Source of the DNA: Pantoea rwandensis
Lineage (GTDB): Bacteria; Pseudomonadota; Gammaproteobacteria; Enterobacterales; Enterobacteriaceae
Direction: 5' to 3'
DNA: 64,000 nt
NCBI RefSeq assembly: GCF_002095475.1
Contig: NZ_MLFR01000027.1
Coordinates: 1-64,000 of the forward strand
Shown here in pieces: positions 1 through 64,000 of this stretch; position 1 is the first letter of the stretch, and each line of letters starts with the position of its first letter. Both the position numbers and the translations under genes were made by a program. Under the pieces are notes generated by a model. It ran no database searches. It worked only from the letters and a program-made list of their open reading frames with translations, and was not told the DNA's origin.

Positions 1-159
1 AATCGCGACCCTACACAATACTGATGAATGGTGCGAATGATTCACGGCCCTACGCCATATTGACGAAGGATGCGGCTAAATCGCGGCCCTACACAGTAAT
101 GATGTAGGGTGCGAAGGATTGCCGATCTGACGTAGGGTGCGCATTTATGCGCACCGGCC
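1..159. repeat. Cluster of short palindromic repeats downstream of pepB
   Basis: No gene is seen here. Roughly three degenerate units of 40-45 bases follow one another, each with a CCCTAC core and a GGTGCG-like core. A perfect 7-bp inverted repeat (CCCTACA/TGTAGGG) lies near 88-111. A perfect palindrome with 9-bp arms (GGTGCGCAT, 2-nt loop) lies at 136-155, just past the pepB stop. The same 9-bp arms recur at 60801-60820, so this is a dispersed REP-like family. It may help end transcription of pepB. Confidence 0.7.
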
Positions 160-1446
160 TTATTTCAGTAACAGATTGGCGATGGTACGCACGCCAAGAC
201 CGGTCGCACCGGCAGACCACTGATCCACCGCACTTTTGCGATAGGTCGCTGAGCAGTCAATGTGCAGCCAGCCCTGCTGATACTTGCTCACGAAATACGA
301 GAGGAAAGCAGCCGCACTGCTGGCACCCGCCGCATGGGCTGGGCTGGCGATGTTGTTCAGATCGGCAAAGTTAGAGGGCAGATGGCCACGATGGAACTCC
401 GCCAGAGGCAGACGCCAGAAAGCTTCGTTTTCACCGGTTGCACTGCCTAACAGCGATTCCGCCAACACATCATCAAAGGTAAATAGCGCGTGGTAATCGT
501 TACCCAACGCGGTTTTCGCCGCACCGGTCAAGGTCGCCGCATCAATCAGCAACTCTGGATTCTGCTCGCTGGCGTCAATCAGACCATCCGCCAGCACCAG
601 ACGCCCTTCGGCATCGGTGTTCATCACTTCAACGGTTTTGCCATTACGATAGCGAATAATATCGCCAAGACGGAACGCGTTACCGCTGACCATGTTGTCA
701 GCACAACACAGGAAGAGTTTTACACGTTTGGTCAGGCCGCGAGAAATCGCCAGTGCCAGCGCACCCGTGACAGTTGCGGCTCCGCCCATATCGGATTTCA
801 TCGAGTCCATAAAGGCGCTCTGTTTCATGCTGTAGCCGCCAGTATCAAAGGTGATACCTTTGCCAACCAGACAGGCATAAACCGGCGCGTTTTCATCGCC
901 TGTTGGGTTAAAGTCGAGTGCTAACAGCACCGGCGCGCGCGTTGATCCACGGCCTACGGTATGAATACCGGCATAACCTTGCTCGCGCAGATCTTCGCCT
1001 TTGGTAATGCGATAGCTGACGGCATCGCCGCCGACGTCATTGATCAGATCAACCGCACTGTGCGCCAGCTGTTCTGGGCTAAGATCTTCCGCTGGCAGGT
1101 TGATGGTGTCGCGCACCCAATCAACGATCTTCAGGCGACGATCAAATTCTACCTGATCATTTTCGCTGAGTGCTGGCCACGCCACCTGGCGTTTGCCTTT
1201 TGGGCTGCGATAGCCTTGCCAGAAAGCCCAGCACTTCTCCAGATCCCAGTCATCGCCACTCAGTGCAACATGGCGAATACCCTGACCGTCCAGCTTGCGC
1301 CCCGCGCGCTGGATGCTCATCAGCGCATCTGCGCCAGTCAGGTGAATCGTCATGCCATTTTCAGTGCTGCTCAGCAGTGCTTTTTCACCCCAGCGCGCAT
1401 CAGCGGCCTGGGAGCTGAGCGTAATTGTCATCGGTTGTGTTGTCAT
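160..1446 (-). CDS. pepB: Peptidase B, M17 family aminopeptidase
   Basis: Cytosolic leucyl-aminopeptidase-family metallopeptidase that removes N-terminal residues from peptides. The 428-residue product matches E. coli PepB almost end to end. The N-terminal domain covers about residues 1-150 and the catalytic domain about 160-428. The two-metal and active-site segments are visible as [10 protein letters not shown] (195-204) and NTDAEGRL (276-283). A GGAG ribosome site lies 9-10 nt before the chosen ATG. In E. coli pepB is the last gene of the isc cluster after iscX; here it directly follows iscS with a 62-bp gap holding a perfect hairpin, so the intervening isc genes are absent. Confidence 0.97.
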
Positions 1447-1474
1447 CGCGTGGCTCCGTTTGCATTAGGTGTCA

Positions 1475-1498
1475 CCTTGCGCCAGAACCGGCGCAAGG
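1475..1498. repeat. Perfect 9-bp hairpin between iscS and pepB
   Basis: CCTTGCGCC and GGCGCAAGG form a perfect stem with a 6-nt loop in the short iscS-pepB gap. There is no T-run after it on the minus strand, so it is not a standard terminator. It marks the junction where iscU to iscX would be expected. It could stabilise the iscS mRNA 3' end or be a scar of the deletion. Confidence 0.6.
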
Positions 1499-1508
1499 GG
1501 TGCATGAA

Positions 1509-2678
1509 TTAGCGGGATGTCGCGGGCGAAAGTGCCCGCAAACGACTGACCGCTTTGTTGACCAGCTCAATGGCGTAATCAATTTCCTCTTCTGTGGTGA
1601 AACGTCCCAGTGAGAAGCGTAGAGAGCTGTGTGCCAGCTCCTGCTCTACGCCCATGGCACGCAGCACATAAGAGGGTTCAAGACTGGCCGAGGTGCAGGC
1701 AGAACCGGACGACAGCGCCAAATCTTTCAGCGCCATAATCAGCGATTCACCATCAACCTGAGCAAAACTGAGGTTAAGAATGTTCGGTGCGCCCTGCTCC
1801 AGCGAACCGTTGATGTTTACATCAGTCAGTTGGCTGATACCTTGCCACAGACGCTGGCGCAATGCCGCAAGACGCGCCATTTCACTGCTCATCTCTTCAC
1901 GAGCGATACGATACGCCTCGCCCATACCGACGATCTGGTGCACCGGCAAGGTTCCGGAACGCATACCGCGTTCATGGCCGCCACCATGCATCTGAGCATC
2001 AATCTGTAATTTAGGTTTACGACGAACCCACAGCGCACCAATACCTTTTGGGCCGTAAATCTTATGCGCCGAGAACGACATCAAATCCACGGGCAGTTGG
2101 CTGACATCAATCGGCAACTTACCCACACTTTGAGTGGCATCCACGTGGAACAGAATGTCACGCGCGCGGCACAATGCGCCGAACGCTGCGATATCCTGTA
2201 CCACGCCGGTTTCGTTGTTCACATGCATCAGAGAAACCAGCACGGTGTCATCGCGCAGCGCAGCTTCCAGCATCGCGGGCGTGACAATGCCATCACTGCC
2301 GGGTTGCAGATAGGTGACGTCGAAACCTTCACGCTCCAGTTGCTGGCAACTGTCCAGCACTGCTTTATGCTCGGTTTGACTGGTAATGACGTGTTTGCCA
2401 CGCGCTTGATGGAACTGGGCCGCACCTTTAATGGCGAGGTTGTCAGCTTCTGTTGCGCCTGAGGTAAAGACAATTTCACGCGGATCGGCGTTGACCAGCT
2501 CAGCAATTTGATTGCGTGCCACATCAACGGCTTCTTCAGCCTGCCAGCCAAAACGGTGAGAACGGGAAGCGGGGTTACCGAAGGTGCCATCCAAAGTAAG
2601 GAACTGCATCATTTTGGTGGCAACACGCGGATCGGCAGGCGTCGTCGCTGCATAATCCAGGTAGATCGGTAATTTCAT
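1509..2678 (-). CDS. iscS: Cysteine desulfurase IscS, C-terminally truncated
   Basis: PLP enzyme that takes sulfur from L-cysteine and passes it as persulfide to acceptors for Fe-S clusters, tRNA thiolation and thiamine. The 389 residues align with E. coli IscS (404) without gaps up to about residue 385. The PLP lysine is in [10 protein letters not shown] (about K206), and the persulfide cysteine is in [10 protein letters not shown] (about C328). After the shared LSP near residue 385 the E. coli tail is replaced by ATSR and a stop, so about 15 residues that help dock IscU are missing. iscU, iscA, hscB, hscA, fdx and iscX do not follow. The enzyme probably still serves tRNA thiolation, but its classical scaffold partner is not encoded here. 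Confidence 0.95.
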
Positions 2679-2744
2679 TGCGCTAAAACTCCGTATAAAA
2701 AATCATACGACTTTATAGCACGATTCGGTCGCTACAGTTTAAAC

Positions 2745-2837
2745 CCGTCATGCTCGAAGATGCAGTAAGGCAGCAAGTGGCTGATTCCCCAGGCGCTTAC
2801 CTGAGTAAGTGGCTGGGGACAGTTTGAAGCGTGACGG
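2745..2837. repeat. Dispersed palindromic repeat between iscR and iscS
   Basis: A 93-bp element is bounded by imperfect terminal inverted repeats (CCGTCATGCT at the left, the complement of CCGTCACGCT at the right). It contains nested inverted repeats: CCCCAG/CTGGGG and CTTAC/GTAAG. It resembles the intergenic palindromes common in Erwinia and Pantoea chromosomes. It occupies most of the 177-bp iscR-iscS gap and would fold strongly in the transcript, so it may uncouple iscS from iscR. Confidence 0.65.
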
Positions 2838-2855
2838 ATTGGGGATCAGACGGGA

Positions 2856-3353
2856 TTAAGCACGCAGATTGACGTTGATGGTGTCCTGCATACGGTGCTG
2901 CTGGAAGCGACGGTTATCAGCCATATTTTGGCGATCGGCCACATCCAGAATCTCTTGGTTGTTTACCAGCTCAGCCAACGTGATGTTGTTGAGGAATTCG
3001 CTGATACGCTCGCTCAGGTCACGCCACAGAACGTGAGTCAGGCAGCGCTCGCCACCTTGGCAGCCTTCTTTTCCCTGGCACTTGGTGGCATCAACGGATT
3101 CGTCAACAGCGGTAATCACTGCACCAACCGCAATGGCATCAGAGGCTTTACCTAACAGATAACCACCGCCTGGACCACGGACGCTGGCGACTAAACCGTG
3201 CTTACGTAAACGCGAGAATAACTGCTCCAGATAGGAGAGCGAAATGCCCTGACGCTCAGAAATATCAGCCAGCGGCACTGGGCCCTCATTAGAGTGCAGT
3301 GCAACGTCCAGCATAGCGGTTACGGCATAACGTCCTTTGGATGTCAGTCTCAT
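2856..3353 (-). CDS. iscR: Fe-S cluster regulator IscR (Rrf2 family)
   Basis: Winged-helix transcription factor that senses Fe-S status: with a [2Fe-2S] cluster it represses its own promoter, and cluster-free it activates suf-type genes. The product has 165 residues. All cluster ligands are present and correctly spaced: C92, C98, C104 and H107 in the segment [16 protein letters not shown]. The ATG at 3353 is chosen because it gives the family start MRLTSKGRY and has a GAGG ribosome site about 10 nt upstream. Three tandem IscR-box-like repeats precede it. It is oddly complete given that the scaffold genes it normally controls are missing downstream. Confidence 0.97.
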
Positions 3354-3421
3354 AGCATACAACCTCGTAAGCGTCCGTCCGGGTATCGGCGGGCTATCTG
3401 ATGAATTGACGCCAGTCTGCC

Positions 3422-3496
3422 ATTCCTGAGTAAAACGGTCAACTATTTAACCAAGTAATTTACTCAACTATTTAACCAACTATTTTACTCAACTAT
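3422..3496 (-). promoter_or_regulatory. iscR promoter with three tandem IscR type-1-like boxes
   Basis: Read on the minus strand, a 25-bp unit starting ATAGTTGAGTAAA occurs at 3472-3496 and 3447-3471, nearly identical. A third, diverged unit lies at 3422-3446 (ATAGTTGACC, 5-nt centre, ACTCAGGAAT). The third contains the likely -35 element TTGACC (3437-3442), 17 bp before a weak -10. The units fit the IscR type-1 pattern with half-sites near ATAGTTGAC. The array overlaps the trmJ stop codon (3489-3491). IscR autorepression is known from E. coli; its operation here is inferred. Confidence 0.7.
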
Positions 3497-4232
3497 TACC
3501 CTTATCACCTTTAGGCTTTTGGAACGACGCCAGCATGCCACGCAGAATGTTCAATTCATCACGTTCAGGGCGCGCACGGGTATAGAGACGTCGCAGTTTG
3601 CTCATCACCTGGCTTGGCGTACCTTCACGGATAAAGCCGCTGTCCAACATCATCTTTTCAATGTGCTGATAGAAGCGCTCCAGATCGTCCACCAAAGGAT
3701 AAGGGGACTCTTCTTCTTGCGGCTGAGGGTCGGCCTTTTCCTGCGCCTCCAGCCATGCCATACGCACTTCGTAAGCGATGATCTGCACCGCCATGGCCAG
3801 ATTCAGTGAGCTGTATTCTGGGTTAGCCTGAATCGCCACGTGATAGTGGCACTTCTGCAACTCTTCATTGGTCAGGCCAACGCGTTCACGACCAAAGACT
3901 AAGGCAACCGGTGCCTGCTGGCCCTCTTCCACGCTTTTGATACCGCACTCGCGAGAATCAAGCATTGGCCATGGGAGTGAACGTGAACGTGCGCTGGTGC
4001 CCACCACTAAACTACAACCGGCGATAGCCTCATCCAGCGTATCAACAATTTTTGCCTCACCAATCACATCGCTGGCACCCGCAGCAAGAGAGATAGCTTG
4101 TGAATCAGGCTTCACCAGCGGATTGACCAGATAAAGGTTGGTTAAGCCCATGGTTTTCATGGCACGGGCCACAGAACCCATGTTGCCAGTGTGCGAGGTT
4201 TCTACCAGTACGATTCGGATGTTATGCAGCAT
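3489..4232 (-). CDS. trmJ: tRNA (cytidine/uridine-32-2'-O)-methyltransferase
   Basis: SPOUT-family methyltransferase that modifies the ribose of position 32 in certain tRNAs using S-adenosylmethionine. The 247-residue protein begins [19 protein letters not shown], as in E. coli TrmJ (246 residues). An upstream extension of the frame is not supported by homology, so the start is placed at 4232. The SPOUT segment VFGRERVGL and the [10 protein letters not shown] motif are present. The last codons GGT AAT AGT TGA lie within the upstream IscR box array. It is divergent from suhB. Confidence 0.95.
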
Positions 4233-4353
4233 ATTAGTGAGCAGGTGAGAAAATGATGGCGCGCATCCTAACATAAAAGTAGGACATTTGCTGAACGCGC
4301 TGATATACTCCGCGCCGTTTTCCCCGTTCTTTAACATCCAGCGAGAGATACCG

Positions 4354-5157
4354 ATGCATCCGATGCTCAACATCGCCGTGCGCGCAGCGCGCAAGGCCGG
4401 AAATTTAATTGCCAAGAATTATGAAACCCCGGACGCAGTCGAAGCCAGCCAGAAAGGCAGCAACGACTTCGTTACCAATGTTGACCGTGACGCAGAACGT
4501 CTGATTATCGAAGTAATTCGTAAATCCTACCCGCAACACTCCATCATCACCGAAGAAAGCGGTGAACTGGCGGGCGATGATCAGGACATTCAATGGGTAA
4601 TCGATCCGCTGGATGGCACCACCAACTTCATCAAACGTTTACCCCACTTCTCTGTTTCTATCGCTGTGCGCATCAAAGGCCGCACCGAAGTGGCGGTGGT
4701 TTACGATCCAATGCGCAACGAACTGTTCACCGCTGTACGCGGTCAGGGCGCACAGCTGAATGGCTACCGTCTGCGTGGCAGCACCGCACGTGACCTCGAT
4801 GGCACCATCCTGGCGACCGGCTTCCCGTTCAAGCTGAAACAGCACGCTACCCCTTACATCAACATCGTTGGCAAACTGTTCACTCAGTGTGCAGATTTCC
4901 GTCGCACCGGCTCTGCTGCGCTGGATCTGGCGTACGTGGCGGCTGGCCGCGTGGACGGTTTCTTTGAGATCGGCCTGAAGCCATGGGATTTTGCTGCGGG
5001 CGAACTGCTGGTACGTGAAGCGGGCGGTCTGGTCACTGACTTCACCGGCAACCATGGTTACATACTGTCCGGTAACCTCGTCGCTGGTAACCCACGCGTT
5101 GTGAAAGCGATGCTGGCAACCATGCGTGAAGAACTGAGCGAAGCGCTGAAGCGCTAA
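4354..5157 (+). CDS. suhB: Inositol-1-monophosphatase SuhB, Nus factor
   Basis: Mg2+-dependent, Li+-sensitive inositol monophosphatase family protein that in E. coli also joins the rRNA antitermination complex. It has 267 residues, the same as E. coli, and near-identical sequence. The start [17 protein letters not shown] was chosen over longer in-frame options. Metal-binding motifs are visible: EESG (69-72), DPLDGTTNF in the [12 protein letters not shown] segment, and WDFAAGELL near residue 211. It ends in a strong terminator. Confidence 0.98.
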
Positions 5158-5161
5158 GCAT

Positions 5162-5193
5162 AAAAAAGGCGGATATCCTATCCGCCTTTTTTT
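5162..5193. terminator. Bidirectional terminator between suhB and zevB
   Basis: A-run, GGCGGATA stem, short loop, TATCCGCC and a T-run. It has the right form in both directions and lies between the convergent suhB and zevB genes. Confidence 0.9.
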
Positions 5194-5198
5194 CGCCG

Positions 5199-6182
5199 TT
5201 AAAACGGACGTAAACCGCTACTCATCATGGGTTGAGCGCTTTGCCATAGTAACCATCCTGCCAGAACCAGCACGCACCCTCCGAGTAATCCCAATGCAGG
5301 CATGACAATCTTGGCCATGCGCGTATCGCTGTTAGCCGACCCCAGTCTTTCGGCCAATCGACGCGATCGTTGTACCAGCAACCCCATCGCTGACACCGTG
5401 ACGGCTGTCCCCGCGGCCATGACAATCGCCGATGCCACGCCCCACGCATAGACACCAATCACTTTGGCAAACAGCAACATCATAATTGCGCCAGAGCAGG
5501 GACGCATGCCCATGGAAAACACCACCAACGCCTGGGTTTTGCCACTCACCGCTTGCTCCATTTGTTCCGCACTTGGCAGATGGGCATGACCACATCCGCA
5601 ATCCGCATGGTGCTGATGATGCGGGCGAATAGCATGAATCTGCAGTTTCTGTGCAACGGGACGTAGCGCCTGATAGAGCGCACGCAGTGCGCGCCAGCCC
5701 ACCCAGACACCTAGCGCCATCACCAGTAAATAACTGCCCTTCTCCAGCCAATAGCTTCCAAGGTGCATCTGGCGGGATGACGTTTGCAACACCACCAGCG
5801 TCACGGTCACTAAGCCAATCGCCACGCCGCCTTGCAACAGTGCGGCCAGCAGCGTCAACTTCATACTGGTTTTCAGCTTAGTCGGATGGGTCGCCAGAAA
5901 AGTACTGATGACCACTTTGCCATGACCCGGACCCAGTGCATGCAGTACGCCATAAGCGAGGCTGAAGAGCATCAATGTTACGCCCGCTTGCAAAGGTTGT
6001 TCTGCAACCTGCTGCAGCAACTGTGTCATCTCTCGGTTTAGGACTTTCTGCCACAGCACACTCTGCAGCAAGATTTGTGACCAGTGTTGCCACAAGGTCA
6101 TACCCGCAGCCAACATCACTAGCGCCAATAACCACAGTGGCCATAAGCGGCGTGAACGGGATGGCAAAGAAATTAATGACAT
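5199..6182 (-). CDS. zevB: NicO-family inner-membrane metal transporter, ZevB-like
   Basis: Polytopic membrane protein of 327 residues from the NicO/RcnA nickel-cobalt superfamily. The family motif HALGPGHGK is at 81-89, and a second motif GMRPCSGA is at 225-232. A cytoplasmic or periplasmic loop at 183-201 is packed with His and Cys (HHQHHADCGCGHAH) and is probably metal-binding. The frame overlaps the upstream DUF1007 gene by 10 bp, so they form one operon. In Haemophilus influenzae a DUF1007/NicO pair (ZevAB) is needed for zinc acquisition, and the Zur-like box upstream supports zinc here. Nickel or cobalt cannot be excluded by sequence alone. Confidence 0.8.
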   Translation of the reverse strand: MSLISLPSRSRRLWPLWLLALVMLAAGMTLWQHWSQILLQSVLWQKVLNREMTQLLQQVAEQPLQAGVTLMLFSLAYGVLHALGPGHGKVVISTFLATHPTKLKTSMKLTLLAALLQGGVAIGLVTVTLVVLQTSSRQMHLGSYWLEKGSYLLVMALGVWVGWRALRALYQALRPVAQKLQIHAIRPHHQHHADCGCGHAHLPSAEQMEQAVSGKTQALVVFSMGMRPCSGAIMMLLFAKVIGVYAWGVASAIVMAAGTAVTVSAMGLLVQRSRRLAERLGSANSDTRMAKIVMPALGLLGGCVLVLAGWLLWQSAQPMMSSGLRPF

Positions 6183-6799
6183 GTGAGGGTGACCGTCTGT
6201 GCAAACTGCTGACCCAGATCCATATCTTCCGATGGTGCATCGGCTTTATCCAGCGACAGCGCGTATTGTTTGAGCGAGTCATCTGGCTTCGGGGTATGTA
6301 AGTCAATCTGGCAATGCGCTTTCACGGTCTCATCCATGGTTAATGCCTGTGGGTTATCGTAATACATATCAACAAAATAGCTCGGGTCAAAAGTCTGGAT
6401 GCGATACTGTTTGGCGCTTAACAACTGCAGCTCACCAAAGGGCACAATAAATTCCAGTACCGCTTTATTGCCGTTGCGCGACAGGTTGTACTCTTTGGGT
6501 AAATTCAGAAACTTCACCCGCGTTTTGTCCTGCCACACTTCTGAGAAGTAGTGCTGCCCTAACACATTTGCCATCACCTGAGCGGCCAGCTTTTTCCATA
6601 CCACATCACCCGGTTTTGCCTTGCCCGCATCGTAAAGCAGATCGGCCGAGGTAATTTCATCCATGGTCCACACCATCTTCATGCCCGTCAGATGTTGGTT
6701 GTCACTGATAAATTCGGTTTTCATATCAATAAAGCTGTGTGGATGGGACCAAGCCAGCGTGCTAAACAACAGCGTAAAAGTAATGAGCGCAATTTTCAT
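6173..6799 (-). CDS. zevA: Periplasmic DUF1007 protein, ZevA-like
   Basis: 208-residue exported protein of the DUF1007 family, partner of NicO transporters. A signal peptide covers residues 1-18 (cleavage after TLAWS), and the mature protein starts HPHSFID, a His-rich N terminus typical of the family and a likely metal site. It is cotranscribed with and overlaps zevB. A 15-bp Zur-like palindrome sits immediately before the ATG, in the space where a Shine-Dalgarno sequence would lie, and no good ribosome site is seen. The zinc role is inferred from the H. influenzae pair and the operator. Confidence 0.78.
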   Translation of the reverse strand: MKIALITFTLLFSTLAWSHPHSFIDMKTEFISDNQHLTGMKMVWTMDEITSADLLYDAGKAKPGDVVWKKLAAQVMANVLGQHYFSEVWQDKTRVKFLNLPKEYNLSRNGNKAVLEFIVPFGELQLLSAKQYRIQTFDPSYFVDMYYDNPQALTMDETVKAHCQIDLHTPKPDDSLKQYALSLDKADAPSEDMDLGQQFAQTVTLTCH

Positions 6800-6800
6800 G

Positions 6801-6815
6801 TGTTATAAAGTAACA
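6801..6815. promoter_or_regulatory. Zur-like operator of zevAB
   Basis: TGTTATAAAGTAACA matches the enterobacterial Zur core TGTTATAATATAACA at 13 of 15 positions. It begins 2 bases from the zevA ATG. A candidate minus-strand promoter lies upstream: -10 TATAAT at 6830-6835 with a weak -35 near 6853-6858. The box would therefore lie in the early transcribed region. Confidence 0.6.
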
Positions 6816-6955
6816 ATTCTCAAGTGAAGATTATACTGGTCCAGAAAAACTGTGACCCGCCTAAAAGCTCTGAGCAAAAGTCACGACAAAGTGAAGGGTT
6901 ACCGCGCGGAGTTAGCTATTCTTAGCTCAAAAATGACCTGCGGGTAATTCTATTG

Positions 6956-8227
6956 ATGAGTTCTGCACCTTCATCTGCACCACTCTTCAGCCGCTCCCAG
7001 CGTCGTTGCCATCTGCTATTGCTGCTGTTTCTACCCGCTCCCGCGCTAACGCTTGAAAAACTCTGCCAGTTAAATGGCGTCGTTCCTGCCGTTGCCAGAC
7101 AGGATATCGCGGATGTCGGTGATGAGATACAGCGCTTCCATCAACTGGAACTACACCAGATGGTCGATGGCAGCTTTCGCATACACGGGACGGAACTGGA
7201 CAGGCGGCTCTGCTTACTTCACTGGCTGCGACGCGCGCTGCGCTTGTCGCAGGATTTCGTCTGCGAAAATTTTGCCCCGGTGCTGCGTCAGCGGCTTAAA
7301 GTTCTCAATATCGAAAAAGCCCTGTGGGATGAGACCAATCTGCAGGCACTGATTCAGCACTGTAGCCTTAAGCTGGCACGTGACTTCAGCCCGCGTGACC
7401 GCTTGTTCCTGCAAATCTTTATGAAATATGCGTTGTGCCAACGCCAAAGCGCCCTCTTTAACGACGCGCAGCGCGCATGGTTGGCAGTGAAAATCGAGCG
7501 CGGTACAGCGGATGATGTGATTCACCACTGGCAGAAACGCTGCCATATCGTGCCAGATGTCAGCGAAACTGACTTTTGGACGCTGCTGTTCAGCTTGATC
7601 CATGCCCCAGATGGACATCAACTCGAAGATGATGAGCAGGCTCAAAAGTTAATGATGGCGGTGGAAGCGCTGATTGCCCGCTTCGAGCAGCTGGCTCAAA
7701 CGCGCATTAAGAATCAACATCAGCTGAAATTACAGCTGTTTACGCATCTGGCGCAGGCGCTTGATCGCAGCCATTTTTCTATCGGCATTGATAACAGTGT
7801 CGCGCTGGATGTGGCGCGGCTTTACCCACGTCTCCTACGCACCACCGAACGCGCTTTGTATCACTTCAGCAGTGATTTCGGCACACAATTCAGTGCCGAG
7901 GAAGTAAGTTTAGTGGCTGTGCTGTTTGGTGCATGGTTGATGCAGGAGAGCGCATTGCAGGAAAAGCAGGTGCTGTTGTTAACGGGCGCAGATGCTGCGC
8001 TGGAACAATTGCTGGAGCAGCAGATCCGCGAGATGACGCTGCTGCCGATCAATATCACCTATCAGGACATGCTGCATTTCCAGCGTGAAGGTGCCCCGCG
8101 CGATGTCGCGCTGGTCATCACTCCTTACGCGACGTCACTACCGCTGTTTTCACCCCCGCTGATACATGCTGAACTACCACTCAGTTATCATCAGCAGCAG
8201 CGTATTCGCCAGCTGTTAGAAGCTTAA
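6956..8227 (+). CDS. csiE: Stationary-phase inducible protein CsiE (PRD-containing)
   Basis: Homologue of E. coli CsiE, an RpoS- and cAMP-CRP-dependent protein of unknown function with PTS-regulation-domain-like helices. It has about 423 residues and begins MSSAPSS from the ATG at 6956; an adjacent TTG at 6953 is an alternative. The ribosome site is weak. C-terminal segments FGAWLMQE and LTGADAALEQ match E. coli closely. It is divergent from zevA, and its stop codon overlaps that of convergent hcaT by 3 bases, as compactly as a backbone gene pair can be. Confidence 0.92.
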   Translation: MSSAPSSAPLFSRSQRRCHLLLLLFLPAPALTLEKLCQLNGVVPAVARQDIADVGDEIQRFHQLELHQMVDGSFRIHGTELDRRLCLLHWLRRALRLSQDFVCENFAPVLRQRLKVLNIEKALWDETNLQALIQHCSLKLARDFSPRDRLFLQIFMKYALCQRQSALFNDAQRAWLAVKIERGTADDVIHHWQKRCHIVPDVSETDFWTLLFSLIHAPDGHQLEDDEQAQKLMMAVEALIARFEQLAQTRIKNQHQLKLQLFTHLAQALDRSHFSIGIDNSVALDVARLYPRLLRTTERALYHFSSDFGTQFSAEEVSLVAVLFGAWLMQESALQEKQVLLLTGADAALEQLLEQQIREMTLLPINITYQDMLHFQREGAPRDVALVITPYATSLPLFSPPLIHAELPLSYHQQQRIRQLLEA

Positions 8228-9363
8228 GCAGCCCGCGGGCGCAGGAACAATGCCGGAAGCGCCACCAGCGCCATCACCCAGAAAAGATGTCCCTGCAAGT
8301 GAGTGAACAGCACACCGGAGATCATTGTCATTACCGCAATCCCGCCGCCCATCGCCAATGCCGAATAGAGCGACTGCAAACGAATCACTTCTGCTCCCTG
8401 ACGAGATGCGATAAAGCGCATGGCCGCCAGGTGGCACACGGTAAAGCTGCCACAGTGCAGAATCTGTGCGGCAATCAATAAGGGTAAGGCCGTACTGGAA
8501 CCCAACATCACCCAGCGCACCAAGGCACAGACGCAGGAGAGCAGCAACAAATCACGTGCACTCCAGCGACGGAACAAACGATTACTGAGGGCAAAGATAA
8601 CAATTTCTGCCACCACCCCCAACGACCATAGATAACCAATCACCGAAGCGGAATAGCCCGCCTCCTGCCACCAAATCGCACTGAAGCTGTAATAGGCTGC
8701 GTGAGCACCTTGCATCAAGGTTACACACAGCATGAAACGCCACACGGCATTTTCACGTAGCAAATCGAGCCAGGCCGCCCACCCACCTTCACTGGCCCCC
8801 TGCCGTGCATCTCCCTGAGGCTGCGTTTTTGGCGTCAGCATCATGCCGCTTAGCATGATCAACACGCCGACACTCAATAACGTCAGAATCGCCTGCGAAG
8901 ACCATGCGCTGACCAGCATCCCCGTCAGCGCAGAGCTGATGACAAAGGCCAGCGATCCCCATAACCGCACCGGACCATAGGCCAGTCCAATTTGCTGTGT
9001 CCAGGTTGCGGCTAGCGCATCGCTTAACGGGACCAGTGGCGAGAAGAACAGATTAAAGCCCACCATCACCAACAAGAGCCATAACCACTGACCGCCAAAC
9101 CAGAAGCCTATGGCAAAGAAACACGTCATCAACGCCAGCAGACGCAGTGCCAGAATCAACTGTGAGGGATTTTTTACCTGTGAGGCAATCAGCAAGCTGC
9201 CAACGAATCGTGCCACCATACCGCATCCGAGCAGCAGGCCGATTTTTTCCGCATCTAAGCCAATACCTTTCAGCCAAACGCTCCAAAAAGGTAAATAGAT
9301 GCCGTAACAGAAGAAATAGGTGAAGTAGCTAAGTCCCAGCCATCTGGCCGATCCGATGGTCAT
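8224..9363 (-). CDS. hcaT: MFS transporter HcaT (3-phenylpropionate type)
   Basis: 379-residue, twelve-helix major facilitator protein, the same length as E. coli HcaT. The start MTIGSARWLGLSYFTYFF is chosen by homology; an upstream in-frame ATG would add 13 residues. E. coli HcaT is the probable 3-phenylpropionate importer next to the hca catabolic operon. No hca catabolic gene is present here, as glyA follows directly, so the substrate may differ or the gene may be a remnant of the hca region. Confidence 0.88.
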   Translation of the reverse strand: MTIGSARWLGLSYFTYFFCYGIYLPFWSVWLKGIGLDAEKIGLLLGCGMVARFVGSLLIASQVKNPSQLILALRLLALMTCFFAIGFWFGGQWLWLLLVMVGFNLFFSPLVPLSDALAATWTQQIGLAYGPVRLWGSLAFVISSALTGMLVSAWSSQAILTLLSVGVLIMLSGMMLTPKTQPQGDARQGASEGGWAAWLDLLRENAVWRFMLCVTLMQGAHAAYYSFSAIWWQEAGYSASVIGYLWSLGVVAEIVIFALSNRLFRRWSARDLLLLSCVCALVRWVMLGSSTALPLLIAAQILHCGSFTVCHLAAMRFIASRQGAEVIRLQSLYSALAMGGGIAVMTMISGVLFTHLQGHLFWVMALVALPALFLRPRAA

Positions 9364-9402
9364 GTTGCCTCCCGCAGGCATGTCGCTGCGCCCGCAGCCC
9401 AT

Positions 9403-9641
9403 TGGGCCGCTACTTTGTCAGAGGCTTGAGCAAAAGTGAAATGAAAGGTCGGGGAATATCTTTTGTTATGCGACAAGCTTCGCATTGGAAGAGGTTAAAA
9501 GACGCCGCAATAACAAGATGCGCCTAGTCACAATGTGTACGTTTAACTTGCTGGTTATGCACACATTCCTGTGTACGAGTAAACTGTGTTGACGCTATTT
9601 AGGATCGGTCACACGCATAAATTAGGATCGGTCACGCGCAT
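9403..9641. repeat. hcaT-glyA intergenic region with 23-bp direct repeat
   Basis: No gene is seen. A 23-bp unit with core TTAGGATCGGTCAC is tandemly duplicated at 9599-9621 and 9622-9644 with one mismatch. The second copy runs into the glyA terminator A-run. A small hairpin (ACACA/TGTGT) lies at 9561-9574. Confidence 0.6.
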
Positions 9642-9672
9642 AAAAAAGGATGGCCATCGCCATCCTTTTTTT
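9642..9672 (-). terminator. glyA terminator
   Basis: GGATGGC/GCCATCC stem flanked by A- and T-runs, 23 bp past the glyA stop. It is symmetrical and may act both ways. Confidence 0.88.
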
Positions 9673-9694
9673 GTCACATCAGAGTGATGCCAAA

Positions 9695-10948
9695 TCAGGC
9701 ATAAACTGGCAGACGCGCACAGATATCGAGGACTTTTTGCTTGGTGCGTTCAATGGTTGCTTCGTCGTTGATGTTATCCAACACGTCAGCAATCCAGCCA
9801 GCCAGTTCGCGGACTTCTGCTTCTTTGAAGCCACGACGGGTCACTGCTGGGGTACCAATACGCACACCAGAGGTCACGAATGGGCTCTTAGGATCGTTCG
9901 GTACGCTGTTTTTGTTCACGGTGATATTGGCACGACCCAGTGCGGCATCGGCTTCTTTACCGGTCAGGTTTTTGCTCACCAGATCGATCAGGAACAGATG
10001 GTTATAGGTTCCGCCTGAAACGATGTTGTAGCCACGCTCCAACAGTACTTCAACCATCGCTTTTGCGTTTTTAGCCACTTGCTGCTGGTAAGCTTTGAAC
10101 TCTGGCTCCATCGCTTCTTTGAAAGCGACGGCTTTGCCGGCGATCACGTGCATCAAAGGACCACCCTGACCACCCGGGAACACCGCAGAGTTCAGTTTTT
10201 TGTACAGATCTTCGTCGCCGTTTTTCGCCAGAATCAAGCCGCCACGTGGACCCGCCAGGGTTTTGTGGGTGGTTGATGTCACGATGTGCGCATGAGGAAC
10301 TGGGTTTGGATAAACATCCGCAGCGATCAGACCCGCAACGTGTGCCATATCAACGAACAGGTACGCGCCAACGCTGTCAGCGATCTCACGCATTTTTGCC
10401 CAGTCACACACGCCTGAATACGCAGAGAAACCGCCTACGATCATTTTTGGCTTATGGGTTTTCGCCAGCTCAGCCAGTTCGTCGTAGTTAATTTTGCCTG
10501 TTTCATCGATGCCGTAAGGGATAACGTTGTACAGTTTGCCTGACAGGTTAACCGGAGAACCGTGGGTCAGGTGACCACCGTGCGCCAGGTTCATACCCAG
10601 AATGGTGTCACCCGGCTGCAGCAGCGCAGTATAAACCGCGAAGTTAGCCTGAGAACCAGAGTGCGGCTGCACGTTAGCAAAGTCTGCGCCGAACAACGCT
10701 TTAGCGCGGTCGATAGCCAACTGCTCAACGATATCAACATATTCACATCCGCCGTAGTAGCGTTTGCCCGGATACCCTTCCGCGTATTTGTTGGTGAGCT
10801 GTGAACCTTGCGCCTGCATAACGCGTGGGCTGGTGTAGTTTTCAGAAGCAATCAGTTCGATGTGCTCTTCCTGACGCACCTTCTCTTGCTCCATAGCCTG
10901 CCACAACTCGGCATCATAATCGGCAATGTTCATATCACGCTTTAACAT
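9695..10948 (-). CDS. glyA: Serine hydroxymethyltransferase
   Basis: PLP enzyme that converts serine and tetrahydrofolate to glycine and 5,10-methylene-THF, the main one-carbon source for purines, thymidylate and methionine. It has 417 residues, identical in length to E. coli GlyA, starting [19 protein letters not shown]. The PLP lysine is in [14 protein letters not shown] (about K229). A PurR box lies in the control region shared with hmp, as expected for a one-carbon gene. Confidence 0.98.
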
Positions 10949-11064
10949 CCGGCATCTCCTGACTAGCTAACTTTTTTAACGGCAGTTTAGGCCCCGGCTA
11001 GGGGGCGAAGGCCAACAGTGTAAACGGTTTTGTCAGGTGACGGTAGCGTCAATCCGCTCTTTTT

Positions 11065-11080
11065 ACGCAAACGATTGGCA
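11065..11080. promoter_or_regulatory. PurR operator upstream of glyA
   Basis: ACGCAAACGATTGGCA fits the PurR consensus (ANGCAANCGNTTNCNT) with one clear mismatch. It lies 117 bp before the glyA ATG, as in E. coli where PurR represses glyA. The nearby perfect palindrome CCTTCA/TGAAGG (11133-11147) is a separate inverted repeat of unknown role. Confidence 0.7.
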
Positions 11081-11240
11081 TGGCGCTGGAACGGGTTTTT
11101 TACGCTTTTTTGCAAGCTTGTAAAACAGGATATTCCTTCAATCTGAAGGAGAAAACTTTTCAGGTTTGTGGGCCAGATTCCAGCTTTATCGCTTTACCCG
11201 CAAACAAAACGGGGGATTTACAGGCAAGGTGAACGATCAT

Positions 11241-11263
11241 AAGATGCATTTAAAATACATGTT
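11241..11263. promoter_or_regulatory. NsrR operator of hmp
   Basis: AAGATGCATTTAAAATACAT followed by GTT is nearly the same as the E. coli hmp NsrR site, an 11-1-11 dyad. It lies 25 bp before the hmp ATG and predicts NO-responsive derepression. Confidence 0.88.
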
Positions 11264-11287
11264 TAAAATCACTGTGAGGAATTCACC

Positions 11288-12472
11288 ATGCTCGATGCGC
11301 AAACAATCGCTACCGTAAAATCTTCATTGCCTGCCATTGCTCAGGTTGGGCCTGAACTTACTGGCCACTTTTATCAGCGTTTATTGACTCAGCATCCTGA
11401 GCTTAAAGACGTGTTTAACATGAACAATCAGCGTAGTGGCAATCAGCGTGAAGCCCTGTTTAATGCCATTGTGGCCTACGGCAGTAACCTGGAAAATCTG
11501 GCGGTGTTGCTGCCTGCGGTAGAGAAAATTGCGCAGAAGCACACCAGTCTGAATATTCAACCCGCACAGTATGCGGTCGTGGGGGAAACGCTGCTGGCGA
11601 CCATCAAAGAGCTGCTTAACCCCGGTGATGAGGTCCTTGAAGCTTGGGGTAAAGCCTACGGGGTGCTGGCTAATGTGTTTATTCAACGTGAAGAGGCGAT
11701 TTATCAAGCCTCTGAAGAGAAAGCGGGTGGCTGGCGTGGGCCGCGTGATTTCCGTATCCGCGCCATCCACGCGGAAAGCGCGGTGATCAAAAGCTTCGAA
11801 CTGGTACCCAACGACGGTCAACCGGTGGCCGATTTCTTACCAGGGCAATATCTGGCCGTCAGCCTGCGTCCAGCAGGAAACGAAAATATCCAACATCGCC
11901 AATATTCCCTGACGCATTTGCCGAATGGTCAGTCCTACCGCATTGCGGTGAAGCGCGAAGAACACGGCAGCGTCTCTGGCTGGCTGCACGCCAACGCGAA
12001 AGTGGGTGATATCATCCAGTGTGCGGCACCTGCCGGTGATTTCTATCTACAAACCGAACCCGCTACCCCCGTCACCCTGATTTCCGCTGGTGTCGGTCAA
12101 ACACCTATGTTGGCGATGCTAGCCAACCTTGCCGAACAGCAACATGCTGGCGCAGTTAATTGGCTGCATGCCGCTGAAAATGGTTCGCAGCATGCTTTTG
12201 CTAACGAGGTGAAGGATTTGGGTTCACGCCTGTCGCATTTCAGCAGCCACATTTGGTATCGCCAGCCGGAAAGCACGGATAATGACCGTTACGATGCGCA
12301 GGGGTTGATGGACCTGGCTCGAGTCTCGAGCGAATTAAATCAGCCCGAACGTCAATTCTGGCTATGTGGTCCACTCGCATTTATGCAGTTTATCGCGCGC
12401 CAGTTGATTGATGCGGGTATCACTGCCGATCGCATTCACTATGAGGTGTTTGGTCCACATAAAGTGCTGTAA
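11288..12472 (+). CDS. hmp: Flavohemoglobin, nitric oxide dioxygenase
   Basis: Converts NO to nitrate with O2 and NAD(P)H. 394 residues (E. coli 396): an N-terminal globin domain of about 1-140 with proximal His in the QKHTSLNI segment (about H85), then an FAD-binding domain (about 150-260, HRQYSL motif) and an NAD-binding domain ending in HYEVFGPHK. It is divergent from glyA, as in E. coli. The NsrR box directly upstream gives a clear regulatory prediction. Confidence 0.97.
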
Positions 12473-12474
12473 AC

Positions 12475-12501
12475 AAAAAAGCCTGCGCAGTGCAGGCTTT
12501 T
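12475..12501. terminator. Terminator between hmp and glnB
   Basis: A-run, GCCTGC/GCAGGC stem and T-run between two convergent genes; probably serves both. Confidence 0.85.
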
Positions 12502-12519
12502 AGCGGGTGATGGAGGGGC

Positions 12520-13025
<506 letters not shown>

Positions 13026-13056
13026 GTCAGTTGATGAATAAATATGCCGCAGCAAA

Positions 13057-14388
13057 CTACTCTTTAAATTCGCTGGCGTCTAGCTCATGGCGTGACAGCA
13101 GCTTATAGAATTCAGTACGGTTACGTCCAGCCAGACGCGCGGCGTTCGTAACATTTCCTTTGGTCATCTGCAGTAACTTACGCAAATAATTCAGTTCAAA
13201 CTGATTACGTGCCTCCACGAACGTCGGCAATGCGGTATTTTCTCCCGCCAGCGCTTGTTCAACCAGCGCTTCGCTGATGACCGGAGAAGTACTGAGCGCG
13301 ACACATTGCTCAATCACATTGACCAGTTGGCGCACATTGCCCGGCCAGCTTGCCCCCACTAAACGTTTCATGGCATCCACTGAGAAGCTGCGAACAAAAG
13401 GTTTATGCCGCTCAGCAGACTGCCGTAACAGATGATTCGCCAACAACGGAATATCTTCAGCGCGCTCGTGTAAGGCGGGGATCTTCAGAGTTACCACGTT
13501 AAGTCGGTAGTAGAGATCTTCGCGAAAACTCTTCTTCTCCATCGCTTTTGGCAGATCACGATGGGTGGCCGAGATGATACGCACGTTGATATCAACGTCA
13601 CGGTTGCTGCCCAGCGGACGAACTTTACGCTCCTGCAAGACACGCAATAGCTTTACCTGCAACGCCTGCGGCATATCGCCAATCTCATCGAGGAACAGTG
13701 TGCCTCCCTCTGCCGCCTGGAACAGCCCTTCACGTGCACTGACCGCTCCAGTGAAAGCCCCTTTGGCATGGCCAAACAGCTCCGATTCCAACAACTGCTC
13801 GGGCAATGCACCACAGTTGATAGCGATAAACGCTTTCTTTGCGCGCGGGCTGGCGGCATGAATCGCTTGGGCCAGCACTTCTTTGCCTGTACCGCTTTGG
13901 CCGTTGATCAGCACGCTGACATCGGATTGTGCCACCATGTGGGCTTGCTCAAGCAAGCGCAACATCAGTGGATTGCGCGTCACAACCGCCTCGCGCCAGG
14001 CATCATCGCTAATAGGGGCTCGCTGGGCCAAAGCTTCATCTATCGCTTTATATAGCGCGTCACGATCCACCGGTTTCGTCAGGAAGCTGAACACGCCCTG
14101 CTGCGTTGCCGATACGGCTTCAGGAATGGAGCCATGTGCAGTCAGGATGATCACCGGCAAACCAGCATGGCGTTTCTGAATTTCACCAAACAACGCCAGA
14201 CCATCCATTTCATCCATGCGTAGATCGCTGATGACTAAATCCGCTTTCTCTTTTTGCAAATGGCGCAGCGCTTCTGGACCACTTTCGGCGGTCGCCACCT
14301 GGTAACCCTCACTGCTCAGGCGCATACCGAGCAGCTTAAGCAAACTTGGGTCGTCATCGACCAACAGTAAACGTGCGGATTGTTTCAT
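13057..14388 (-). CDS. glrR: Response regulator GlrR, sigma-54 activator
   Basis: 443 residues: receiver domain (1-120, phosphorylation site D55 in VISDLRM), AAA+ sigma-54 interaction domain (about 135-370, Walker A GQSGTGKE, sigma-contact loop GAFTGA, Walker B LFLDEIGD) and a Fis-type HTH at the C terminus. It activates sigma-54 transcription of glmY by binding TGTC-N10-GACA sites, two perfect copies of which lie upstream of the glmY promoter here. Last gene of the glrK-qseG-glrR operon. Confidence 0.97.
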   Translation of the reverse strand: MKQSARLLLVDDDPSLLKLLGMRLSSEGYQVATAESGPEALRHLQKEKADLVISDLRMDEMDGLALFGEIQKRHAGLPVIILTAHGSIPEAVSATQQGVFSFLTKPVDRDALYKAIDEALAQRAPISDDAWREAVVTRNPLMLRLLEQAHMVAQSDVSVLINGQSGTGKEVLAQAIHAASPRAKKAFIAINCGALPEQLLESELFGHAKGAFTGAVSAREGLFQAAEGGTLFLDEIGDMPQALQVKLLRVLQERKVRPLGSNRDVDINVRIISATHRDLPKAMEKKSFREDLYYRLNVVTLKIPALHERAEDIPLLANHLLRQSAERHKPFVRSFSVDAMKRLVGASWPGNVRQLVNVIEQCVALSTSPVISEALVEQALAGENTALPTFVEARNQFELNYLRKLLQMTKGNVTNAARLAGRNRTEFYKLLSRHELDASEFKE

Positions 14389-14390
14389 GG

Positions 14391-15062
14391 TTACTGATCC
14401 TCGCTTTGTGCATCGCTGGCACCGTGCGATGCGTCACTGCTATCAGGGGCTTTTCGCGATGACAGCTGACGTTCAATGTCCGTTAGACGCTCAAGTTTAC
14501 GCTGGGTGTCCTCCAACGACTGACGCAGTTTAGTCTGCTGCTGTCGCAAGCTATCGAGTTCAGCATCATTGCTCTGCTGCAACGCGGCATAGCGGCTACG
14601 TTCACCACTCAGCTCTAATTGCGCCGCCTGGTTGCTGCGCCATAGCTGTAATAGCGGGCGAACTGCAGTGGGATACGCTGCGCTAAAACCGTCCAACGTA
14701 TCCAGATATTGGCGGCGCTCAATTGGCGTCACGTTGCCGTTTGCCAGCAAGATGCCTTGTTTGTAGGCCCTCGCCCACCCTTGCGCTGGCCAGCGACGTG
14801 CTTCAGCCCGCGCTTCAGCGGGTGCCAGGCGCTCTGCGCAGTCGATAGCGCGCTGCCAGTACAGTGGATTGCTCATGGCTGCTGGGGTTTCAATCTTCCA
14901 GACATTTTGACAATCGGTTGCGAGATAATCAGGCAGGCGCACCTCCGGCTCAGCCAGGTTGCTGCCATCATGTAATGTGATGCTCGATGAAGGGGTTTGG
15001 CAGGCACTGAGGCCTAACGCCATCAGCGCGCAACCGAAAATTTTCACTAAAGCGTGTTTCAT
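14391..15062 (-). CDS. qseG: Outer-membrane lipoprotein QseG
   Basis: 223-residue lipoprotein with lipobox LSAC (Cys21) after a short signal peptide. Its C-terminal half is rich in Gln, Arg and Leu heptads (about 135-200) and probably forms a coiled coil. In E. coli QseG interacts with the kinase GlrK (QseE) and tunes its activity. It lies between glrK and glrR with 2-3 bp gaps, so it is translated in the same operon. Confidence 0.93.
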   Translation of the reverse strand: MKHALVKIFGCALMALGLSACQTPSSSITLHDGSNLAEPEVRLPDYLATDCQNVWKIETPAAMSNPLYWQRAIDCAERLAPAEARAEARRWPAQGWARAYKQGILLANGNVTPIERRQYLDTLDGFSAAYPTAVRPLLQLWRSNQAAQLELSGERSRYAALQQSNDAELDSLRQQQTKLRQSLEDTQRKLERLTDIERQLSSRKAPDSSDASHGASDAQSEDQ

Positions 15063-15065
15063 TAA

Positions 15066-16493
15066 TCAGGCATTCCCGGCGCTGGTAGTCAAAATGATAC
15101 GAAAACAGACATCAGCATCCTTGCGCGTCACCAATTGCAAATCGCCTTGCATCCTGCGCAAGCAATCTTTGGCGATACTTAAACCCAGCCCGCTCCCCTT
15201 AACAGGTCCTTTGCGTTGCTGGCTACCCTGATAAAAGGGTTCAAAGATCATCGCCTGTTCTTCAACCGGAATCGGTGTGCCCGTATTAGCCACCTCTATC
15301 CACACCTGGTTGCCTTTCTGCTGGCTCTGCAGCCAGATGTTACCGGATTCGCTACCGTAGTTCACGGCGTTCGAGTATAGGTTATCAATAACTCTTTGCA
15401 GCAGCGTGGCCTCCGCCAGGCAATGTGCCACCTGCAGATCAACATGCGTTGTCATTTGTCGCGCGCTAGCGGGTAGAGAATGAATTTTAACGACAGAATG
15501 AATGATGTCAGGCAGCGCCACGGCTTCCAACGCCATGGGACCATCCGCCAACTTTCGATTGTAATCAAGTAGTTGCTCAATAAGACGCTGTAAATGGCGG
15601 CTGCTGGTATCGAGGATCGCGACCACTTCTTGCTGTTCGGCATTGAGCGGTCCAGCCACTTGGTCGGCTAACAATTCCGTGCCTTCACGCAAGCTGGCAA
15701 GCGGGGTTTTCAGTTCGTGCGAGAGATGGCGCAAAAATTCGTGTCGTTGTGCTTCCAGCCAGCTCAGACGCTCACTCAGCCAGACGATGCGCTGCCCAAG
15801 TGAACGGATTTCTCGCGGGCCGCGAAAGCTGACGCTATCGCCCAGTGCCTTGCCCTGCCCCAAGCGATTAATCATGCGCTCAACCCGTTTGACGGGGCCG
15901 ATAATCATGCCAGTAAACAACAGCACCAACACCAGGCTAATCAGGAAGAGAATCAGCGCCTGCCAGCCAAAGAACTGTCCACGATCGGCGATCTCACGCT
16001 GTAGCTGTAACCCCCGTGAGAACACCACTTCTCGTGTGGCCTGCACCATTAGCGTGTTGGCATCAGAAAAGTGCTCCAATGCTGTTGCCGCGCTGGCGAC
16101 CGGATTGCCATTGTCGCATTGCACACTAGCCAACTGCGGCAGGGCATTCTGTAGCACTTTAAATGAGGGGAGATCGGGCAAGCTGGCGGCATGGCTGGTG
16201 AGCATCTGGCCGTAACGGGTCCACTGTGTCTGGTACAGCTTCAGCAACGAGGCATCGCCTAACACACAGTACTGGCGATAGCTACGTTCTAGCTCCAGCG
16301 CGGTACGCGCCATGGCTTCGCTACGGCGTACATCAGTAAAGGTATTACGATTGGTATCCGCCGCCTGGTCGCTCAGTGCTGAAAGGCTTTCCCAAGCCTG
16401 CCACGCCAATACCAGCAACGGTAACAGTACCAGCAGAAATGCCAGCAGTACCAACTGCCGCAATGACCGGGGAAACAGACGCCATTTCTTCAC
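15066..16493 (-). CDS. glrK: Sensor histidine kinase GlrK
   Basis: Inner-membrane sensor kinase for envelope or cell-wall signals, partner of GlrR. The start is placed at a GTG (16493) because the protein then begins VKKWRLFPRSLRQLV as in E. coli and a GAAGGA ribosome site lies upstream; the longer ATG frame adds 11 unconserved residues. About 475 residues: TM1 near 12-32, periplasmic domain, TM2 near 170-190, HAMP, HisKA with HELKTPLASLREG, and HATPase with a GSGLGLSIAKD box. Confidence 0.95.
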   Translation of the reverse strand: MKKWRLFPRSLRQLVLLAFLLVLLPLLVLAWQAWESLSALSDQAADTNRNTFTDVRRSEAMARTALELERSYRQYCVLGDASLLKLYQTQWTRYGQMLTSHAASLPDLPSFKVLQNALPQLASVQCDNGNPVASAATALEHFSDANTLMVQATREVVFSRGLQLQREIADRGQFFGWQALILFLISLVLVLLFTGMIIGPVKRVERMINRLGQGKALGDSVSFRGPREIRSLGQRIVWLSERLSWLEAQRHEFLRHLSHELKTPLASLREGTELLADQVAGPLNAEQQEVVAILDTSSRHLQRLIEQLLDYNRKLADGPMALEAVALPDIIHSVVKIHSLPASARQMTTHVDLQVAHCLAEATLLQRVIDNLYSNAVNYGSESGNIWLQSQQKGNQVWIEVANTGTPIPVEEQAMIFEPFYQGSQQRKGPVKGSGLGLSIAKDCLRRMQGDLQLVTRKDADVCFRIILTTSAGNA

Positions 16494-16562
16494 AACTGCG
16501 CTTCCTTCAAGGTGAACTGCAGGCATGCTAACGAAGTATCTGTAGGTAAGAAAGTGGGGAGA

Positions 16563-16592
16563 TGAAAAACGGCAGGCCTTTTGGCCTGCCGT
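16563..16592 (-). terminator. glmY terminator
   Basis: A perfect 10-bp stem (ACGGCAGGCC/GGCCTGCCGT) with a 4-nt loop, followed on the minus strand by a T-run. Confidence 0.88.
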
Positions 16593-16779
16593 GAGAGCGA
16601 CGCCGCAGCATCGCTGTAAGAATAGGTGGAGCCTAACTCAACGTTGCGTCCGATGCTTGATAACGTTGCAAAGCAAGCGATTATCGGTTGGGTGGACGGC
16701 AGGCTCCGTTTGGTGCGTCATTCAGATTTTATGAGCTCAACCGCATTGCGGGGCAATCATAGACAGGAGAATGAGCAAC
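16566..16779 (-). ncRNA. glmY: GlmY small RNA
   Basis: The gene lies just upstream of glrK in the same orientation, exactly where E. coli encodes GlmY, which protects GlmZ from RapZ-mediated decay and so raises GlmS synthesis. The 5' part shares short blocks with E. coli GlmY (GCTCATTC, then GCCCC and a loop). It ends at a strong terminator. The 5' end is inferred as about 12 nt past the sigma-54 -12 element. At about 210 nt it is somewhat longer than the 184 nt in E. coli. Confidence 0.82.
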
Positions 16780-16790
16780 GCAGTAAGTAT

Positions 16791-16806
16791 AGCAACTATC
16801 GTGCCA
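16791..16806 (-). promoter_or_regulatory. Sigma-54 promoter of glmY
   Basis: Read on the minus strand TGGCACGATAGTTGCT is a perfect match to the -24/-12 consensus (TGGCAC-N5-TTGCW). Confidence 0.9.
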
Positions 16807-16891
16807 CAAATGAAATAGCTTGGATAATCAGAGTAATGCGGGCGCAAAAAGGCGTTTTTGAGAGAAAGCGGACCGGCTGGTCTGAAAAAGG

Positions 16892-17006
16892 TGTCGCTAA
16901 TCGGCAACGTTTTAAAAACTGAAAAAAACTCACCCTTTAAAATCATAAAGTTAAATGTCACCAATCAGCGACAGTCAATAGTGGGTAATGTCGCCTATTT
17001 TCGACA
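16892..17006. promoter_or_regulatory. GlrR activator sites upstream of glmY
   Basis: Two perfect TGTC-N10-GACA sites lie at 16956-16973 and 16989-17006. A half-matching third (TGTC-N10-AACG) is at 16892-16909. They lie about 100-230 bp upstream of the glmY start, as expected for an enhancer-binding protein, and closely parallel the three-site arrangement of E. coli. Confidence 0.85.
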
Positions 17007-17042
17007 CTCGCAAAAACTCGCCTTATAAAATTATTTTCCGCA

Positions 17043-17071
17043 AAAAAAAGTCGCCCGAAGGCGACTTTTTA
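17043..17071 (-). terminator. purL terminator
   Basis: AAGTCGCC/GGCGACTT stem with a CGAA loop, flanked by A- and T-runs, directly after purL. Confidence 0.88.
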
Positions 17072-17086
17072 TGCTGATGGCAAGAC

Positions 17087-20000
17087 TTAGCCCAACTGCT
17101 TACGTGCATTGCGGAAGATACGCATCCAAGGGCTGTCTTCGCCCCACTCTGCCGGGTGCCATGAGTTGCTCACCGTACGGAACACGCGCTCTGGGTGCGG
17201 CATCATAATGGTGACGCGACCGCTTTCGTTGGTGACCGCAGTGATACCGTTTGGCGAGCCGTTCGGGTTCGCTGGATAGTTTTCGGTGACTTTACCGAAG
17301 TTATCCACGAAGCGCAGTGCCACCAGACCTTTGCTTTCCAACTGTGCCAGATGGTTAGCATCGCGGACTTCCACAAAACCTTCCCCGTGCGATACCGCGA
17401 TTGGCATATGAGAACCGGCCATGCCGTCCAGCAGCAGTGATGGGCTAGCCGCCACTTCAACTAAACTGAAGCGCGCTTCAAAACGCTCTGACTGGTTGCG
17501 TACGAAGCGCGGCCACAGTTCACTTCCTGGGATCAGCTCACGCAGATTCGACATCATCTGGCAGCCGTTACACACGCCCAGCGCCAGCGTCTGTGGACGG
17601 TGGAAGAAGTTTTCAAACTCGTCACGCACGCGACCGTTGAACAGAATCGACTTCGCCCACCCCTCACCTGCACCCAGTACGTCACCGTAGGAGAAGCCAC
17701 CACAAGCCACCAATGCCTGGAACTCTTCCAGGCCACGACGGCCCGCCAGCAGATCGCTCATGTGCACATCAACAGCGGTAAAGCCCGCACGGTGGAAGGC
17801 AGCCGCCATCTCAACGTGTGAGTTGACGCCCTGCTCGCGCAGCACGGCAACACGTGGACGCGCGCCAGTGGCAATCATCGGTGCGGCAACATCTTCTTCA
17901 GGCTTGAAGGTCAGATGGACATTCAGACCTGGGTCGTTATCGTCTTTCTTCGCTTCATGTTCCTGATCGGCACAGGCTGGGTTATCACGTAGGCGCTGCA
18001 TCTGCCAGGTGGTTTCTGCCCACCAAGTACGCAGCGTGGTGCGGCTTTCGCTATACACCGCGCTGTCGCCAGAACGAATCACAAAGCGATCGCCCGCTAA
18101 CGCTTTACCAATCACATGCACGTTGCTGCTCAGGCCATGGTCGGCAAACACTTTTTCCACGGCTGCACGATCTGCTGCCTGAATCTGAATCACGGCACCC
18201 AGTTCTTCAGTGAACAGGGCTGCCAGCGCATCGCTGCCCAGCGCGGCGATATCCGCTTCGATACCGCAGTGACCAGTGAAGGCCATCTCTGCCAGCGTCA
18301 CCAGCAAACCACCATCAGAACGGTCGTGGTAAGCCAGCAGTTTCTGTTCAGCGACCAGCGCCTGAATGGCATTGAAGAAGCCTGCCAGCTGTGATGCATC
18401 GCGCACATCTGCAGGCTTGTCGCCCAGTTGGCGATAAACCTGTGACAGTGCAGTAGCTCCAAGGGTGTTGGCGCCATTGCCCAGATCAACCAGCATCAGC
18501 AGGTTATCCTGATCAGCTTGCAGCTGAGGCGTCACGGTGCGACGCACATCTTCCACACGCGCAAAGGCGGTGATCACCAGCGATAGCGGCGAGGTCATCT
18601 CACGCTCTTCGGTACCCTGCTGCCAGCGAGTTTTCATCGACATGGAGTCTTTACCGACTGGGATAGTGATGCCCAGCGCTGGGCACAGCTCTTCGCCCAC
18701 GGCTTTGACGGCGGCATATAAACCCGCATCTTCACCTGGGTGACCTGCTGCGGCCATCCAGTTTGCAGAGAGCTTCACGCGCTGCAGCGAACCAATCGAC
18801 GTTGCCGCCAGGTTGGTCAGCGCTTCACCCACGGCCAGGCGGCCAGATGCCGCGAAGTCCAGCAAGGCCACTGGCGCACGTTCACCCAGTGAGAAGGCTT
18901 CACCGTGATAGCTGTCCAGGCTCGCGGTGGTCACCGCACAGTTAGCGACCGGAATCTGCCATGGACCGACCATCTGATCGCGCGCGACCATGCCCGTTAC
19001 CGAACGATCACCGATGGTGATCAGGAAGGTTTTCTCTGCCACGGTTGGCAGATGCAGTACGCGATTAACGGCATCAGCAACGGTAATACCGTCACGCACC
19101 AGTACATCGCCTTTGGCCTGCTGAGTGGCAACATCACGCGTCATCTTCGGCGTTTTGCCCAGCAGTACGTCCAGCGGCATATCAATCGGGTTGTTGTCGA
19201 AGTGGCTATCCGCCAGGTTCAAATGCAGCTCTTCGGTGGCTTCACCAATCACGGCATAAGGTGCACGCTCACGCTTGCACAGCTCGTCAAACAGCGCCAA
19301 CTGCGCAGGCGCAACGGCCAGCACATAACGTTCCTGAGATTCGTTACACCACACTTCAAGCGGGCTCATACCCGGCTCATCATTCAGGATATCGCGCAGG
19401 TTGAAATTACCGCCACGGTCGCCATCACTCACCAGCTCTGGCATGGCGTTAGACAGGCCACCAGCGCCCACATCGTGAATGAACAGAATCGGGTTGCTTC
19501 GCCCAGCTGCCAGCAACGGTCAATCACTTCCTGGCAACGACGTTCCATTTCTGGGTTGTCACGCTGTACAGAGGCAAAATCGAGGTCAGCATCAGACTGG
19601 CCAGACGCCATCGAAGAAGCCGCACCGCCGCCTAAACCGATGTTCATAGCAGGGCCGCCGAGCACGATCAGTTTCGCGCCCACGACGATTTCACCCTTTT
19701 GCACGTGATCGCCACGGATGTTACCAATACCACCCGCCAGCATGATCGGTTTGTGGTAACCACGCAGTTCTGAGCCATTATGGCTGTTCACGCGCTCTTC
19801 ATAGGTACGGAAGTAGCCGTTGATAGCCGGACGGCCAAATTCGTTGTTGAATGCCGCGCCGCCCAGCGGGCCTTCGGTCATGATGTCCAACGCGGTGACA
19901 ATGCGATCCGGCTTACCAAAATCCTCTTCCCATGGCTGTTCGAAGCCTGGAATACGCAGGTTTGAAACCGAGAAACCGACCAATCCCGCTTTTGGTTTCG

Positions 20001-20979
20001 CGCCACGACCGGTTGCACCTTCATCACGGATTTCACCGCCAGAACCGGTTGCCGCACCTGGCCACGGGGAAATGGCGGTGGGGTGGTTATGGGTTTCTAC
20101 TTTCATCAGGATATGTGCATCTTCCTGATGGAAAGCGTATTCGCCCTTCTGCGCATCCGCGTAGAAGCGGCCCACTTCCGAACCTTCCATCACGGCGGCG
20201 TTGTCTTTATACGCAGACAGCACGTGCTCAGGATTATGTTCGAAGGTGTTTTTGATCATTTTAAACAGCGACTTCGGCTGTTTTTCACCGTCGATAATCC
20301 AATCGGCGTTGAAGATTTTATGACGGCAGTGCTCGGAGTTTGCCTGAGCAAACATATAGAGCTCGATGTCGTTAGGATTGCGACCCAGCTTGGTAAATGC
20401 ATCCAAGAGGTAGTCAATCTCGTCATCGGCCAATGCCAGGCCCAGCGTGGTATTGGCTTGCTCAAGCGCAGCACGACCGACACCCAGCACATCAACGCTT
20501 TTCAGTGGTTGGGGTTCATGGTGAGCGAACAGTTGCTGTGCGTCATTGAGGTCAGCAAAAACGGTTTCCATCATACGGTCATGCAGCAGGCTGGCCAGCT
20601 GTTGCCATTGTGCTTCGGTCAGCTGCGGTGCCTGCACATAGAATGCCATGCCACGTTCCAGGCGAATCACCTGAGGCAAGTCGCAGTTATGCGCAATGTC
20701 GGTGGCTTTAGACGACCACGGAGAAATGGTGCCAGGACGTGGCGTGACCAGTAACAGACGCCCTTGTGGCGCGTGCTCGGCGAGAGAAGGACCGTATTTC
20801 AGCAGACGCTGCAGGCGGGCGTGTTCATCCGCACTGAGAGGTGCGCTGACATCGGCAAAATGGACGTACTCGGCGTAAATATCACTCACTGGCAGGTGAG
20901 CGTCCTGAAAGCGGGTCAGCAGTTTGTTTACACGAAATGCCGACAGAGCGGGCGAACCACGCAGAATTTCCATCATCAA
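17087..20979 (-). pseudogene. purL: Phosphoribosylformylglycinamidine synthase, frameshifted
   Basis: PurL makes FGAM from FGAR, glutamine and ATP in de novo purine synthesis. The full-length protein is recognisable: residues 1 to about 490 from the ATG at 20979 (start [15 protein letters not shown]), then about 800 residues including the glutaminase domain ([10 protein letters not shown], with HPE near the C terminus). The reading frame shifts once near 19495-19497. The first frame reads [11 protein letters not shown] and stops; the second resumes at [10 protein letters not shown], where homologues read continuously WQLGDANPILF. One missing base (GAAGC-AAC) explains it. No homopolymer is present. 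Either a real null allele, making the strain a purine auxotroph, or a sequencing error. Confidence 0.93.
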
Positions 20980-21066
20980 AGATCTCTCGTCTTTGAAGCG
21001 CCGGGCGACGCTTCATTGGGCGCAACAGGGGAAAACGGGCGGTATTATAGAGAAAGCGCGCGGGTA

Positions 21067-21082
21067 ACGAAACCGTTTGCGC
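21067..21082. promoter_or_regulatory. PurR operator of purL
   Basis: On the minus strand GCGCAAACGGTTTCGT, nearly the same as the E. coli purL operator. It overlaps the -35 region of a promoter whose -10 (TATAAT) is at 21044-21049. Confidence 0.82.
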
Positions 21083-21247
21083 ATAAAATCTGGCACTCAG
21101 CATTTGGCTGAATTTTGCACAATTCTTGCTATAAAAGTTGCCCTGCTGCGCTTTGTTGCGCAAAATGCCCATCGCTCTGGGAGTGAAAACAACATAAATA
21201 CTGCCTTTTAAAAGACAGAGGCCTGTGAGCCATTACGAGACAACTAT

Positions 21248-23229
<1,982 letters not shown>

Positions 23230-23253
23230 TTATAGACGGAATCGCTACCTGAT

Positions 23254-23892
23254 TCACTCCAGCTGTTGCAGCTCGCCTCGTGGCGTGACGCGCCAGCGAT
23301 GTTGGCAGAAGAACAGCAGTGGATTGTCCTGCTTGCTGTCGCTGTAACCACTGTAGAGTTGTAATGGCGTACCAATCTTCTCTTCAAGCTGCGCTACTTT
23401 TTCATGCCCAAGACAACGCATCGCCAGCACCCGCCCGCCCAAACCTGGCTGCATCTGGCTGGCAATCAATTGCACACGCGGCAGGAAAGCAGAATCAAAG
23501 TACACCTGCTCGACCAGCGATTGCGGCGACCCGGTGATCAACCAGACATCGGCATCATCGCTGCTGAGATAGTCGGTAAGACGCTGCTGTACGACCGGGA
23601 ATGCCGTCACCCGCAAACGGAACCAGGCAGCGAACTCCACCTCTCGCTGACGTAGGCACTGTTCACTGTGGCCAAAAGTAATGGCCCACAGTAACAGGCT
23701 CATGGGCCAGCGCGCTGCGCGTCCCTTTACCAGCATCCCTAAACCGATCACTGGCAGCAGTGGCGCCACCAGCAGTAGATTGAGCGGCTGACGGCGCAAC
23801 AAATAGCGCATAAATGTGCCAAACATGTCTTGCTGATGCAGCGTGCCATCCAGATCAAAAAAAACCACGCGGCGATGCGTACCCTTAGTCAA
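23254..23892 (-). CDS. pgpC: Phosphatidylglycerophosphatase C
   Basis: Haloacid dehalogenase-type membrane phosphatase that removes phosphate from phosphatidylglycerophosphate. 212 residues (E. coli 211). The nucleophile motif FFDLDGTLHQQD is at about 11-22, a hydrophobic segment at 38-53, and SGYSDSKQDNPLL near the C terminus matches the last HAD motif. Confidence 0.96.
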   Translation of the reverse strand: MTKGTHRRVVFFDLDGTLHQQDMFGTFMRYLLRRQPLNLLLVAPLLPVIGLGMLVKGRAARWPMSLLLWAITFGHSEQCLRQREVEFAAWFRLRVTAFPVVQQRLTDYLSSDDADVWLITGSPQSLVEQVYFDSAFLPRVQLIASQMQPGLGGRVLAMRCLGHEKVAQLEEKIGTPLQLYSGYSDSKQDNPLLFFCQHRWRVTPRGELQQLE

Positions 23893-24101
23893 ACTCCACT
23901 CCTTATCTATCCTTTCAACTCTTCGGCTTGCCCTACAGTGTAGCCAGCTTCATCAAGGGAGGCGAAAGCAGTCATTTTTAATTCCAATGGCTACAATGCC
24001 AGCTGAATAGTTTATTCTCTGTATCGGTGTGCTGTCATTAACGAGTGATGGCGCGAAAAGAGACTAAGCTCAACCGGGAATTGTTGGATTAAGGATCGAA
24101 C

Positions 24102-24941
24102 ATGAGTTCATTGCTGCGAATTCGCCAGCTTTACCCTCGACTGGCGCTAAATGAGCGTCGGCTGGCGGATTTTTTGCTGTCGCAGCCGGATCGGGCACGG
24201 CATCTGAGTTCACAAAAATTGGCTGAGGAATCGGGTGTCAGCCAATCAAGCGTGGTGAAATTCGCCCAAAAGTTGGGATATAAGGGTTTTCCGGCGTTGA
24301 AGCTGGCCCTGAGCGAATCATTGGCAGATCGTGACGCTATTACCGTCCACAACCATATTCTCAGCGATGACCCCCTTAAAGTGGTGGGTGAAAAGTTACT
24401 AGCAGAGAAGATCTCTGCGATCCGCGCCACGTTGGATATCAACAGTGAAGAGAAGCTGCTGGAAACGCTGCACCTGCTGAAAAATGCCAACCGCATTCTG
24501 TTGGTCGGTATCGGTGCTTCGGGTTTAGTGGCAAAAGATTTTTCGTGGAAATTGATGAAGATCGGTATCAACGCGGTTGCCGAGCAGGATATGCATGCGC
24601 TGTTAGCCAGCGTGCAAGCTATGGCGCCAGGCGATGTGCTGTTGGCGATCTCTTACACTGGCGAGCGGCGTGAAATTAACCTTGCGGCGCAGGAAGCAGC
24701 TCAGTTGGGTGTCGATGTATTGGCGTTTACCGGATTTACGCCAAACTCGCTGCAGCAGTGTGCATCAATCTGCCTTTATACCGTGGCAGAGGAACAGAGC
24801 ACACGCAGTGCCGCCATCTCATCGACCAGCGCGCAACTGGCGCTCACCGACCTGCTGTTCATGGCCTTAGTACAAAACGACCCGGAACGCGCCTCGAGCC
24901 ACATTCGCCACAGTGAAGAGCTGGTAAAAAAGCTGGTTTGA
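24102..24941 (+). CDS. yfhH: RpiR/MurR-family transcriptional regulator YfhH
   Basis: 279 residues: an N-terminal HTH_6 domain (1-77, helix-turn-helix near ESGVSQSSVVKFAQKLGYKG) and a C-terminal SIS sugar-phosphate-binding domain (about 120-260). It is closest to E. coli YfhH in sequence and position. The ligand is unknown. It ends in a strong terminator. Confidence 0.92.
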   Translation: MSSLLRIRQLYPRLALNERRLADFLLSQPDRARHLSSQKLAEESGVSQSSVVKFAQKLGYKGFPALKLALSESLADRDAITVHNHILSDDPLKVVGEKLLAEKISAIRATLDINSEEKLLETLHLLKNANRILLVGIGASGLVAKDFSWKLMKIGINAVAEQDMHALLASVQAMAPGDVLLAISYTGERREINLAAQEAAQLGVDVLAFTGFTPNSLQQCASICLYTVAEEQSTRSAAISSTSAQLALTDLLFMALVQNDPERASSHIRHSEELVKKLV

Positions 24942-24949
24942 CGGCCAAT

Positions 24950-24976
24950 AAAAAAGGCCGTTAATCGGCCTTTTTG
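24950..24976 (+). terminator. yfhH terminator
   Basis: AAGGCCG/CGGCCTT stem, 5-nt loop, T-run. It overlaps the last codons of the opposing small ORF. Confidence 0.88.
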
Positions 24977-25155
24977 TCATTGTTTTCTATCGTCTGGCGA
25001 CAGGCTTCGCGTGTGTCCCGCTGCAGCAGATGCAAACACTCTTCGCAGAGGGATTGGTCAGTGGAGATGAGCCGTGTCCAGAATCCGCGTGCGGTGCCGC
25101 AATTGATACAAATCTGTTTTAAAAAGATATTCTTCACGCCGTTATTATTTTTCAT
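24961..25155 (-). CDS. Small zinc-ribbon-like hypothetical protein
   Basis: A 64-residue product beginning MKNNNGVKNIFLK. Two Cys pairs, CINC and CEEC, are about 24 residues apart, suggesting a zinc knuckle or ribbon. No name is recognised. No clear ribosome site is seen, and alternative upstream ATGs at about 25182-25185 would add 10-11 residues. Its last codons (DKKAD, stop) lie inside the yfhH terminator. The Cys spacing supports a real gene; the weak initiation signal argues against it. Confidence 0.5.
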   Translation of the reverse strand: MKNNNGVKNIFLKQICINCGTARGFWTRLISTDQSLCEECLHLLQRDTREACRQTIENNDKKAD

Positions 25156-25365
25156 GCTTATAGGACAAGCATTTTTGCTGATCATCATCAGCACAAAATG
25201 ATAACTCGGATAATTCCCACGCACTACTCCCCTTTCACGACGCATTGATGAAAAATACTTCAGTGACTTTATTCCATCTTTGTTTGATCGAGGCCAATAA
25301 CCCCGCCGTTAAAATGAGGCGAACTGTGGTAAGGTGCGCGCCTGCTCACCACACTGAAAACCACT

Positions 25366-25614
25366 ATGGCGTTATTGATCACCGCGAAATGCATTAATTG
25401 CGATATGTGCGAACCTGAGTGCCCTAATCAGGCCATCAGCTTAGGGGATGCAATCTATGAGATTGATGTTGATCGCTGCACCGAGTGTGTGGGTCATTAT
25501 GATGTGCCAACTTGCCAGAGCGTCTGCCCTATTGATAACACGATCATCTCTGACCCACAGCACCAGGAAAGCCGTGAGGCGCTGTGGGAGAAATTTGTGG
25601 TGTTGCACCACTAA
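25366..25614 (+). CDS. yfhL: 2[4Fe-4S] ferredoxin YfhL
   Basis: 82-residue ferredoxin of the YfhL/Alvin type. The first cluster motif is [12 protein letters not shown] (C9 onward), and the second comprises [18 protein letters not shown], with the insert between Cys residues typical of this subfamily. Role unproven in E. coli. It is the only ferredoxin in the window, since fdx of the isc cluster is absent. The stop overlaps that of acpS. Confidence 0.94.
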
Positions 25615-25991
25615 TCTTCGATAATCACCGTAGCGCAGGCATAGTGACGTTCATCCGCCAGCGTAACATGCACATGTTTGACACCGAGTTGGCTAGCAAT
25701 CACTTTGGCCTGTTCGAAGAAGCGTAAACCCGGTTTGCCCAGCGCATCGTTGTACACTTCAAACTGATTAAACGCCAAACCACCGCGAATGCCGGTACCG
25801 AAGGCTTTCGCTGCCGCCTCTTTTACCGCAAAACGTTTAGCCAGAAAACGCACCGGTTGCTGGTGCGCTTGATATTGCTGCCACTCGGCTTCGCTGAGCA
25901 CTCGACGCGCCAGACGATCGCCGGAGCGCTCAATTACACCGGCGATGCGCTCAATTTCGACGATGTCGCTACCGAGTCCAAGGATAGCCAT
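25611..25991 (-). CDS. acpS: Holo-[acyl-carrier-protein] synthase
   Basis: Transfers 4'-phosphopantetheine from CoA to ACP. 126 residues with the metal-binding [10 protein letters not shown] at 7-16 and [14 protein letters not shown] near 54-67. The start ATG overlaps the pdxJ stop (TAATG), so the two are translationally coupled. Confidence 0.97.
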
Positions 25992-26722
25992 TAGCGACGT
26001 GCTTCTCGCATCAGCTGTTTCATTTCAGACACCGCATCCGCTAAACCGCTGAACAGTGCGCGGCCAATGATGGCGTGACCAATGTTCAGTTCATGCATCT
26101 CTGGCAATGCAGCGATAGGCTGTACGTTGTGATAGGTCAGACCATGGCCAGCGTTGACCTTCAGGCCAAGACTGGCAGCAAAGGTCGCGGCTTTGCGAAT
26201 GCGAGACAGCTCAGCCTCACGCTCCAGACCTTCTGGCGCTTCAGCATAGGCACCGGTGTGGATCTCGATGTATGGAGCACCACTGGCCACTGCGGCCTCA
26301 ATCTGGCGGTGATCGGCATCGATAAACAAGGAAACCAAAATGCCCGCGTCACTGAGCAGTCTCACCGCCGCATTGATTTTATCCTGCTGTCCCGCCACAT
26401 CCAGGCCGCCTTCGGTGGTGACTTCCTGACGTTTTTCGGGTACCAGGCAGACGAAATGCGGTTTGATTTCACAGGCGATATCGATCATCTCATCGGTCAC
26501 CGCCATCTCCAGATTCATGCGGGTCTGGATGGTGTCTCGCAAGATACGGACATCGCGGTCGGTGATGTGACGACGATCTTCACGCAGGTGCACGGTAATG
26601 CCATCCGCGCCCGCCTGCTCAGAGACAAACGCCGCTTGCACCGGATCGGGATAATTCGTGCCACGTGCGTTACGTACGGTGGCGATGTGGTCAATATTGA
26701 CCCCTAACAGCAACTCAGCCAT
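25991..26722 (-). CDS. pdxJ: Pyridoxine 5'-phosphate synthase
   Basis: TIM-barrel enzyme that condenses 1-deoxyxylulose 5-phosphate with aminoacetone phosphate. 243 residues with family motifs [17 protein letters not shown] and [12 protein letters not shown]. Coupled to acpS and placed after recO, as in E. coli. Its product feeds PLP enzymes such as IscS and GlyA. Confidence 0.97.
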
Positions 26723-26793
26723 GACAATCCTTAAATGTGTTCAGTGTGTTTGCAGTGTACCGGGCTTAAGAATATCAGGCGGTACGACCAGCG

Positions 26794-27522
26794 CTAGTCG
26801 TTTGCCACATCGGGTTTCTTTTTGGGGATAAACTGGCGAAACAGCTCTTGGCTCTTTAGCGGTTTGCCGCCGAGATAAGGCTTCAACGCCATTCGCGTAA
26901 AGCGTTTCGCGGCGCGCAGGCTATCCGCATCGGGGAAATCGCGTTCCCACAGTGCGCGCAGTTGACGACCGGTGAAACTGCGTTGGTTGACGACCAGGCT
27001 AGCGATAAACCCCTTCTCTTCTCGATAGCTGTAAGTCATGCCGTCATCGATCTCTTCGCCACTGCCTGCACAGTGGAGGAAATCGACGCCATAACCCATA
27101 TGCCCAAGCAACGCTAATTCAAAGCGACGTAGCGCAGGTTCCGGCGTGCCGTTGCCTGCTGCCAGCATTTGAATGCAGTTGAGGTAATCGAAGAACAAAT
27201 CAGAAAAGGGAATTTCCTGCTCCAACACGCGAGAAAGCAGTTCGTTCACATACAGTCCGCAGTAGAGCGTGATACCGCTCAGGGGTAAAGCTAGTGAAAC
27301 CGCTTCGGCGCTGCGCAGCGTTTTCACCTCACCACGCCCACCCCAGCGCACCAGCAGTGGCGTGAAGGGTTGCAGTGCGCCTTTCAGTTGGGAGCGGCGC
27401 GAACGTGCGCCTTTAGCCAGGACGCGGACGCGCCCTTCGCTTTCGCTGAACAGATCGAGGAGTAGGCTGGTTTCGCTGTATGGGCGACTATGCAGCACAA
27501 AGGCGCGTTGCCAGCCTTCCAT
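26794..27522 (-). CDS. recO: DNA repair protein RecO
   Basis: RecFOR-pathway recombination mediator that loads RecA on SSB-coated DNA. 242 residues from the ATG at 27522 ([17 protein letters not shown]); a TTG one codon earlier is less likely. It has an N-terminal OB fold (1-80) and a helical C-terminal domain. The start lies 4 bp after the era stop, so translation is coupled. Confidence 0.97.
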
Positions 27523-27525
27523 CAA

Positions 27526-28431
27526 TTAGCCTTCGTCGGAGTAACCCAAGCTGCGCAGCGCACGTTCATCATCCGCCCAGCCCGATTTCACTTTGACCCA
27601 AAGTTCGAGATGCACTTTCGCTTCAAACATCTCTTCCATGTCTTTACGCGCTTCAATGCCGATGGTTTTGATCTTGGCGCCTTTATTGCCGATCACCATC
27701 TTCTTCTGGCCTTCACGCTCAACCAGGATCAAACCGTTGATGTTGTAGCCGCCGCGTTCGTTGGAAACAAACTGCTCAATCTCAACGGTGACAGAATATG
27801 GCAGTTCAGCACCGAGGAAACGCATCAGTTTTTCACGGATGATTTCAGAAGCCATAAAGCGCTGTGAGCGGTCGGTAACGTAATCTTCAGGGAAATGATG
27901 CTCGGACTTTTGCAAACACTTGCGCGCAATGGCCGCAAGCGTATCGACGTTATTACCGTGTTCCGCAGAGATCGGAACGATTTCAAGGAAGTTCATCTGC
28001 TGGCTAAGGAACTGCAGGTGAGGCAACAGAATGCTCTTATCCTGAATGTTGTCGACTTTGTTGATCGCTAACACTACCGGTACTTTATTATCGCGCAGCT
28101 TGTTCAGCACCATCTCATCGTCTGGCGTCCAACGCGTGCCTTCAACAACAAAGATCACCAGCTCCACATCACCAATTGAGCTGCTGGCAGCACGGTTCAT
28201 CAAGCGGTTAATTGCTCGCTTTTCTTCCATGTGCAGCCCTGGGGTATCCACGTAGATCGCCTGATAAGCGCCTTCGGTGTGAATGCCCATAATGCGGTGA
28301 CGCGTGGTTTGTGCTTTACGCGATGTGATTGACACTTTCTGCCCCAGCAACTGGTTCAGTAAGGTGGATTTACCGACGTTAGGTCGGCCTACAATCGCGA
28401 TAAAGCCGCTATATGTTTCGAGTTCGCTCAT
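27526..28431 (-). CDS. era: GTPase Era
   Basis: Essential 30S-assembly GTPase. 301 residues: G domain with GRPNVGKS (15-22), DTPGLH and NKVD, and a C-terminal KH domain with [13 protein letters not shown] that binds the 16S rRNA 3' end. It lies between rnc and recO as in E. coli. Confidence 0.98.
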
Positions 28432-28484
28432 TCGAGTCCTGACTTGGGCAGCGTCACTGTTGACGCTGCGATGTGACTATTTAT

Positions 28485-29273
<789 letters not shown>

Positions 29274-29276
29274 TTA

Positions 29277-30248
29277 TCAGTGGATTCCGCCAATGCGACT
29301 TAAGCGCACGCCAGTTGGCCACTGTCCTTCTTGTTTCTCAAAGCTCATCCAGATGGCCACCGCTTTACCGACCAGATTCTTCTCAGGCACGAAGCCCCAG
29401 TAGCGGCTGTCGGCGCTGTTGTCGCGGTTATCGCCCATCATGAAATACTGGCCTTCTGGCACAATCCATGTGGACTGTGGCTGGCCCGGCTGCTGATAAT
29501 ACATGCTTGCCTGACTCTGCGCTTCGTTTACCAGCAGGATATCGTGCGTAACGGTACCTAAGGTCTCTTTACGCGTACCCAGACGAAGCCCGCCTTTCAT
29601 GGTTTCGCCTTGAGGAGCCTCAAAGAAACCGTTGCCAGTTTCATTGCCATCAAAACCACTAAAGGTCTGAATAAAGCGGCTTGGCTCAACGTTGGTATAG
29701 GTGATAGGCAGCGCCGTGTCGCACTTGCCGGTGCTACAACCCGGATTGACCGTCAGCGTTTTACTGTACGGATCAAACACCACTTTATCGCCTGGCAAAC
29801 CAATCACGCGCTTGATGTAATCCACGCTTGGATCTTTCGGGTACTTGAATACCGCGACATCTCCGCGCTGTGGATGGCCAGTGGGGATCAGCGTGGTTTG
29901 CGTAATGGGATCTTTAATACCGTACGCAAATTTCTCCACCAAGATGAAATCACCAATCAACAGCGTTGGCATCATGGAGCCTGATGGAATCTGAAACGGC
30001 TCAAAAATGAATGAGCGAACAATCAGCACTACCGCCAACACCGGGAACACGGATGCGGTAGTCTCGACCCAACCCGGCTGTGCAGCCACTTTTGCCAGCG
30101 TTTTGCTATCTAATGCGTTGCCTGCCTGCGCTTGTGCTGCAGCCTGCTTTGCACGACGCGCGGGTGCCCATTTAAAGCGATCAATACACCAGATAACACC
30201 GGTTATCAGCGTTGCGATCACCAAAATCAGGGCGAACATGTTAGCCAT
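29277..30248 (-). CDS. lepB: Signal peptidase I
   Basis: Inner-membrane serine protease that removes signal peptides. 323 residues (E. coli 324), with two N-terminal TM segments (4-21 and about 60-77). The catalytic Ser is in IPSGSMMPTL and the Lys in DYIKRVIGLPGD. The C-terminal box GDNRDNSADSRYWG is present. It lies 9 bp after lepA. Confidence 0.97.
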   Translation of the reverse strand: MANMFALILVIATLITGVIWCIDRFKWAPARRAKQAAAQAQAGNALDSKTLAKVAAQPGWVETTASVFPVLAVVLIVRSFIFEPFQIPSGSMMPTLLIGDFILVEKFAYGIKDPITQTTLIPTGHPQRGDVAVFKYPKDPSVDYIKRVIGLPGDKVVFDPYSKTLTVNPGCSTGKCDTALPITYTNVEPSRFIQTFSGFDGNETGNGFFEAPQGETMKGGLRLGTRKETLGTVTHDILLVNEAQSQASMYYQQPGQPQSTWIVPEGQYFMMGDNRDNSADSRYWGFVPEKNLVGKAVAIWMSFEKQEGQWPTGVRLSRIGGIH

Positions 30249-30257
30249 TAAAATTCC

Positions 30258-32057
30258 TTATTTGCTGTCTTTACCGACATGCAGAATGGCAAGGAATGCT
30301 TCCTGCGGCAGCTCAACGTTGCCGACCTGCTTCATTCGCTTCTTACCGTCTTTCTGCTTCTGCAACAGTTTCTTCTTACGGCTCACGTCACCGCCATAGC
30401 ATTTCGCCAGGACGTTTTTACGCAGCTGCTTGACCGTTGAGCGAGCGATAATGTGGTTGCCGATTGCCGCCTGAATCGCAATATCGAACTGCTGACGTGG
30501 GATCAGATCTTTCATCTTCTCCACAAGATCGCGTCCACGATACTGTGAGTTCTCACGGTGGGTAATCAGCGCCAGCGCATCAACACGTTCTGAGTTAATC
30601 ATCACGTCGACACGCACCATGTCAGAGGCTTGGAAACGTTTAAAGTTATAGTCCAGCGATGCATAGCCGCGAGACGTCGATTTCAGACGATCGAAGAAGT
30701 CCAGTACCACTTCCGCCATCGGAATTTCATAGGTCAGCGCAACCTGTTTACCGTGGTAAACCATGTTGGTCTGCACACCACGTTTTTCGATACACAGGGT
30801 GATCACGTTGCCGAGGAACTCTTGCGGCAACAGCATATGACACTCGGCGATCGGTTCGCGCAGTTCTTCAATATTATTCAGTGGTGGCAGCTTCGACGGA
30901 CTGTCTACATACACCGTTTCGCCATCGGTAGTGATCACTTCATACACTACAGTTGGTGCGGTGGTGATCAGGTCGAGATCGTACTCACGCTCCAGACGTT
31001 CCTGGATGATTTCCATGTGCAGCAGGCCAAGGAAGCCGATGCGGAAGCCAAAGCCCAGTGCCGTTGAGCTTTCTGGCTCATAGAACAACGAGGCATCGTT
31101 AAGGCTTAATTTGCCCAACGCATCGCGGAACGCTTCATAATCATCTGAACTGATCGGGAATAAGCCGGCGTAAACCTGTGGTTTCACCTTTTTAAAGCCT
31201 GGCAATACCTTGTCAGCCGGATTGCGCTGCAACGTCAAGGTGTCACCCACTGGCGCACCGAGGATGTCTTTAATCGCACATACCAACCAGCCTACTTCAC
31301 CGCAGTTCAATTCGGTACGATCAACCTGCTTCGGCGTGAAGATGCCAAGACGGTCAGCATTGTAGCTTTGACCCGAACTCATCACCTTCACTTTGTCGCC
31401 CTTGCGCAGAGTGCCGTTTTTGATACGAATCAGTGAGACAACGCCAAGGTAGTTATCGAACCATGAGTCGATGATCAGTGCCTGTAATGGGCCTTCAGGA
31501 TCGCCTTCTGGTGGCGGGATATCACGAACCAGGCGTTCGAGCACATCAGGGACACCCACACCGGTTTTCGCGGAGCAGCGCACCGCATCCGTTGCGTCGA
31601 TACCCACGATATCTTCAATCTCTTCTGCTACGCGCTCAGGATCAGCAGCAGGCAGGTCGATTTTGTTCAGAACCGGTACCACTTCCAGATCCATTTCCAT
31701 TGCGGTGTAGCAGTTCGCCAGCGTCTGTGCTTCAACGCCTTGACCTGCATCGACCACCAGCAACGCCCCTTCACACGCCGCTAACGAGCGGGAAACTTCG
31801 TAGGAGAAGTCAACGTGACCCGGAGTATCGATAAAATTGAGCTGGTAAGTTTCACCGTTCAGCGCTTTGTAATCGAGCGTTACGCTTTGCGCTTTAATGG
31901 TAATGCCGCGCTCACGTTCCAGATCCATCGAGTCCAAAACTTGCGCCGCCATCTCACGATCGCTGAGGCCACCACAAATCTGAATCAAACGGTCTGAGAG
32001 CGTTGATTTACCGTGGTCAATGTGAGCGATGATAGAGAAATTTCGTATGTGCTTCAT
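30258..32057 (-). CDS. lepA: Elongation factor 4
   Basis: Ribosome-bound GTPase of 599 residues, the same length as E. coli. AHIDHGKST (10-18), DTPGHVDF and NKIDLP define the G domain. The unique C-terminal domain includes the Lys-rich segment near residues 560-580. First gene of lepA-lepB. Confidence 0.98.
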
Positions 32058-32241
32058 TTATATGAATATCTTCACGTAAAAAATCAGTGGAAAACTTGAG
32101 CACAGACACATTCAGTAAAGCGAGCTTTACCCGGAACCCTGTCAGCCTCATTAATGACGACGCATATTACACTGTTAACGCCGCGCGTTAAAGAATGGAA
32201 CTGTGGGGAATCGCAACAGATTTCAGCGGTTAAGCCAAAAC

Positions 32242-32264
32242 GAAAAGGCCGCGAGGAAGCGGCC
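32242..32264 (-). terminator. rse operon terminator
   Basis: GGCCGC/GCGGCC stem after rseC, with TTTTCGTTTT on the minus strand. The rest of the 217-bp rseC-lepA gap shows no gene. Confidence 0.7.
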
Positions 32265-32274
32265 CAGACAGGGA

Positions 32275-32739
32275 TCAAACTTCACTTTCCACGCGCAAGG
32301 CATCGGGCGGTAGCGCCACGCTGAGGATCACGGGTTGAAAGGCTTCACGATCGCCAAACAGATTGGAAATCCCTTTCGCCACAATAAAACCACCGATACC
32401 GCCTAACAGCGCACCACAGGCAGCCGCTAAGTCGCTGTGGAACAGCATCTGGAAGATGCCCGCTAACAGAAACAGGCCAAGCAGCGGCGTCATGTAAACC
32501 AGCAATGCCGAGCCGAGCAAACTGCTTTCACGGATGCCCAACTCAATGCGCTGACCCGGCTGCAATGGCTCCGGGCTGGCGATGGTCATGACATGGGCAT
32601 TTTTTGGCCCGAGCTGGTTCAGCGCGTGGCTACCGCAGCCTTTGCGCGCCGAGCAACTGTTACAGGAGGTTTTCGCTTCCGAGTGCAGCGTGGCAATGCC
32701 CTCTTTCCACGCCACCACGGTGGCCCATTCTCTCATCAT
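32275..32739 (-). CDS. rseC: SoxR-reducing / sigma-E regulatory protein RseC
   Basis: Inner-membrane protein of 154 residues. The N-terminal cytoplasmic Cys cluster (CNSCSARKGCG, about 26-36) may hold an Fe-S cluster, and two TM segments lie at about 74-117. In E. coli it affects sigma-E weakly and reduces SoxR with the Rsx complex. The ATG overlaps the rseB stop (ATGA). Confidence 0.95.
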   Translation of the reverse strand: MMREWATVVAWKEGIATLHSEAKTSCNSCSARKGCGSHALNQLGPKNAHVMTIASPEPLQPGQRIELGIRESSLLGSALLVYMTPLLGLFLLAGIFQMLFHSDLAAACGALLGGIGGFIVAKGISNLFGDREAFQPVILSVALPPDALRVESEV

Positions 32740-33692
32740 TTTTGTGCACCTGAATCTATGCTGTCCGCAATACGTTTGGCCGTGGCAGGCGGTAATTCTC
32801 CCACCACCGTGATCTCACGATTATCGCGCACTTCCGTCTGCACCGTACGACGCCCAGTGCGCAATGACTGCGACACGCTGCTTTTATCTGCAGGCGTAAT
32901 ATTGATAGCAAAGCTGAACAAGCCATCACTGTACAGACGAGATTCTACGGTTTTGTTCATTGCTGGCATGTCGCGGCGGCTTTGGGAAATCAGCGTCATT
33001 CCCGCAGGTAACCAGCCGGGCTGCCAATTGAGCTGCACTTTGTCGCCAGCCGGTAATGACAAGGTTGGCGGCAGATTGGCCTTTTCCAGCCCTTGCATCA
33101 GATTGCGCACGCCTTCATCAACCGCGAAGCTCATTACACGGAATTGCTCAAGTGTCTCGCCATCACGATCGAGCAGATCAATGCGCAGCGGCAATTTAGT
33201 ATCGACATCCAGCCACACCACGTAGCTGTATCGCGTACCGTCACGAGACACAATGCGCACGACTTCACACATTTGATCGGCCATTCGCGAACGCCCAACC
33301 GGGATGAAATCGTAGGCCTCTCCCAGCCGGGAGAAGTCTGCAAACATCAGTGCAGGTAGTGCATCAATAATGTGATTGCCCGGCAATGAGAAAGGATCGA
33401 GTCCTGGCTCAAAATAGCTGATGTCATTTCCACGCTGAATCACTTCACGACGCGGCCCATCCATCTGCAATAGCTGGGCAAAGATACGATTATCGATCAC
33501 TGCATGGCGGTAACGCAGCGATTCGATGCCGAGGCGTGAGACGTTGATATAGGCGAATTCGTAGTTGAGGTTCTGGTTTGCCTGCTCCATCTGCTGCAAC
33601 AACGCCCCGGAAGCAGATGTCTGCGCCGGGGCGGTGGATGACCAAAGCAGGCTGCCTGCCAGCAGGCTAACGGCACACCAAAGCTGCTTCAT
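32736..33692 (-). CDS. rseB: Periplasmic sigma-E regulator RseB
   Basis: Binds RseA in the periplasm, protects it from DegS, and senses lipopolysaccharide and mislocalised lipoproteins. 318 residues with a signal peptide (cleavage near residue 23, STAPAQ). A LolA-like large domain is followed by a smaller C-terminal domain from about residue 210. It overlaps rseA by one base. Confidence 0.96.
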   Translation of the reverse strand: MKQLWCAVSLLAGSLLWSSTAPAQTSASGALLQQMEQANQNLNYEFAYINVSRLGIESLRYRHAVIDNRIFAQLLQMDGPRREVIQRGNDISYFEPGLDPFSLPGNHIIDALPALMFADFSRLGEAYDFIPVGRSRMADQMCEVVRIVSRDGTRYSYVVWLDVDTKLPLRIDLLDRDGETLEQFRVMSFAVDEGVRNLMQGLEKANLPPTLSLPAGDKVQLNWQPGWLPAGMTLISQSRRDMPAMNKTVESRLYSDGLFSFAINITPADKSSVSQSLRTGRRTVQTEVRDNREITVVGELPPATAKRIADSIDSGAQK

Positions 33693-34351
33693 TACTGCTG
33701 TTGAGTTCCTAACGACTGATTTCCGGGAACGTTAGCCTGCGCCTGCTGCGGATCGTTCTTTTCATCGAACTGAACCTGATCGGCATGCAGACGACGTTGC
33801 AACTCATAATCCTGCAGCATTGCATTTACGCGACGACGCTGTTCCTGCACCTGCTGGTTAGAGCTGTTAGTGTCGAACGCATCGGACGGTACGCCAAGGC
33901 TAACAGGTGAAGCTTTGCCCATCATTGGCAACGTGTTGAAGGCAGGAGAGTCTGACGCTTCAGTCGCGCCGCCAGTCGGCTGATTGTTGTAGTGTTGAAC
34001 ACCCACAATCACCGCTAACGACACACAAGCGGCCATACCGACCTGCGCAAGTTGCGCAGTCCAGGTGCCACCACGACGCCAGAATGGCATTTTTTCCCAG
34101 CGTGAAGGCTCAGGCTGCGCTTCAGGAATCAGCGGGGTCACTTTACGTGCCGGCTCATTCTCAATAGCCGCCGCCACTCGTGCGGAGATATCAAAATGCA
34201 GCACTTCACCGACATCACCTCGTAAGGTGTCACGGATTAGATGGTAGCTCTCCCAGCTTTTTTGAAGATCGACATCCTTCGACAACGACGCCAACAGTTC
34301 GTTATCGAGAGTTTCACCATCCATTAAAGCGGAAAGTTTTTCTTTCTGCAT
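33692..34351 (-). CDS. rseA: Anti-sigma-E factor RseA
   Basis: Single-pass inner-membrane anti-sigma factor. 219 residues: an N-terminal sigma-E-binding domain (1-66, MQKEKLSALMDGETLDNELL), a TM helix at about 102-120 and a periplasmic tail. Degraded stepwise by DegS, RseP and ClpXP on envelope stress. It follows rpoE by 27 bp. Confidence 0.96.
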   Translation of the reverse strand: MQKEKLSALMDGETLDNELLASLSKDVDLQKSWESYHLIRDTLRGDVGEVLHFDISARVAAAIENEPARKVTPLIPEAQPEPSRWEKMPFWRRGGTWTAQLAQVGMAACVSLAVIVGVQHYNNQPTGGATEASDSPAFNTLPMMGKASPVSLGVPSDAFDTNSSNQQVQEQRRRVNAMLQDYELQRRLHADQVQFDEKNDPQQAQANVPGNQSLGTQQQ

Positions 34352-34378
34352 GCTTTGGCACCCTTCCAGTAGCCGTTA

Positions 34379-34957
34379 TCACTGACGTTGGATAAGCGGT
34401 TGAACTTTATTATCAATGGCTTCTCGGGCACGGAAGATACGCGAACGTACTGTACCAACCGGGCAATCCATGATGACGGCAATCTCTTCGTAACTTAAGC
34501 CATCCAATTCCCTTAGGGTAATGGCCATACGCAGATCTTCGGGAAGCGCCTCAATGGTCCGAAAAACAATTTGTTTCAGTTCCTCTGACAACATTAAGTT
34601 CTCAGGGTTCGAAATTTCTTTCAGTGCACCCGCACTTTCGAAATTTTCTGCATCAATGGCATCCACATCGCTAGAAGGCGGACGCCTTCCCTGAGCCACT
34701 AAATAGTTCTTTGCTGTATTGACCGCAATGCGGTACAGCCATGTATAAAAGGCGCTATCGCCACGGAAAGATTCCAGTGCACGATACGCTTTAATGAAAG
34801 ATTCCTGAACCACATCAGGCACATCGCCTGAGGGAACATAGCGTGAAACCAGGCTCGCCACTTTATGCTGGTATCGAATCACCAGTAAATTAAATGACTT
34901 TTGATCTCCCTTCTGAACCCGCTCAACGAGAACCTGATCCGTTAACTGCTCGCTCAT
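34379..34957 (-). CDS. rpoE: Envelope-stress sigma factor sigma-E
   Basis: ECF sigma factor of 192 residues (E. coli 191), near-identical across region 2 (SFIKAYRALESFRGDSAFYTWLYRI) and region 4 (DGLSYEEIAVIMDCPVGTVRSRIFRAREAI). Directs outer-membrane and LPS repair genes. GGGGAGA lies upstream of the ATG, and the start overlaps the stop of a short upstream ORF. Confidence 0.98.
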   Translation of the reverse strand: MSEQLTDQVLVERVQKGDQKSFNLLVIRYQHKVASLVSRYVPSGDVPDVVQESFIKAYRALESFRGDSAFYTWLYRIAVNTAKNYLVAQGRRPPSSDVDAIDAENFESAGALKEISNPENLMLSEELKQIVFRTIEALPEDLRMAITLRELDGLSYEEIAVIMDCPVGTVRSRIFRAREAIDNKVQPLIQRQ

Positions 34958-35046
34958 CCGAGGTAATGTCTCCCCAAATCTCTTTTATGCGTAAGTGAAC
35001 TGCCAGCACATCTCATTGTTCTGAGCAAGCATGCGCTTAGAGTCAT
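34954..35046 (-). CDS. rseD: Short upstream ORF coupled to rpoE (RseD-like)
   Basis: A 30-codon ORF (MTLSACLLRTMRC, then to HYLG) whose TGA overlaps the rpoE ATG as ATGA. An internal ATG at 35016 would give 20 codons. In E. coli a leader ORF (rseD) is coupled to rpoE and targeted by CsrA. The position fits; sequence homology was not checked. The first ATG lies upstream of the start predicted for the sigma-E promoter, so that transcript would use the internal ATG. Confidence 0.5.
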   Translation of the reverse strand: MTLSACLLRTMRCAGSSLTHKRDLGRHYLG

Positions 35047-35064
35047 ATGTTGGCCTGAAGTTCA
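35037..35064 (-). promoter_or_regulatory. Sigma-E promoter of rpoE
   Basis: Minus strand: -35 TGAACTT, 16-bp spacer, -10 TCTAA. Matches the sigma-E consensus (GGAACTT-N16-TCNAA) well and predicts autoregulation, as in E. coli. Transcription would begin near 35030, 73 nt before the ATG. Confidence 0.78.
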
Positions 35065-35337
35065 TTACGACCAGATATTTTCCGTATCGGAACCACGACA
35101 TCATTGTTGTTGATTGTCTTTCAGTGTAGCGACTTGCCACGCCGTTGGTGTCTTTTGCGGCACCGATAATCGCTGGCAGAGTACCTTATGACGCCCTATT
35201 TTTCATCTTTATTACCTGAATTTTCAGAGTGTTTGGTATAAAAAACACGATATGCCTATTTTCAGACATAACTGACTGAAATCGCGTTACTATCTCGCCT
35301 ACCTGAATAATTTTACGCCGTAATTTGTTTAAAATAC

Positions 35338-35366
35338 TTCACACAATCCTCATCCGGGCTTATGCT
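35338..35366 (+). promoter_or_regulatory. Candidate sigma-70 promoter of nadB
   Basis: TTCACA, a 17-bp spacer, then TATGCT. Transcription would begin near 35373, just before the NadR box. Confidence 0.5.
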
Positions 35367-35378
35367 CAGGTCACCTTT

Positions 35379-35396
35379 TGTTTAGTAAATTAAACA
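35379..35396 (+). promoter_or_regulatory. NadR operator of nadB
   Basis: TGTTTA-N6-TAAACA, a perfect match to the NadR palindrome, ending 2 bases before the nadB ATG. Predicts repression when NAD is plentiful. It replaces the usual ribosome-binding position; no clear Shine-Dalgarno sequence is seen. Confidence 0.88.
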
Positions 35397-35398
35397 CC

Positions 35399-37018
35399 AT
35401 GACATCGATACCTGATTACCAATGTGATGTGTTGATTGTGGGCAGCGGTGCGGCTGGCCTGTCGCTTGCGCTGCGCCTGGCCCCTTATTATCAAGTCACC
35501 GTACTTAGCAAAGCACAGGTCAACGAAGGGTCGACGCTGTATGCACAAGGCGGAATCGCTGCGGTGTTTGATGAAACTGACAGCATTGAATCGCACGTTG
35601 AAGATACCCTAATTGCAGGCGCCGGTTTGTGCGAGCGCGATACGGTGAGCTTTATCGCCAGTAACGCCCGTCATTGCGTGCAGTGGTTAATCGATAATGG
35701 TGTGGCTTTCGATATGGAACCGCAACCAGACGGTGAAGCACGTTACCACCTGGCGCGTGAAGGCGGACACAGCCATCGTCGTATTCTGCACAGCGCCGAT
35801 GCCACAGGCCGCGCGGTGGAGACCACGCTGGTGAGCCAGGCGTTGAGCCATCCTAATATCCGCATCATCGAGCGTACCAACGCGGTGGATTTGATTCTTT
35901 CAGATAAAGTCGGCCTGCCGGGCGCAAGACGGGTGGTGGGGGCATGGATCTGGAATCGTAATCGCGAGCAGGTAGAAACTTGTCGGGCGCGCGCTGTGGT
36001 GCTGGCTACCGGCGGTGCGGCAAAGGTTTATCAATACACCACCAATCCCGATGTCGCATCCGGTGATGGTATTGCCATGGCATGGCGTGCTGGATGCCGG
36101 GTAGCCAATCTGGAGTTTAATCAGTTCCATCCCACCTGCTTATTCCATCCTCAGGCACAGAATTTCCTGCTAACTGAAGCGCTACGTGGCGAAGGTGCAT
36201 GGCTGCTGCGCCCAGATGGCACACGCTTCATGCCTGATTTCGACAGCCGCGCCGAGTTGGCCCCGCGCGATATCGTTGCACGCGCCATCGATCACGAAAT
36301 GAAGCGACTGGGCGTTGATTGCATGTATCTCGATATCAGCCATCAGCCTGAAAGCTTTGTGCGCGCGCACTTTCCCATGATTTATGAAAAATTACTGACC
36401 TTCGGGTTGGATCTGACTCAGCAGCCGATTCCGATTGTGCCTGCTGCGCATTACACCTGCGGTGGGGTGATGGTGGACCAGCAGGGACGTACGGACATCG
36501 ATGGGTTGTATGCCATTGGCGAAGTGAGTTACACCGGACTGCACGGCGCCAACCGTATGGCATCCAATTCATTGCTCGAATGTCTGGTGTATGGCTGGTC
36601 AGCGGCGGAGGATATGATTCGCCGCCTGCCGGATGTCACCATCGTTGAACAACTTCCGGCTTGGGATGAAAGCCGCGTTGATGACGCCGACGAGCGCGTG
36701 GTGATTCAGCACAATTGGCATGAGTTACGCTTATTTATGTGGGATTACATGGGCATCGTGCGCACCACCAAACGGCTGGAGCGCGCCCTACGCCGCATTA
36801 CGCTGTTGCAGCAGGAAATCAATGAGTATTATGCGCACTTCCGCCTATCAAACAATCTGCTGGAACTGCGCAACCTGGTGCAGGTGGCGGAACTGATGGT
36901 GCGTTGTGCGTTGGCGCGTAAAGAGAGTCGCGGTCTGCATTACACGCCGGATTATCCCGATCAACTTCCTGACGCACTGCCCACGCAGCTCCTGCCAGAT
37001 CACTATCTGAACAGATAA
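35399..37018 (+). CDS. nadB: L-aspartate oxidase
   Basis: FAD enzyme that oxidises aspartate to iminoaspartate, the first step of NAD synthesis before the Fe-S enzyme NadA. 539 residues from [20 protein letters not shown]. The dinucleotide motif [11 protein letters not shown] is at 15-25, and catalytic regions [11 protein letters not shown] and HYTCGGV are intact. The 16-bp overlap with trmN6 is convergent. Confidence 0.97.
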
Positions 37019-37752
37019 AAATCTTTTACCAGGCTTAACCAGTCAGCCGAATAGCTCTTATCTTCATCGCGAATGGCGAGACGTTCCAGCAGCGTTTCGC
37101 CAGCGGTCGGCGAAAAACCTAATACCAGACGATTCGGTGGGCGTTGCGCATAGGCAGCAACATCGAAGCGATAACGCAGATGCCAGCCCTCTGCCAGCGC
37201 CAGTGAGATGAGCTGTTCGCCCGCCTCTTCGGGCAGAACTACGCAAAAGATCCCCTCCTCTTCTATTAATTGCGCAGCACAACGTAACAGCGTGGGATGA
37301 TCGAGCGTACCGGTGCTGCGCGCATTATCGCGCTCTACGCTGCCGGTAGTCGTACCTGGGGCAAAAAACGGTGGGTTGCTAACTATCAGCGAATAACGCT
37401 TCTCACACTCCTCGCTCCAGCTCACAACATCTTGATGATGGACGGTGATACGATCTGCCCAGGGTGAAGCACGCACGTTCTCGTCAGCCTGGCATGCAGC
37501 ACTCTCTTCCAGTTCAACTGCATCCAGCGTAACGTGCTCGGGTGTGCGCTGCGCCAACATCAGTGCAATTAATCCACTGCCACAGCCAATATCCAAAATG
37601 CGACGTGTGTCGGCTACTGGAGCCCACGCGCCAATTAAGACGCCATCGGTACCGACTTTCATGGCACAACGGTCGTGCGCCACGAAAAATTGCTTAAAGG
37701 TAAAACCATCTTTTCTTAGCATTGCCCGCGCCTGCGGCTGGTCCTGAGACAT
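37003..37752 (-). CDS. trmN6: tRNA1(Val) (adenine-37-N6)-methyltransferase
   Basis: SAM-dependent methyltransferase (YfiC). 249 residues with the SAM-binding motif [14 protein letters not shown] and the N6-adenine motif SNPPFF (NPPY in E. coli). The sequence [20 protein letters not shown] is highly conserved. Confidence 0.94.
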
Positions 37753-37859
37753 TCTTCACTACCATTGAATTTATTACTGCGGGGAGTGTAACGTGGTCTG
37801 GCAGGTAATTCACCTGCATCTAAAATGCACAAACAGATGAAGATTATGTTTGATCTGTC

Positions 37860-37865
37860 TATAAT
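37860..37865 (+). promoter_or_regulatory. Candidate -10 of srmB promoter
   Basis: TATAAT 25 bp before the srmB ATG in the divergent trmN6-srmB gap. No clear -35 was recognised. Confidence 0.45.
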
Positions 37866-37889
37866 CAGCGCCCCAAACTGAGGTAGACC

Positions 37890-39218
37890 ATGACCGTAAC
37901 CACATTCTCCGAACTCGAACTTGACGAAAGCCTGCTGCAAGCTTTGCAGGAAAAAGGCTACACGCGCCCCACTGTTATTCAGGCTGAGACCATTCCTGCC
38001 GCGCTGGAAGGCCGTGACGTTCTGGGTTCGGCTCCAACCGGGACGGGGAAAACTGCAGCATTTCTGCTGCCCGCTTTGCAGCATCTGCTTGATTTCCCTC
38101 GCAAGAAATCTGGCCCGCCGCGCATCCTGATTTTAACTCCAACCCGTGAGTTGGCGATGCAAGTTGCCGACCAGGCGCGCGAACTGGCAAAACACACGCA
38201 TCTCGATATCGCCACCATCACCGGTGGTGTGGCGTACATGAACCACGCAGAAGTCTTCAGCGAAAATCAGGACATCGTGGTGGCGACCACTGGCCGCCTG
38301 CTGCAATACATCAAAGAAGAGAACTTCGATTGCCGCGCGGTAGAAACGCTGATTCTTGATGAAGCAGACCGCATGCTCGACATGGGCTTCGCACAAGACA
38401 TCGAAACCATCGCTGCCGAAACGCGTTGGCGTAAACAGACGTTGCTGTTCTCCGCCACGTTGGAAGGCGAAAACATTAAAAACTTCGCTGAGCGCCTGCT
38501 GAACGAGCCGGTGGAGATTGAAGCCGATCCCAGCAAAAGCGAACGTAAAAAAATTCAGCAGTGGTATTATCGTGCTGATGACCTTGCACATAAAACCAAG
38601 CTATTGGTGCATCTGCTGAAGTTGCCAGAAGCCAAGCGTGTCATCGTGTTTGTGCGTAAGCGCGAGCGCCTGCATGAAGTGGTAACGTGGTTACATGAAG
38701 CGGGCATTCGTACCAGCTATCTCGAAGGCGAGATGGTGCAGGTAAACCGCAACGAAGCGATCAAACGCATCAATGAAAATCGCGTTAACGTGATGGTTGC
38801 CACGGACATTGCCGCGCGCGGTATCGACATCGATGACGTTACCCATGTGATTAATTTCGATTTGCCACGCACTGCCGATACCTATTTGCATCGCATTGGC
38901 CGTACCGCTCGTGCGGGGCGTAAAGGCACAGCGATCTCACTGGTTGAAGCGCATGACCATGTGTTGCTGGGTAAAATCACGCGTTATATCAATGAGCCGG
39001 TTAAGGCGCGCGTGATTGAAGAGTTGCGTCCAGAATCGCGCGCACCAGGCGCCAAAGTGACGGGTAAACCGTCGAAAAAGGTGCTTGCGAAGCGTAAAGA
39101 GCTGAAAGAGAAAGAAGCGGAGAAACCGCGCGTTAAACAGCGCCACCGCGACACTAAAAATGTCGGTAAGCGCCGCAAGCCAAGCGGTAGCAGCACCCCA
39201 GAAAGCAGTGCAGAATAA
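37890..39218 (+). CDS. srmB: ATP-dependent RNA helicase SrmB
   Basis: DEAD-box helicase in early 50S assembly. 442 residues: Q motif near 28, Walker A APTGTGKT, DEAD motif LILDEADRMLDMG, SAT (FSATLE), helicase C with HRIGRTARAG, and a basic Lys/Arg-rich tail from about 385 to the end that binds rRNA. Confidence 0.97.
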   Translation: MTVTTFSELELDESLLQALQEKGYTRPTVIQAETIPAALEGRDVLGSAPTGTGKTAAFLLPALQHLLDFPRKKSGPPRILILTPTRELAMQVADQARELAKHTHLDIATITGGVAYMNHAEVFSENQDIVVATTGRLLQYIKEENFDCRAVETLILDEADRMLDMGFAQDIETIAAETRWRKQTLLFSATLEGENIKNFAERLLNEPVEIEADPSKSERKKIQQWYYRADDLAHKTKLLVHLLKLPEAKRVIVFVRKRERLHEVVTWLHEAGIRTSYLEGEMVQVNRNEAIKRINENRVNVMVATDIAARGIDIDDVTHVINFDLPRTADTYLHRIGRTARAGRKGTAISLVEAHDHVLLGKITRYINEPVKARVIEELRPESRAPGAKVTGKPSKKVLAKRKELKEKEAEKPRVKQRHRDTKNVGKRRKPSGSSTPESSAE

Positions 39219-39234
39219 AACAGCACTCGCCCAA

Positions 39235-39264
39235 TAAAAACGCCTCCTGTGAGGCGTTTTTTTT
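39235..39264 (+). terminator. srmB terminator
   Basis: AAACGCCTC/GAGGCGTTT stem with CTGT loop and an 8-T run. Confidence 0.9.
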
Positions 39265-39348
39265 ATGTTTAATGATGAAAATCGTGCTTACGCTGCGCTT
39301 TTAGGCGCAACAGACGATCTGCTCTACCTGACTTAAATCAATAATGGC

Positions 39349-39383
39349 AAAAAAGCCGCATCGAACTGAATCGGTGCGGCTTT
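39349..39383 (-). terminator. grcA terminator
   Basis: GCCGCA/TGCGGC-based stem with a T-run on the minus strand, 33 bp after the grcA stop. Confidence 0.85.
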
Positions 39384-39415
39384 CACAACTGGGTGACTTT
39401 TCGTCAGCCGATCAA

Positions 39416-39799
39416 TTACAGACTTTCAGTGAAAGTACGGGTAATGACATCACGCTGCTGTTCTGGGGTCAGCGCATTGAAGCGCACCGCATAACCCGAC
39501 ACACGAATCGTTAGCTGAGGATATTTCTCCGGATGCTCAACCGCATCTTCCAGGGTTTCGCGACTCAGCACGTTGACGTTCAGGTGCTGGCCGCCTTCAA
39601 TACGAACCTCAGGTTTCTGCTCCAATGGGATTTCACGGTAAGCAATCTCGCCCAGATCGCTAATTGCAACGATCTGATCTTCCGTGAAATCGCCTTTCGC
39701 ACACAGGCAGCGGGCTTCCGCTTTCTCATCATCCAGCAACCAGAATGAGTTCAGCAGGTGTGGGTTATTGGCCTGAGTAATTTGAATACCGGTAATCAT
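39416..39799 (-). CDS. grcA: Autonomous glycyl radical cofactor GrcA (YfiD)
   Basis: Small protein that replaces the damaged glycyl-radical domain of pyruvate formate-lyase. 127 residues, the same as E. coli, with the radical-bearing RVSGYAVRF at 99-107. Usually induced at low oxygen or low pH. FNR-type half-sites occur upstream. Confidence 0.97.
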
Positions 39800-39894
39800 A
39801 GTGACCTCCAGGGCTTAAGTGCGCGATGTCTCATATCACGCGGTGTATCCATTGATCTGACACATTGATATACCACCGAGGGTTTGCCGCCGTT

Positions 39895-39908
39895 TTGACC
39901 TGTATCAA
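39895..39908. promoter_or_regulatory. FNR-like site upstream of grcA
   Basis: TTGAC-CTGT-ATCAA matches the FNR consensus TTGAT-N4-ATCAA at 9 of 10 positions, 96 bp before the grcA ATG. Two more TTGAT half-sites lie at 39852-39869. E. coli yfiD is also controlled by two FNR sites. Confidence 0.6.
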
Positions 39909-40063
39909 CTATGCTGACCAGCGAAATACGCTCAAACGCTAACAAATTGATTTATATCCGTTACGGATGAAAAATTTTTCTGCATTTTATCAAATTATTT
40001 TTACCCTTCTGCTGCCGCGTGCGACACGTTAAGCTAGGCGCAAATTTTTGCAGGGAGTTAAAG

Positions 40064-40741
40064 ATGGCTGAGAAGCTGACCTGGCACGACGTGCTGGCTG
40101 AAGAGAAAGAAAAACCTTACTTCGTCGAAACGTTAAAAGCGGTAGCCAACGAACGCGCTGCAGGTGTGACCGTTTATCCACCGCAGAAAGACGTGTTCAA
40201 CGCCTTCCGTTTGACTGAGCTGAGCGATATTAAGGTGGTGATTCTGGGTCAGGATCCTTACCACGGCCCTAATCAGGCTCATGGCCTGGCGTTTTCTGTG
40301 CTGCCTGGCGTGGCCATTCCTCCTTCGCTATTGAATATGTACAAGGAATTAGAGAAGGATATTGCGGGCTTTAATCGTCCACAGCATGGCTTCCTGGAAA
40401 GCTGGGCCACACAAGGTGTGATGCTGTTAAACACCGTGCTGACGGTTGAAGCCAGCAAAGCGCATTCCCACGCGCGATTCGGCTGGGAAACCTTTACAGA
40501 CAATGTGATTAGCGCGATCAATCAACATCGTGAAGGGGTGATTTTCCTGCTGTGGGGTTCGCATGCTCAGAAGAAAGGCAGCATTATCGATACCCAGCGT
40601 CACCATGTTTTGAAAGCACCGCACCCTTCTCCGCTTTCAGCCCACCGCGGTTTTTTCGGCAGCAAACACTTTTCACAAGCGAATGCACTGTTAAGCCAGT
40701 CTGGCCAGTCGCCCATCGACTGGATGCCCGTTCTGCCGTAG
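40064..40741 (+). CDS. ung: Uracil-DNA glycosylase
   Basis: Removes uracil from DNA in base excision repair. 225 residues from [27 protein letters not shown] lies before the ATG, and the longer frame is unsupported. Catalytic motifs GQDPYHG and [13 protein letters not shown] are intact. Confidence 0.97.
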
Positions 40742-40745
40742 AAAT

Positions 40746-40774
40746 AAAAACGGCCGCAATCAGCGGCCGTTTTT
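40746..40774. terminator. Terminator between ung and grpE
   Basis: AAAACGGCCGC/GCGGCCGTTTT stem with a 5-nt loop, between convergent genes. Confidence 0.9.
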
Positions 40775-40790
40775 GTATTCAGCAGGGCAA

Positions 40791-41369
40791 TCAGCCTTTT
40801 GCTTTGGTCACTGCAACCATCGCAGGACGCAGGAGGCGGCCATTGAGGGTATAACCACGCTGCATCACCATCAGCACATGGTTCGGTGCCATGTCTTCTG
40901 ATTCAATCATCGACATCGCCTGATGCACATCCGGATTAAACGGCACGTTGGTTTCACCGACCACTTCAACACCGTACTTACGCACAGCACCCAGCAGGGA
41001 TTTCAGCGTCAGTTCGATGCCTTCAATCATTGAGGCCAGCTCAGCATTCTCTTTATCTGCCACTTCCAGCGCACGCTCCAGGCTATCAATCACTGGCAGC
41101 AGTTCGTTGGCAAATTTTTCCAGCGCAAATTTGTGCGCCTTTTCCACATCCATTTCGGCACGGCGACGGATGTTCTCAATCTCCGCCTGAGCGCGCAGCT
41201 GTGCTTCACGCACGCCGCCTTGCGACTGGGCTAATTCCGCTTCCAGTTGCGCGATACGCTCATCACGCGGATCCACCTCAGTTGCTGTCTCTGCGTCCAC
41301 GTGCTGTTGATCCTGTTGAATTTCGTCTGAGACTTGCTCGTTAGGGGTGTTCTGTTCTTTACTACTCAT
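40791..41369 (-). CDS. grpE: Nucleotide exchange factor GrpE
   Basis: DnaK co-chaperone. 192 residues from [17 protein letters not shown]. An acidic disordered N terminus (1-40), a long dimerising coiled coil (about 40-130) and a beta domain with [13 protein letters not shown]. Usually sigma-32 dependent; no clear heat-shock promoter was confirmed here. Confidence 0.96.
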
Positions 41370-41491
41370 GAATTTCTCCGCGTTTTGCACATTCATCTCG
41401 CTGGTTGGCTTATTATGGGGATCAGTTCGACGGTTTCAAGTGAACCCATCACATTGCCTGGCCGTTTTGGCTTATGAGGAACACCTGCTAA

Positions 41492-42370
41492 ATGAACAAA
41501 CACTTTAACTGCATTGGGATTGTGGGCCATCCGCGCCATCCTACTGCGTTAACCACCCATGAAATGCTCTGGCGCTGGCTGACAGCAAAAGGCTATGAGG
41601 TGATCGTCGAGCAGCAAATTGCGCGCGAACTGAATTTAAAAGATGTGGAAACCGGCAGCCTGGCCGACATTGGTCAACGCGCCGATCTGGCCGTGGTGGT
41701 CGGTGGTGACGGTAATATGCTGGGTGCGGCGCGCGTGCTCGCACGTTATGACATCAAAGTGATTGGTATCAACCGCGGCAATCTGGGTTTTCTCACCGAT
41801 CTTGATCCTGATAACGCGCAACAACAGTTGGATGATGTGCTGGAAGGTGAGTACTTCGTGGAGAGCCGTTTCCTGCTGGAAGCGCAGGTGTGTAAAGAAT
41901 CCTGCTCACCGCGCATTGGCAGCGCCATCAATGAAGTGGTGCTACATCCAGGAAAAGTAGCGCATATGATTGAATTCGAGGTGTATATCGATGAAGTCTT
42001 TGCGTTTTCACAGCGTTCAGATGGGTTGATTATTTCAACGCCGACCGGATCAACCGCCTATTCTCTTTCTGCTGGCGGCCCGATTCTTACGCCGTCCCTG
42101 GATGCGATTGCCATCGTGCCGATGTTCCCACACACGCTCTCTGCCCGGCCACTGGTCATCAACAGCAGCAGTACGATTCGCTTGCGTTTCTCATCACTGC
42201 GCAGTGATTTGGAGATCAGTTGTGACAGCCAAATTGCCTTACCTATCCAGGAAGGCGAGGATGTGTTGATTCGGCGTAGCACCCATCACCTCAACCTGAT
42301 CCACCCGAAAAATTACAATTATTTTAATACGTTAAGCTCAAAACTTGGCTGGTCGAAAAAATTGTTCTGA
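41492..42370 (+). CDS. nadK: NAD kinase
   Basis: Phosphorylates NAD to NADP. 292 residues, identical in length to E. coli. The GGDG motif is in [14 protein letters not shown] (about 70-83), and the second conserved region is [17 protein letters not shown]. Confidence 0.98.
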
Positions 42371-42389
42371 AAATCATCACCAGGCACTT

Positions 42390-42448
42390 TACTGTATAAA
42401 AAACCAGTTTATACTGTATGAAAAACCATATCTGTTTTTACATACAGG
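42390..42448 (+). promoter_or_regulatory. Triple LexA operator of recN
   Basis: Three SOS boxes in a row: TACTGTATAAAAAACCAGTT (42390-42409, one core mismatch), TACTGTATGAAAAACCATAT (42412-42431, weaker) and a perfect CTGT-N8-ACAG at 42432-42447. The same triple layout occurs in E. coli recN, one of the most strongly SOS-induced genes. Confidence 0.9.
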
Positions 42449-42455
42449 TGATTCC

Positions 42456-44117
42456 ATGCTGGCACAACTGACCATCAGTAATTTTGCTATCGTTCGTGAA
42501 CTGGAGATCGACTTTCATCGTGGTATGACAGCGATCACGGGGGAAACCGGCGCAGGTAAATCTATTGCGATTGACGCGCTGGGCCTGTGCCTGGGTGGTC
42601 GTTCTGAAGCAGATATGGTGCGTCAGGGTGCCAGTCGCGCTGATATCTGCGCCCGTTTTCAGTTAAAAGCCTCCCCTTCAGCACAGCGTTGGTTGGTCGA
42701 TAATCAGCTGGATGAAGGTCAAGAATGCCTGCTACGCCGCGTGATCAGTGCTGATGGTCGTTCACGTGGTTTTATCAACGGAACCGCCGTCCCGCTGTCA
42801 CAGCTGCGCGAGCTCGGTCAGCTTCTGATCCAAATCCATGGTCAGCATGCACATCAGCTGTTGCTGAAACCAGAACATCAAAAACACCTGCTCGATGCTT
42901 ATGCCGCGCATGACGACCTGCTTGTCGACATGCGCCAGCACTATCAGCGTTGGCATCAAAGTTGTCGTGCCTTGGCGCAGCATCAGCAACTGTCGCAGGA
43001 GCGTGAAGCGCGCCGCGAACTGCTGCAATATCAGCTAAAAGAACTCAACGAATTCGCTCCACAGCCGGGCGAGTTTGAACAAATCGATGAAGAGTACAAG
43101 CGTCTCGCCAACAGCGGTCAACTGCTCTCTACCAGCCAGCAAGCGCTGCAAATCCTCGCCGATAGCGATGACACGAATCTGCAAAGCTTGCTTTATAGCG
43201 CGCGTAACATGCTTGGCGAGCTCGTGACGCTGGACGACAAAGTGAGCGGCGTATTTAACCTGCTGGAAGAAGCAGCGATTCAGCTGAGTGAAGCCAGCGA
43301 TGAATTGCGCCATTACTGTGAGCGTCTGGATCTCGATCCGAACCGCTTACATGAACTGGAACAGCGCTTGTCGCGTCAGATTGCTTTGTCCCGTAAGCAT
43401 CACGTTTCCCCTGAAACCTTACCGGTGCTGTATCAGCAGTTGCTGGATGAAGCGGAACTGCTGTCACAGCAAGAGAGCGATCAAGAAACGCTGCAAAGCG
43501 AAGTGGTGGTACATCACCAAGCGGCATCGGCTTGCGCGCAAAAGCTGCATCAGTTACGCGAACACGCCGCGCAGGAGTTAAGCGAGCTGATTACCCAAAG
43601 CATGCGCACACTCTCCATGCCACACGGCCAATTCGCTATTGTGCTGGAATTCAACGCCGACCAATTGACAGCAGAAGGCGCTACCCGTATCGATTTCCGT
43701 GTCACCACCAACCCAGGTCAGCCATTACAACCGCTGGGTAAAGTGGCTTCGGGCGGTGAGCTTTCCCGTATCGCTTTGGCTATTCAGGTGATTACCGCGC
43801 AGAAAATGGAAACGCCTGCGATGATCTTCGATGAAGTCGACGTGGGTATTAGCGGACCCACCGCAGCCGTAGTGGGCCAGATGTTGCGTCAGCTTGGCGA
43901 ATCAACGCAGGTCATGTGTGTGACGCACTTGCCACAGGTGGCGGGTTGCGGGCATCAGCACTTCTTCGTCAGTAAAGAGACCGATGGCGCGATGACAGAA
44001 ACCCATATGCAGCCGTTGGATAAACGCGCCCGTCTGCAAGAACTTGCGCGTTTGCTGGGTGGCAGCGAAGTCACGCGCAATACCTTGGCCAACGCCAAAG
44101 AACTTTTAGCAGCTTGA
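42456..44117 (+). CDS. recN: DNA repair protein RecN
   Basis: SMC-like ATPase for double-strand-break repair. 553 residues from [20 protein letters not shown]: Walker A GETGAGKS (29-36), coiled-coil arms at about 150-360, signature [16 protein letters not shown] and Walker [11 protein letters not shown]. The longer frame starting inside nadK is not supported. Confidence 0.98.
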
Positions 44118-44301
44118 TACCGCACTTTTTTGTGGCTCAATGGTCATATGCTTGCTCTGTAGAGGTTTCCAACAGGACAAAGGTTTATTATCATCGGCAG
44201 TTATATCGCCATAATAAAGCCTGCCGTAAGCAGAGTTCAGATTTCGATGGCAACAAAACTGCCTGATGAAAGGCGTTTGGCCCCAGAAAAGGAATGTATA
44301 G

Positions 44302-44649
44302 ATGCGCTGTAAAACGCTGACTGCCGCGGCAGTGGTAATGTTGATGATGACCGCCGGATGTTCCACCCTTGAGCGCGTTGTGTATCGTCCGGATATCAAT
44401 CAGGGGAATTACCTGGTCGCCAACGATGTTTCGAAGATTCACACCGGCATGACGCAGCAGCAGGTAGCCTACACGCTAGGCACACCGATGATGCACGATC
44501 CGTTTGGCAGCAACGTTTGGTACTACATCTTCCGCCAGGAACCTGGCCATGAAAGTGTAAAACAGCAGACGCTGACGCTGACCTTCGACAGCAACGGTAC
44601 GTTGATCAATATCGACAACAAACCGAAACTCACTGGCTCAGAGGGCTAA
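44302..44649 (+). CDS. bamE: Outer-membrane assembly lipoprotein BamE
   Basis: Component of the BAM complex that inserts outer-membrane proteins. 115 residues with lipobox TAGC (Cys20) and a conserved [19 protein letters not shown] core. The preceding 184 bp is the promoter region; nothing else is seen there. sigma-E dependence is known in related species. Confidence 0.96.
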
Positions 44650-44661
44650 GTGAGCGGCAAC

Positions 44662-44689
44662 AAAAAAAGGCGCCTGAGCGCCTTTTTTT
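44662..44689. terminator. Terminator between bamE and rnfH
   Basis: GGCGC-CTGA-GCGCC stem flanked by a 7-A run and 7-T run; usable both ways. Confidence 0.9.
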
Positions 44690-44704
44690 GTGTCTGCCAT
44701 TTCG

Positions 44705-44995
44705 CTACTTGTTTGTAGCGGAACGCTCCGCACGTTGGCGGCGCATCTCTTTCGGATCGGCAATCAATGGACGATAGATTTCTACACGATCCCCATCCTG
44801 CACCGCATCACCCAATTTCACCGGGCGACTAAAAATACCGACTTTATTGCTATTCAAATCAATGTCTTTGCGCAGTGATAACAATCCCGATGCTTTAATC
44901 GCCTGCTCTACCGTTGCACCTTCATCCAGCGTAACAGAACGCGAATACTGCTTTTCAGGCAACGCATAAACCACTTCAACACTGATATCAGGCAC
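44705..44995 (-). CDS. rnfH: RnfH family ubiquitin-like protein
   Basis: 96 residues, the same as E. coli RnfH (YfjF). It starts at a GTG (44995; the protein then reads [17 protein letters not shown]), which overlaps the end of ratA by 8 bp. It has a beta-grasp fold by family. Function unresolved; named after rnf operons where related proteins occur. Confidence 0.93.
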
Positions 44996-45422
44996 GGTAA
45001 ACCTCTTTGGCGCGCTGTGAGAACGCCTGCACCATGCTATTTGCCAGCTCTTTGAAAATGCGACCGAACGCCATTTCCACCAACATATTGGTGAATTCAA
45101 AGTCGAGGCTAAGCTCTACCTTACAGGCATCATCACCCAGTGACGTGAAGTGCCACCCACCAGTCAACTTACGGAATGGACCGTCGACCAATTGCATCAA
45201 AATACTTTGATTGCTGATTAAGGTGTTACGCGTAGTAAAAGTTTTACTGATACCCGCTTTTGAGACATCTACCGCTGCGGTCATCTGATTTCCGCTGTTA
45301 TCTAACACACGGCTGCCGGTACAACCTGGCAAAAATTCAGGATAAGCATCAACGTCATTGACGAGGCGGTACATCTGCTCAGCGCTATAGGGGACCAACG
45401 CCGAACGGCTAATCTGGGCCAT
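44988..45422 (-). CDS. ratA: Ribosome association protein RatA / COQ10-like START domain
   Basis: 144-residue START/polyketide-cyclase domain protein (also PasT). In E. coli it has been linked both to blocking 70S association and, with homologues of COQ10, to quinone function, so its role is debated. Conserved [17 protein letters not shown] and LSLDFEFTN. Pairs with rnfH; divergent from smpB. Confidence 0.93.
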
Positions 45423-45580
45423 AATGGTTCCTGTTCATCACAAAACCAATGAATAATACCATTTTCAGACACTAAACAAAATTCACGGGTTTGCCAGCTG
45501 TGCTAAAATAGAGTGTTTTTTACCGCCCCCAGGACAGGGGGATGCGCCCACAGACTGAGTGATGTAGACTACGCCGCACT

Positions 45581-46063
45581 ATGACAAAGAAAAAAGTTAA
45601 CAAACCCGGTTCAGCCACTATTGCCCTCAACAAGCGCGCTCGCCACGAATACTTCATTGAAGAAGAGTTTGAAGCGGGAATGTCGCTGCAAGGATGGGAA
45701 GTTAAATCACTCCGCGCCGGTAAAGCCAATATCAGCGACAGCTACATTTTGCTGCGTGATGGCGAAGCCTATCTGTTTGGTTCCACCTTTCAGCCGCTCG
45801 CCGTTGCCTCAACGCACGTGGTGTGTGATCCCACGCGCAGCCGTAAACTGCTGTTGAAACAGCGTGAACTCGATTCGCTGTACGGTCGTGTTAATCGCGA
45901 AGGCTTTACTGTAGTAGCACTGTCGATGTACTGGAAAAACGCTTGGGCCAAGCTGAAAATCGGTGTGGCACGCGGTAAGAAAGAGCACGATAAGCGAGAT
46001 GACGTGAAAGAACGCGAATGGAAGATGGATAAAGCGCGTATCATGAAGAATTCAAAGCGTTAA
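45581..46063 (+). CDS. smpB: SsrA-binding protein SmpB
   Basis: Binds tmRNA and the decoding centre in ribosome rescue. 160 residues, the same as E. coli. The OB-fold core contains [14 protein letters not shown], and the C-terminal helix is rich in Lys and Arg. A hairpin (CCCCC/GGGGG) lies in the leader near 45524-45541. Confidence 0.98.
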
Positions 46064-46106
46064 GCACTGGATTCGTTCGTCATCTTTCTGTAGTATAAAA
46101 AGTCTT

Positions 46107-46469
46107 GGGGCTGATTCTGGACTCGACGGGATTGTGAAGCCTTAGGAGCATGCCGAGGGGCGGTTTGCCTCGTAAAAAGCCGCAAAAAAATAGTCGCAAA
46201 CGACGAAAACTACGCTTTAGCAGCTTAATAACCTGCTTTGAAGCCCTCTCTCCCTAGCTTCCGCTCTTAAGACGGGGATCAAGAGAGGTCAAACCCAAAA
46301 GAGATCGTGTGGATGCCTTGCCTGGGGTTGAAGCACTAAATCTAATCAGGCTAGTTTGTCAGTGGCGTGTCTGTCCGCAGCTGGCCGGCGAATGTAAAGA
46401 CTGACTAAGCATGTAGTGCCGACGGTGTAGTAATTTCGGACGCGGGTTCAACTCCCGCCAGCTCCACCA
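46107..46469 (+). ncRNA. ssrA: Transfer-messenger RNA
   Basis: 363 nt, the same length as E. coli, from GGGGCTGATTCTGGACTCGA to the encoded CCA. The resume codon GCA at 46196 begins the tag ANDENYALAA and TAA. The 3' end carries a T-arm (GGTTCAACTCCC). The tRNA-like end is a common integration site, but no integrase or repeated 3' segment is seen downstream. Confidence 0.99.
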
Positions 46470-46510
46470 AAATTCTCCATCGGTGACACCAGAGTCATCC
46501 GATGAAGTCC

Positions 46511-46548
46511 TAAAAGCCCGCATGGTGAAAGCCTTGCGGGCTTTTTTG
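46511..46548 (+). terminator. ssrA terminator
   Basis: AAAGCCCGCA/TGCGGGCTTT stem with a T-run, 42 bp after the tmRNA end. Confidence 0.85.
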
Positions 46549-46670
46549 TGCCAGTGGTTTTGTGGGATGATGTAACTGGCTTCTGCAACTATCGATACTC
46601 GTTTGGTTTTTCCCATGCAACTCACCATGTTCTTGATGCGGAAAGCCTCTTAAATAAGGTATAAAGCCGC

Positions 46671-47525
46671 ATGAAAATTCCAAACCGAATCCAACCGCTG
46701 GTCGATGACGGCCTGATCGATAACGTGCTTCAGCGCCTAAAAAGCGGTAAAGAAGCTGACGTTTACACTGTCATGTGCGGTGGCAAAGTCCAGTGTGCCA
46801 AAGTCTACAAAGAGGCATCGCAACGCAGCTTTAAGCAAGCCGTGCAGTATCAGGAGGGGCGTAAAGTCCGCAACTCCCGTAGCGCGCGCGCGATGCAGAA
46901 AGGGTCCAAATTTGGGCGTAAGCAGCAAGAAGAAGTCTGGCATACCGCTGAAGTCGACGCGCTGTTCCGTTTAGCCAAAGCCGGTGTCCGCGTGCCTGAG
47001 CCTTATATGTGCCTCGACGGTGTACTGTTGATGGAGCTGGTCACTGATGCAGATGGCGCAGTGGCACCGCGACTGAGCGATGTGATGTTGTCAGAACAGG
47101 AAGCGTTGACTGATTTCGCCACCATGATTCGCAATATTGTGCGCATGTTATGTGCCGGCATTGTGCATGGCGATCTGTCAGAGTTTAACGTGCTGCAAGA
47201 TGAGCATGGCCCGGTAATCATCGACCTGCCTCAAGCGGTGGATGCCTCAGCGAACAACCACGCTGAATCGATGTTCGAGCGCGATGTGAATAACATCACC
47301 GAATACTACGGCCAGTTTGCCCCGCAGATTTTAGAAACGCGTTATGCGAAGGAAATTTGGCATTTATTCGAAGACGGCAAGCTAACGCCGGAAACAGTAT
47401 TAACCGGACAGTTTGCTGAAGAAATTCATGACGTAGACATGGATTCGCTGCTGGACGAAATCATCTCTGCTGAAGATGAGTATTACGATCGCCAGCGTGC
47501 TGCTAAAGAGCGGGATGAAGAATAG
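46671..47525 (+). CDS. RIO1-like serine/threonine kinase
   Basis: 284-residue atypical kinase of the bacterial RIO family. The ATP-loop region GKEADVY is at 26-32 with the ATP-binding Lys in CAKVYK (K44). The catalytic loop HGDLSEFNV is at 166-174 (D168), and the metal-binding Asp is in IIDLPQ (D185), the RIO form of DFG. The tail is acidic (about 250-284). Eukaryotic and archaeal RIO kinases act in small-subunit maturation; the bacterial substrate is unknown. E. coli K-12 lacks it. Confidence 0.9.
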   Translation: MKIPNRIQPLVDDGLIDNVLQRLKSGKEADVYTVMCGGKVQCAKVYKEASQRSFKQAVQYQEGRKVRNSRSARAMQKGSKFGRKQQEEVWHTAEVDALFRLAKAGVRVPEPYMCLDGVLLMELVTDADGAVAPRLSDVMLSEQEALTDFATMIRNIVRMLCAGIVHGDLSEFNVLQDEHGPVIIDLPQAVDASANNHAESMFERDVNNITEYYGQFAPQILETRYAKEIWHLFEDGKLTPETVLTGQFAEEIHDVDMDSLLDEIISAEDEYYDRQRAAKERDEE

Positions 47526-47527
47526 TT

Positions 47528-47550
47528 AGCCAGCCTTATTCGCTGGCTTT
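47528..47550 (+). terminator. Possible terminator of the RIO kinase gene
   Basis: AGCCAGC/GCTGGCT stem followed by TTTAAAT right after the stop; the T-run is short. Confidence 0.5.
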
Positions 47551-47619
47551 AAATGATAGCGAACCCATTCTTCATACAATCTCGTTTGCTCAACCTTAAA
47601 ATTGCGCTGCACGTCAATC

Positions 47620-47970
47620 TCATTGATGGGCCAGGAAGCTGTTTCTTATCTCATCAATTGCGTTGGGTGAAAGCAGCAGCACAGATTTAAGGCTCACCTC
47701 AATACGCTCGAGGATCGCTTTTCTCGGTCCTGAACGCCACGCTTCGCTGGCATAAAACTCGTCCAGGACACTCTGCATTACCTCTTCATTTTCAAATGCA
47801 CGAAGAAGAAAATAGCTATCAGAATCATGGCGAGAACAACCATAAGTGACAACCTCAATCCCCTGTTCGAGGTGCAGAGGAACACTGATATCTCGCATGA
47901 TGTGATCGAAGGTTACGCCTGTACCTGTTTTCAACTGATATTGCAGGATTTCAACAACTCTACTTTGCAT
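47620..47970 (-). CDS. NIPSNAP-like small protein
   Basis: 116 residues with the dimeric alpha/beta-barrel look of NIPSNAP/ABM-type proteins: VVEILQYQLKTGTG at the N terminus, GCSRHDSDSYFLLRAFEN in the middle and LLSPNAIDEIR at the end. No enzymatic residues can be assigned. Alone on its strand with no operon partner. Confidence 0.65.
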   Translation of the reverse strand: MQSRVVEILQYQLKTGTGVTFDHIMRDISVPLHLEQGIEVVTYGCSRHDSDSYFLLRAFENEEVMQSVLDEFYASEAWRSGPRKAILERIEVSLKSVLLLSPNAIDEIRNSFLAHQ

Positions 47971-48254
47971 ATCCCATCCCTAAGATAATTTCTGTAATTA
48001 TTGCGGCCCTAAATTTACCCGTTATTAAATGAAAATGCAGTGTCATGTCCCTCAAAACGGGGCGATTCACAACGTTCATTAGCTTGCTGAAAGGGCCTCC
48101 GAACTATCAACATGGCAACATGATTCTAATTGCACATTTTTCCACCCGTGAAAGCCGATGATTCAATTAAGGTTATTCCTGGAGCCAATTCTGGCTGAGC
48201 GTGCCATTGTTAACTACGCTCATAACTCATAGAGCGATTGATGAGGGAATATTC
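47971..48254. other. Intergenic region upstream of the LEA-like gene
   Basis: 284 bp without a convincing ORF. It holds the divergent promoters of the NIPSNAP-like and LEA-like genes. No strong consensus was recognised. A GAGGGAA ribosome site lies about 7 nt before the ATG at 48255. Confidence 0.5.
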
Positions 48255-48611
48255 ATGAAAAAGACAATTATTGCTGTATCTGCCCTGCTGCTGGCTTCTT
48301 CGGCTTTTGCCGCTACCACACATGCAACTGACGAGACTGTCGCTAACGCACAAGCGGGCGCAAATACCGCCAAAGAGAAGCTGCATCAAGCGCAGCACCA
48401 AGGTGAAGAGCAGAAGCTGAAAGCCAAGCATGCTGTTGAAGGTAAAAGTGACAGCACCAGCAGCAAAGTGAGCGAAGGCGCACAGAAAGGCTGGAACAAA
48501 ACCAAAGAAGGTACTGAAAAAGGGTGGGATGCCACCAAAGAAGGTACAACTAAAGGCTGGAATAAAACCAAAGAAGGTGCCAGCGATCTGAAGAAGAAAG
48601 TCACCGAGTAA
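48255..48611 (+). CDS. Exported protein with LEA-like 11-residue repeats
   Basis: 118 residues. The signal peptide is 1-19 (cleavage after ASSAFA). The mature protein is very hydrophilic, rich in Lys, Glu, Ala, Thr and Gly, with no Cys. Residues 78-110 are three exact-length 11-residue repeats with pattern KGWxxTKEGxx, encoded by a 33-nt tandem repeat at 48486-48584. Such 11-mers resemble group 3 LEA proteins, which fold into amphipathic helices on drying. The ATG at 48255 is chosen over an upstream one for its ribosome site and signal peptide. Function inferred, not established. Confidence 0.8.
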   Translation: MKKTIIAVSALLLASSAFAATTHATDETVANAQAGANTAKEKLHQAQHQGEEQKLKAKHAVEGKSDSTSSKVSEGAQKGWNKTKEGTEKGWDATKEGTTKGWNKTKEGASDLKKKVTE

Positions 48612-48631
48612 TGTCTTCTGATTAAATCCTG

Positions 48632-48656
48632 AAAGGCCGCGATTGCGGCCTTTTTT
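48632..48656 (+). terminator. Terminator of the LEA-like gene
   Basis: AAAGGCCGC/GCGGCCTTT stem with a 6-T run. Confidence 0.88.
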
Positions 48657-48729
48657 GTTGCCTACGTCTTTGCGTCCTCAACGATATCCTCTTACACTTC
48701 GCCCATCACCCTATTAACCCGTTTCTCTT

Positions 48730-49386
48730 ATGTCTGACACCTTCAAACGCCAAGCACTGCCTTTACCCAATGGTCACAACAAAGTGCTGCTGCACTCATG
48801 CTGCGCCCCGTGCTCGGGCGAGGTGATGGAAGCCATGCTGGCTTCTGGTATTGATTACACCATCTTCTTTTACAACCCAAACATTCATCCACTGAAAGAG
48901 TACGAACTGCGTAAGGAGGAGAACATCCGCTTTGCTGAGCAGTTTGGCGTGTCGTTTGTGGATGCAGATTACGATAAAGACAACTGGTTTGATCGCGCTC
49001 GCGGCATGGAGTGGGAGCCTGAGCGTGGCGTGCGATGCACCATGTGTTTCGATATGCGCTTTGAACGCACTGCGTTGTATGCGCATGAGAATGGCTTTCC
49101 GGTGATCACCAGTTCATTAGGCATTTCACGTTGGAAGGATATGAAGCAGATCAATGACTGCGGCGTGCGCGCAGCAGCGCACTATCCGGACATGCTTTAC
49201 TGGGAGTTTAACTGGCGCAAAGGCGGCGGATCTTCGCGCATGATTGAAATCAGCAAGCGCGAACGTTTCTACCAGCAGGAGTATTGCGGTTGCATCTATT
49301 CACTGCGAGACAGTAACCGTCATCGCGTGGCCAGCGGTCGCGAGCGCATTGAGATCGGCGTGCAGTATTACGAGCCCGATCAGTGA
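48730..49386 (+). CDS. queH: Epoxyqueuosine reductase QueH
   Basis: 218-residue DUF208 family protein catalysing the last step of queuosine synthesis in tRNA, non-homologous to QueG. The Fe-S and metal Cys residues are present: C24, C25 and C28 (HSCCAPCSG), C103 and C106 (CTMC), and C186 and C188 (CGC). E. coli uses QueG instead; whether this genome also has queG cannot be seen. Single gene facing an SDR gene across a hairpin. Confidence 0.92.
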
Positions 49387-49390
49387 CAGT

Positions 49391-49420
49391 AGCGCCTGCT
49401 GGCTTTAACCAGCAGGCGCT
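49391..49420. terminator. Perfect 12-bp hairpin between queH and the SDR gene
   Basis: AGCGCCTGCTGG/CCAGCAGGCGCT with a 6-nt loop between convergent genes. Lacks T-runs, so it may stop transcription weakly or protect mRNA 3' ends. Confidence 0.55.
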
Positions 49421-49425
49421 GATGA

Positions 49426-50103
49426 TCACCAGGCTAACGGTTCTCCGCTGTAATCAAGATAGTGATGTCCACCCTGACCGGCAAACCGATCCATCTGAGC
49501 CACCAGCCCCTGCGCACTCTCATCAGCGGTAATATCCGCATCATCGCCGCCCATATCAGTTTTAACCCAACCCGGATGCAATGAGAGCAAGGTTGTGCCC
49601 CGCGCAGCCATCTGCTGAACCAAAGCACGGCTGAGCATATTCAACGCCACTTTACTGGCTGAGTAATACGGTCGAATAGCTTCGGCATTTTCCGTCAGGC
49701 TACCGAGGCGAGAAGTGGTAATACCCAACACGCCCTGCTTTTCCTGCAGCAAGGGTAACAGGCCTTCAGCCATACGTACCGGTTCAACACTGTTGGTCAT
49801 AAACAGTTGCATCAACTCATCATCACTGGTGGCGATCAGCCCCATCGAATCCGGGCCAAGGATCCCGGCGTTGATCAGCGCCCGATCAAATTGTTCACCC
49901 TTCAACTGCTGGAGTAACTGCTCACGCTGAGTAGCAACGGTGATGTCCAATGGCAGCCAGCGCAGCTTTTCATGCTGATACGAAACGGCAGTGCTGCGAT
50001 AGGTGGCGGTGACGTCCCAGCCCTGAGCGAGCAACTGCTGCACGACTGCTAGTCCGATCCCTTTCGATGCACCAATAATTAGCGCGCGTTTTAACTGGCT
50101 CAT
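49426..50103 (-). CDS. Short-chain dehydrogenase/reductase
   Basis: 225 residues from MSQLKRALIIGASKGIG with GAGGTGAAA before the ATG. NAD(P)-binding GASKGIG at 11-17, structural NAG at 78-80 and catalytic YSASK (Y147, K151). A classical SDR resembling C-factor-like enzymes. Substrate unknown. Confidence 0.85.
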   Translation of the reverse strand: MSQLKRALIIGASKGIGLAVVQQLLAQGWDVTATYRSTAVSYQHEKLRWLPLDITVATQREQLLQQLKGEQFDRALINAGILGPDSMGLIATSDDELMQLFMTNSVEPVRMAEGLLPLLQEKQGVLGITTSRLGSLTENAEAIRPYYSASKVALNMLSRALVQQMAARGTTLLSLHPGWVKTDMGGDDADITADESAQGLVAQMDRFAGQGGHHYLDYSGEPLAW

Positions 50104-50109
50104 TTTCAC

Positions 50110-50337
50110 CTCAGAACTGTCTGATATCTAAAGAGTAAAGTGATAGCAATCACGCACCTTAAATCAAATCAACCTAACTTTCCCACCTGACTTTAATTAT
50201 TAAAATCAGAAGGTTAATTAAAATTCAGGTTTGTGAACCTATTCGTATTTTCTGCATTCCACAAAAGATTGTTCATTGTTGCGTCGCTGAACACGGCTTT
50301 GTTAAAGTCCATTTAATGTTCACTGCGAGGAATCAGC
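50110..50337. other. AT-rich region upstream of the toxin-like gene
   Basis: 228 bp, visibly richer in A and T than its surroundings. It contains a small hairpin AGGTT/AACCT at 50227-50240. Ribosome site GCGAGGA precedes the ATG at 50338. Looks like a promoter region of acquired DNA, possibly silenced by H-NS. Confidence 0.5.
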
Positions 50338-51060
50338 ATGGATGTCGCCCTTTTACAATCGCTCGATATTAACGGGCGTGAAAAATTTGATGAGGCAATC
50401 AGTGTCTTACAAGGCGATATTTCGACTGCCGCCACCCGGCTCTCCATCGACCCCCAACTCAGACTGGAATACTCAAAGCTTATCAAGAAAATGGCTGATG
50501 ACTTACGTTCACGTGCCAATATGGGATTGATTACCTGGGAAAAGGCCGCGCAGGAAGCACATGAAACGCGCAATATAATCATGGAAATGATCCGGACTCG
50601 CAGCACGCCACTTGGTCGCGCCATGGCAGAACAAATTAAAATGTCTGGCAAAACGTTGAATGCGCTCATCGCTAAGAAGGCCACAGAGTTGTATGGCGCC
50701 AAAGTACAGTTTCATCAACTATCCAGCAGCCAACAGGATCGCGTCTATGCCGCAATTGTCGAGTCCGCGGGGAAATCGAATCCACGAATTAACCTCAAAA
50801 TGATGCAACTGTCGCGCGCGGGACGCGGCCTGATTGTCCTCTCTGTTGCCATCTCGATTTACGAGATTTATCAGTCAGATAATAAAGTTTCAGAAGCAGG
50901 CCGGCAAATAGCTATTAATAGCGCAGGCATTGCAGGCGGTGCTGCTGGAGGGGCGTTAGCGGGATTGGCATGCGGTCCTGGAGCACCCGTGTGTGTAATG
51001 ATTGGCGGTTTCGTGGGCGCAGCCTTTGCCGCCTGGCAGATGGGAGCAATCTGGCGATGA
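50338..51060 (+). CDS. Putative membrane-active toxin/effector, glycine-zipper C terminus
   Basis: 240 residues, no signal peptide. Residues 1-155 look helical and charged. Residues 161-178 are a hydrophobic helix (GRGLIVLSVAISIYEIY), and 196-233 form a Gly/Ala-rich hydrophobic hairpin (GGAAGGALAGL, then CGPGAPVC at 212-219, then GGFVGAAFAA). Similar C-terminal glycine-zipper modules occur in pore-forming or membrane-targeting effectors of polymorphic and type VI toxin systems. The stop overlaps the next start (ATGA), the usual sign of a toxin-immunity pair. No secretion marker (PAAR, Rhs, VgrG) is nearby. Function is inferred. Confidence 0.65.
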   Translation: MDVALLQSLDINGREKFDEAISVLQGDISTAATRLSIDPQLRLEYSKLIKKMADDLRSRANMGLITWEKAAQEAHETRNIIMEMIRTRSTPLGRAMAEQIKMSGKTLNALIAKKATELYGAKVQFHQLSSSQQDRVYAAIVESAGKSNPRINLKMMQLSRAGRGLIVLSVAISIYEIYQSDNKVSEAGRQIAINSAGIAGGAAGGALAGLACGPGAPVCVMIGGFVGAAFAAWQMGAIWR

Positions 51061-51509
51061 TGCATCAGGTTTTTAATCTTTCTCTGGCACAACTGCATGC
51101 CGCCACGGAAACCGCTCAGGCGCGAAGCGAAGTCTTTATTGAGCAGCAGCCTAGCGGTATCGTCATCCCCGGTTCGGTATTAGAAGCGGCCGTCGAAGTC
51201 AGCCCTGGAAGATATGTGCTGTTTGTAACGGATGGCATCGCTTATGAAGAGTCTCTTACTATTGTGCTTTGCCAACGCGATGAAGGTGTCCAGGAAATCA
51301 TTTATATTGAGCATGCGTACACCTCCGGATTTTTTGAAGCACTCAACATCTACAACGATCACATCCAATTCCAATTTTTTAAGGACACGCTCTGGTCGCT
51401 CAGAGTAGCCGACTCACCCAAATTCACCCTTCCTTTCATTGGCGACCCAAAGGGCGTCAAGCGCAACGCTGGATTTACCAAGCGGCTTATTATTACTTTA
51501 AATGATTAA
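51057..51509 (+). CDS. Putative immunity protein of the upstream toxin-like gene
   Basis: 150 residues starting MMHQVFNLSLAQLHAATETA, overlapping the upstream stop by 4 bp. Predicted soluble alpha/beta protein with no signal peptide or TM segment. No family recognised. The role is inferred only from translational coupling and the nature of the upstream gene; a chaperone or adaptor is an alternative. The frame continues further upstream, but that part lies inside the toxin-like gene. Confidence 0.55.
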   Translation: MMHQVFNLSLAQLHAATETAQARSEVFIEQQPSGIVIPGSVLEAAVEVSPGRYVLFVTDGIAYEESLTIVLCQRDEGVQEIIYIEHAYTSGFFEALNIYNDHIQFQFFKDTLWSLRVADSPKFTLPFIGDPKGVKRNAGFTKRLIITLND

Positions 51510-51531
51510 AGGGCAGGATAACCTGCCCTTG
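51508..51531. terminator. Hairpin between immunity-like gene and mgtR-like ORF
   Basis: AAGGGCAG/CTGCCCTT stem with a 6-nt loop between convergent genes; weak T-run on the minus strand. Confidence 0.6.
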
Positions 51532-51536
51532 GTTGA

Positions 51537-51623
51537 CTAACGAAACACCAACGTTAGCACGACGATGACCACCATAATGATCAGCAGATGGCACACCACC
51601 TTATCGAGATTCCGTTTCCGCAT
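51537..51623 (-). CDS. mgtR: Small membrane protein, MgtR-like
   Basis: A 28-residue ORF starting MRKRNLDKVVCHLL, with a single hydrophobic helix over residues 9-27 (LLIIMVVIVVLTLVF) preceded by a positive N terminus. GGAGG lies 5 nt before the ATG, and the ORF starts 15 nt after the mgtB stop on the same strand. Salmonella mgtCBR encodes the 30-residue MgtR at exactly this place; it binds MgtC and promotes its degradation. Sequence similarity is limited to topology and the RxxxDK-like N terminus. No mgtC is seen here. Confidence 0.7.
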   Translation of the reverse strand: MRKRNLDKVVCHLLIIMVVIVVLTLVFR

Positions 51624-51638
51624 AACGCCTCCATACGA

Positions 51639-54365
51639 TTAGAACCACTGACCGAAGCGTTTGATGTACAGCATTTTCATGCCCTGTGCGACCACGCAGT
51701 AGCCCAGCAAGGTCGCCACCAGCCATGGGAAATACGCCCATGGCAGCGGCACCAATCCCACCATATGCCCCAAGGGAGAGAATGGCAGCAGAATGCCGGC
51801 AATCATCACGCACGCCGTAGTGAGTAGCACCGGCAGCGCGGCGCGACTCTGAATGAACGGAATTTTCTGTGTGCGCAACATATGCACCACCAGCGTCTGT
51901 GACAGCAATCCTTCAACAAACCAACCAGACTGGAACAGAGACTGCATTTCCGGTTTGTTGGCGGCAAATACGTACCACATCAGCGCAAATGTGGAGATAT
52001 CAAAGATGGACGATGTTGGCCCGATCCACAGCATAAAGCGTTTAATATTGCGCGCGTCCCATTTGCGCGGTTTACGCAGGAACTCGCGGTCCATTTTGTC
52101 CCATGGCAATGCCAGTTGAGACAGGTCGTACATCAGGTTCTGAATCAGCAGATGAATCGCCAGCATCGGCAAGAATGGAATAAAGGCGCTCGCCACCAGT
52201 ACTGAGAACACGTTGCCAAAGTTAGAGCTAGCCGTCATGTTCAAATACTTGATTATGTTGCCGAACGTCTCGCGTCCTTTCATCACGCCCTCTTCCAGCA
52301 CCATCAAATCCTTTTCCAGCAGGATGATGTCAGAAGACTCTTTCGCGATATCGGCTGCACTGTCGACGGAAATACCGACATCGGCATCACGCAGCGCTGG
52401 TACATCATTGATACCGTCGCCGAGGAAGCCAACGGTATGGCCTTGCTGTTGCAGCGCACGCAAAATACGTGATTTCTGCAACGGGGTCAGTTTGGCAAAC
52501 ACTGCACTGTGAGCCGCTGCGTCAGCCAGTTGCTCGTCGCTCATCATGGCAATCTGATCGCCGGTGACGATCTCGCCGCTATCAATGCCCACCTGTTGGC
52601 AAATCCGCGCCGTGACAACCGGGTTATCGCCGGTCAGCACTTTGACGCTCACACCGTTATCGCGCAGCGCGGTAATGGCTTTGGCAGCGCTCTCTTTGGG
52701 CGGATCAAGGAACGTCAGCAGTCCTTCAACCGTTAATCCTTGCTCATCCGCTACGCTTAGCGCTTGCTGCAAACCTGGCTCTTCCAGCACACGACTGGCT
52801 ACCAGCAGGACGCGAAAACCCTGCTCATTATATTGATGTGCCAGTGCCAGCAATTCTGCACGACGCTTTTCGTCCAGCGGCTGAATCAGTTTGCCTTCGC
52901 GCTCAGCACTGGCGATACTCAGCATCTCTTCCACTGCGCCTTTGCAGATCAACATCTGTTGATTGAGGCGACGATCGCGTACCACCACGGATACGCGACG
53001 GCGCACAAAATCAAACGGCAACTCATCCACTTTGGCGTAGTACTCGCCCATGTCAGCCGTCACACGATCTTTGCCATAACGCAGAATCGCGCGGTCCATC
53101 AGGTTTGGCGTACCGCTCTGATAGTGGCTATTGAGCCAGCTCAGCATCAGCACGCGAGAGTTCTCCACCCCCGCACAATCCAGATGATGTTCAAGGATGA
53201 TGTTGTCCTGGGTCAGCGTACCGGTTTTATCGGTGCACAGGATGTCCATAGCACCCAGGTTTTGAATCGCGTTCAGTCGTTTCACAATCACTTTGCGGCG
53301 CGACATGGCGATAGCGCCTTTCGCCAGGTTGGAGCTGACGATCATCGGCAGCATCTCCGGTGTCAGCCCCACGGCAACGGCCAGCGCAAACAGGGATGCA
53401 TCCAGCCAGTCGCCTTTGGTCAGGCCGTTGATCAGCAGCACCACCGGCACCATCACCAGCATGAAGCGGATTAGCAGCCAGCTCACGCTGTTAACTCCGC
53501 GGTCAAAAGCGGTTTGTGAGCGGTTACCCACTATTGATTTTGCCAGGCTGCCAAAATAGGTTTCACCACCCGTGGCCACCACCACCGCTTTCGCGCTGCC
53601 GCTAGAGACGTTGGTGCCCATCAGACAAACGCTACCCAACTCCAGCAGCGAGTCACCCTGATCATTCGCCCCCGCGCCTTTGCTGGTGACATTGCCCGTA
53701 ACGTCATACTTCTCAACCGGCAGGGATTCACCGGTCAGAATGGCCTGGCTGATAAACAGGTCACGCGAATCCAGTAGGCGTACATCGGCAGGCACCAGAT
53801 CGCCCGCAGACAGATAGATGATGTCCCCCGGCACCAGCGTCGCAATATCAACTTCCTGTTTGACGGGCGCTTCCTGAGCAGACTCTCGGCGCAGCACGGT
53901 CGCGGTGGTGCGAACCATAGATTTCAATGCCTGCGCGGCTTTATTGGTGCGGAACTCCTGCCAGAAACGCAGCAAACCGCTGAGCGTTACCATCGTCACA
54001 ATGATGATGACACCGGTCAGATCGGTCTCCTCGCCTTTACGCATCGGCAGCCAGTAATCGGTAAAAAAGCTCACCGCGGCCAGTGCCATCAAGACATAAA
54101 TAAACGGGTTATTGAATGCTTGCAGTAATTGCACCAGTGCAGGTGGCGCTTTGTCGTGTTCCACTTGATTACGGCCATACACTGCCAGACGCGCTTCGGC
54201 TTCACGTTCACTGAGGCCCAGCGCATCACTACGCAAGCGCACCAAGGTTTCATCGGCGGTGAAACCGGCTTCGTCTTCAATCAGATAGCGCGGGGTTTTC
54301 TGGCGCGGTTGGCGCACGGTGTTGTTCCAGGCTTTTTTTTCCTGGTTGAGTTTCATGTCAGTCAT
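51639..54365 (-). CDS. mgtB: Mg2+-importing P-type ATPase MgtB
   Basis: 908 residues, the same as Salmonella MgtB, and closer to it than to E. coli MgtA (the C-terminal YIKRFGQWF is shared). Type IIIB P-ATPase: TGES at 211-214 (actuator), phosphorylation motif DKTGTLT at 379-385, GDGINDVPAL in the P domain (Ala is commoner than Val), about ten TM segments and a short N-terminal cytoplasmic extension. GAGGAA lies before the ATG. A leader of about 530 nt precedes it, and the mgtR-like ORF follows. mgtC, which precedes mgtB in Salmonella, is absent. Confidence 0.96.
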   Translation of the reverse strand: MTDMKLNQEKKAWNNTVRQPRQKTPRYLIEDEAGFTADETLVRLRSDALGLSEREAEARLAVYGRNQVEHDKAPPALVQLLQAFNNPFIYVLMALAAVSFFTDYWLPMRKGEETDLTGVIIIVTMVTLSGLLRFWQEFRTNKAAQALKSMVRTTATVLRRESAQEAPVKQEVDIATLVPGDIIYLSAGDLVPADVRLLDSRDLFISQAILTGESLPVEKYDVTGNVTSKGAGANDQGDSLLELGSVCLMGTNVSSGSAKAVVVATGGETYFGSLAKSIVGNRSQTAFDRGVNSVSWLLIRFMLVMVPVVLLINGLTKGDWLDASLFALAVAVGLTPEMLPMIVSSNLAKGAIAMSRRKVIVKRLNAIQNLGAMDILCTDKTGTLTQDNIILEHHLDCAGVENSRVLMLSWLNSHYQSGTPNLMDRAILRYGKDRVTADMGEYYAKVDELPFDFVRRRVSVVVRDRRLNQQMLICKGAVEEMLSIASAEREGKLIQPLDEKRRAELLALAHQYNEQGFRVLLVASRVLEEPGLQQALSVADEQGLTVEGLLTFLDPPKESAAKAITALRDNGVSVKVLTGDNPVVTARICQQVGIDSGEIVTGDQIAMMSDEQLADAAAHSAVFAKLTPLQKSRILRALQQQGHTVGFLGDGINDVPALRDADVGISVDSAADIAKESSDIILLEKDLMVLEEGVMKGRETFGNIIKYLNMTASSNFGNVFSVLVASAFIPFLPMLAIHLLIQNLMYDLSQLALPWDKMDREFLRKPRKWDARNIKRFMLWIGPTSSIFDISTFALMWYVFAANKPEMQSLFQSGWFVEGLLSQTLVVHMLRTQKIPFIQSRAALPVLLTTACVMIAGILLPFSPLGHMVGLVPLPWAYFPWLVATLLGYCVVAQGMKMLYIKRFGQWF

Positions 54366-54908
54366 GATGACATTCCTCTATTTCTTACGGCAATAAAAGT
54401 CCCTGTGCAGGGAGCACATAAATTGGGATAAATTAAATTAACGACGTTGCGTTAGATGATTAAAAATAACCTGTCGGGAATTTCCATATTACCTCCCGTA
54501 AATAAAAGACGAAGAAAATCGCTCGCTAAAATAACGAGAAAGAGAGATCACGATGTCAATTTCACCGTTAACGTGCGATCTTGAAGCAGTCCAAATTTGC
54601 CAGTTAGCCAGACAACGGACGTGCCAAAACGCGCGACGACAGCGGTTAGCTCTGCACGCTGAAAATCAGCGCGCGCATCGAGGCGGAGGGAAAAGTGCGT
54701 TTAAAATCATGTGCATGATGAAATTCCCACGAGCATCAGCTCGTTACTGTACGTTTATAGGGAACAATCATCAGAGAGAAGTGAGGATTGCTGCCCGCCG
54801 TGTTGGCAAGCAGCGACAAAAGAATTCGCGCGTCAGCTTGCCTTGTGTTGCCATCTAAAAGGGTGACTGTCCAACTGAATTCTCCTGTTTGAAGTTGGCG
54901 TCATTATA
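54366..54908 (-). promoter_or_regulatory. mgtB promoter and long leader with candidate leader peptides
   Basis: A -10 TATAAT at 54903-54908 implies a start near 54896 and a leader of about 530 nt. Within it, a TTG-start 13-codon ORF (54833-54874) has AGGAGA 6 nt upstream; its start lies in a CCAAC/GTTGG hairpin. A second, 11-codon ORF (54452-54487) follows GGGAGG. A tight hairpin (CCCTG/CAGGG) lies near 54401-54412, before the mgtB ribosome site. Salmonella mgtA and mgtCBR leaders control Mg2+ response by leader-peptide translation. A similar mechanism is inferred. No convincing PhoP box was found. Confidence 0.55.
54452..54487 (-). CDS. Candidate leader peptide in the mgtB 5' region
   Basis: 11 codons (MEIPDRLFLII) with GGGAGG 4 nt before the ATG, about 90 nt upstream of mgtB. 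The strong ribosome site is unusual for chance. Role as a translation-sensing leader is inferred. Confidence 0.45.
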   Translation of the reverse strand: MEIPDRLFLII

Positions 54909-54909
54909 T

Positions 54910-55157
54910 TCCCGAGCGAAGCGATGTAAAGTTAATTATTTCCGTTTAGCAACGAGTTTAATTTCCGTTGTGAATTGGTTGATAAACCCCAAGCGATTAA
55001 TCCTCTGCTGCGGCATAACATTATCAACATAATTAACAGGCTTATAACCGATCCCTCGCGCTTAGAACCGTAAAGCATATGCATAGCCATAAATTGACTA
55101 TTCTTCATTACGGCGCTCTCGTAAACTCGCGTTACTTTTTTAAGGCAAGGAAACAAC
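54910..55157. other. Intergenic region mgtB/ABC importer
   Basis: Divergent promoter region with no gene. AAGGCAAGGAA precedes the ATG at 55158. A GTTTA pair occurs at 54943-54960 on the plus strand with irregular spacing, so a PhoP box was not called. Confidence 0.4.
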
Positions 55158-56726
55158 ATGAAAAAAATCATTCCCTCACTGCTGGCGTTGTCGCTGGTAG
55201 CCGCCTTCTCCTCTCAGGCCGCGACACCGAAGGATACGCTGGTGATTGCGCAGTCGACCGATGATGCTGATAGCTTCGATCCGGCGCAGGGCTTTGAACT
55301 GACCACAGTGCAAGCATTCACTAACATCTATCAACGCTTGGTGCAGTCAGATCCAACCAATCCTACCGATCTGAAACCCACGCTGGCCACCTCATGGACG
55401 CCAGGCAGTGACAATCGCAGCCTGACCTTTGAACTGCGCAAAGGCGCCCAATTCGCCAGCGGCAACCCGCTGCGTCCGGAAGATGTGATCTTCTCGCTGG
55501 GTCGCGTAGTGAAACTGAATCTCGATCCTTCCTTTATTCTGACGCAGCTCGGTTGGAACAAAGACAACGTCGATACCTTCTTGAAGAAGGTCGATGATAA
55601 CCACGTGCAGATCAGTTGGAACGCCAACGTCAGCCCGGCCTATGTGCTGAGTTTGCTGTCTGCGCCAGTCTCTTCGATTGTGGATGAGAAAACCGCACAG
55701 GCCAACGCGAAAAATGGCGACTTCGGCCACGCCTGGTTGGGCACCAACTCTGCCGGTAGCGGCCCGTATCAGATTCGTAAAGTGGTGCTGCATGAAGTTG
55801 TGCTGCTGACCGCTAACCCAACCTCACCGGCGGGTGCACCGAAGCTGAAAAACATTCTGATCAAGAACGTACCGGAGCCGGCTGCGCGTCGTCTGCTGCT
55901 GGAACAGGGCGATGTCGATATCGCACGTAACCTCGGCGCTGACCAAATTGCGGCGCTGAAAGGCAAAGCAGGCGTGAAGACCGAAGCGATCCCAATGGCA
56001 TCGCTCTACTACATTCAGTTCAACGTGGGTGAGAATCCAGTGTTGAAGAACCCTGCCCTGTGGGAAGCGGCGCGTTACCTGTTCGACTATAAAGGTATTG
56101 CCAACGACCTGCTGAAAGGCCAGTTCGAAGTGCATCAGACCTTCCTGCCAAAAGGCTTCCTCGGTGCGTTGAACGATACGCCTTACACTTACGATCCGGA
56201 AAAAGCCAAAGCGATTCTGAAGAAAGCCGGCCTGACCAACGTCAGCTTTAAACTCTCCACCAGCAACCAACCGCCGTATCTCGATATTGCACAGGCGTTG
56301 CAAGGCAGCTTTGCCAAGGGTGGCGTGAAGGTGGAAGTGCAGCCGGGACTTAGCTCGGAAGTCTCAACCCGCGTGAAAGCCCATCAGTATGAAGCCACGC
56401 TAAATGCCTGGGGCGCGGACTACTTCGATCCGAATACCAACGCCGCCTCCTTCGCTTACAACCCGGAAGATGGCAGCAAAACGATCGCGTATCGCTCTGA
56501 CTGGCACATTCCAGAGCTGAGCAAGCAGACGCTGGCCGCCACTGCCGAAGCTGACAGCAACAAGCGTGTTGAACTGTACCAAGCGATGCAGCGCGAAGTT
56601 CTGAAGAATTCACCGTATGTGATTGGCTTGCAGGCACGTAATCTGATTGCCCTTCGCGACAATCTCAAAGGCTATGTGCAGGGGATTAACCCAGATATGG
56701 TCTATTACTCGCAGGTTTCTAAGTAA
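55158..56726 (+). CDS. Peptide/opine-type ABC importer, substrate-binding protein
   Basis: 522 residues of the SBP_bac_5 (DppA/OppA/NikA) family with a signal peptide (1-22, cleavage near SSQAATP) and no lipobox. The family N-terminal region reads DTLVIAQSTDDADSFDPAQG, and the C terminus has a YEATLNAWGADYFDP motif. The substrate cannot be read from sequence; peptides, opines or nickel chelates are possible. First gene of a five-gene operon with overlapping frames. Confidence 0.85.
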   Translation: MKKIIPSLLALSLVAAFSSQAATPKDTLVIAQSTDDADSFDPAQGFELTTVQAFTNIYQRLVQSDPTNPTDLKPTLATSWTPGSDNRSLTFELRKGAQFASGNPLRPEDVIFSLGRVVKLNLDPSFILTQLGWNKDNVDTFLKKVDDNHVQISWNANVSPAYVLSLLSAPVSSIVDEKTAQANAKNGDFGHAWLGTNSAGSGPYQIRKVVLHEVVLLTANPTSPAGAPKLKNILIKNVPEPAARRLLLEQGDVDIARNLGADQIAALKGKAGVKTEAIPMASLYYIQFNVGENPVLKNPALWEAARYLFDYKGIANDLLKGQFEVHQTFLPKGFLGALNDTPYTYDPEKAKAILKKAGLTNVSFKLSTSNQPPYLDIAQALQGSFAKGGVKVEVQPGLSSEVSTRVKAHQYEATLNAWGADYFDPNTNAASFAYNPEDGSKTIAYRSDWHIPELSKQTLAATAEADSNKRVELYQAMQREVLKNSPYVIGLQARNLIALRDNLKGYVQGINPDMVYYSQVSK

Positions 56727-57778
56727 TGGCAGTATCCGCTTCACAGGCCGGGTTCGCCCGGCCACTCTGGCAACGCTTTAGCCGTCTGATCACCAGCCTG
56801 CTATCACTGCTGGTGACGCTGATAGGTTTGTTAGCGTTCACTTTCATGTTGTCGCACCTGTCACCGGTTGATCCGGTGCAACAAATCGCAGGCGATCACG
56901 CCAGCGAAGCCACCTATGCGCAGGTGCGCCACGATCTCGGACTCGATCAGCCCGTCTTAGTGCAATTTTGGCGTTATATCAGCCATCTGGCACAGGGCAA
57001 TTTGGGGCTATCGCACCTCACCAACCAACCGGTCAGTGCGGACTTGATGCGCACCTTCCCCGCCACCATTGAACTCGCCACCTGTGCGATGATTTTTGCT
57101 GCGGTGTTTGGCATTGCACTGGCACTGCTGGCAGCGTGGAAACCGGGTAGCGTGATCGATAACGTGGCACGCTTTATTTCTCTGCTTGGCTATTCGGTGC
57201 CGGTATTCTGGCTCGGCCTGCTGGGCCTGCTGCTGTTCTACGCAGTGCTGCACTGGTCTGCTGGACCAGGGCAGTTGGATGATATCTGGATCTACACGCT
57301 GGAGCCGAAAACCGGTTTTGTGCTGATTGATAGCTGGCTATCTGGCGATCCTGAGATGTTCCGCAATGCGATTGCACACCTGTGGCTGCCGGTCGTGATT
57401 CTTGGCCTGCTGGCAATGGCGGGTATTACGCGTCTGCTGCGTGCGGCCCTGCTGGAAGAGAGCAGCAAAGAGTATGTGATTCTGGCACGCGCAAAGGGCG
57501 CGAGTCGCAGTCGCATCCTGCTGCGCCACATCTTCCCCAATGTATTGGGTACGCTCATCACCGTCATCGCCCTCTCCTACGCCACGCTGCTGGAAGGCTC
57601 AGTGCTAACGGAAACCGTCTTTGCCTGGCCAGGTGTCGGACGCTACATGACCAACGCGCTGTTTTCTTCCGATACACCGGCGATTCTCGGCTCGACCCTG
57701 CTGATTGGCAGTTGCTTTATCCTGCTCAACGCCGTGGCCGATGCCTTAACCTGGTTAACCGATCCGAGAACCCGATGA
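56726..57778 (+). CDS. ABC importer permease, DppB type
   Basis: 350-residue inner-membrane permease, six TM segments, the first at about 20-40. BPD_transp_1 coupling region EEsskeyVILARAKGASRSRILLRH (EAA-like loop with ARAKG). Starts on the last base of the binding-protein stop, so it is coupled. Confidence 0.88.
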   Translation: MAVSASQAGFARPLWQRFSRLITSLLSLLVTLIGLLAFTFMLSHLSPVDPVQQIAGDHASEATYAQVRHDLGLDQPVLVQFWRYISHLAQGNLGLSHLTNQPVSADLMRTFPATIELATCAMIFAAVFGIALALLAAWKPGSVIDNVARFISLLGYSVPVFWLGLLGLLLFYAVLHWSAGPGQLDDIWIYTLEPKTGFVLIDSWLSGDPEMFRNAIAHLWLPVVILGLLAMAGITRLLRAALLEESSKEYVILARAKGASRSRILLRHIFPNVLGTLITVIALSYATLLEGSVLTETVFAWPGVGRYMTNALFSSDTPAILGSTLLIGSCFILLNAVADALTWLTDPRTR

Positions 57779-58632
57779 CACAACAACTCTCTGAACTGGA
57801 AACCGTGCGGCCACGTCGTCGCCGTGCGCGTGTCACCTCACTTTCCATTGGCTTGACGCTGGTGCTCATTGTGGTGGCAATGGCGCTGTTTGCCCCGCTG
57901 CTGGCACCCTTTGATCCTAACGCGCAGGTAATCGCCCAACGTCTGCAGGCGCCTTCTGCACTGCACTGGTTCGGTACCGATGGCTTTGGCCGCGATTTAT
58001 TGTCACGCGTAATTTATGGCGCTCGTCCTACACTGCTGCTGGTGTCGCTGATTCTGGTACTGACCATTCCGGTTGGCCTGCTGGTCGGCATTACCGCCGG
58101 TTACGTCGGCGGCTGGACCGAGCGCGTACTGATGCGCATCACCGATATATTTCTGTCGCTGCCGAACCTGGTGATTGCGCTGGCGCTGGTTGCCATGCTC
58201 GGGCCGGGATTGATGAACGGAGCCTTGGCTTTGGCGCTCACCAGTTGGCCGCCGTTTGCCCGCCAGGCGCGTGCGGAAACCCTGGCACTGCGCCGCAGTG
58301 ATTATCTCGCTGCTGCGCGCATGCAGGGCATTACCGGACTGCGTTTGATGTTCGGCCACATTCTACCGCTGTGTTTGCCAACCGCCGTGGTGCGCGCGGC
58401 GCTGAGCCTTGGCGGCATTATTCTCTCCGCTGCTGGCTTGGGCTTCCTCGGCATGGGCGTACAACCGCCAACCGCTGAATGGGGCTCGATGGTGGCGGAA
58501 GGCAGTAAAGTAATCTTCGACCAATGGTGGGTGGCCGCCGCGCCGGGTGGAGCGATTCTGTTCGCCAGCCTGGCGTTTAACCTGACAGGCGATGGCCTGC
58601 GCGACCGACTGGATACCCGTCATGCCAAATGA
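57775..58632 (+). CDS. ABC importer permease, DppC type
   Basis: 285 residues from MTQQLSELETVRPRRRRARV, overlapping the previous stop by 4 bp (ATGA). A basic cytoplasmic start precedes TM1 at about 24-45. The EAA-like loop DYLAAARMQGITGLRLM is present. Pairs with the DppB-type permease. Confidence 0.88.
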   Translation: MTQQLSELETVRPRRRRARVTSLSIGLTLVLIVVAMALFAPLLAPFDPNAQVIAQRLQAPSALHWFGTDGFGRDLLSRVIYGARPTLLLVSLILVLTIPVGLLVGITAGYVGGWTERVLMRITDIFLSLPNLVIALALVAMLGPGLMNGALALALTSWPPFARQARAETLALRRSDYLAAARMQGITGLRLMFGHILPLCLPTAVVRAALSLGGIILSAAGLGFLGMGVQPPTAEWGSMVAEGSKVIFDQWWVAAAPGGAILFASLAFNLTGDGLRDRLDTRHAK

Positions 58633-59455
58633 TCTGTTAATTGATGCGCAAGGGCTGACCATCCGCAGCGAGAATGCGCTGCTGGTGGATAATATTGCCT
58701 TTCAAATTGGTCGCGAACGCGTGGCGCTGGTGGGTGAATCCGGTTCGGGTAAATCACTGACCGCCCGTTCGCTGATGGGTTTGCTGTCACCGGCCCTGCA
58801 GCTGCACGCCGATCGCTTACAGGTGGCGGGCGCCGATGCGCTCAGCCTGCGCGAACGTGACTGGATCACCCTGCGCGGCGGCAAAGTGGCGATGGTGATG
58901 CAGGATCCGAAGTACGCGCTGAACCCGACACGTACCATTGGCTGGCAGGTAGAAGAGCCGCTAGTGCTGCATCGCAAAATGAGCCGGGCCGAGCGCAAAG
59001 AAAAAGTATGCGAGATGCTGGCTGCGGTCGGCCTGCCGGATCCCCGTCAGTTGATGAAGCGTTACCCACATCAGCTCTCTGGCGGTATGGGACAGCGAGT
59101 GATGCTGGCGATCGCTTTGATCACCGATCCCGATCTTCTAATCGCCGATGAACCGACCTCGGCGCTCGATCATGCGATGCGCGATCAGGTGCTGGCACTG
59201 ATTCGTCGTTTGGTCGAGCAACGCAATATGGGCTTGCTGCTGATCAGCCACGATCTGCAGCAAGTGTCAGAGCACTGCGATCGTGTGATGGTGATGTACA
59301 AAGGACGCCTGCTGGATACGCTGCCCGCTTCCCAGCTCTCCAATGCGACTCACCCTTACACGCGTACGCTGTGGGCCTGCCGTCCCAGCAAAGCGACGCA
59401 CGGCGAGCGTTTACCGGTGCTGGATCGCGCTGCGCTGGAGAACAGTGATGATTGA
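58622..59455 (+). CDS. ABC importer ATPase, DppD type
   Basis: 277 residues. Walker A GESGSGKS (about 41-48), Q-loop MVMQDPKYAL, signature LSGGMGQRV, Walker B LLIADEPTSALD and H-loop ISHDLQ. The C-terminal THPYTRTLW is a remnant of the oligopeptide-transporter tail; shorter than DppD (327), closer to NikD in length. Starts 11 bp inside the permease gene. Confidence 0.9.
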   Translation: MPNDLLIDAQGLTIRSENALLVDNIAFQIGRERVALVGESGSGKSLTARSLMGLLSPALQLHADRLQVAGADALSLRERDWITLRGGKVAMVMQDPKYALNPTRTIGWQVEEPLVLHRKMSRAERKEKVCEMLAAVGLPDPRQLMKRYPHQLSGGMGQRVMLAIALITDPDLLIADEPTSALDHAMRDQVLALIRRLVEQRNMGLLLISHDLQQVSEHCDRVMVMYKGRLLDTLPASQLSNATHPYTRTLWACRPSKATHGERLPVLDRAALENSDD

Positions 59456-60113
59456 GTTACATAACCTCAGCGTATCGCACAAACAGGGCTACGAGTTGCG
59501 TACCGTGGTACATGATGTGTCGTTACAGGTGGCGGCAGGTGAATGCTTCGGTTTAGTCGGGCCCTCGGGCTGCGGCAAGTCATCACTGTTGTGGGTGATG
59601 GCCGGATTAAATCCGTTCTGGAGCGGCACCATGCAACTGGCGGGCACCGATGTGCAGCCAGGCAAAGCCTTTACCGGCCCGCTGCGTCGCGATGTGCAGA
59701 TGGTTTTTCAGGATCCCTATGCTTCACTGCATCCGCGCCATCGTCTGCGCCGCACGCTGGCAGAACCGTTGAAAATACTGAAGCGCGACAATATCGACGA
59801 TCGCATCAATGAGGGATTCCGCCACGTAGGATTGGATCCCGCACTGGCGGATCGTTATCCACATCAGCTCTCGGGTGGCCAGCGCCAGCGTGTGGCGATT
59901 GTGCGCGCCCTGCTGCTGGAGCCGAAGATTCTGTTGCTGGATGAACCCACTTCAGCGCTGGATATGTCGGTGCAGGCGGAGATTCTGAACTTGCTCAACG
60001 ATCTAAAGCAGAACGATGGATTGACCATGGTGCTGGTGAGCCACGATCCTGATGTGATCGATCATATGTGCGACCGTGCGGCACATATGGCGTTGGGCCG
60101 GATTGTCGGTTAA
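59448..60113 (+). CDS. ABC importer ATPase, DppF type, short
   Basis: 221 residues from MIELHNLSVSHKQGYELRT. Walker A GPSGCGKSS (about 37-45), signature LSGGQRQRVAIVRALL, Walker B LLLDEPTSALDMSVQ and H-loop SHD. It ends soon after the H-loop, so the usual C-terminal domain of DppF (334) is absent; the ABC core is complete. Overlaps the preceding gene by 8 bp. Confidence 0.9.
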   Translation: MIELHNLSVSHKQGYELRTVVHDVSLQVAAGECFGLVGPSGCGKSSLLWVMAGLNPFWSGTMQLAGTDVQPGKAFTGPLRRDVQMVFQDPYASLHPRHRLRRTLAEPLKILKRDNIDDRINEGFRHVGLDPALADRYPHQLSGGQRQRVAIVRALLLEPKILLLDEPTSALDMSVQAEILNLLNDLKQNDGLTMVLVSHDPDVIDHMCDRAAHMALGRIVG

Positions 60114-60196
60114 GACGTTAAGTCTGAATCGTAACGACGCGATTTGTTGCGCATATCGGCAGTAACACACTGCTGACCTATGCGCGATGAATCGTG

Positions 60197-60219
60197 CCGC
60201 TACAAAGCGGTTATTTTTT
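60197..60219 (+). terminator. ABC operon terminator
   Basis: CCGCT-ACAA-AGCGG stem with TTATTTTTTA, between the ABC operon and speG. Confidence 0.7.
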
Positions 60220-60233
60220 AAAAGGAACAGCGT

Positions 60234-60779
60234 ATGACGGTGAAATTGCGTCCGCTAGAACGGGAAGATCTGCACTTTGTGCATCAGCTAGATAACAACG
60301 CCAGCGTGATGCGATATTGGTTTGAAGAGCCGTACGAAGCCTTTGTTGAGCTGTCGGATCTTTATGACAAACACATCCACGATCAAACCGAGCGCCGTTT
60401 TGTTGTCGAACATGACGGGCAAAAAGCAGGATTGGTGGAACTGGTTGAGATCAACCATGTACATCGCCGTGCCGAATTTCAGATCATTATTGATCCGGGA
60501 CATCAGGGCAAAGGCTTAGCCACTCGGGCGGCAAAATTAGCGATGGATTACGGTTTTTCGGTGCTGAATCTCTACAAACTCTACCTGATTGTCGATCAGG
60601 AGAATGAGAAAGCGATTCACATCTACACTAAGCTGGGATTTGAAGTGGAAGGCGTGCTCAAGCACGAGTTTTTCATCAATGGTGAGTATCGCAATACCAT
60701 TCGCATGTGTATTTTCCAGCAGGAATATCTGGCTCAGCATAAGTCCGGTGTGACGATGGTGAAGCCGACAGCGCAATAA
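60234..60779 (+). CDS. speG: Spermidine N1-acetyltransferase
   Basis: GNAT-family enzyme that acetylates spermidine and spermine in cold or stress. 181 residues (E. coli 186, lacking five N-terminal residues). The acetyl-CoA loop [10 protein letters not shown] is near residues 89-98. AAAGGAA lies before the ATG. Closely matches E. coli SpeG through [20 protein letters not shown]. Confidence 0.95.
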
Positions 60780-60874
60780 AATTGGTGCGGTCTTTAATGC
60801 GGTGCGCATCAATGCGCACCCGACGAAAACCGCACCGAACATTGTAGGGGCGTCATTCATGGCGCCCTCCGACC
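60780..60874. repeat. REP-like palindrome after speG
   Basis: GGTGCGCAT, 2-nt loop, ATGCGCACC at 60801-60820: the same 9-bp arms as at 136-155. The flanking GCGGT/ACCGC segments form an outer stem. No gene. Confidence 0.7.
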
Positions 60875-61297
60875 TTAACCGCCGCGCGCACCCACTACGT
60901 TTAAATGTGGCTGTGGATGTTCTGGTTTCAGGTCGTACATGCCGCCATAGAACGGATCAACCAGTAACCAGCCGGGGAAGCCCAGCACTGGGATGTTGCC
61001 CAGCAGATACCACAGATTGGCATTCGCCTCGATCGGCAGCGTCACCGGCACATAGCCCGGACTCTCCAGCATCACCTGATAGTGCTTCTTACCAAAGTAA
61101 TTGCCGGTGGATTTCGCCAGCTCAACGGTTTGTGGCGTATAGCCCTGCGCCACCGCGCGGCCAGTCTCATCCTGCACGGTGAAACGCGCGCCTTGCGGCA
61201 CAGAGTCGATTTTAACGGGTTGCGTTTCAGTGCCCACAATGGTGGCACAGCCGCTGAGCAAAAGCGCAGTGGCTGGAAGTAGATGTCGCAGGTTCAT
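60875..61297 (-). CDS. Lipoprotein with PEGA-like domain
   Basis: 140 residues. Lipobox LSGC (Cys17). A PEGA-like beta-sandwich region follows (KIDSVPQGARFTV, about 30-42), with a hydrophobic Gly/Pro/Trp-rich stretch near 93-115 (NLWYLLGNIPVLGFPGW) that may insert in a membrane. No name recognised. Single gene. Confidence 0.75.
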   Translation of the reverse strand: MNLRHLLPATALLLSGCATIVGTETQPVKIDSVPQGARFTVQDETGRAVAQGYTPQTVELAKSTGNYFGKKHYQVMLESPGYVPVTLPIEANANLWYLLGNIPVLGFPGWLLVDPFYGGMYDLKPEHPQPHLNVVGARGG

Positions 61298-61393
61298 AGC
61301 AGGTCCGCTTCGGAATCAGAGAGGACAGTCTAAACTGCCCTCCTCTGCTTTTCACTCGCCTCAATCGCGCTATCAGTGGTGTTTTTCTGCGCT

Positions 61394-62332
61394 TTATTGC
61401 GGTTGACAACAGGCAGCAATCGCCGCGATATCCTGTGGCGTGGTACGGCAGCAGCCGCCAATCAGCTTTGCACCTGACTGCTGCCATTCAGGGAATTTAT
61501 CGTGCAGCGTGCAGCCAGAAGGTGCCGAGTGCCAGGTTTTGCTGGTGGCATCGTACTGCTCGCCAGAGTTGGGATAGACCAGCAACGGTTTGGCACACAG
61601 TGCTTGCAAGGTTTGCAGTGCAGGCGTCACGCTCTCCAGTGCCACACAGTTGATGCCGATCGCCACCACTTGCGGTGCTGCATTCACTAACGCTGCCACC
61701 TTGCTCAGTGGCGTGCCGTCACTGATATGGTGCGCATCACGCAGCGTAAACGAGAACCAGGCACTGCTTTCAGGGTACTCCGCCAGCAAACTCACCAACG
61801 CCTGCGCTTCCGCAAACGATGGCAGCGTTTCACACGCCAACAGATCGACACCCGCGTCCAGCAACGCTTCCACGCGTGGGCGATGGAAATCTTTCATCTC
61901 GGCTTCTGGTAAAGCGTAATCACCACGATACTCGGCACCATTGGCAAGATAGGCGCCATAAGGCCCAACCGAACCGGCCACTAACAACGGCGCTTCACTG
62001 CCTGATGCAGCACGATAATCGTCACGTGCGCGCTTTGCCAGATTAACGCTCTCGGCGATCAGCGTCAGCGCCTGGGCTTCATCCAAGCCGCGCGCAGCAA
62101 ATCCCTGCGGCGTGGCCTGATAGCTGGCGGTGATCGCTACGTTGGCACCCGCCGCGAAATAGTCGTAATGCACCTGATAAATCAGCTCAGGATTTTCCAT
62201 CAGCACTTTGGCAGACCAGAGCGCATCGGCCAGATTGCAGCCGCGTGCTTCAAGCTCGGTGGCCAGCGCGCCATCCAGAATCAGTGTGTCATGTTGAGTT
62301 AACGCTTCTGCGACAGGATTACGCGACATCAT
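61394..62332 (-). CDS. mmuM: Homocysteine S-methyltransferase
   Basis: Makes two methionines from S-methylmethionine and homocysteine. 312 residues (E. coli 310). TIM barrel with the zinc ligands in GINCVALE and GGCCRTTP near the C terminus. Starts 14 bp inside mmuP, forming the mmuPM operon. Confidence 0.96.
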
Positions 62333-63728
62333 TGGCCTCCCCGGCCTTCAGGTTACGTCGATGCGTGACATGGTATGCGGCATAGCAGAACAGTACAAAT
62401 GGAATGCCACACCACAACGCAATCCGCTGTGAAGGGTCGAAGGCCAGGCCGACGCACGCCAGCAGGCACAGCAGGAAACCGAGAATCGGCGTTAGCGGAT
62501 AGAGTGGTGCGCGGTATGCCAGTTGCTGCAAGGTGCCGCCCGCCTGTAAGTGACGGCGGCGGAATACATAGTGCGATGCACAGATGCTGAGCCACACAGC
62601 AACCACGGCAAAGCCCGAGATGGCAGAGAGCGCAACAAACACCGTATCCGGCGCAATCACGCTGGAGAACAGCGCAAGCAAGCCGCCCAGCATACTGATG
62701 GTGAGCGCCAATACCGGGACACCACGATGATTCACCCGCGCGAAGCAGCGCGGCAACGTGTTCTCATTCGCCAGCGACCACAGCATCCGCCCTGACGCAT
62801 ACAAGCCCGAGTTGGCGGCAGAGAGGATCGCCGTCAGGATCACGAAATTGAAGATATCGGCCGCATACGGAATGCCGATCTTTTCGAACACCAGCACAAA
62901 CGGGCTTTTGACGATGCCCGCTTGATCCATCGGGATCAGCGCCGCCAACACAAATACCGTACCAATGAAGAAGATGATCAATCGTGCCACGGTGGTGCGG
63001 ATCGCCAGCGGCAGGGCTTTTTGCGGTTGTTCCGTTTCACCCGCGGCGATACCAATCAGCTCAGTGCCGGAGAAGGCGAAGTTGACGGCTACCATGGTCA
63101 TCAGAATTGGCAAGGTGCCGTGCGGCAGCCAACCTGAAGCGGTTAGGTTACTCAGGCCCGGAGCGGCACTACCATCTTTCATCGGGATAAAGCCAAACAT
63201 CGCGCCCGCGCCAAGAATGATGAAGGCAATGATGGTGACCACTTTGATGATGGAGAACCAGAACTCCCCTTCCGCGAAGAAACGCGTGGAGACGATATTA
63301 AGCAGATAGATGGCGATGCAGAACACCAAACACCACAGCCATACGGGCGTGGTGGGGAACCAATACTGCATACAGAATCCGGCGGCGGTCAGGCTGGAAC
63401 CGAGCGCGACGGTCCACGTTAGCCAATAGAGCCACGCCACCGTGTAACCGGTCGCTGGGCTAAGATAGCGAGCGGCATAAACGTGGAAGGCCCCGGTTTC
63501 CGGCATCGCTACGGCTAACTCGCCGAGGCAAACCATCACCAGCCACACCACCAGCGCGCCAATCAGGTAAGCCAACAGTGTGCCTGCTGCACCGGTGGTT
63601 GAGATGATATAGCCGGTATTGAAAAACAGCCCGGTACCAATTACACCACCTAGCGACAGCATCACCAGATGCCGCACTTTCATGGTGCGCTTAAAATTAT
63701 CCTGCGAAGGTGTTTCCTGCGTTTGCAT
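62319..63728 (-). CDS. mmuP: S-methylmethionine permease
   Basis: APC-family transporter with 12 TM segments. 469 residues (E. coli 467). N-terminal [20 protein letters not shown] and [15 protein letters not shown] are typical of the amino-acid permease family. MetJ boxes precede it. The Shine-Dalgarno sequence is weak (GGATAAAAACC). Confidence 0.95.
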
Positions 63729-63735
63729 GGTTTTT

Positions 63736-63767
63736 ATCCGTATGGACGTCTGAACATCTATATGGAC
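63736..63767. promoter_or_regulatory. MetJ operator of mmuPM
   Basis: Four tandem 8-bp met-box-like units: ATCCGTAT, GGACGTCT, GAACATCT, ATATGGAC. The second matches AGACGTCT at 7 of 8, the others weakly. They start 8 bp before the mmuP ATG. MetJ control of mmuPM is known in E. coli. Confidence 0.65.
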
Positions 63768-63863
63768 ACAGGGTTATACGCGCCAGCGTGCCAATTTGCA
63801 ACGTGGCAAAAGATAAGGTTTTGATACCAAGAGTGTGCGGCCCCGTGACACCGGGGCGCAACA

Positions 63864-63998
63864 TCAGGCGCCGAACACGCCTTGAAGGTAGCGCTCCAGC
63901 GCAATTCGCGAGCTAAAACCGTGTGGGATACCGTAGTGCTCTTGGGACTCACCCATCAGATAAAGTGGAAACTGCGTGTAATGATCGCAAGTTTTCAT
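63864..63998 (-). CDS. Small hypothetical protein at the window edge
   Basis: 44 residues ([20 protein letters not shown], ending [11 protein letters not shown]) from an ATG two bases inside the right end. The upstream sequence is outside the window, so it may be the C terminus of a longer gene and its ribosome site cannot be checked. The GC-rich stem CCCCG/CGGGG at 63841-63856 follows it. No family recognised. Confidence 0.4.
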
Positions 63999-64000
63999 TT

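Follow-up and report, generated by a model that had tools for sequence, protein, structure and literature searches.

Loss of the ISC assembly genes beside iscS in Pantoea rwandensis, its recurrence among relatives, and accompanying changes in the partner-binding sites of IscS

The window analyzed here, a stretch of 64,000 nucleotides from the Pantoea rwandensis genome, contains an isc locus in which iscR, iscS, and pepB succeed one another on the minus strand, the iscS stop lying 62 bp from the pepB start (Table 1). Escherichia coli has seven genes between iscR and pepB (iscS-iscU-iscA-hscB-hscA-fdx-iscX), whereas P. rwandensis has iscS alone. An earlier note on this DNA had described the locus as reduced to iscR-iscS with pepB 62 bp beyond, and this description is borne out: neither the list of open reading frames nor tblastn detected hscB, fdx, or iscX at the isc locus, and a tblastn search of the gap with six E. 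coli proteins recovered no remnant of iscUA-hscBA-fdx-iscX in the junction. The encoded IscS is recognized at the equivalog level by TIGR02006 (679 bits; cut-off, 643.2) and also by NF010611 (699.6; cut-off, 548). IscR has the same C92/C98/C104/H107 spacing as its E. coli counterpart, residues that we take to be the cluster ligands. Because the repeats upstream of iscR partly resemble the stretch before E. coli iscR (AAATAGTTGACC...TTACTC.GGAATG.CAGACT), self-regulation of iscR would be plausible in P. rwandensis.

Table 1. Features of the reduced isc locus of P. rwandensis, in window coordinates
Feature	Position	Strand	Basis or remark
pepB, gene after iscX in E. coli	160..1446	-	ORF; NCBIfam NF003450, 763 bits, equivalog level
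iscS-pepB junction, site of the missing iscUA-hscBA-fdx-iscX	1447..1508		62 bp
9-bp perfect inverted repeat in the iscS-pepB junction	1475..1498		function unassigned
iscS, cysteine desulfurase, 389 aa	1509..2678	-	ORF; TIGR02006; site table
Last four codons of iscS (ATSR)	1512..1523	-	replace the conserved tail, E. coli positions 386 to 404
iscR, 165 aa, ATG start at 3353	2856..3353	-	NCBIfam equivalog level
A+T-rich repeats upstream of iscR, possible IscR sites	3427..3500	-	resemblance only

The junction also holds the perfect hairpin that the earlier note had pointed out (arms 1475-1483 and 1490-1498, 6 nt apart). No terminator-like site is listed at this inverted repeat, and the RNA fold of a 70-nt junction stretch is unremarkable (z = -1.49; 15 of 200 shuffles equally stable). 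For both reasons, the repeat has no evident meaning; it was dropped as a candidate element and is given no weight here.

The genome (5.78 Mb, a 69-contig draft with a completeness of 100) was searched as a whole, and of the genes that the earlier note had proposed looking for there, iscU and hscA were not found: the genome has zero matches to IscU (PF01592), and its best HscA match (626.5 bits) falls below the curated cut-off of 708.55. CyaY (PF01491) likewise has zero matches genome-wide. Three A-type proteins (PF01521) are present, one of them adjoining the suf genes, and none scores like the IscA of isc operons. The sufABCDSE operon is complete and maps to a different contig (contig 24; locus L184), with ORFs of 124, 497, 248, 451, 407, and 138 aa in that order; SufB and SufD were assigned by PF01458 and SufA by PF01521, and SufC, SufS, and SufE are presumptively named from gene order and likeness. 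The earlier note had SUF or another system making all of the clusters: the operon is there in full, and its supply of clusters is what its gene content would predict. The genome also encodes one TusA-family protein.

The reduced locus is not confined to P. rwandensis. In what follows, "family" and "order" denote groups in the GTDB sense, which are wider than those of NCBI (the family takes in Erwiniaceae and Yersiniaceae, and the order also takes in Alteromonadaceae-like families). Seven Pantoea loci (L002 to L007 and L010, the last from Pantoea stewartii) show the same gene order, with gaps of 60 to 173 bp (65 bp for P. rwandensis by the same measure). Among the best 80 of 575 confirmed iscS stretches, the iscU-fdx block is missing beside iscS in 17 named loci, and in all 17 of these the IscS is aberrant (383 to 399 aa), as against 402 to 404 aa in the other 63 loci and E. 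coli. Seventeen ISC-less genomes were searched whole (P. rwandensis and 16 of the named ones, with L002 outside that search). An IscU-family match is absent from 16 of them; the other, a Pantoea metagenome-assembled genome (L003), has one PF01592 match in a 280-aa frame, presumably a NifU-type protein rather than IscU given its length. SufB/SufD matches occur in all 17 (only one match in L016), and HscA exceeds its cut-off in 0 of 17 ISC-less genomes versus 6 of 6 ISC-bearing ones. IscU was found in 364 of the 394 genomes of the order sample, and in none of the four sampled genomes of the genus, P. rwandensis and 3 others.

In a family sample of 139 genomes, one per genus, IscU was detected in 85, IscS (E ≤ 1e-150) in 126, and SufB/D in 107. 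All but one of the 54 IscU-less genomes (53) have SUF, and the remaining one, of 0.2 Mb, is the only genome in the sample to miss both. Among the 85 with IscU, SUF is present in 54 and missing from 31; these SUF counts refer to the 139 family genomes, the IscU-less genomes of f12 and f17 and G090 lying outside the genome-wide SUF search. Hafnia, Tatumella, and Serratia microhaemolytica have ISC and no SufB/SufD match. Forty genomes, picked by ISC state and all within the family, were compared for cyaY, which is unlinked to the isc locus, and for TusA: none of the 28 ISC-less genomes has cyaY and all 12 ISC-bearing ones do, and a TusA-family protein is encoded by 27 of 28 versus 12 of 12. A second arrangement with the same outcome is seen in genus g49 of f7, where a suf gene set lies directly downstream of iscR-iscS (L191 to L193).

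The C-terminal IscU-binding tail of IscS is a part used in docking, not one by which the enzyme family is defined. According to the earlier note, P. rwandensis IscS aligns to about residue 385 and then ends in ATSR, and this holds: the 404-aa consensus is replaced from residue 386. Nine tail sites (384 to 387, 389, 393, 395, 401, and 404) are conserved in at least 95% of 81 IscU-bearing rows of the alignment, and P. rwandensis keeps 384 and 385 of them. With IscU and HscA missing genome-wide and the tail lost, the note's proposal that scaffold, chaperones, and docking tail decayed in a coordinated way is supported. An E. coli IscS lacking residues 376 to 404 is reported not to bind IscU (PMC2854127). 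Across the family sample, an IscS match extending at least to residue 401 is found in 83 of the 85 IscU-bearing genomes and in 1 of 41 without IscU; a Fisher test of this cross-table ignores relatedness, which inflates its p, and is kept as description only. The lone IscU-less exception (G466) encodes a protein of 404 aa whose scrambled tail reads SPEWETANMGVDAACITSGHH, unlike that of E. coli. Of the IscU-bearing genomes, the two that depart from the pattern are G496, where the match is broken, and G435, which is 49% complete and shows inner stops. A near-original length with a scrambled tail is also found in the ISC-less G517 (405 aa) and G430 (398 aa). In another family, G090 is without IscU and nonetheless retains almost the whole tail (8 of the 9 sites).

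The decay extends past the tail to docking residues for Fdx, CyaY, and IscX, and to the unlinked cyaY. Fifty-four ISC-less IscS rows were aligned, 22 of which (3 of them second genome copies) were kept out of the site percentages, so that 32 ISC-less family rows (P. rwandensis included, small-genome symbionts excluded) were compared with the 81 ISC-bearing rows. Catalytic H104, K206, and C328 are present in 100% of the 32 rows, P. rwandensis included; the residues behind the retained desulfurase posited by the earlier note are thus in place, and the activity itself is probable on that ground. TusA binding by E. coli IscS requires W45, E49, and D52 (PMC2854127), and the TusA face is kept in the 32 rows (R39, W45, E49, and D52, 100%; D65, 97%). 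For the other partners, work on the E. coli protein places IscU contacts at the C-terminal helix 379-391, Glu309-Ala316, and Glu347, and effects on CyaY/IscX at R116, R220, R223, R225/E227, G234, R237/M239, A327, and R340 (PMC2854127); Fdx was not bound by R220E/R223E/R225E and was bound more weakly by R112E/R116E (PMC3750173), and IscX cross-links map to K92, K93, or K95, with a second site at K101 (PMC5801593). In the 32 ISC-less rows, the residues most strongly changed are R112 and K101 (each kept in 3%), Y90 (9%), D346 (25%), and F89 (28%), followed by E227 (34%), E309 (44%), K95 (50%), R116 and R223 (53% each), and R225 and K93 (59% each). R220, G234, R237, and M239 are kept in 100% and R340 in 91%. 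In E. coli, R220 also contacts TusA and matters for ThiI (PMC2854127), and it may be retained for this reason while R223 and R225 drift.

Two observations on the same surface count against reading the drift as partner loss. In E. coli, ThiI binding is also affected at F89, R116, and R223 (PMC2854127), yet these residues have drifted, and the IscU-contact stretch 310-316 is undrifted, with E347 at 78%, in the 32 ISC-less rows.

Among 210 sites (residues 1 to 375) conserved in at least 95% of the ISC-bearing rows, 18 are relaxed in the ISC-less ones. Nine of the 18 fall within 21 published ISC-partner positions (hypergeometric p = 5e-6, a descriptive value because part of the position set, taken from the Fdx and IscX papers, was gathered when the relaxed sites were already known, and one computed on rows that share ancestry and are not independent), and none falls among 4 TusA positions. 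Some conserved sites that have drifted have no published partner role that we found (Y90, Y123, I166, E285, V322, L342, and E363), which also counts against that reading of the drift. ISC-less IscS is faster evolving overall (core divergence from E. coli outside the partner sites, 20% versus 10%), and part of the drift is therefore general. In 19 further ISC-less rows from small-genome symbionts and other families, core drift is weaker (11 rows still have K101 and 7 still have R112), and W45, E49, and D52 are kept in all 19, R39 in 16, and D65 in 18.

Changes of state, that is, the presence or absence of ISC, were counted on two trees. The first, built from SuhB, TrmJ, IscR, and PepB (66 rows), has 5 changes, at least 3 of them forced by supported branches; its independent pairs agree in 3 of 3 cases (p = 0.25), too few for the association to be testable. 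The second tree (78 rows), built after the first result had been seen, adds genomes of two other families and some symbionts and uses a chosen subset of the earlier rows. Of the rows overall, 17 added IscU-bearing ones are mostly of low IscS identity and presumed nearest to the ISC-less ones. Rows from f7 and f12 are those with listed coordinates, loci with fewer than 3 usable markers were dropped (6 from the first tree set and 3 from the second), and L147, L151, L152, L159, and L200 were left out of the second tree beforehand. This tree has 10 changes, at least 8 of them forced (bootstrap range, 8 to 11); since IscS residues 1 to 375 (minus the 18 relaxed sites) are among its data and several of its branches are long, the figure of 8 is to be taken as a supported estimate and not as a certainty. 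In all 8 independent pairs, decay of the tail, scored against all nine invariant tail sites being intact, accompanies the loss of IscU (p = 0.0078); the number is at most 7 of 8 if G090 is counted as intact under a looser rule. The suggestion in the earlier note that the loss might be clade-wide holds as far as the sampled genus-mates go, but at least 8 changes of state do not fit a single event.

Taken together, these patterns make it very probable that SUF took over cluster assembly and that IscS survives mainly as a sulfur donor acting through TusA. On this account, an ancestor would have had both ISC and SUF, and SUF would have become the sole Fe-S assembly machine in the lineage of P. rwandensis. 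Genes serving the IscU scaffold only, both iscUA-hscBA-fdx-iscX in the isc cluster and cyaY, which is unlinked to it, would then have been lost. IscR would have been kept, plausibly as a cluster sensor for suf, and IscS for sulfur delivered via TusA to tRNA thiolation and the molybdenum cofactor, and probably also via ThiI; for the first two roles we rely on the conserved TusA face and the retained TusA. With their partners gone, the docking sites would have drifted (the IscU tail, R112/R116 for Fdx, R223/R225/E227 for CyaY/IscX, and the IscX lysines to K101), while the TusA face and the active site stayed under selection, and the same course would have been run independently several times among enteric bacteria and neighboring families. 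What is observed are the absences, presences, residue patterns, and repeated association; from these we infer the order of events, relaxed selection as the cause of the drift, and what IscS and IscR still do. Deletion of iscR slows the growth of P. stewartii (PMC8882988), which suggests that IscR still matters in a Pantoea with the reduced locus.

The tail might instead have gone mechanically, if a single deletion took out iscU-iscX together with the 3' end of iscS, in which case loss of the tail would say nothing about selection. The short gaps and abrupt new IscS ends of P. rwandensis and P. dispersa do look like breakpoints, but G466, G517, and G430 keep IscS near its original length with the tail scrambled, G090 has lost iscU with its tail almost intact, and the decay of K101, R112, R223, and R225, far from any such breakpoint, and of the unlinked cyaY would go unexplained, which makes a purely mechanical loss unlikely. 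Adaptation is another conceivable cause, the altered surface having been rewired to feed sulfur directly into SUF, as the suf set next to iscR-iscS in genus g49 might lead one to expect; we consider this improbable, because SufS and SufE are both encoded in the P. rwandensis genome and because the new tails are unlike one another between lineages, a pattern that fits drift better than a shared new contact.

The direction of change could also be reversed, with a common ancestor devoid of ISC and an operon acquired by the ISC-bearing lineages, given that the trees are unrooted and counts of changes are blind to gain versus loss. Yet an iscX remnant with stops persists between iscS and pepB in L175 (G369; E = 2e-9), weak matches to the 3' part of iscX (E = 4e-4 to 5e-3) occur in 5 loci of one other lineage, and G443 has weak iscU and fdx fragments; at least those lineages therefore lost ISC. 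The iscR-iscS...pepB synteny common to the ISC-less loci and the prevalence of IscU across the order sample argue the same way, and we hold the reverse direction to be highly improbable. An artefact of assembly or annotation, for which the draft state of the P. rwandensis genome is the one argument, is close to inconceivable: completeness is full with IscU on no contig, the junction of a separate isolate, Erwinia sp. S63 (L001), matches at all but 1 of 65 compared bases, and the reduced locus with the same gene order is also found in P. agglomerans, whose chromosome (L006) is finished. The near-identical junction in L001 and the recurrence of the state in many genomes exclude the assembly collapse that the earlier note had named as its possible undoing.

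Set against E. coli, the P. rwandensis locus is alike in its iscR-iscS order, in trmJ and suhB upstream and pepB downstream, and in the catalytic residues and TusA face of IscS; it differs in having no iscUA-hscBA-fdx-iscX, in a genome without cyaY, and in the altered IscU-binding tail and Fdx/CyaY/IscX residues. Keeping iscS by itself next to SUF is of an already known kind. Mycobacterium tuberculosis has an isc operon reduced to iscS alongside a complete SUF (PMC10848736; PMC8300815), and the likeness lies in having SUF as the chief system next to a solitary iscS; M. tuberculosis is, however, unrelated and has a sufRBDCSUT operon, whereas P. rwandensis also keeps iscR and has close ISC-bearing relatives. 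Most bacteria are reported to have one Fe-S system, usually SUF, as the P. rwandensis lineage would, and E. coli and other Enterobacteriaceae are described in the same source as dual-system bacteria, with E. coli using ISC for housekeeping and SUF under stress (PMC11559095); in contrast to the dual-system description, single-system states arise repeatedly within and around the Enterobacteriaceae. Earlier work reported iscU in all genomes that carry cyaY (PMC4440780). This rule holds in the 40 genomes compared here, and to it we add that within a single family the two were lost jointly in several lineages, alongside matching IscS drift, which supports a view of frataxin as an ISC accessory in bacteria. 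In a literature search judged by titles and abstract openings, we found no description of ISC loss in Pantoea, Erwinia, or Rahnella, nor, in the open literature, of repeated losses around the Enterobacteriaceae with matching decay of the IscS surface and cyaY; as the search took in top results only and most subscription papers lie outside it, this is not proof of novelty.

A broader reading, which we favor only modestly, is that at least eight switches from ISC plus SUF to SUF alone have occurred among enteric bacteria and neighboring families, each dismantling the operon, the frataxin gene, and the IscS docking residues while sparing the TusA face (frataxin having been compared within the family and SUF in part of the added genomes). 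The lineages would then amount to a natural mutagenesis that marks the residues used by ISC alone, and SUF by itself would suffice in enteric bacteria. If this is true, sites without a known role (Y90, Y123, I166, E285, V322, and E363) would be marked as serving ISC partners only, and the partner assignment of IscS residues would become readable from sequence. Common plant- and insect-associated relatives carry SUF alone, others carry ISC with no SufB/SufD match, and it therefore appears that either system can replace the other within short evolutionary spans. The repeated losses would make both the sufficiency of SUF and the partner-specific roles of IscS directly testable.

Among the 85 IscU-bearing genomes of the family sample (one genome per genus), the SUF system, as judged by SufB and SufD matches, is missing from 31. 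Neither SufB nor SufD has a match in the genomes of Hafnia alvei (L009), Serratia microhaemolytica (L011), and Tatumella morbirosei (L015), all of which retain the isc operon, the opposite loss to that of the ISC-less type. Three loci of another family (L191-L193; f7, genus g49) carry SufB, C, D, S, A, and E matches immediately 3' of iscR-iscS, so that suf matches occupy the place expected for iscU, a gene arrangement that differs from the Pantoea type.

Across the 17 ISC-less genomes searched, the sole IscU-family match occurs in a Pantoea MAG (G395, the genome of L003) and lies inside a 280-aa frame, as is typical of NifU-type proteins; this match could reflect nitrogen-fixation genes or contamination. 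The IscU-less genome G031 encodes two IscS-like proteins on one contig. Repeats preceding the window's iscR partially resemble the sequence found ahead of this gene in E. coli.

Coordinates of features in the window and in compared genomes
Feature	Location	Remarks
IscS-like protein 1, G031	contig 4: 1862224-1863366	66% to E. coli IscS
IscS-like protein 2, G031	contig 4: 2091334-2092479	61% to E. coli IscS
IscU-family match, G395	contig 22: 219977-220336	
Tandem repeats, 25-nt unit	window 3427-3500	upstream of iscR

IscS positions 90, 123, 166, 285, 322, and 363 (E. coli numbering) are at least 95% conserved in ISC-bearing rows and drift in ISC-less rows. No partner role for them was seen in the literature consulted, and they are candidates for unrecognized ISC contacts.
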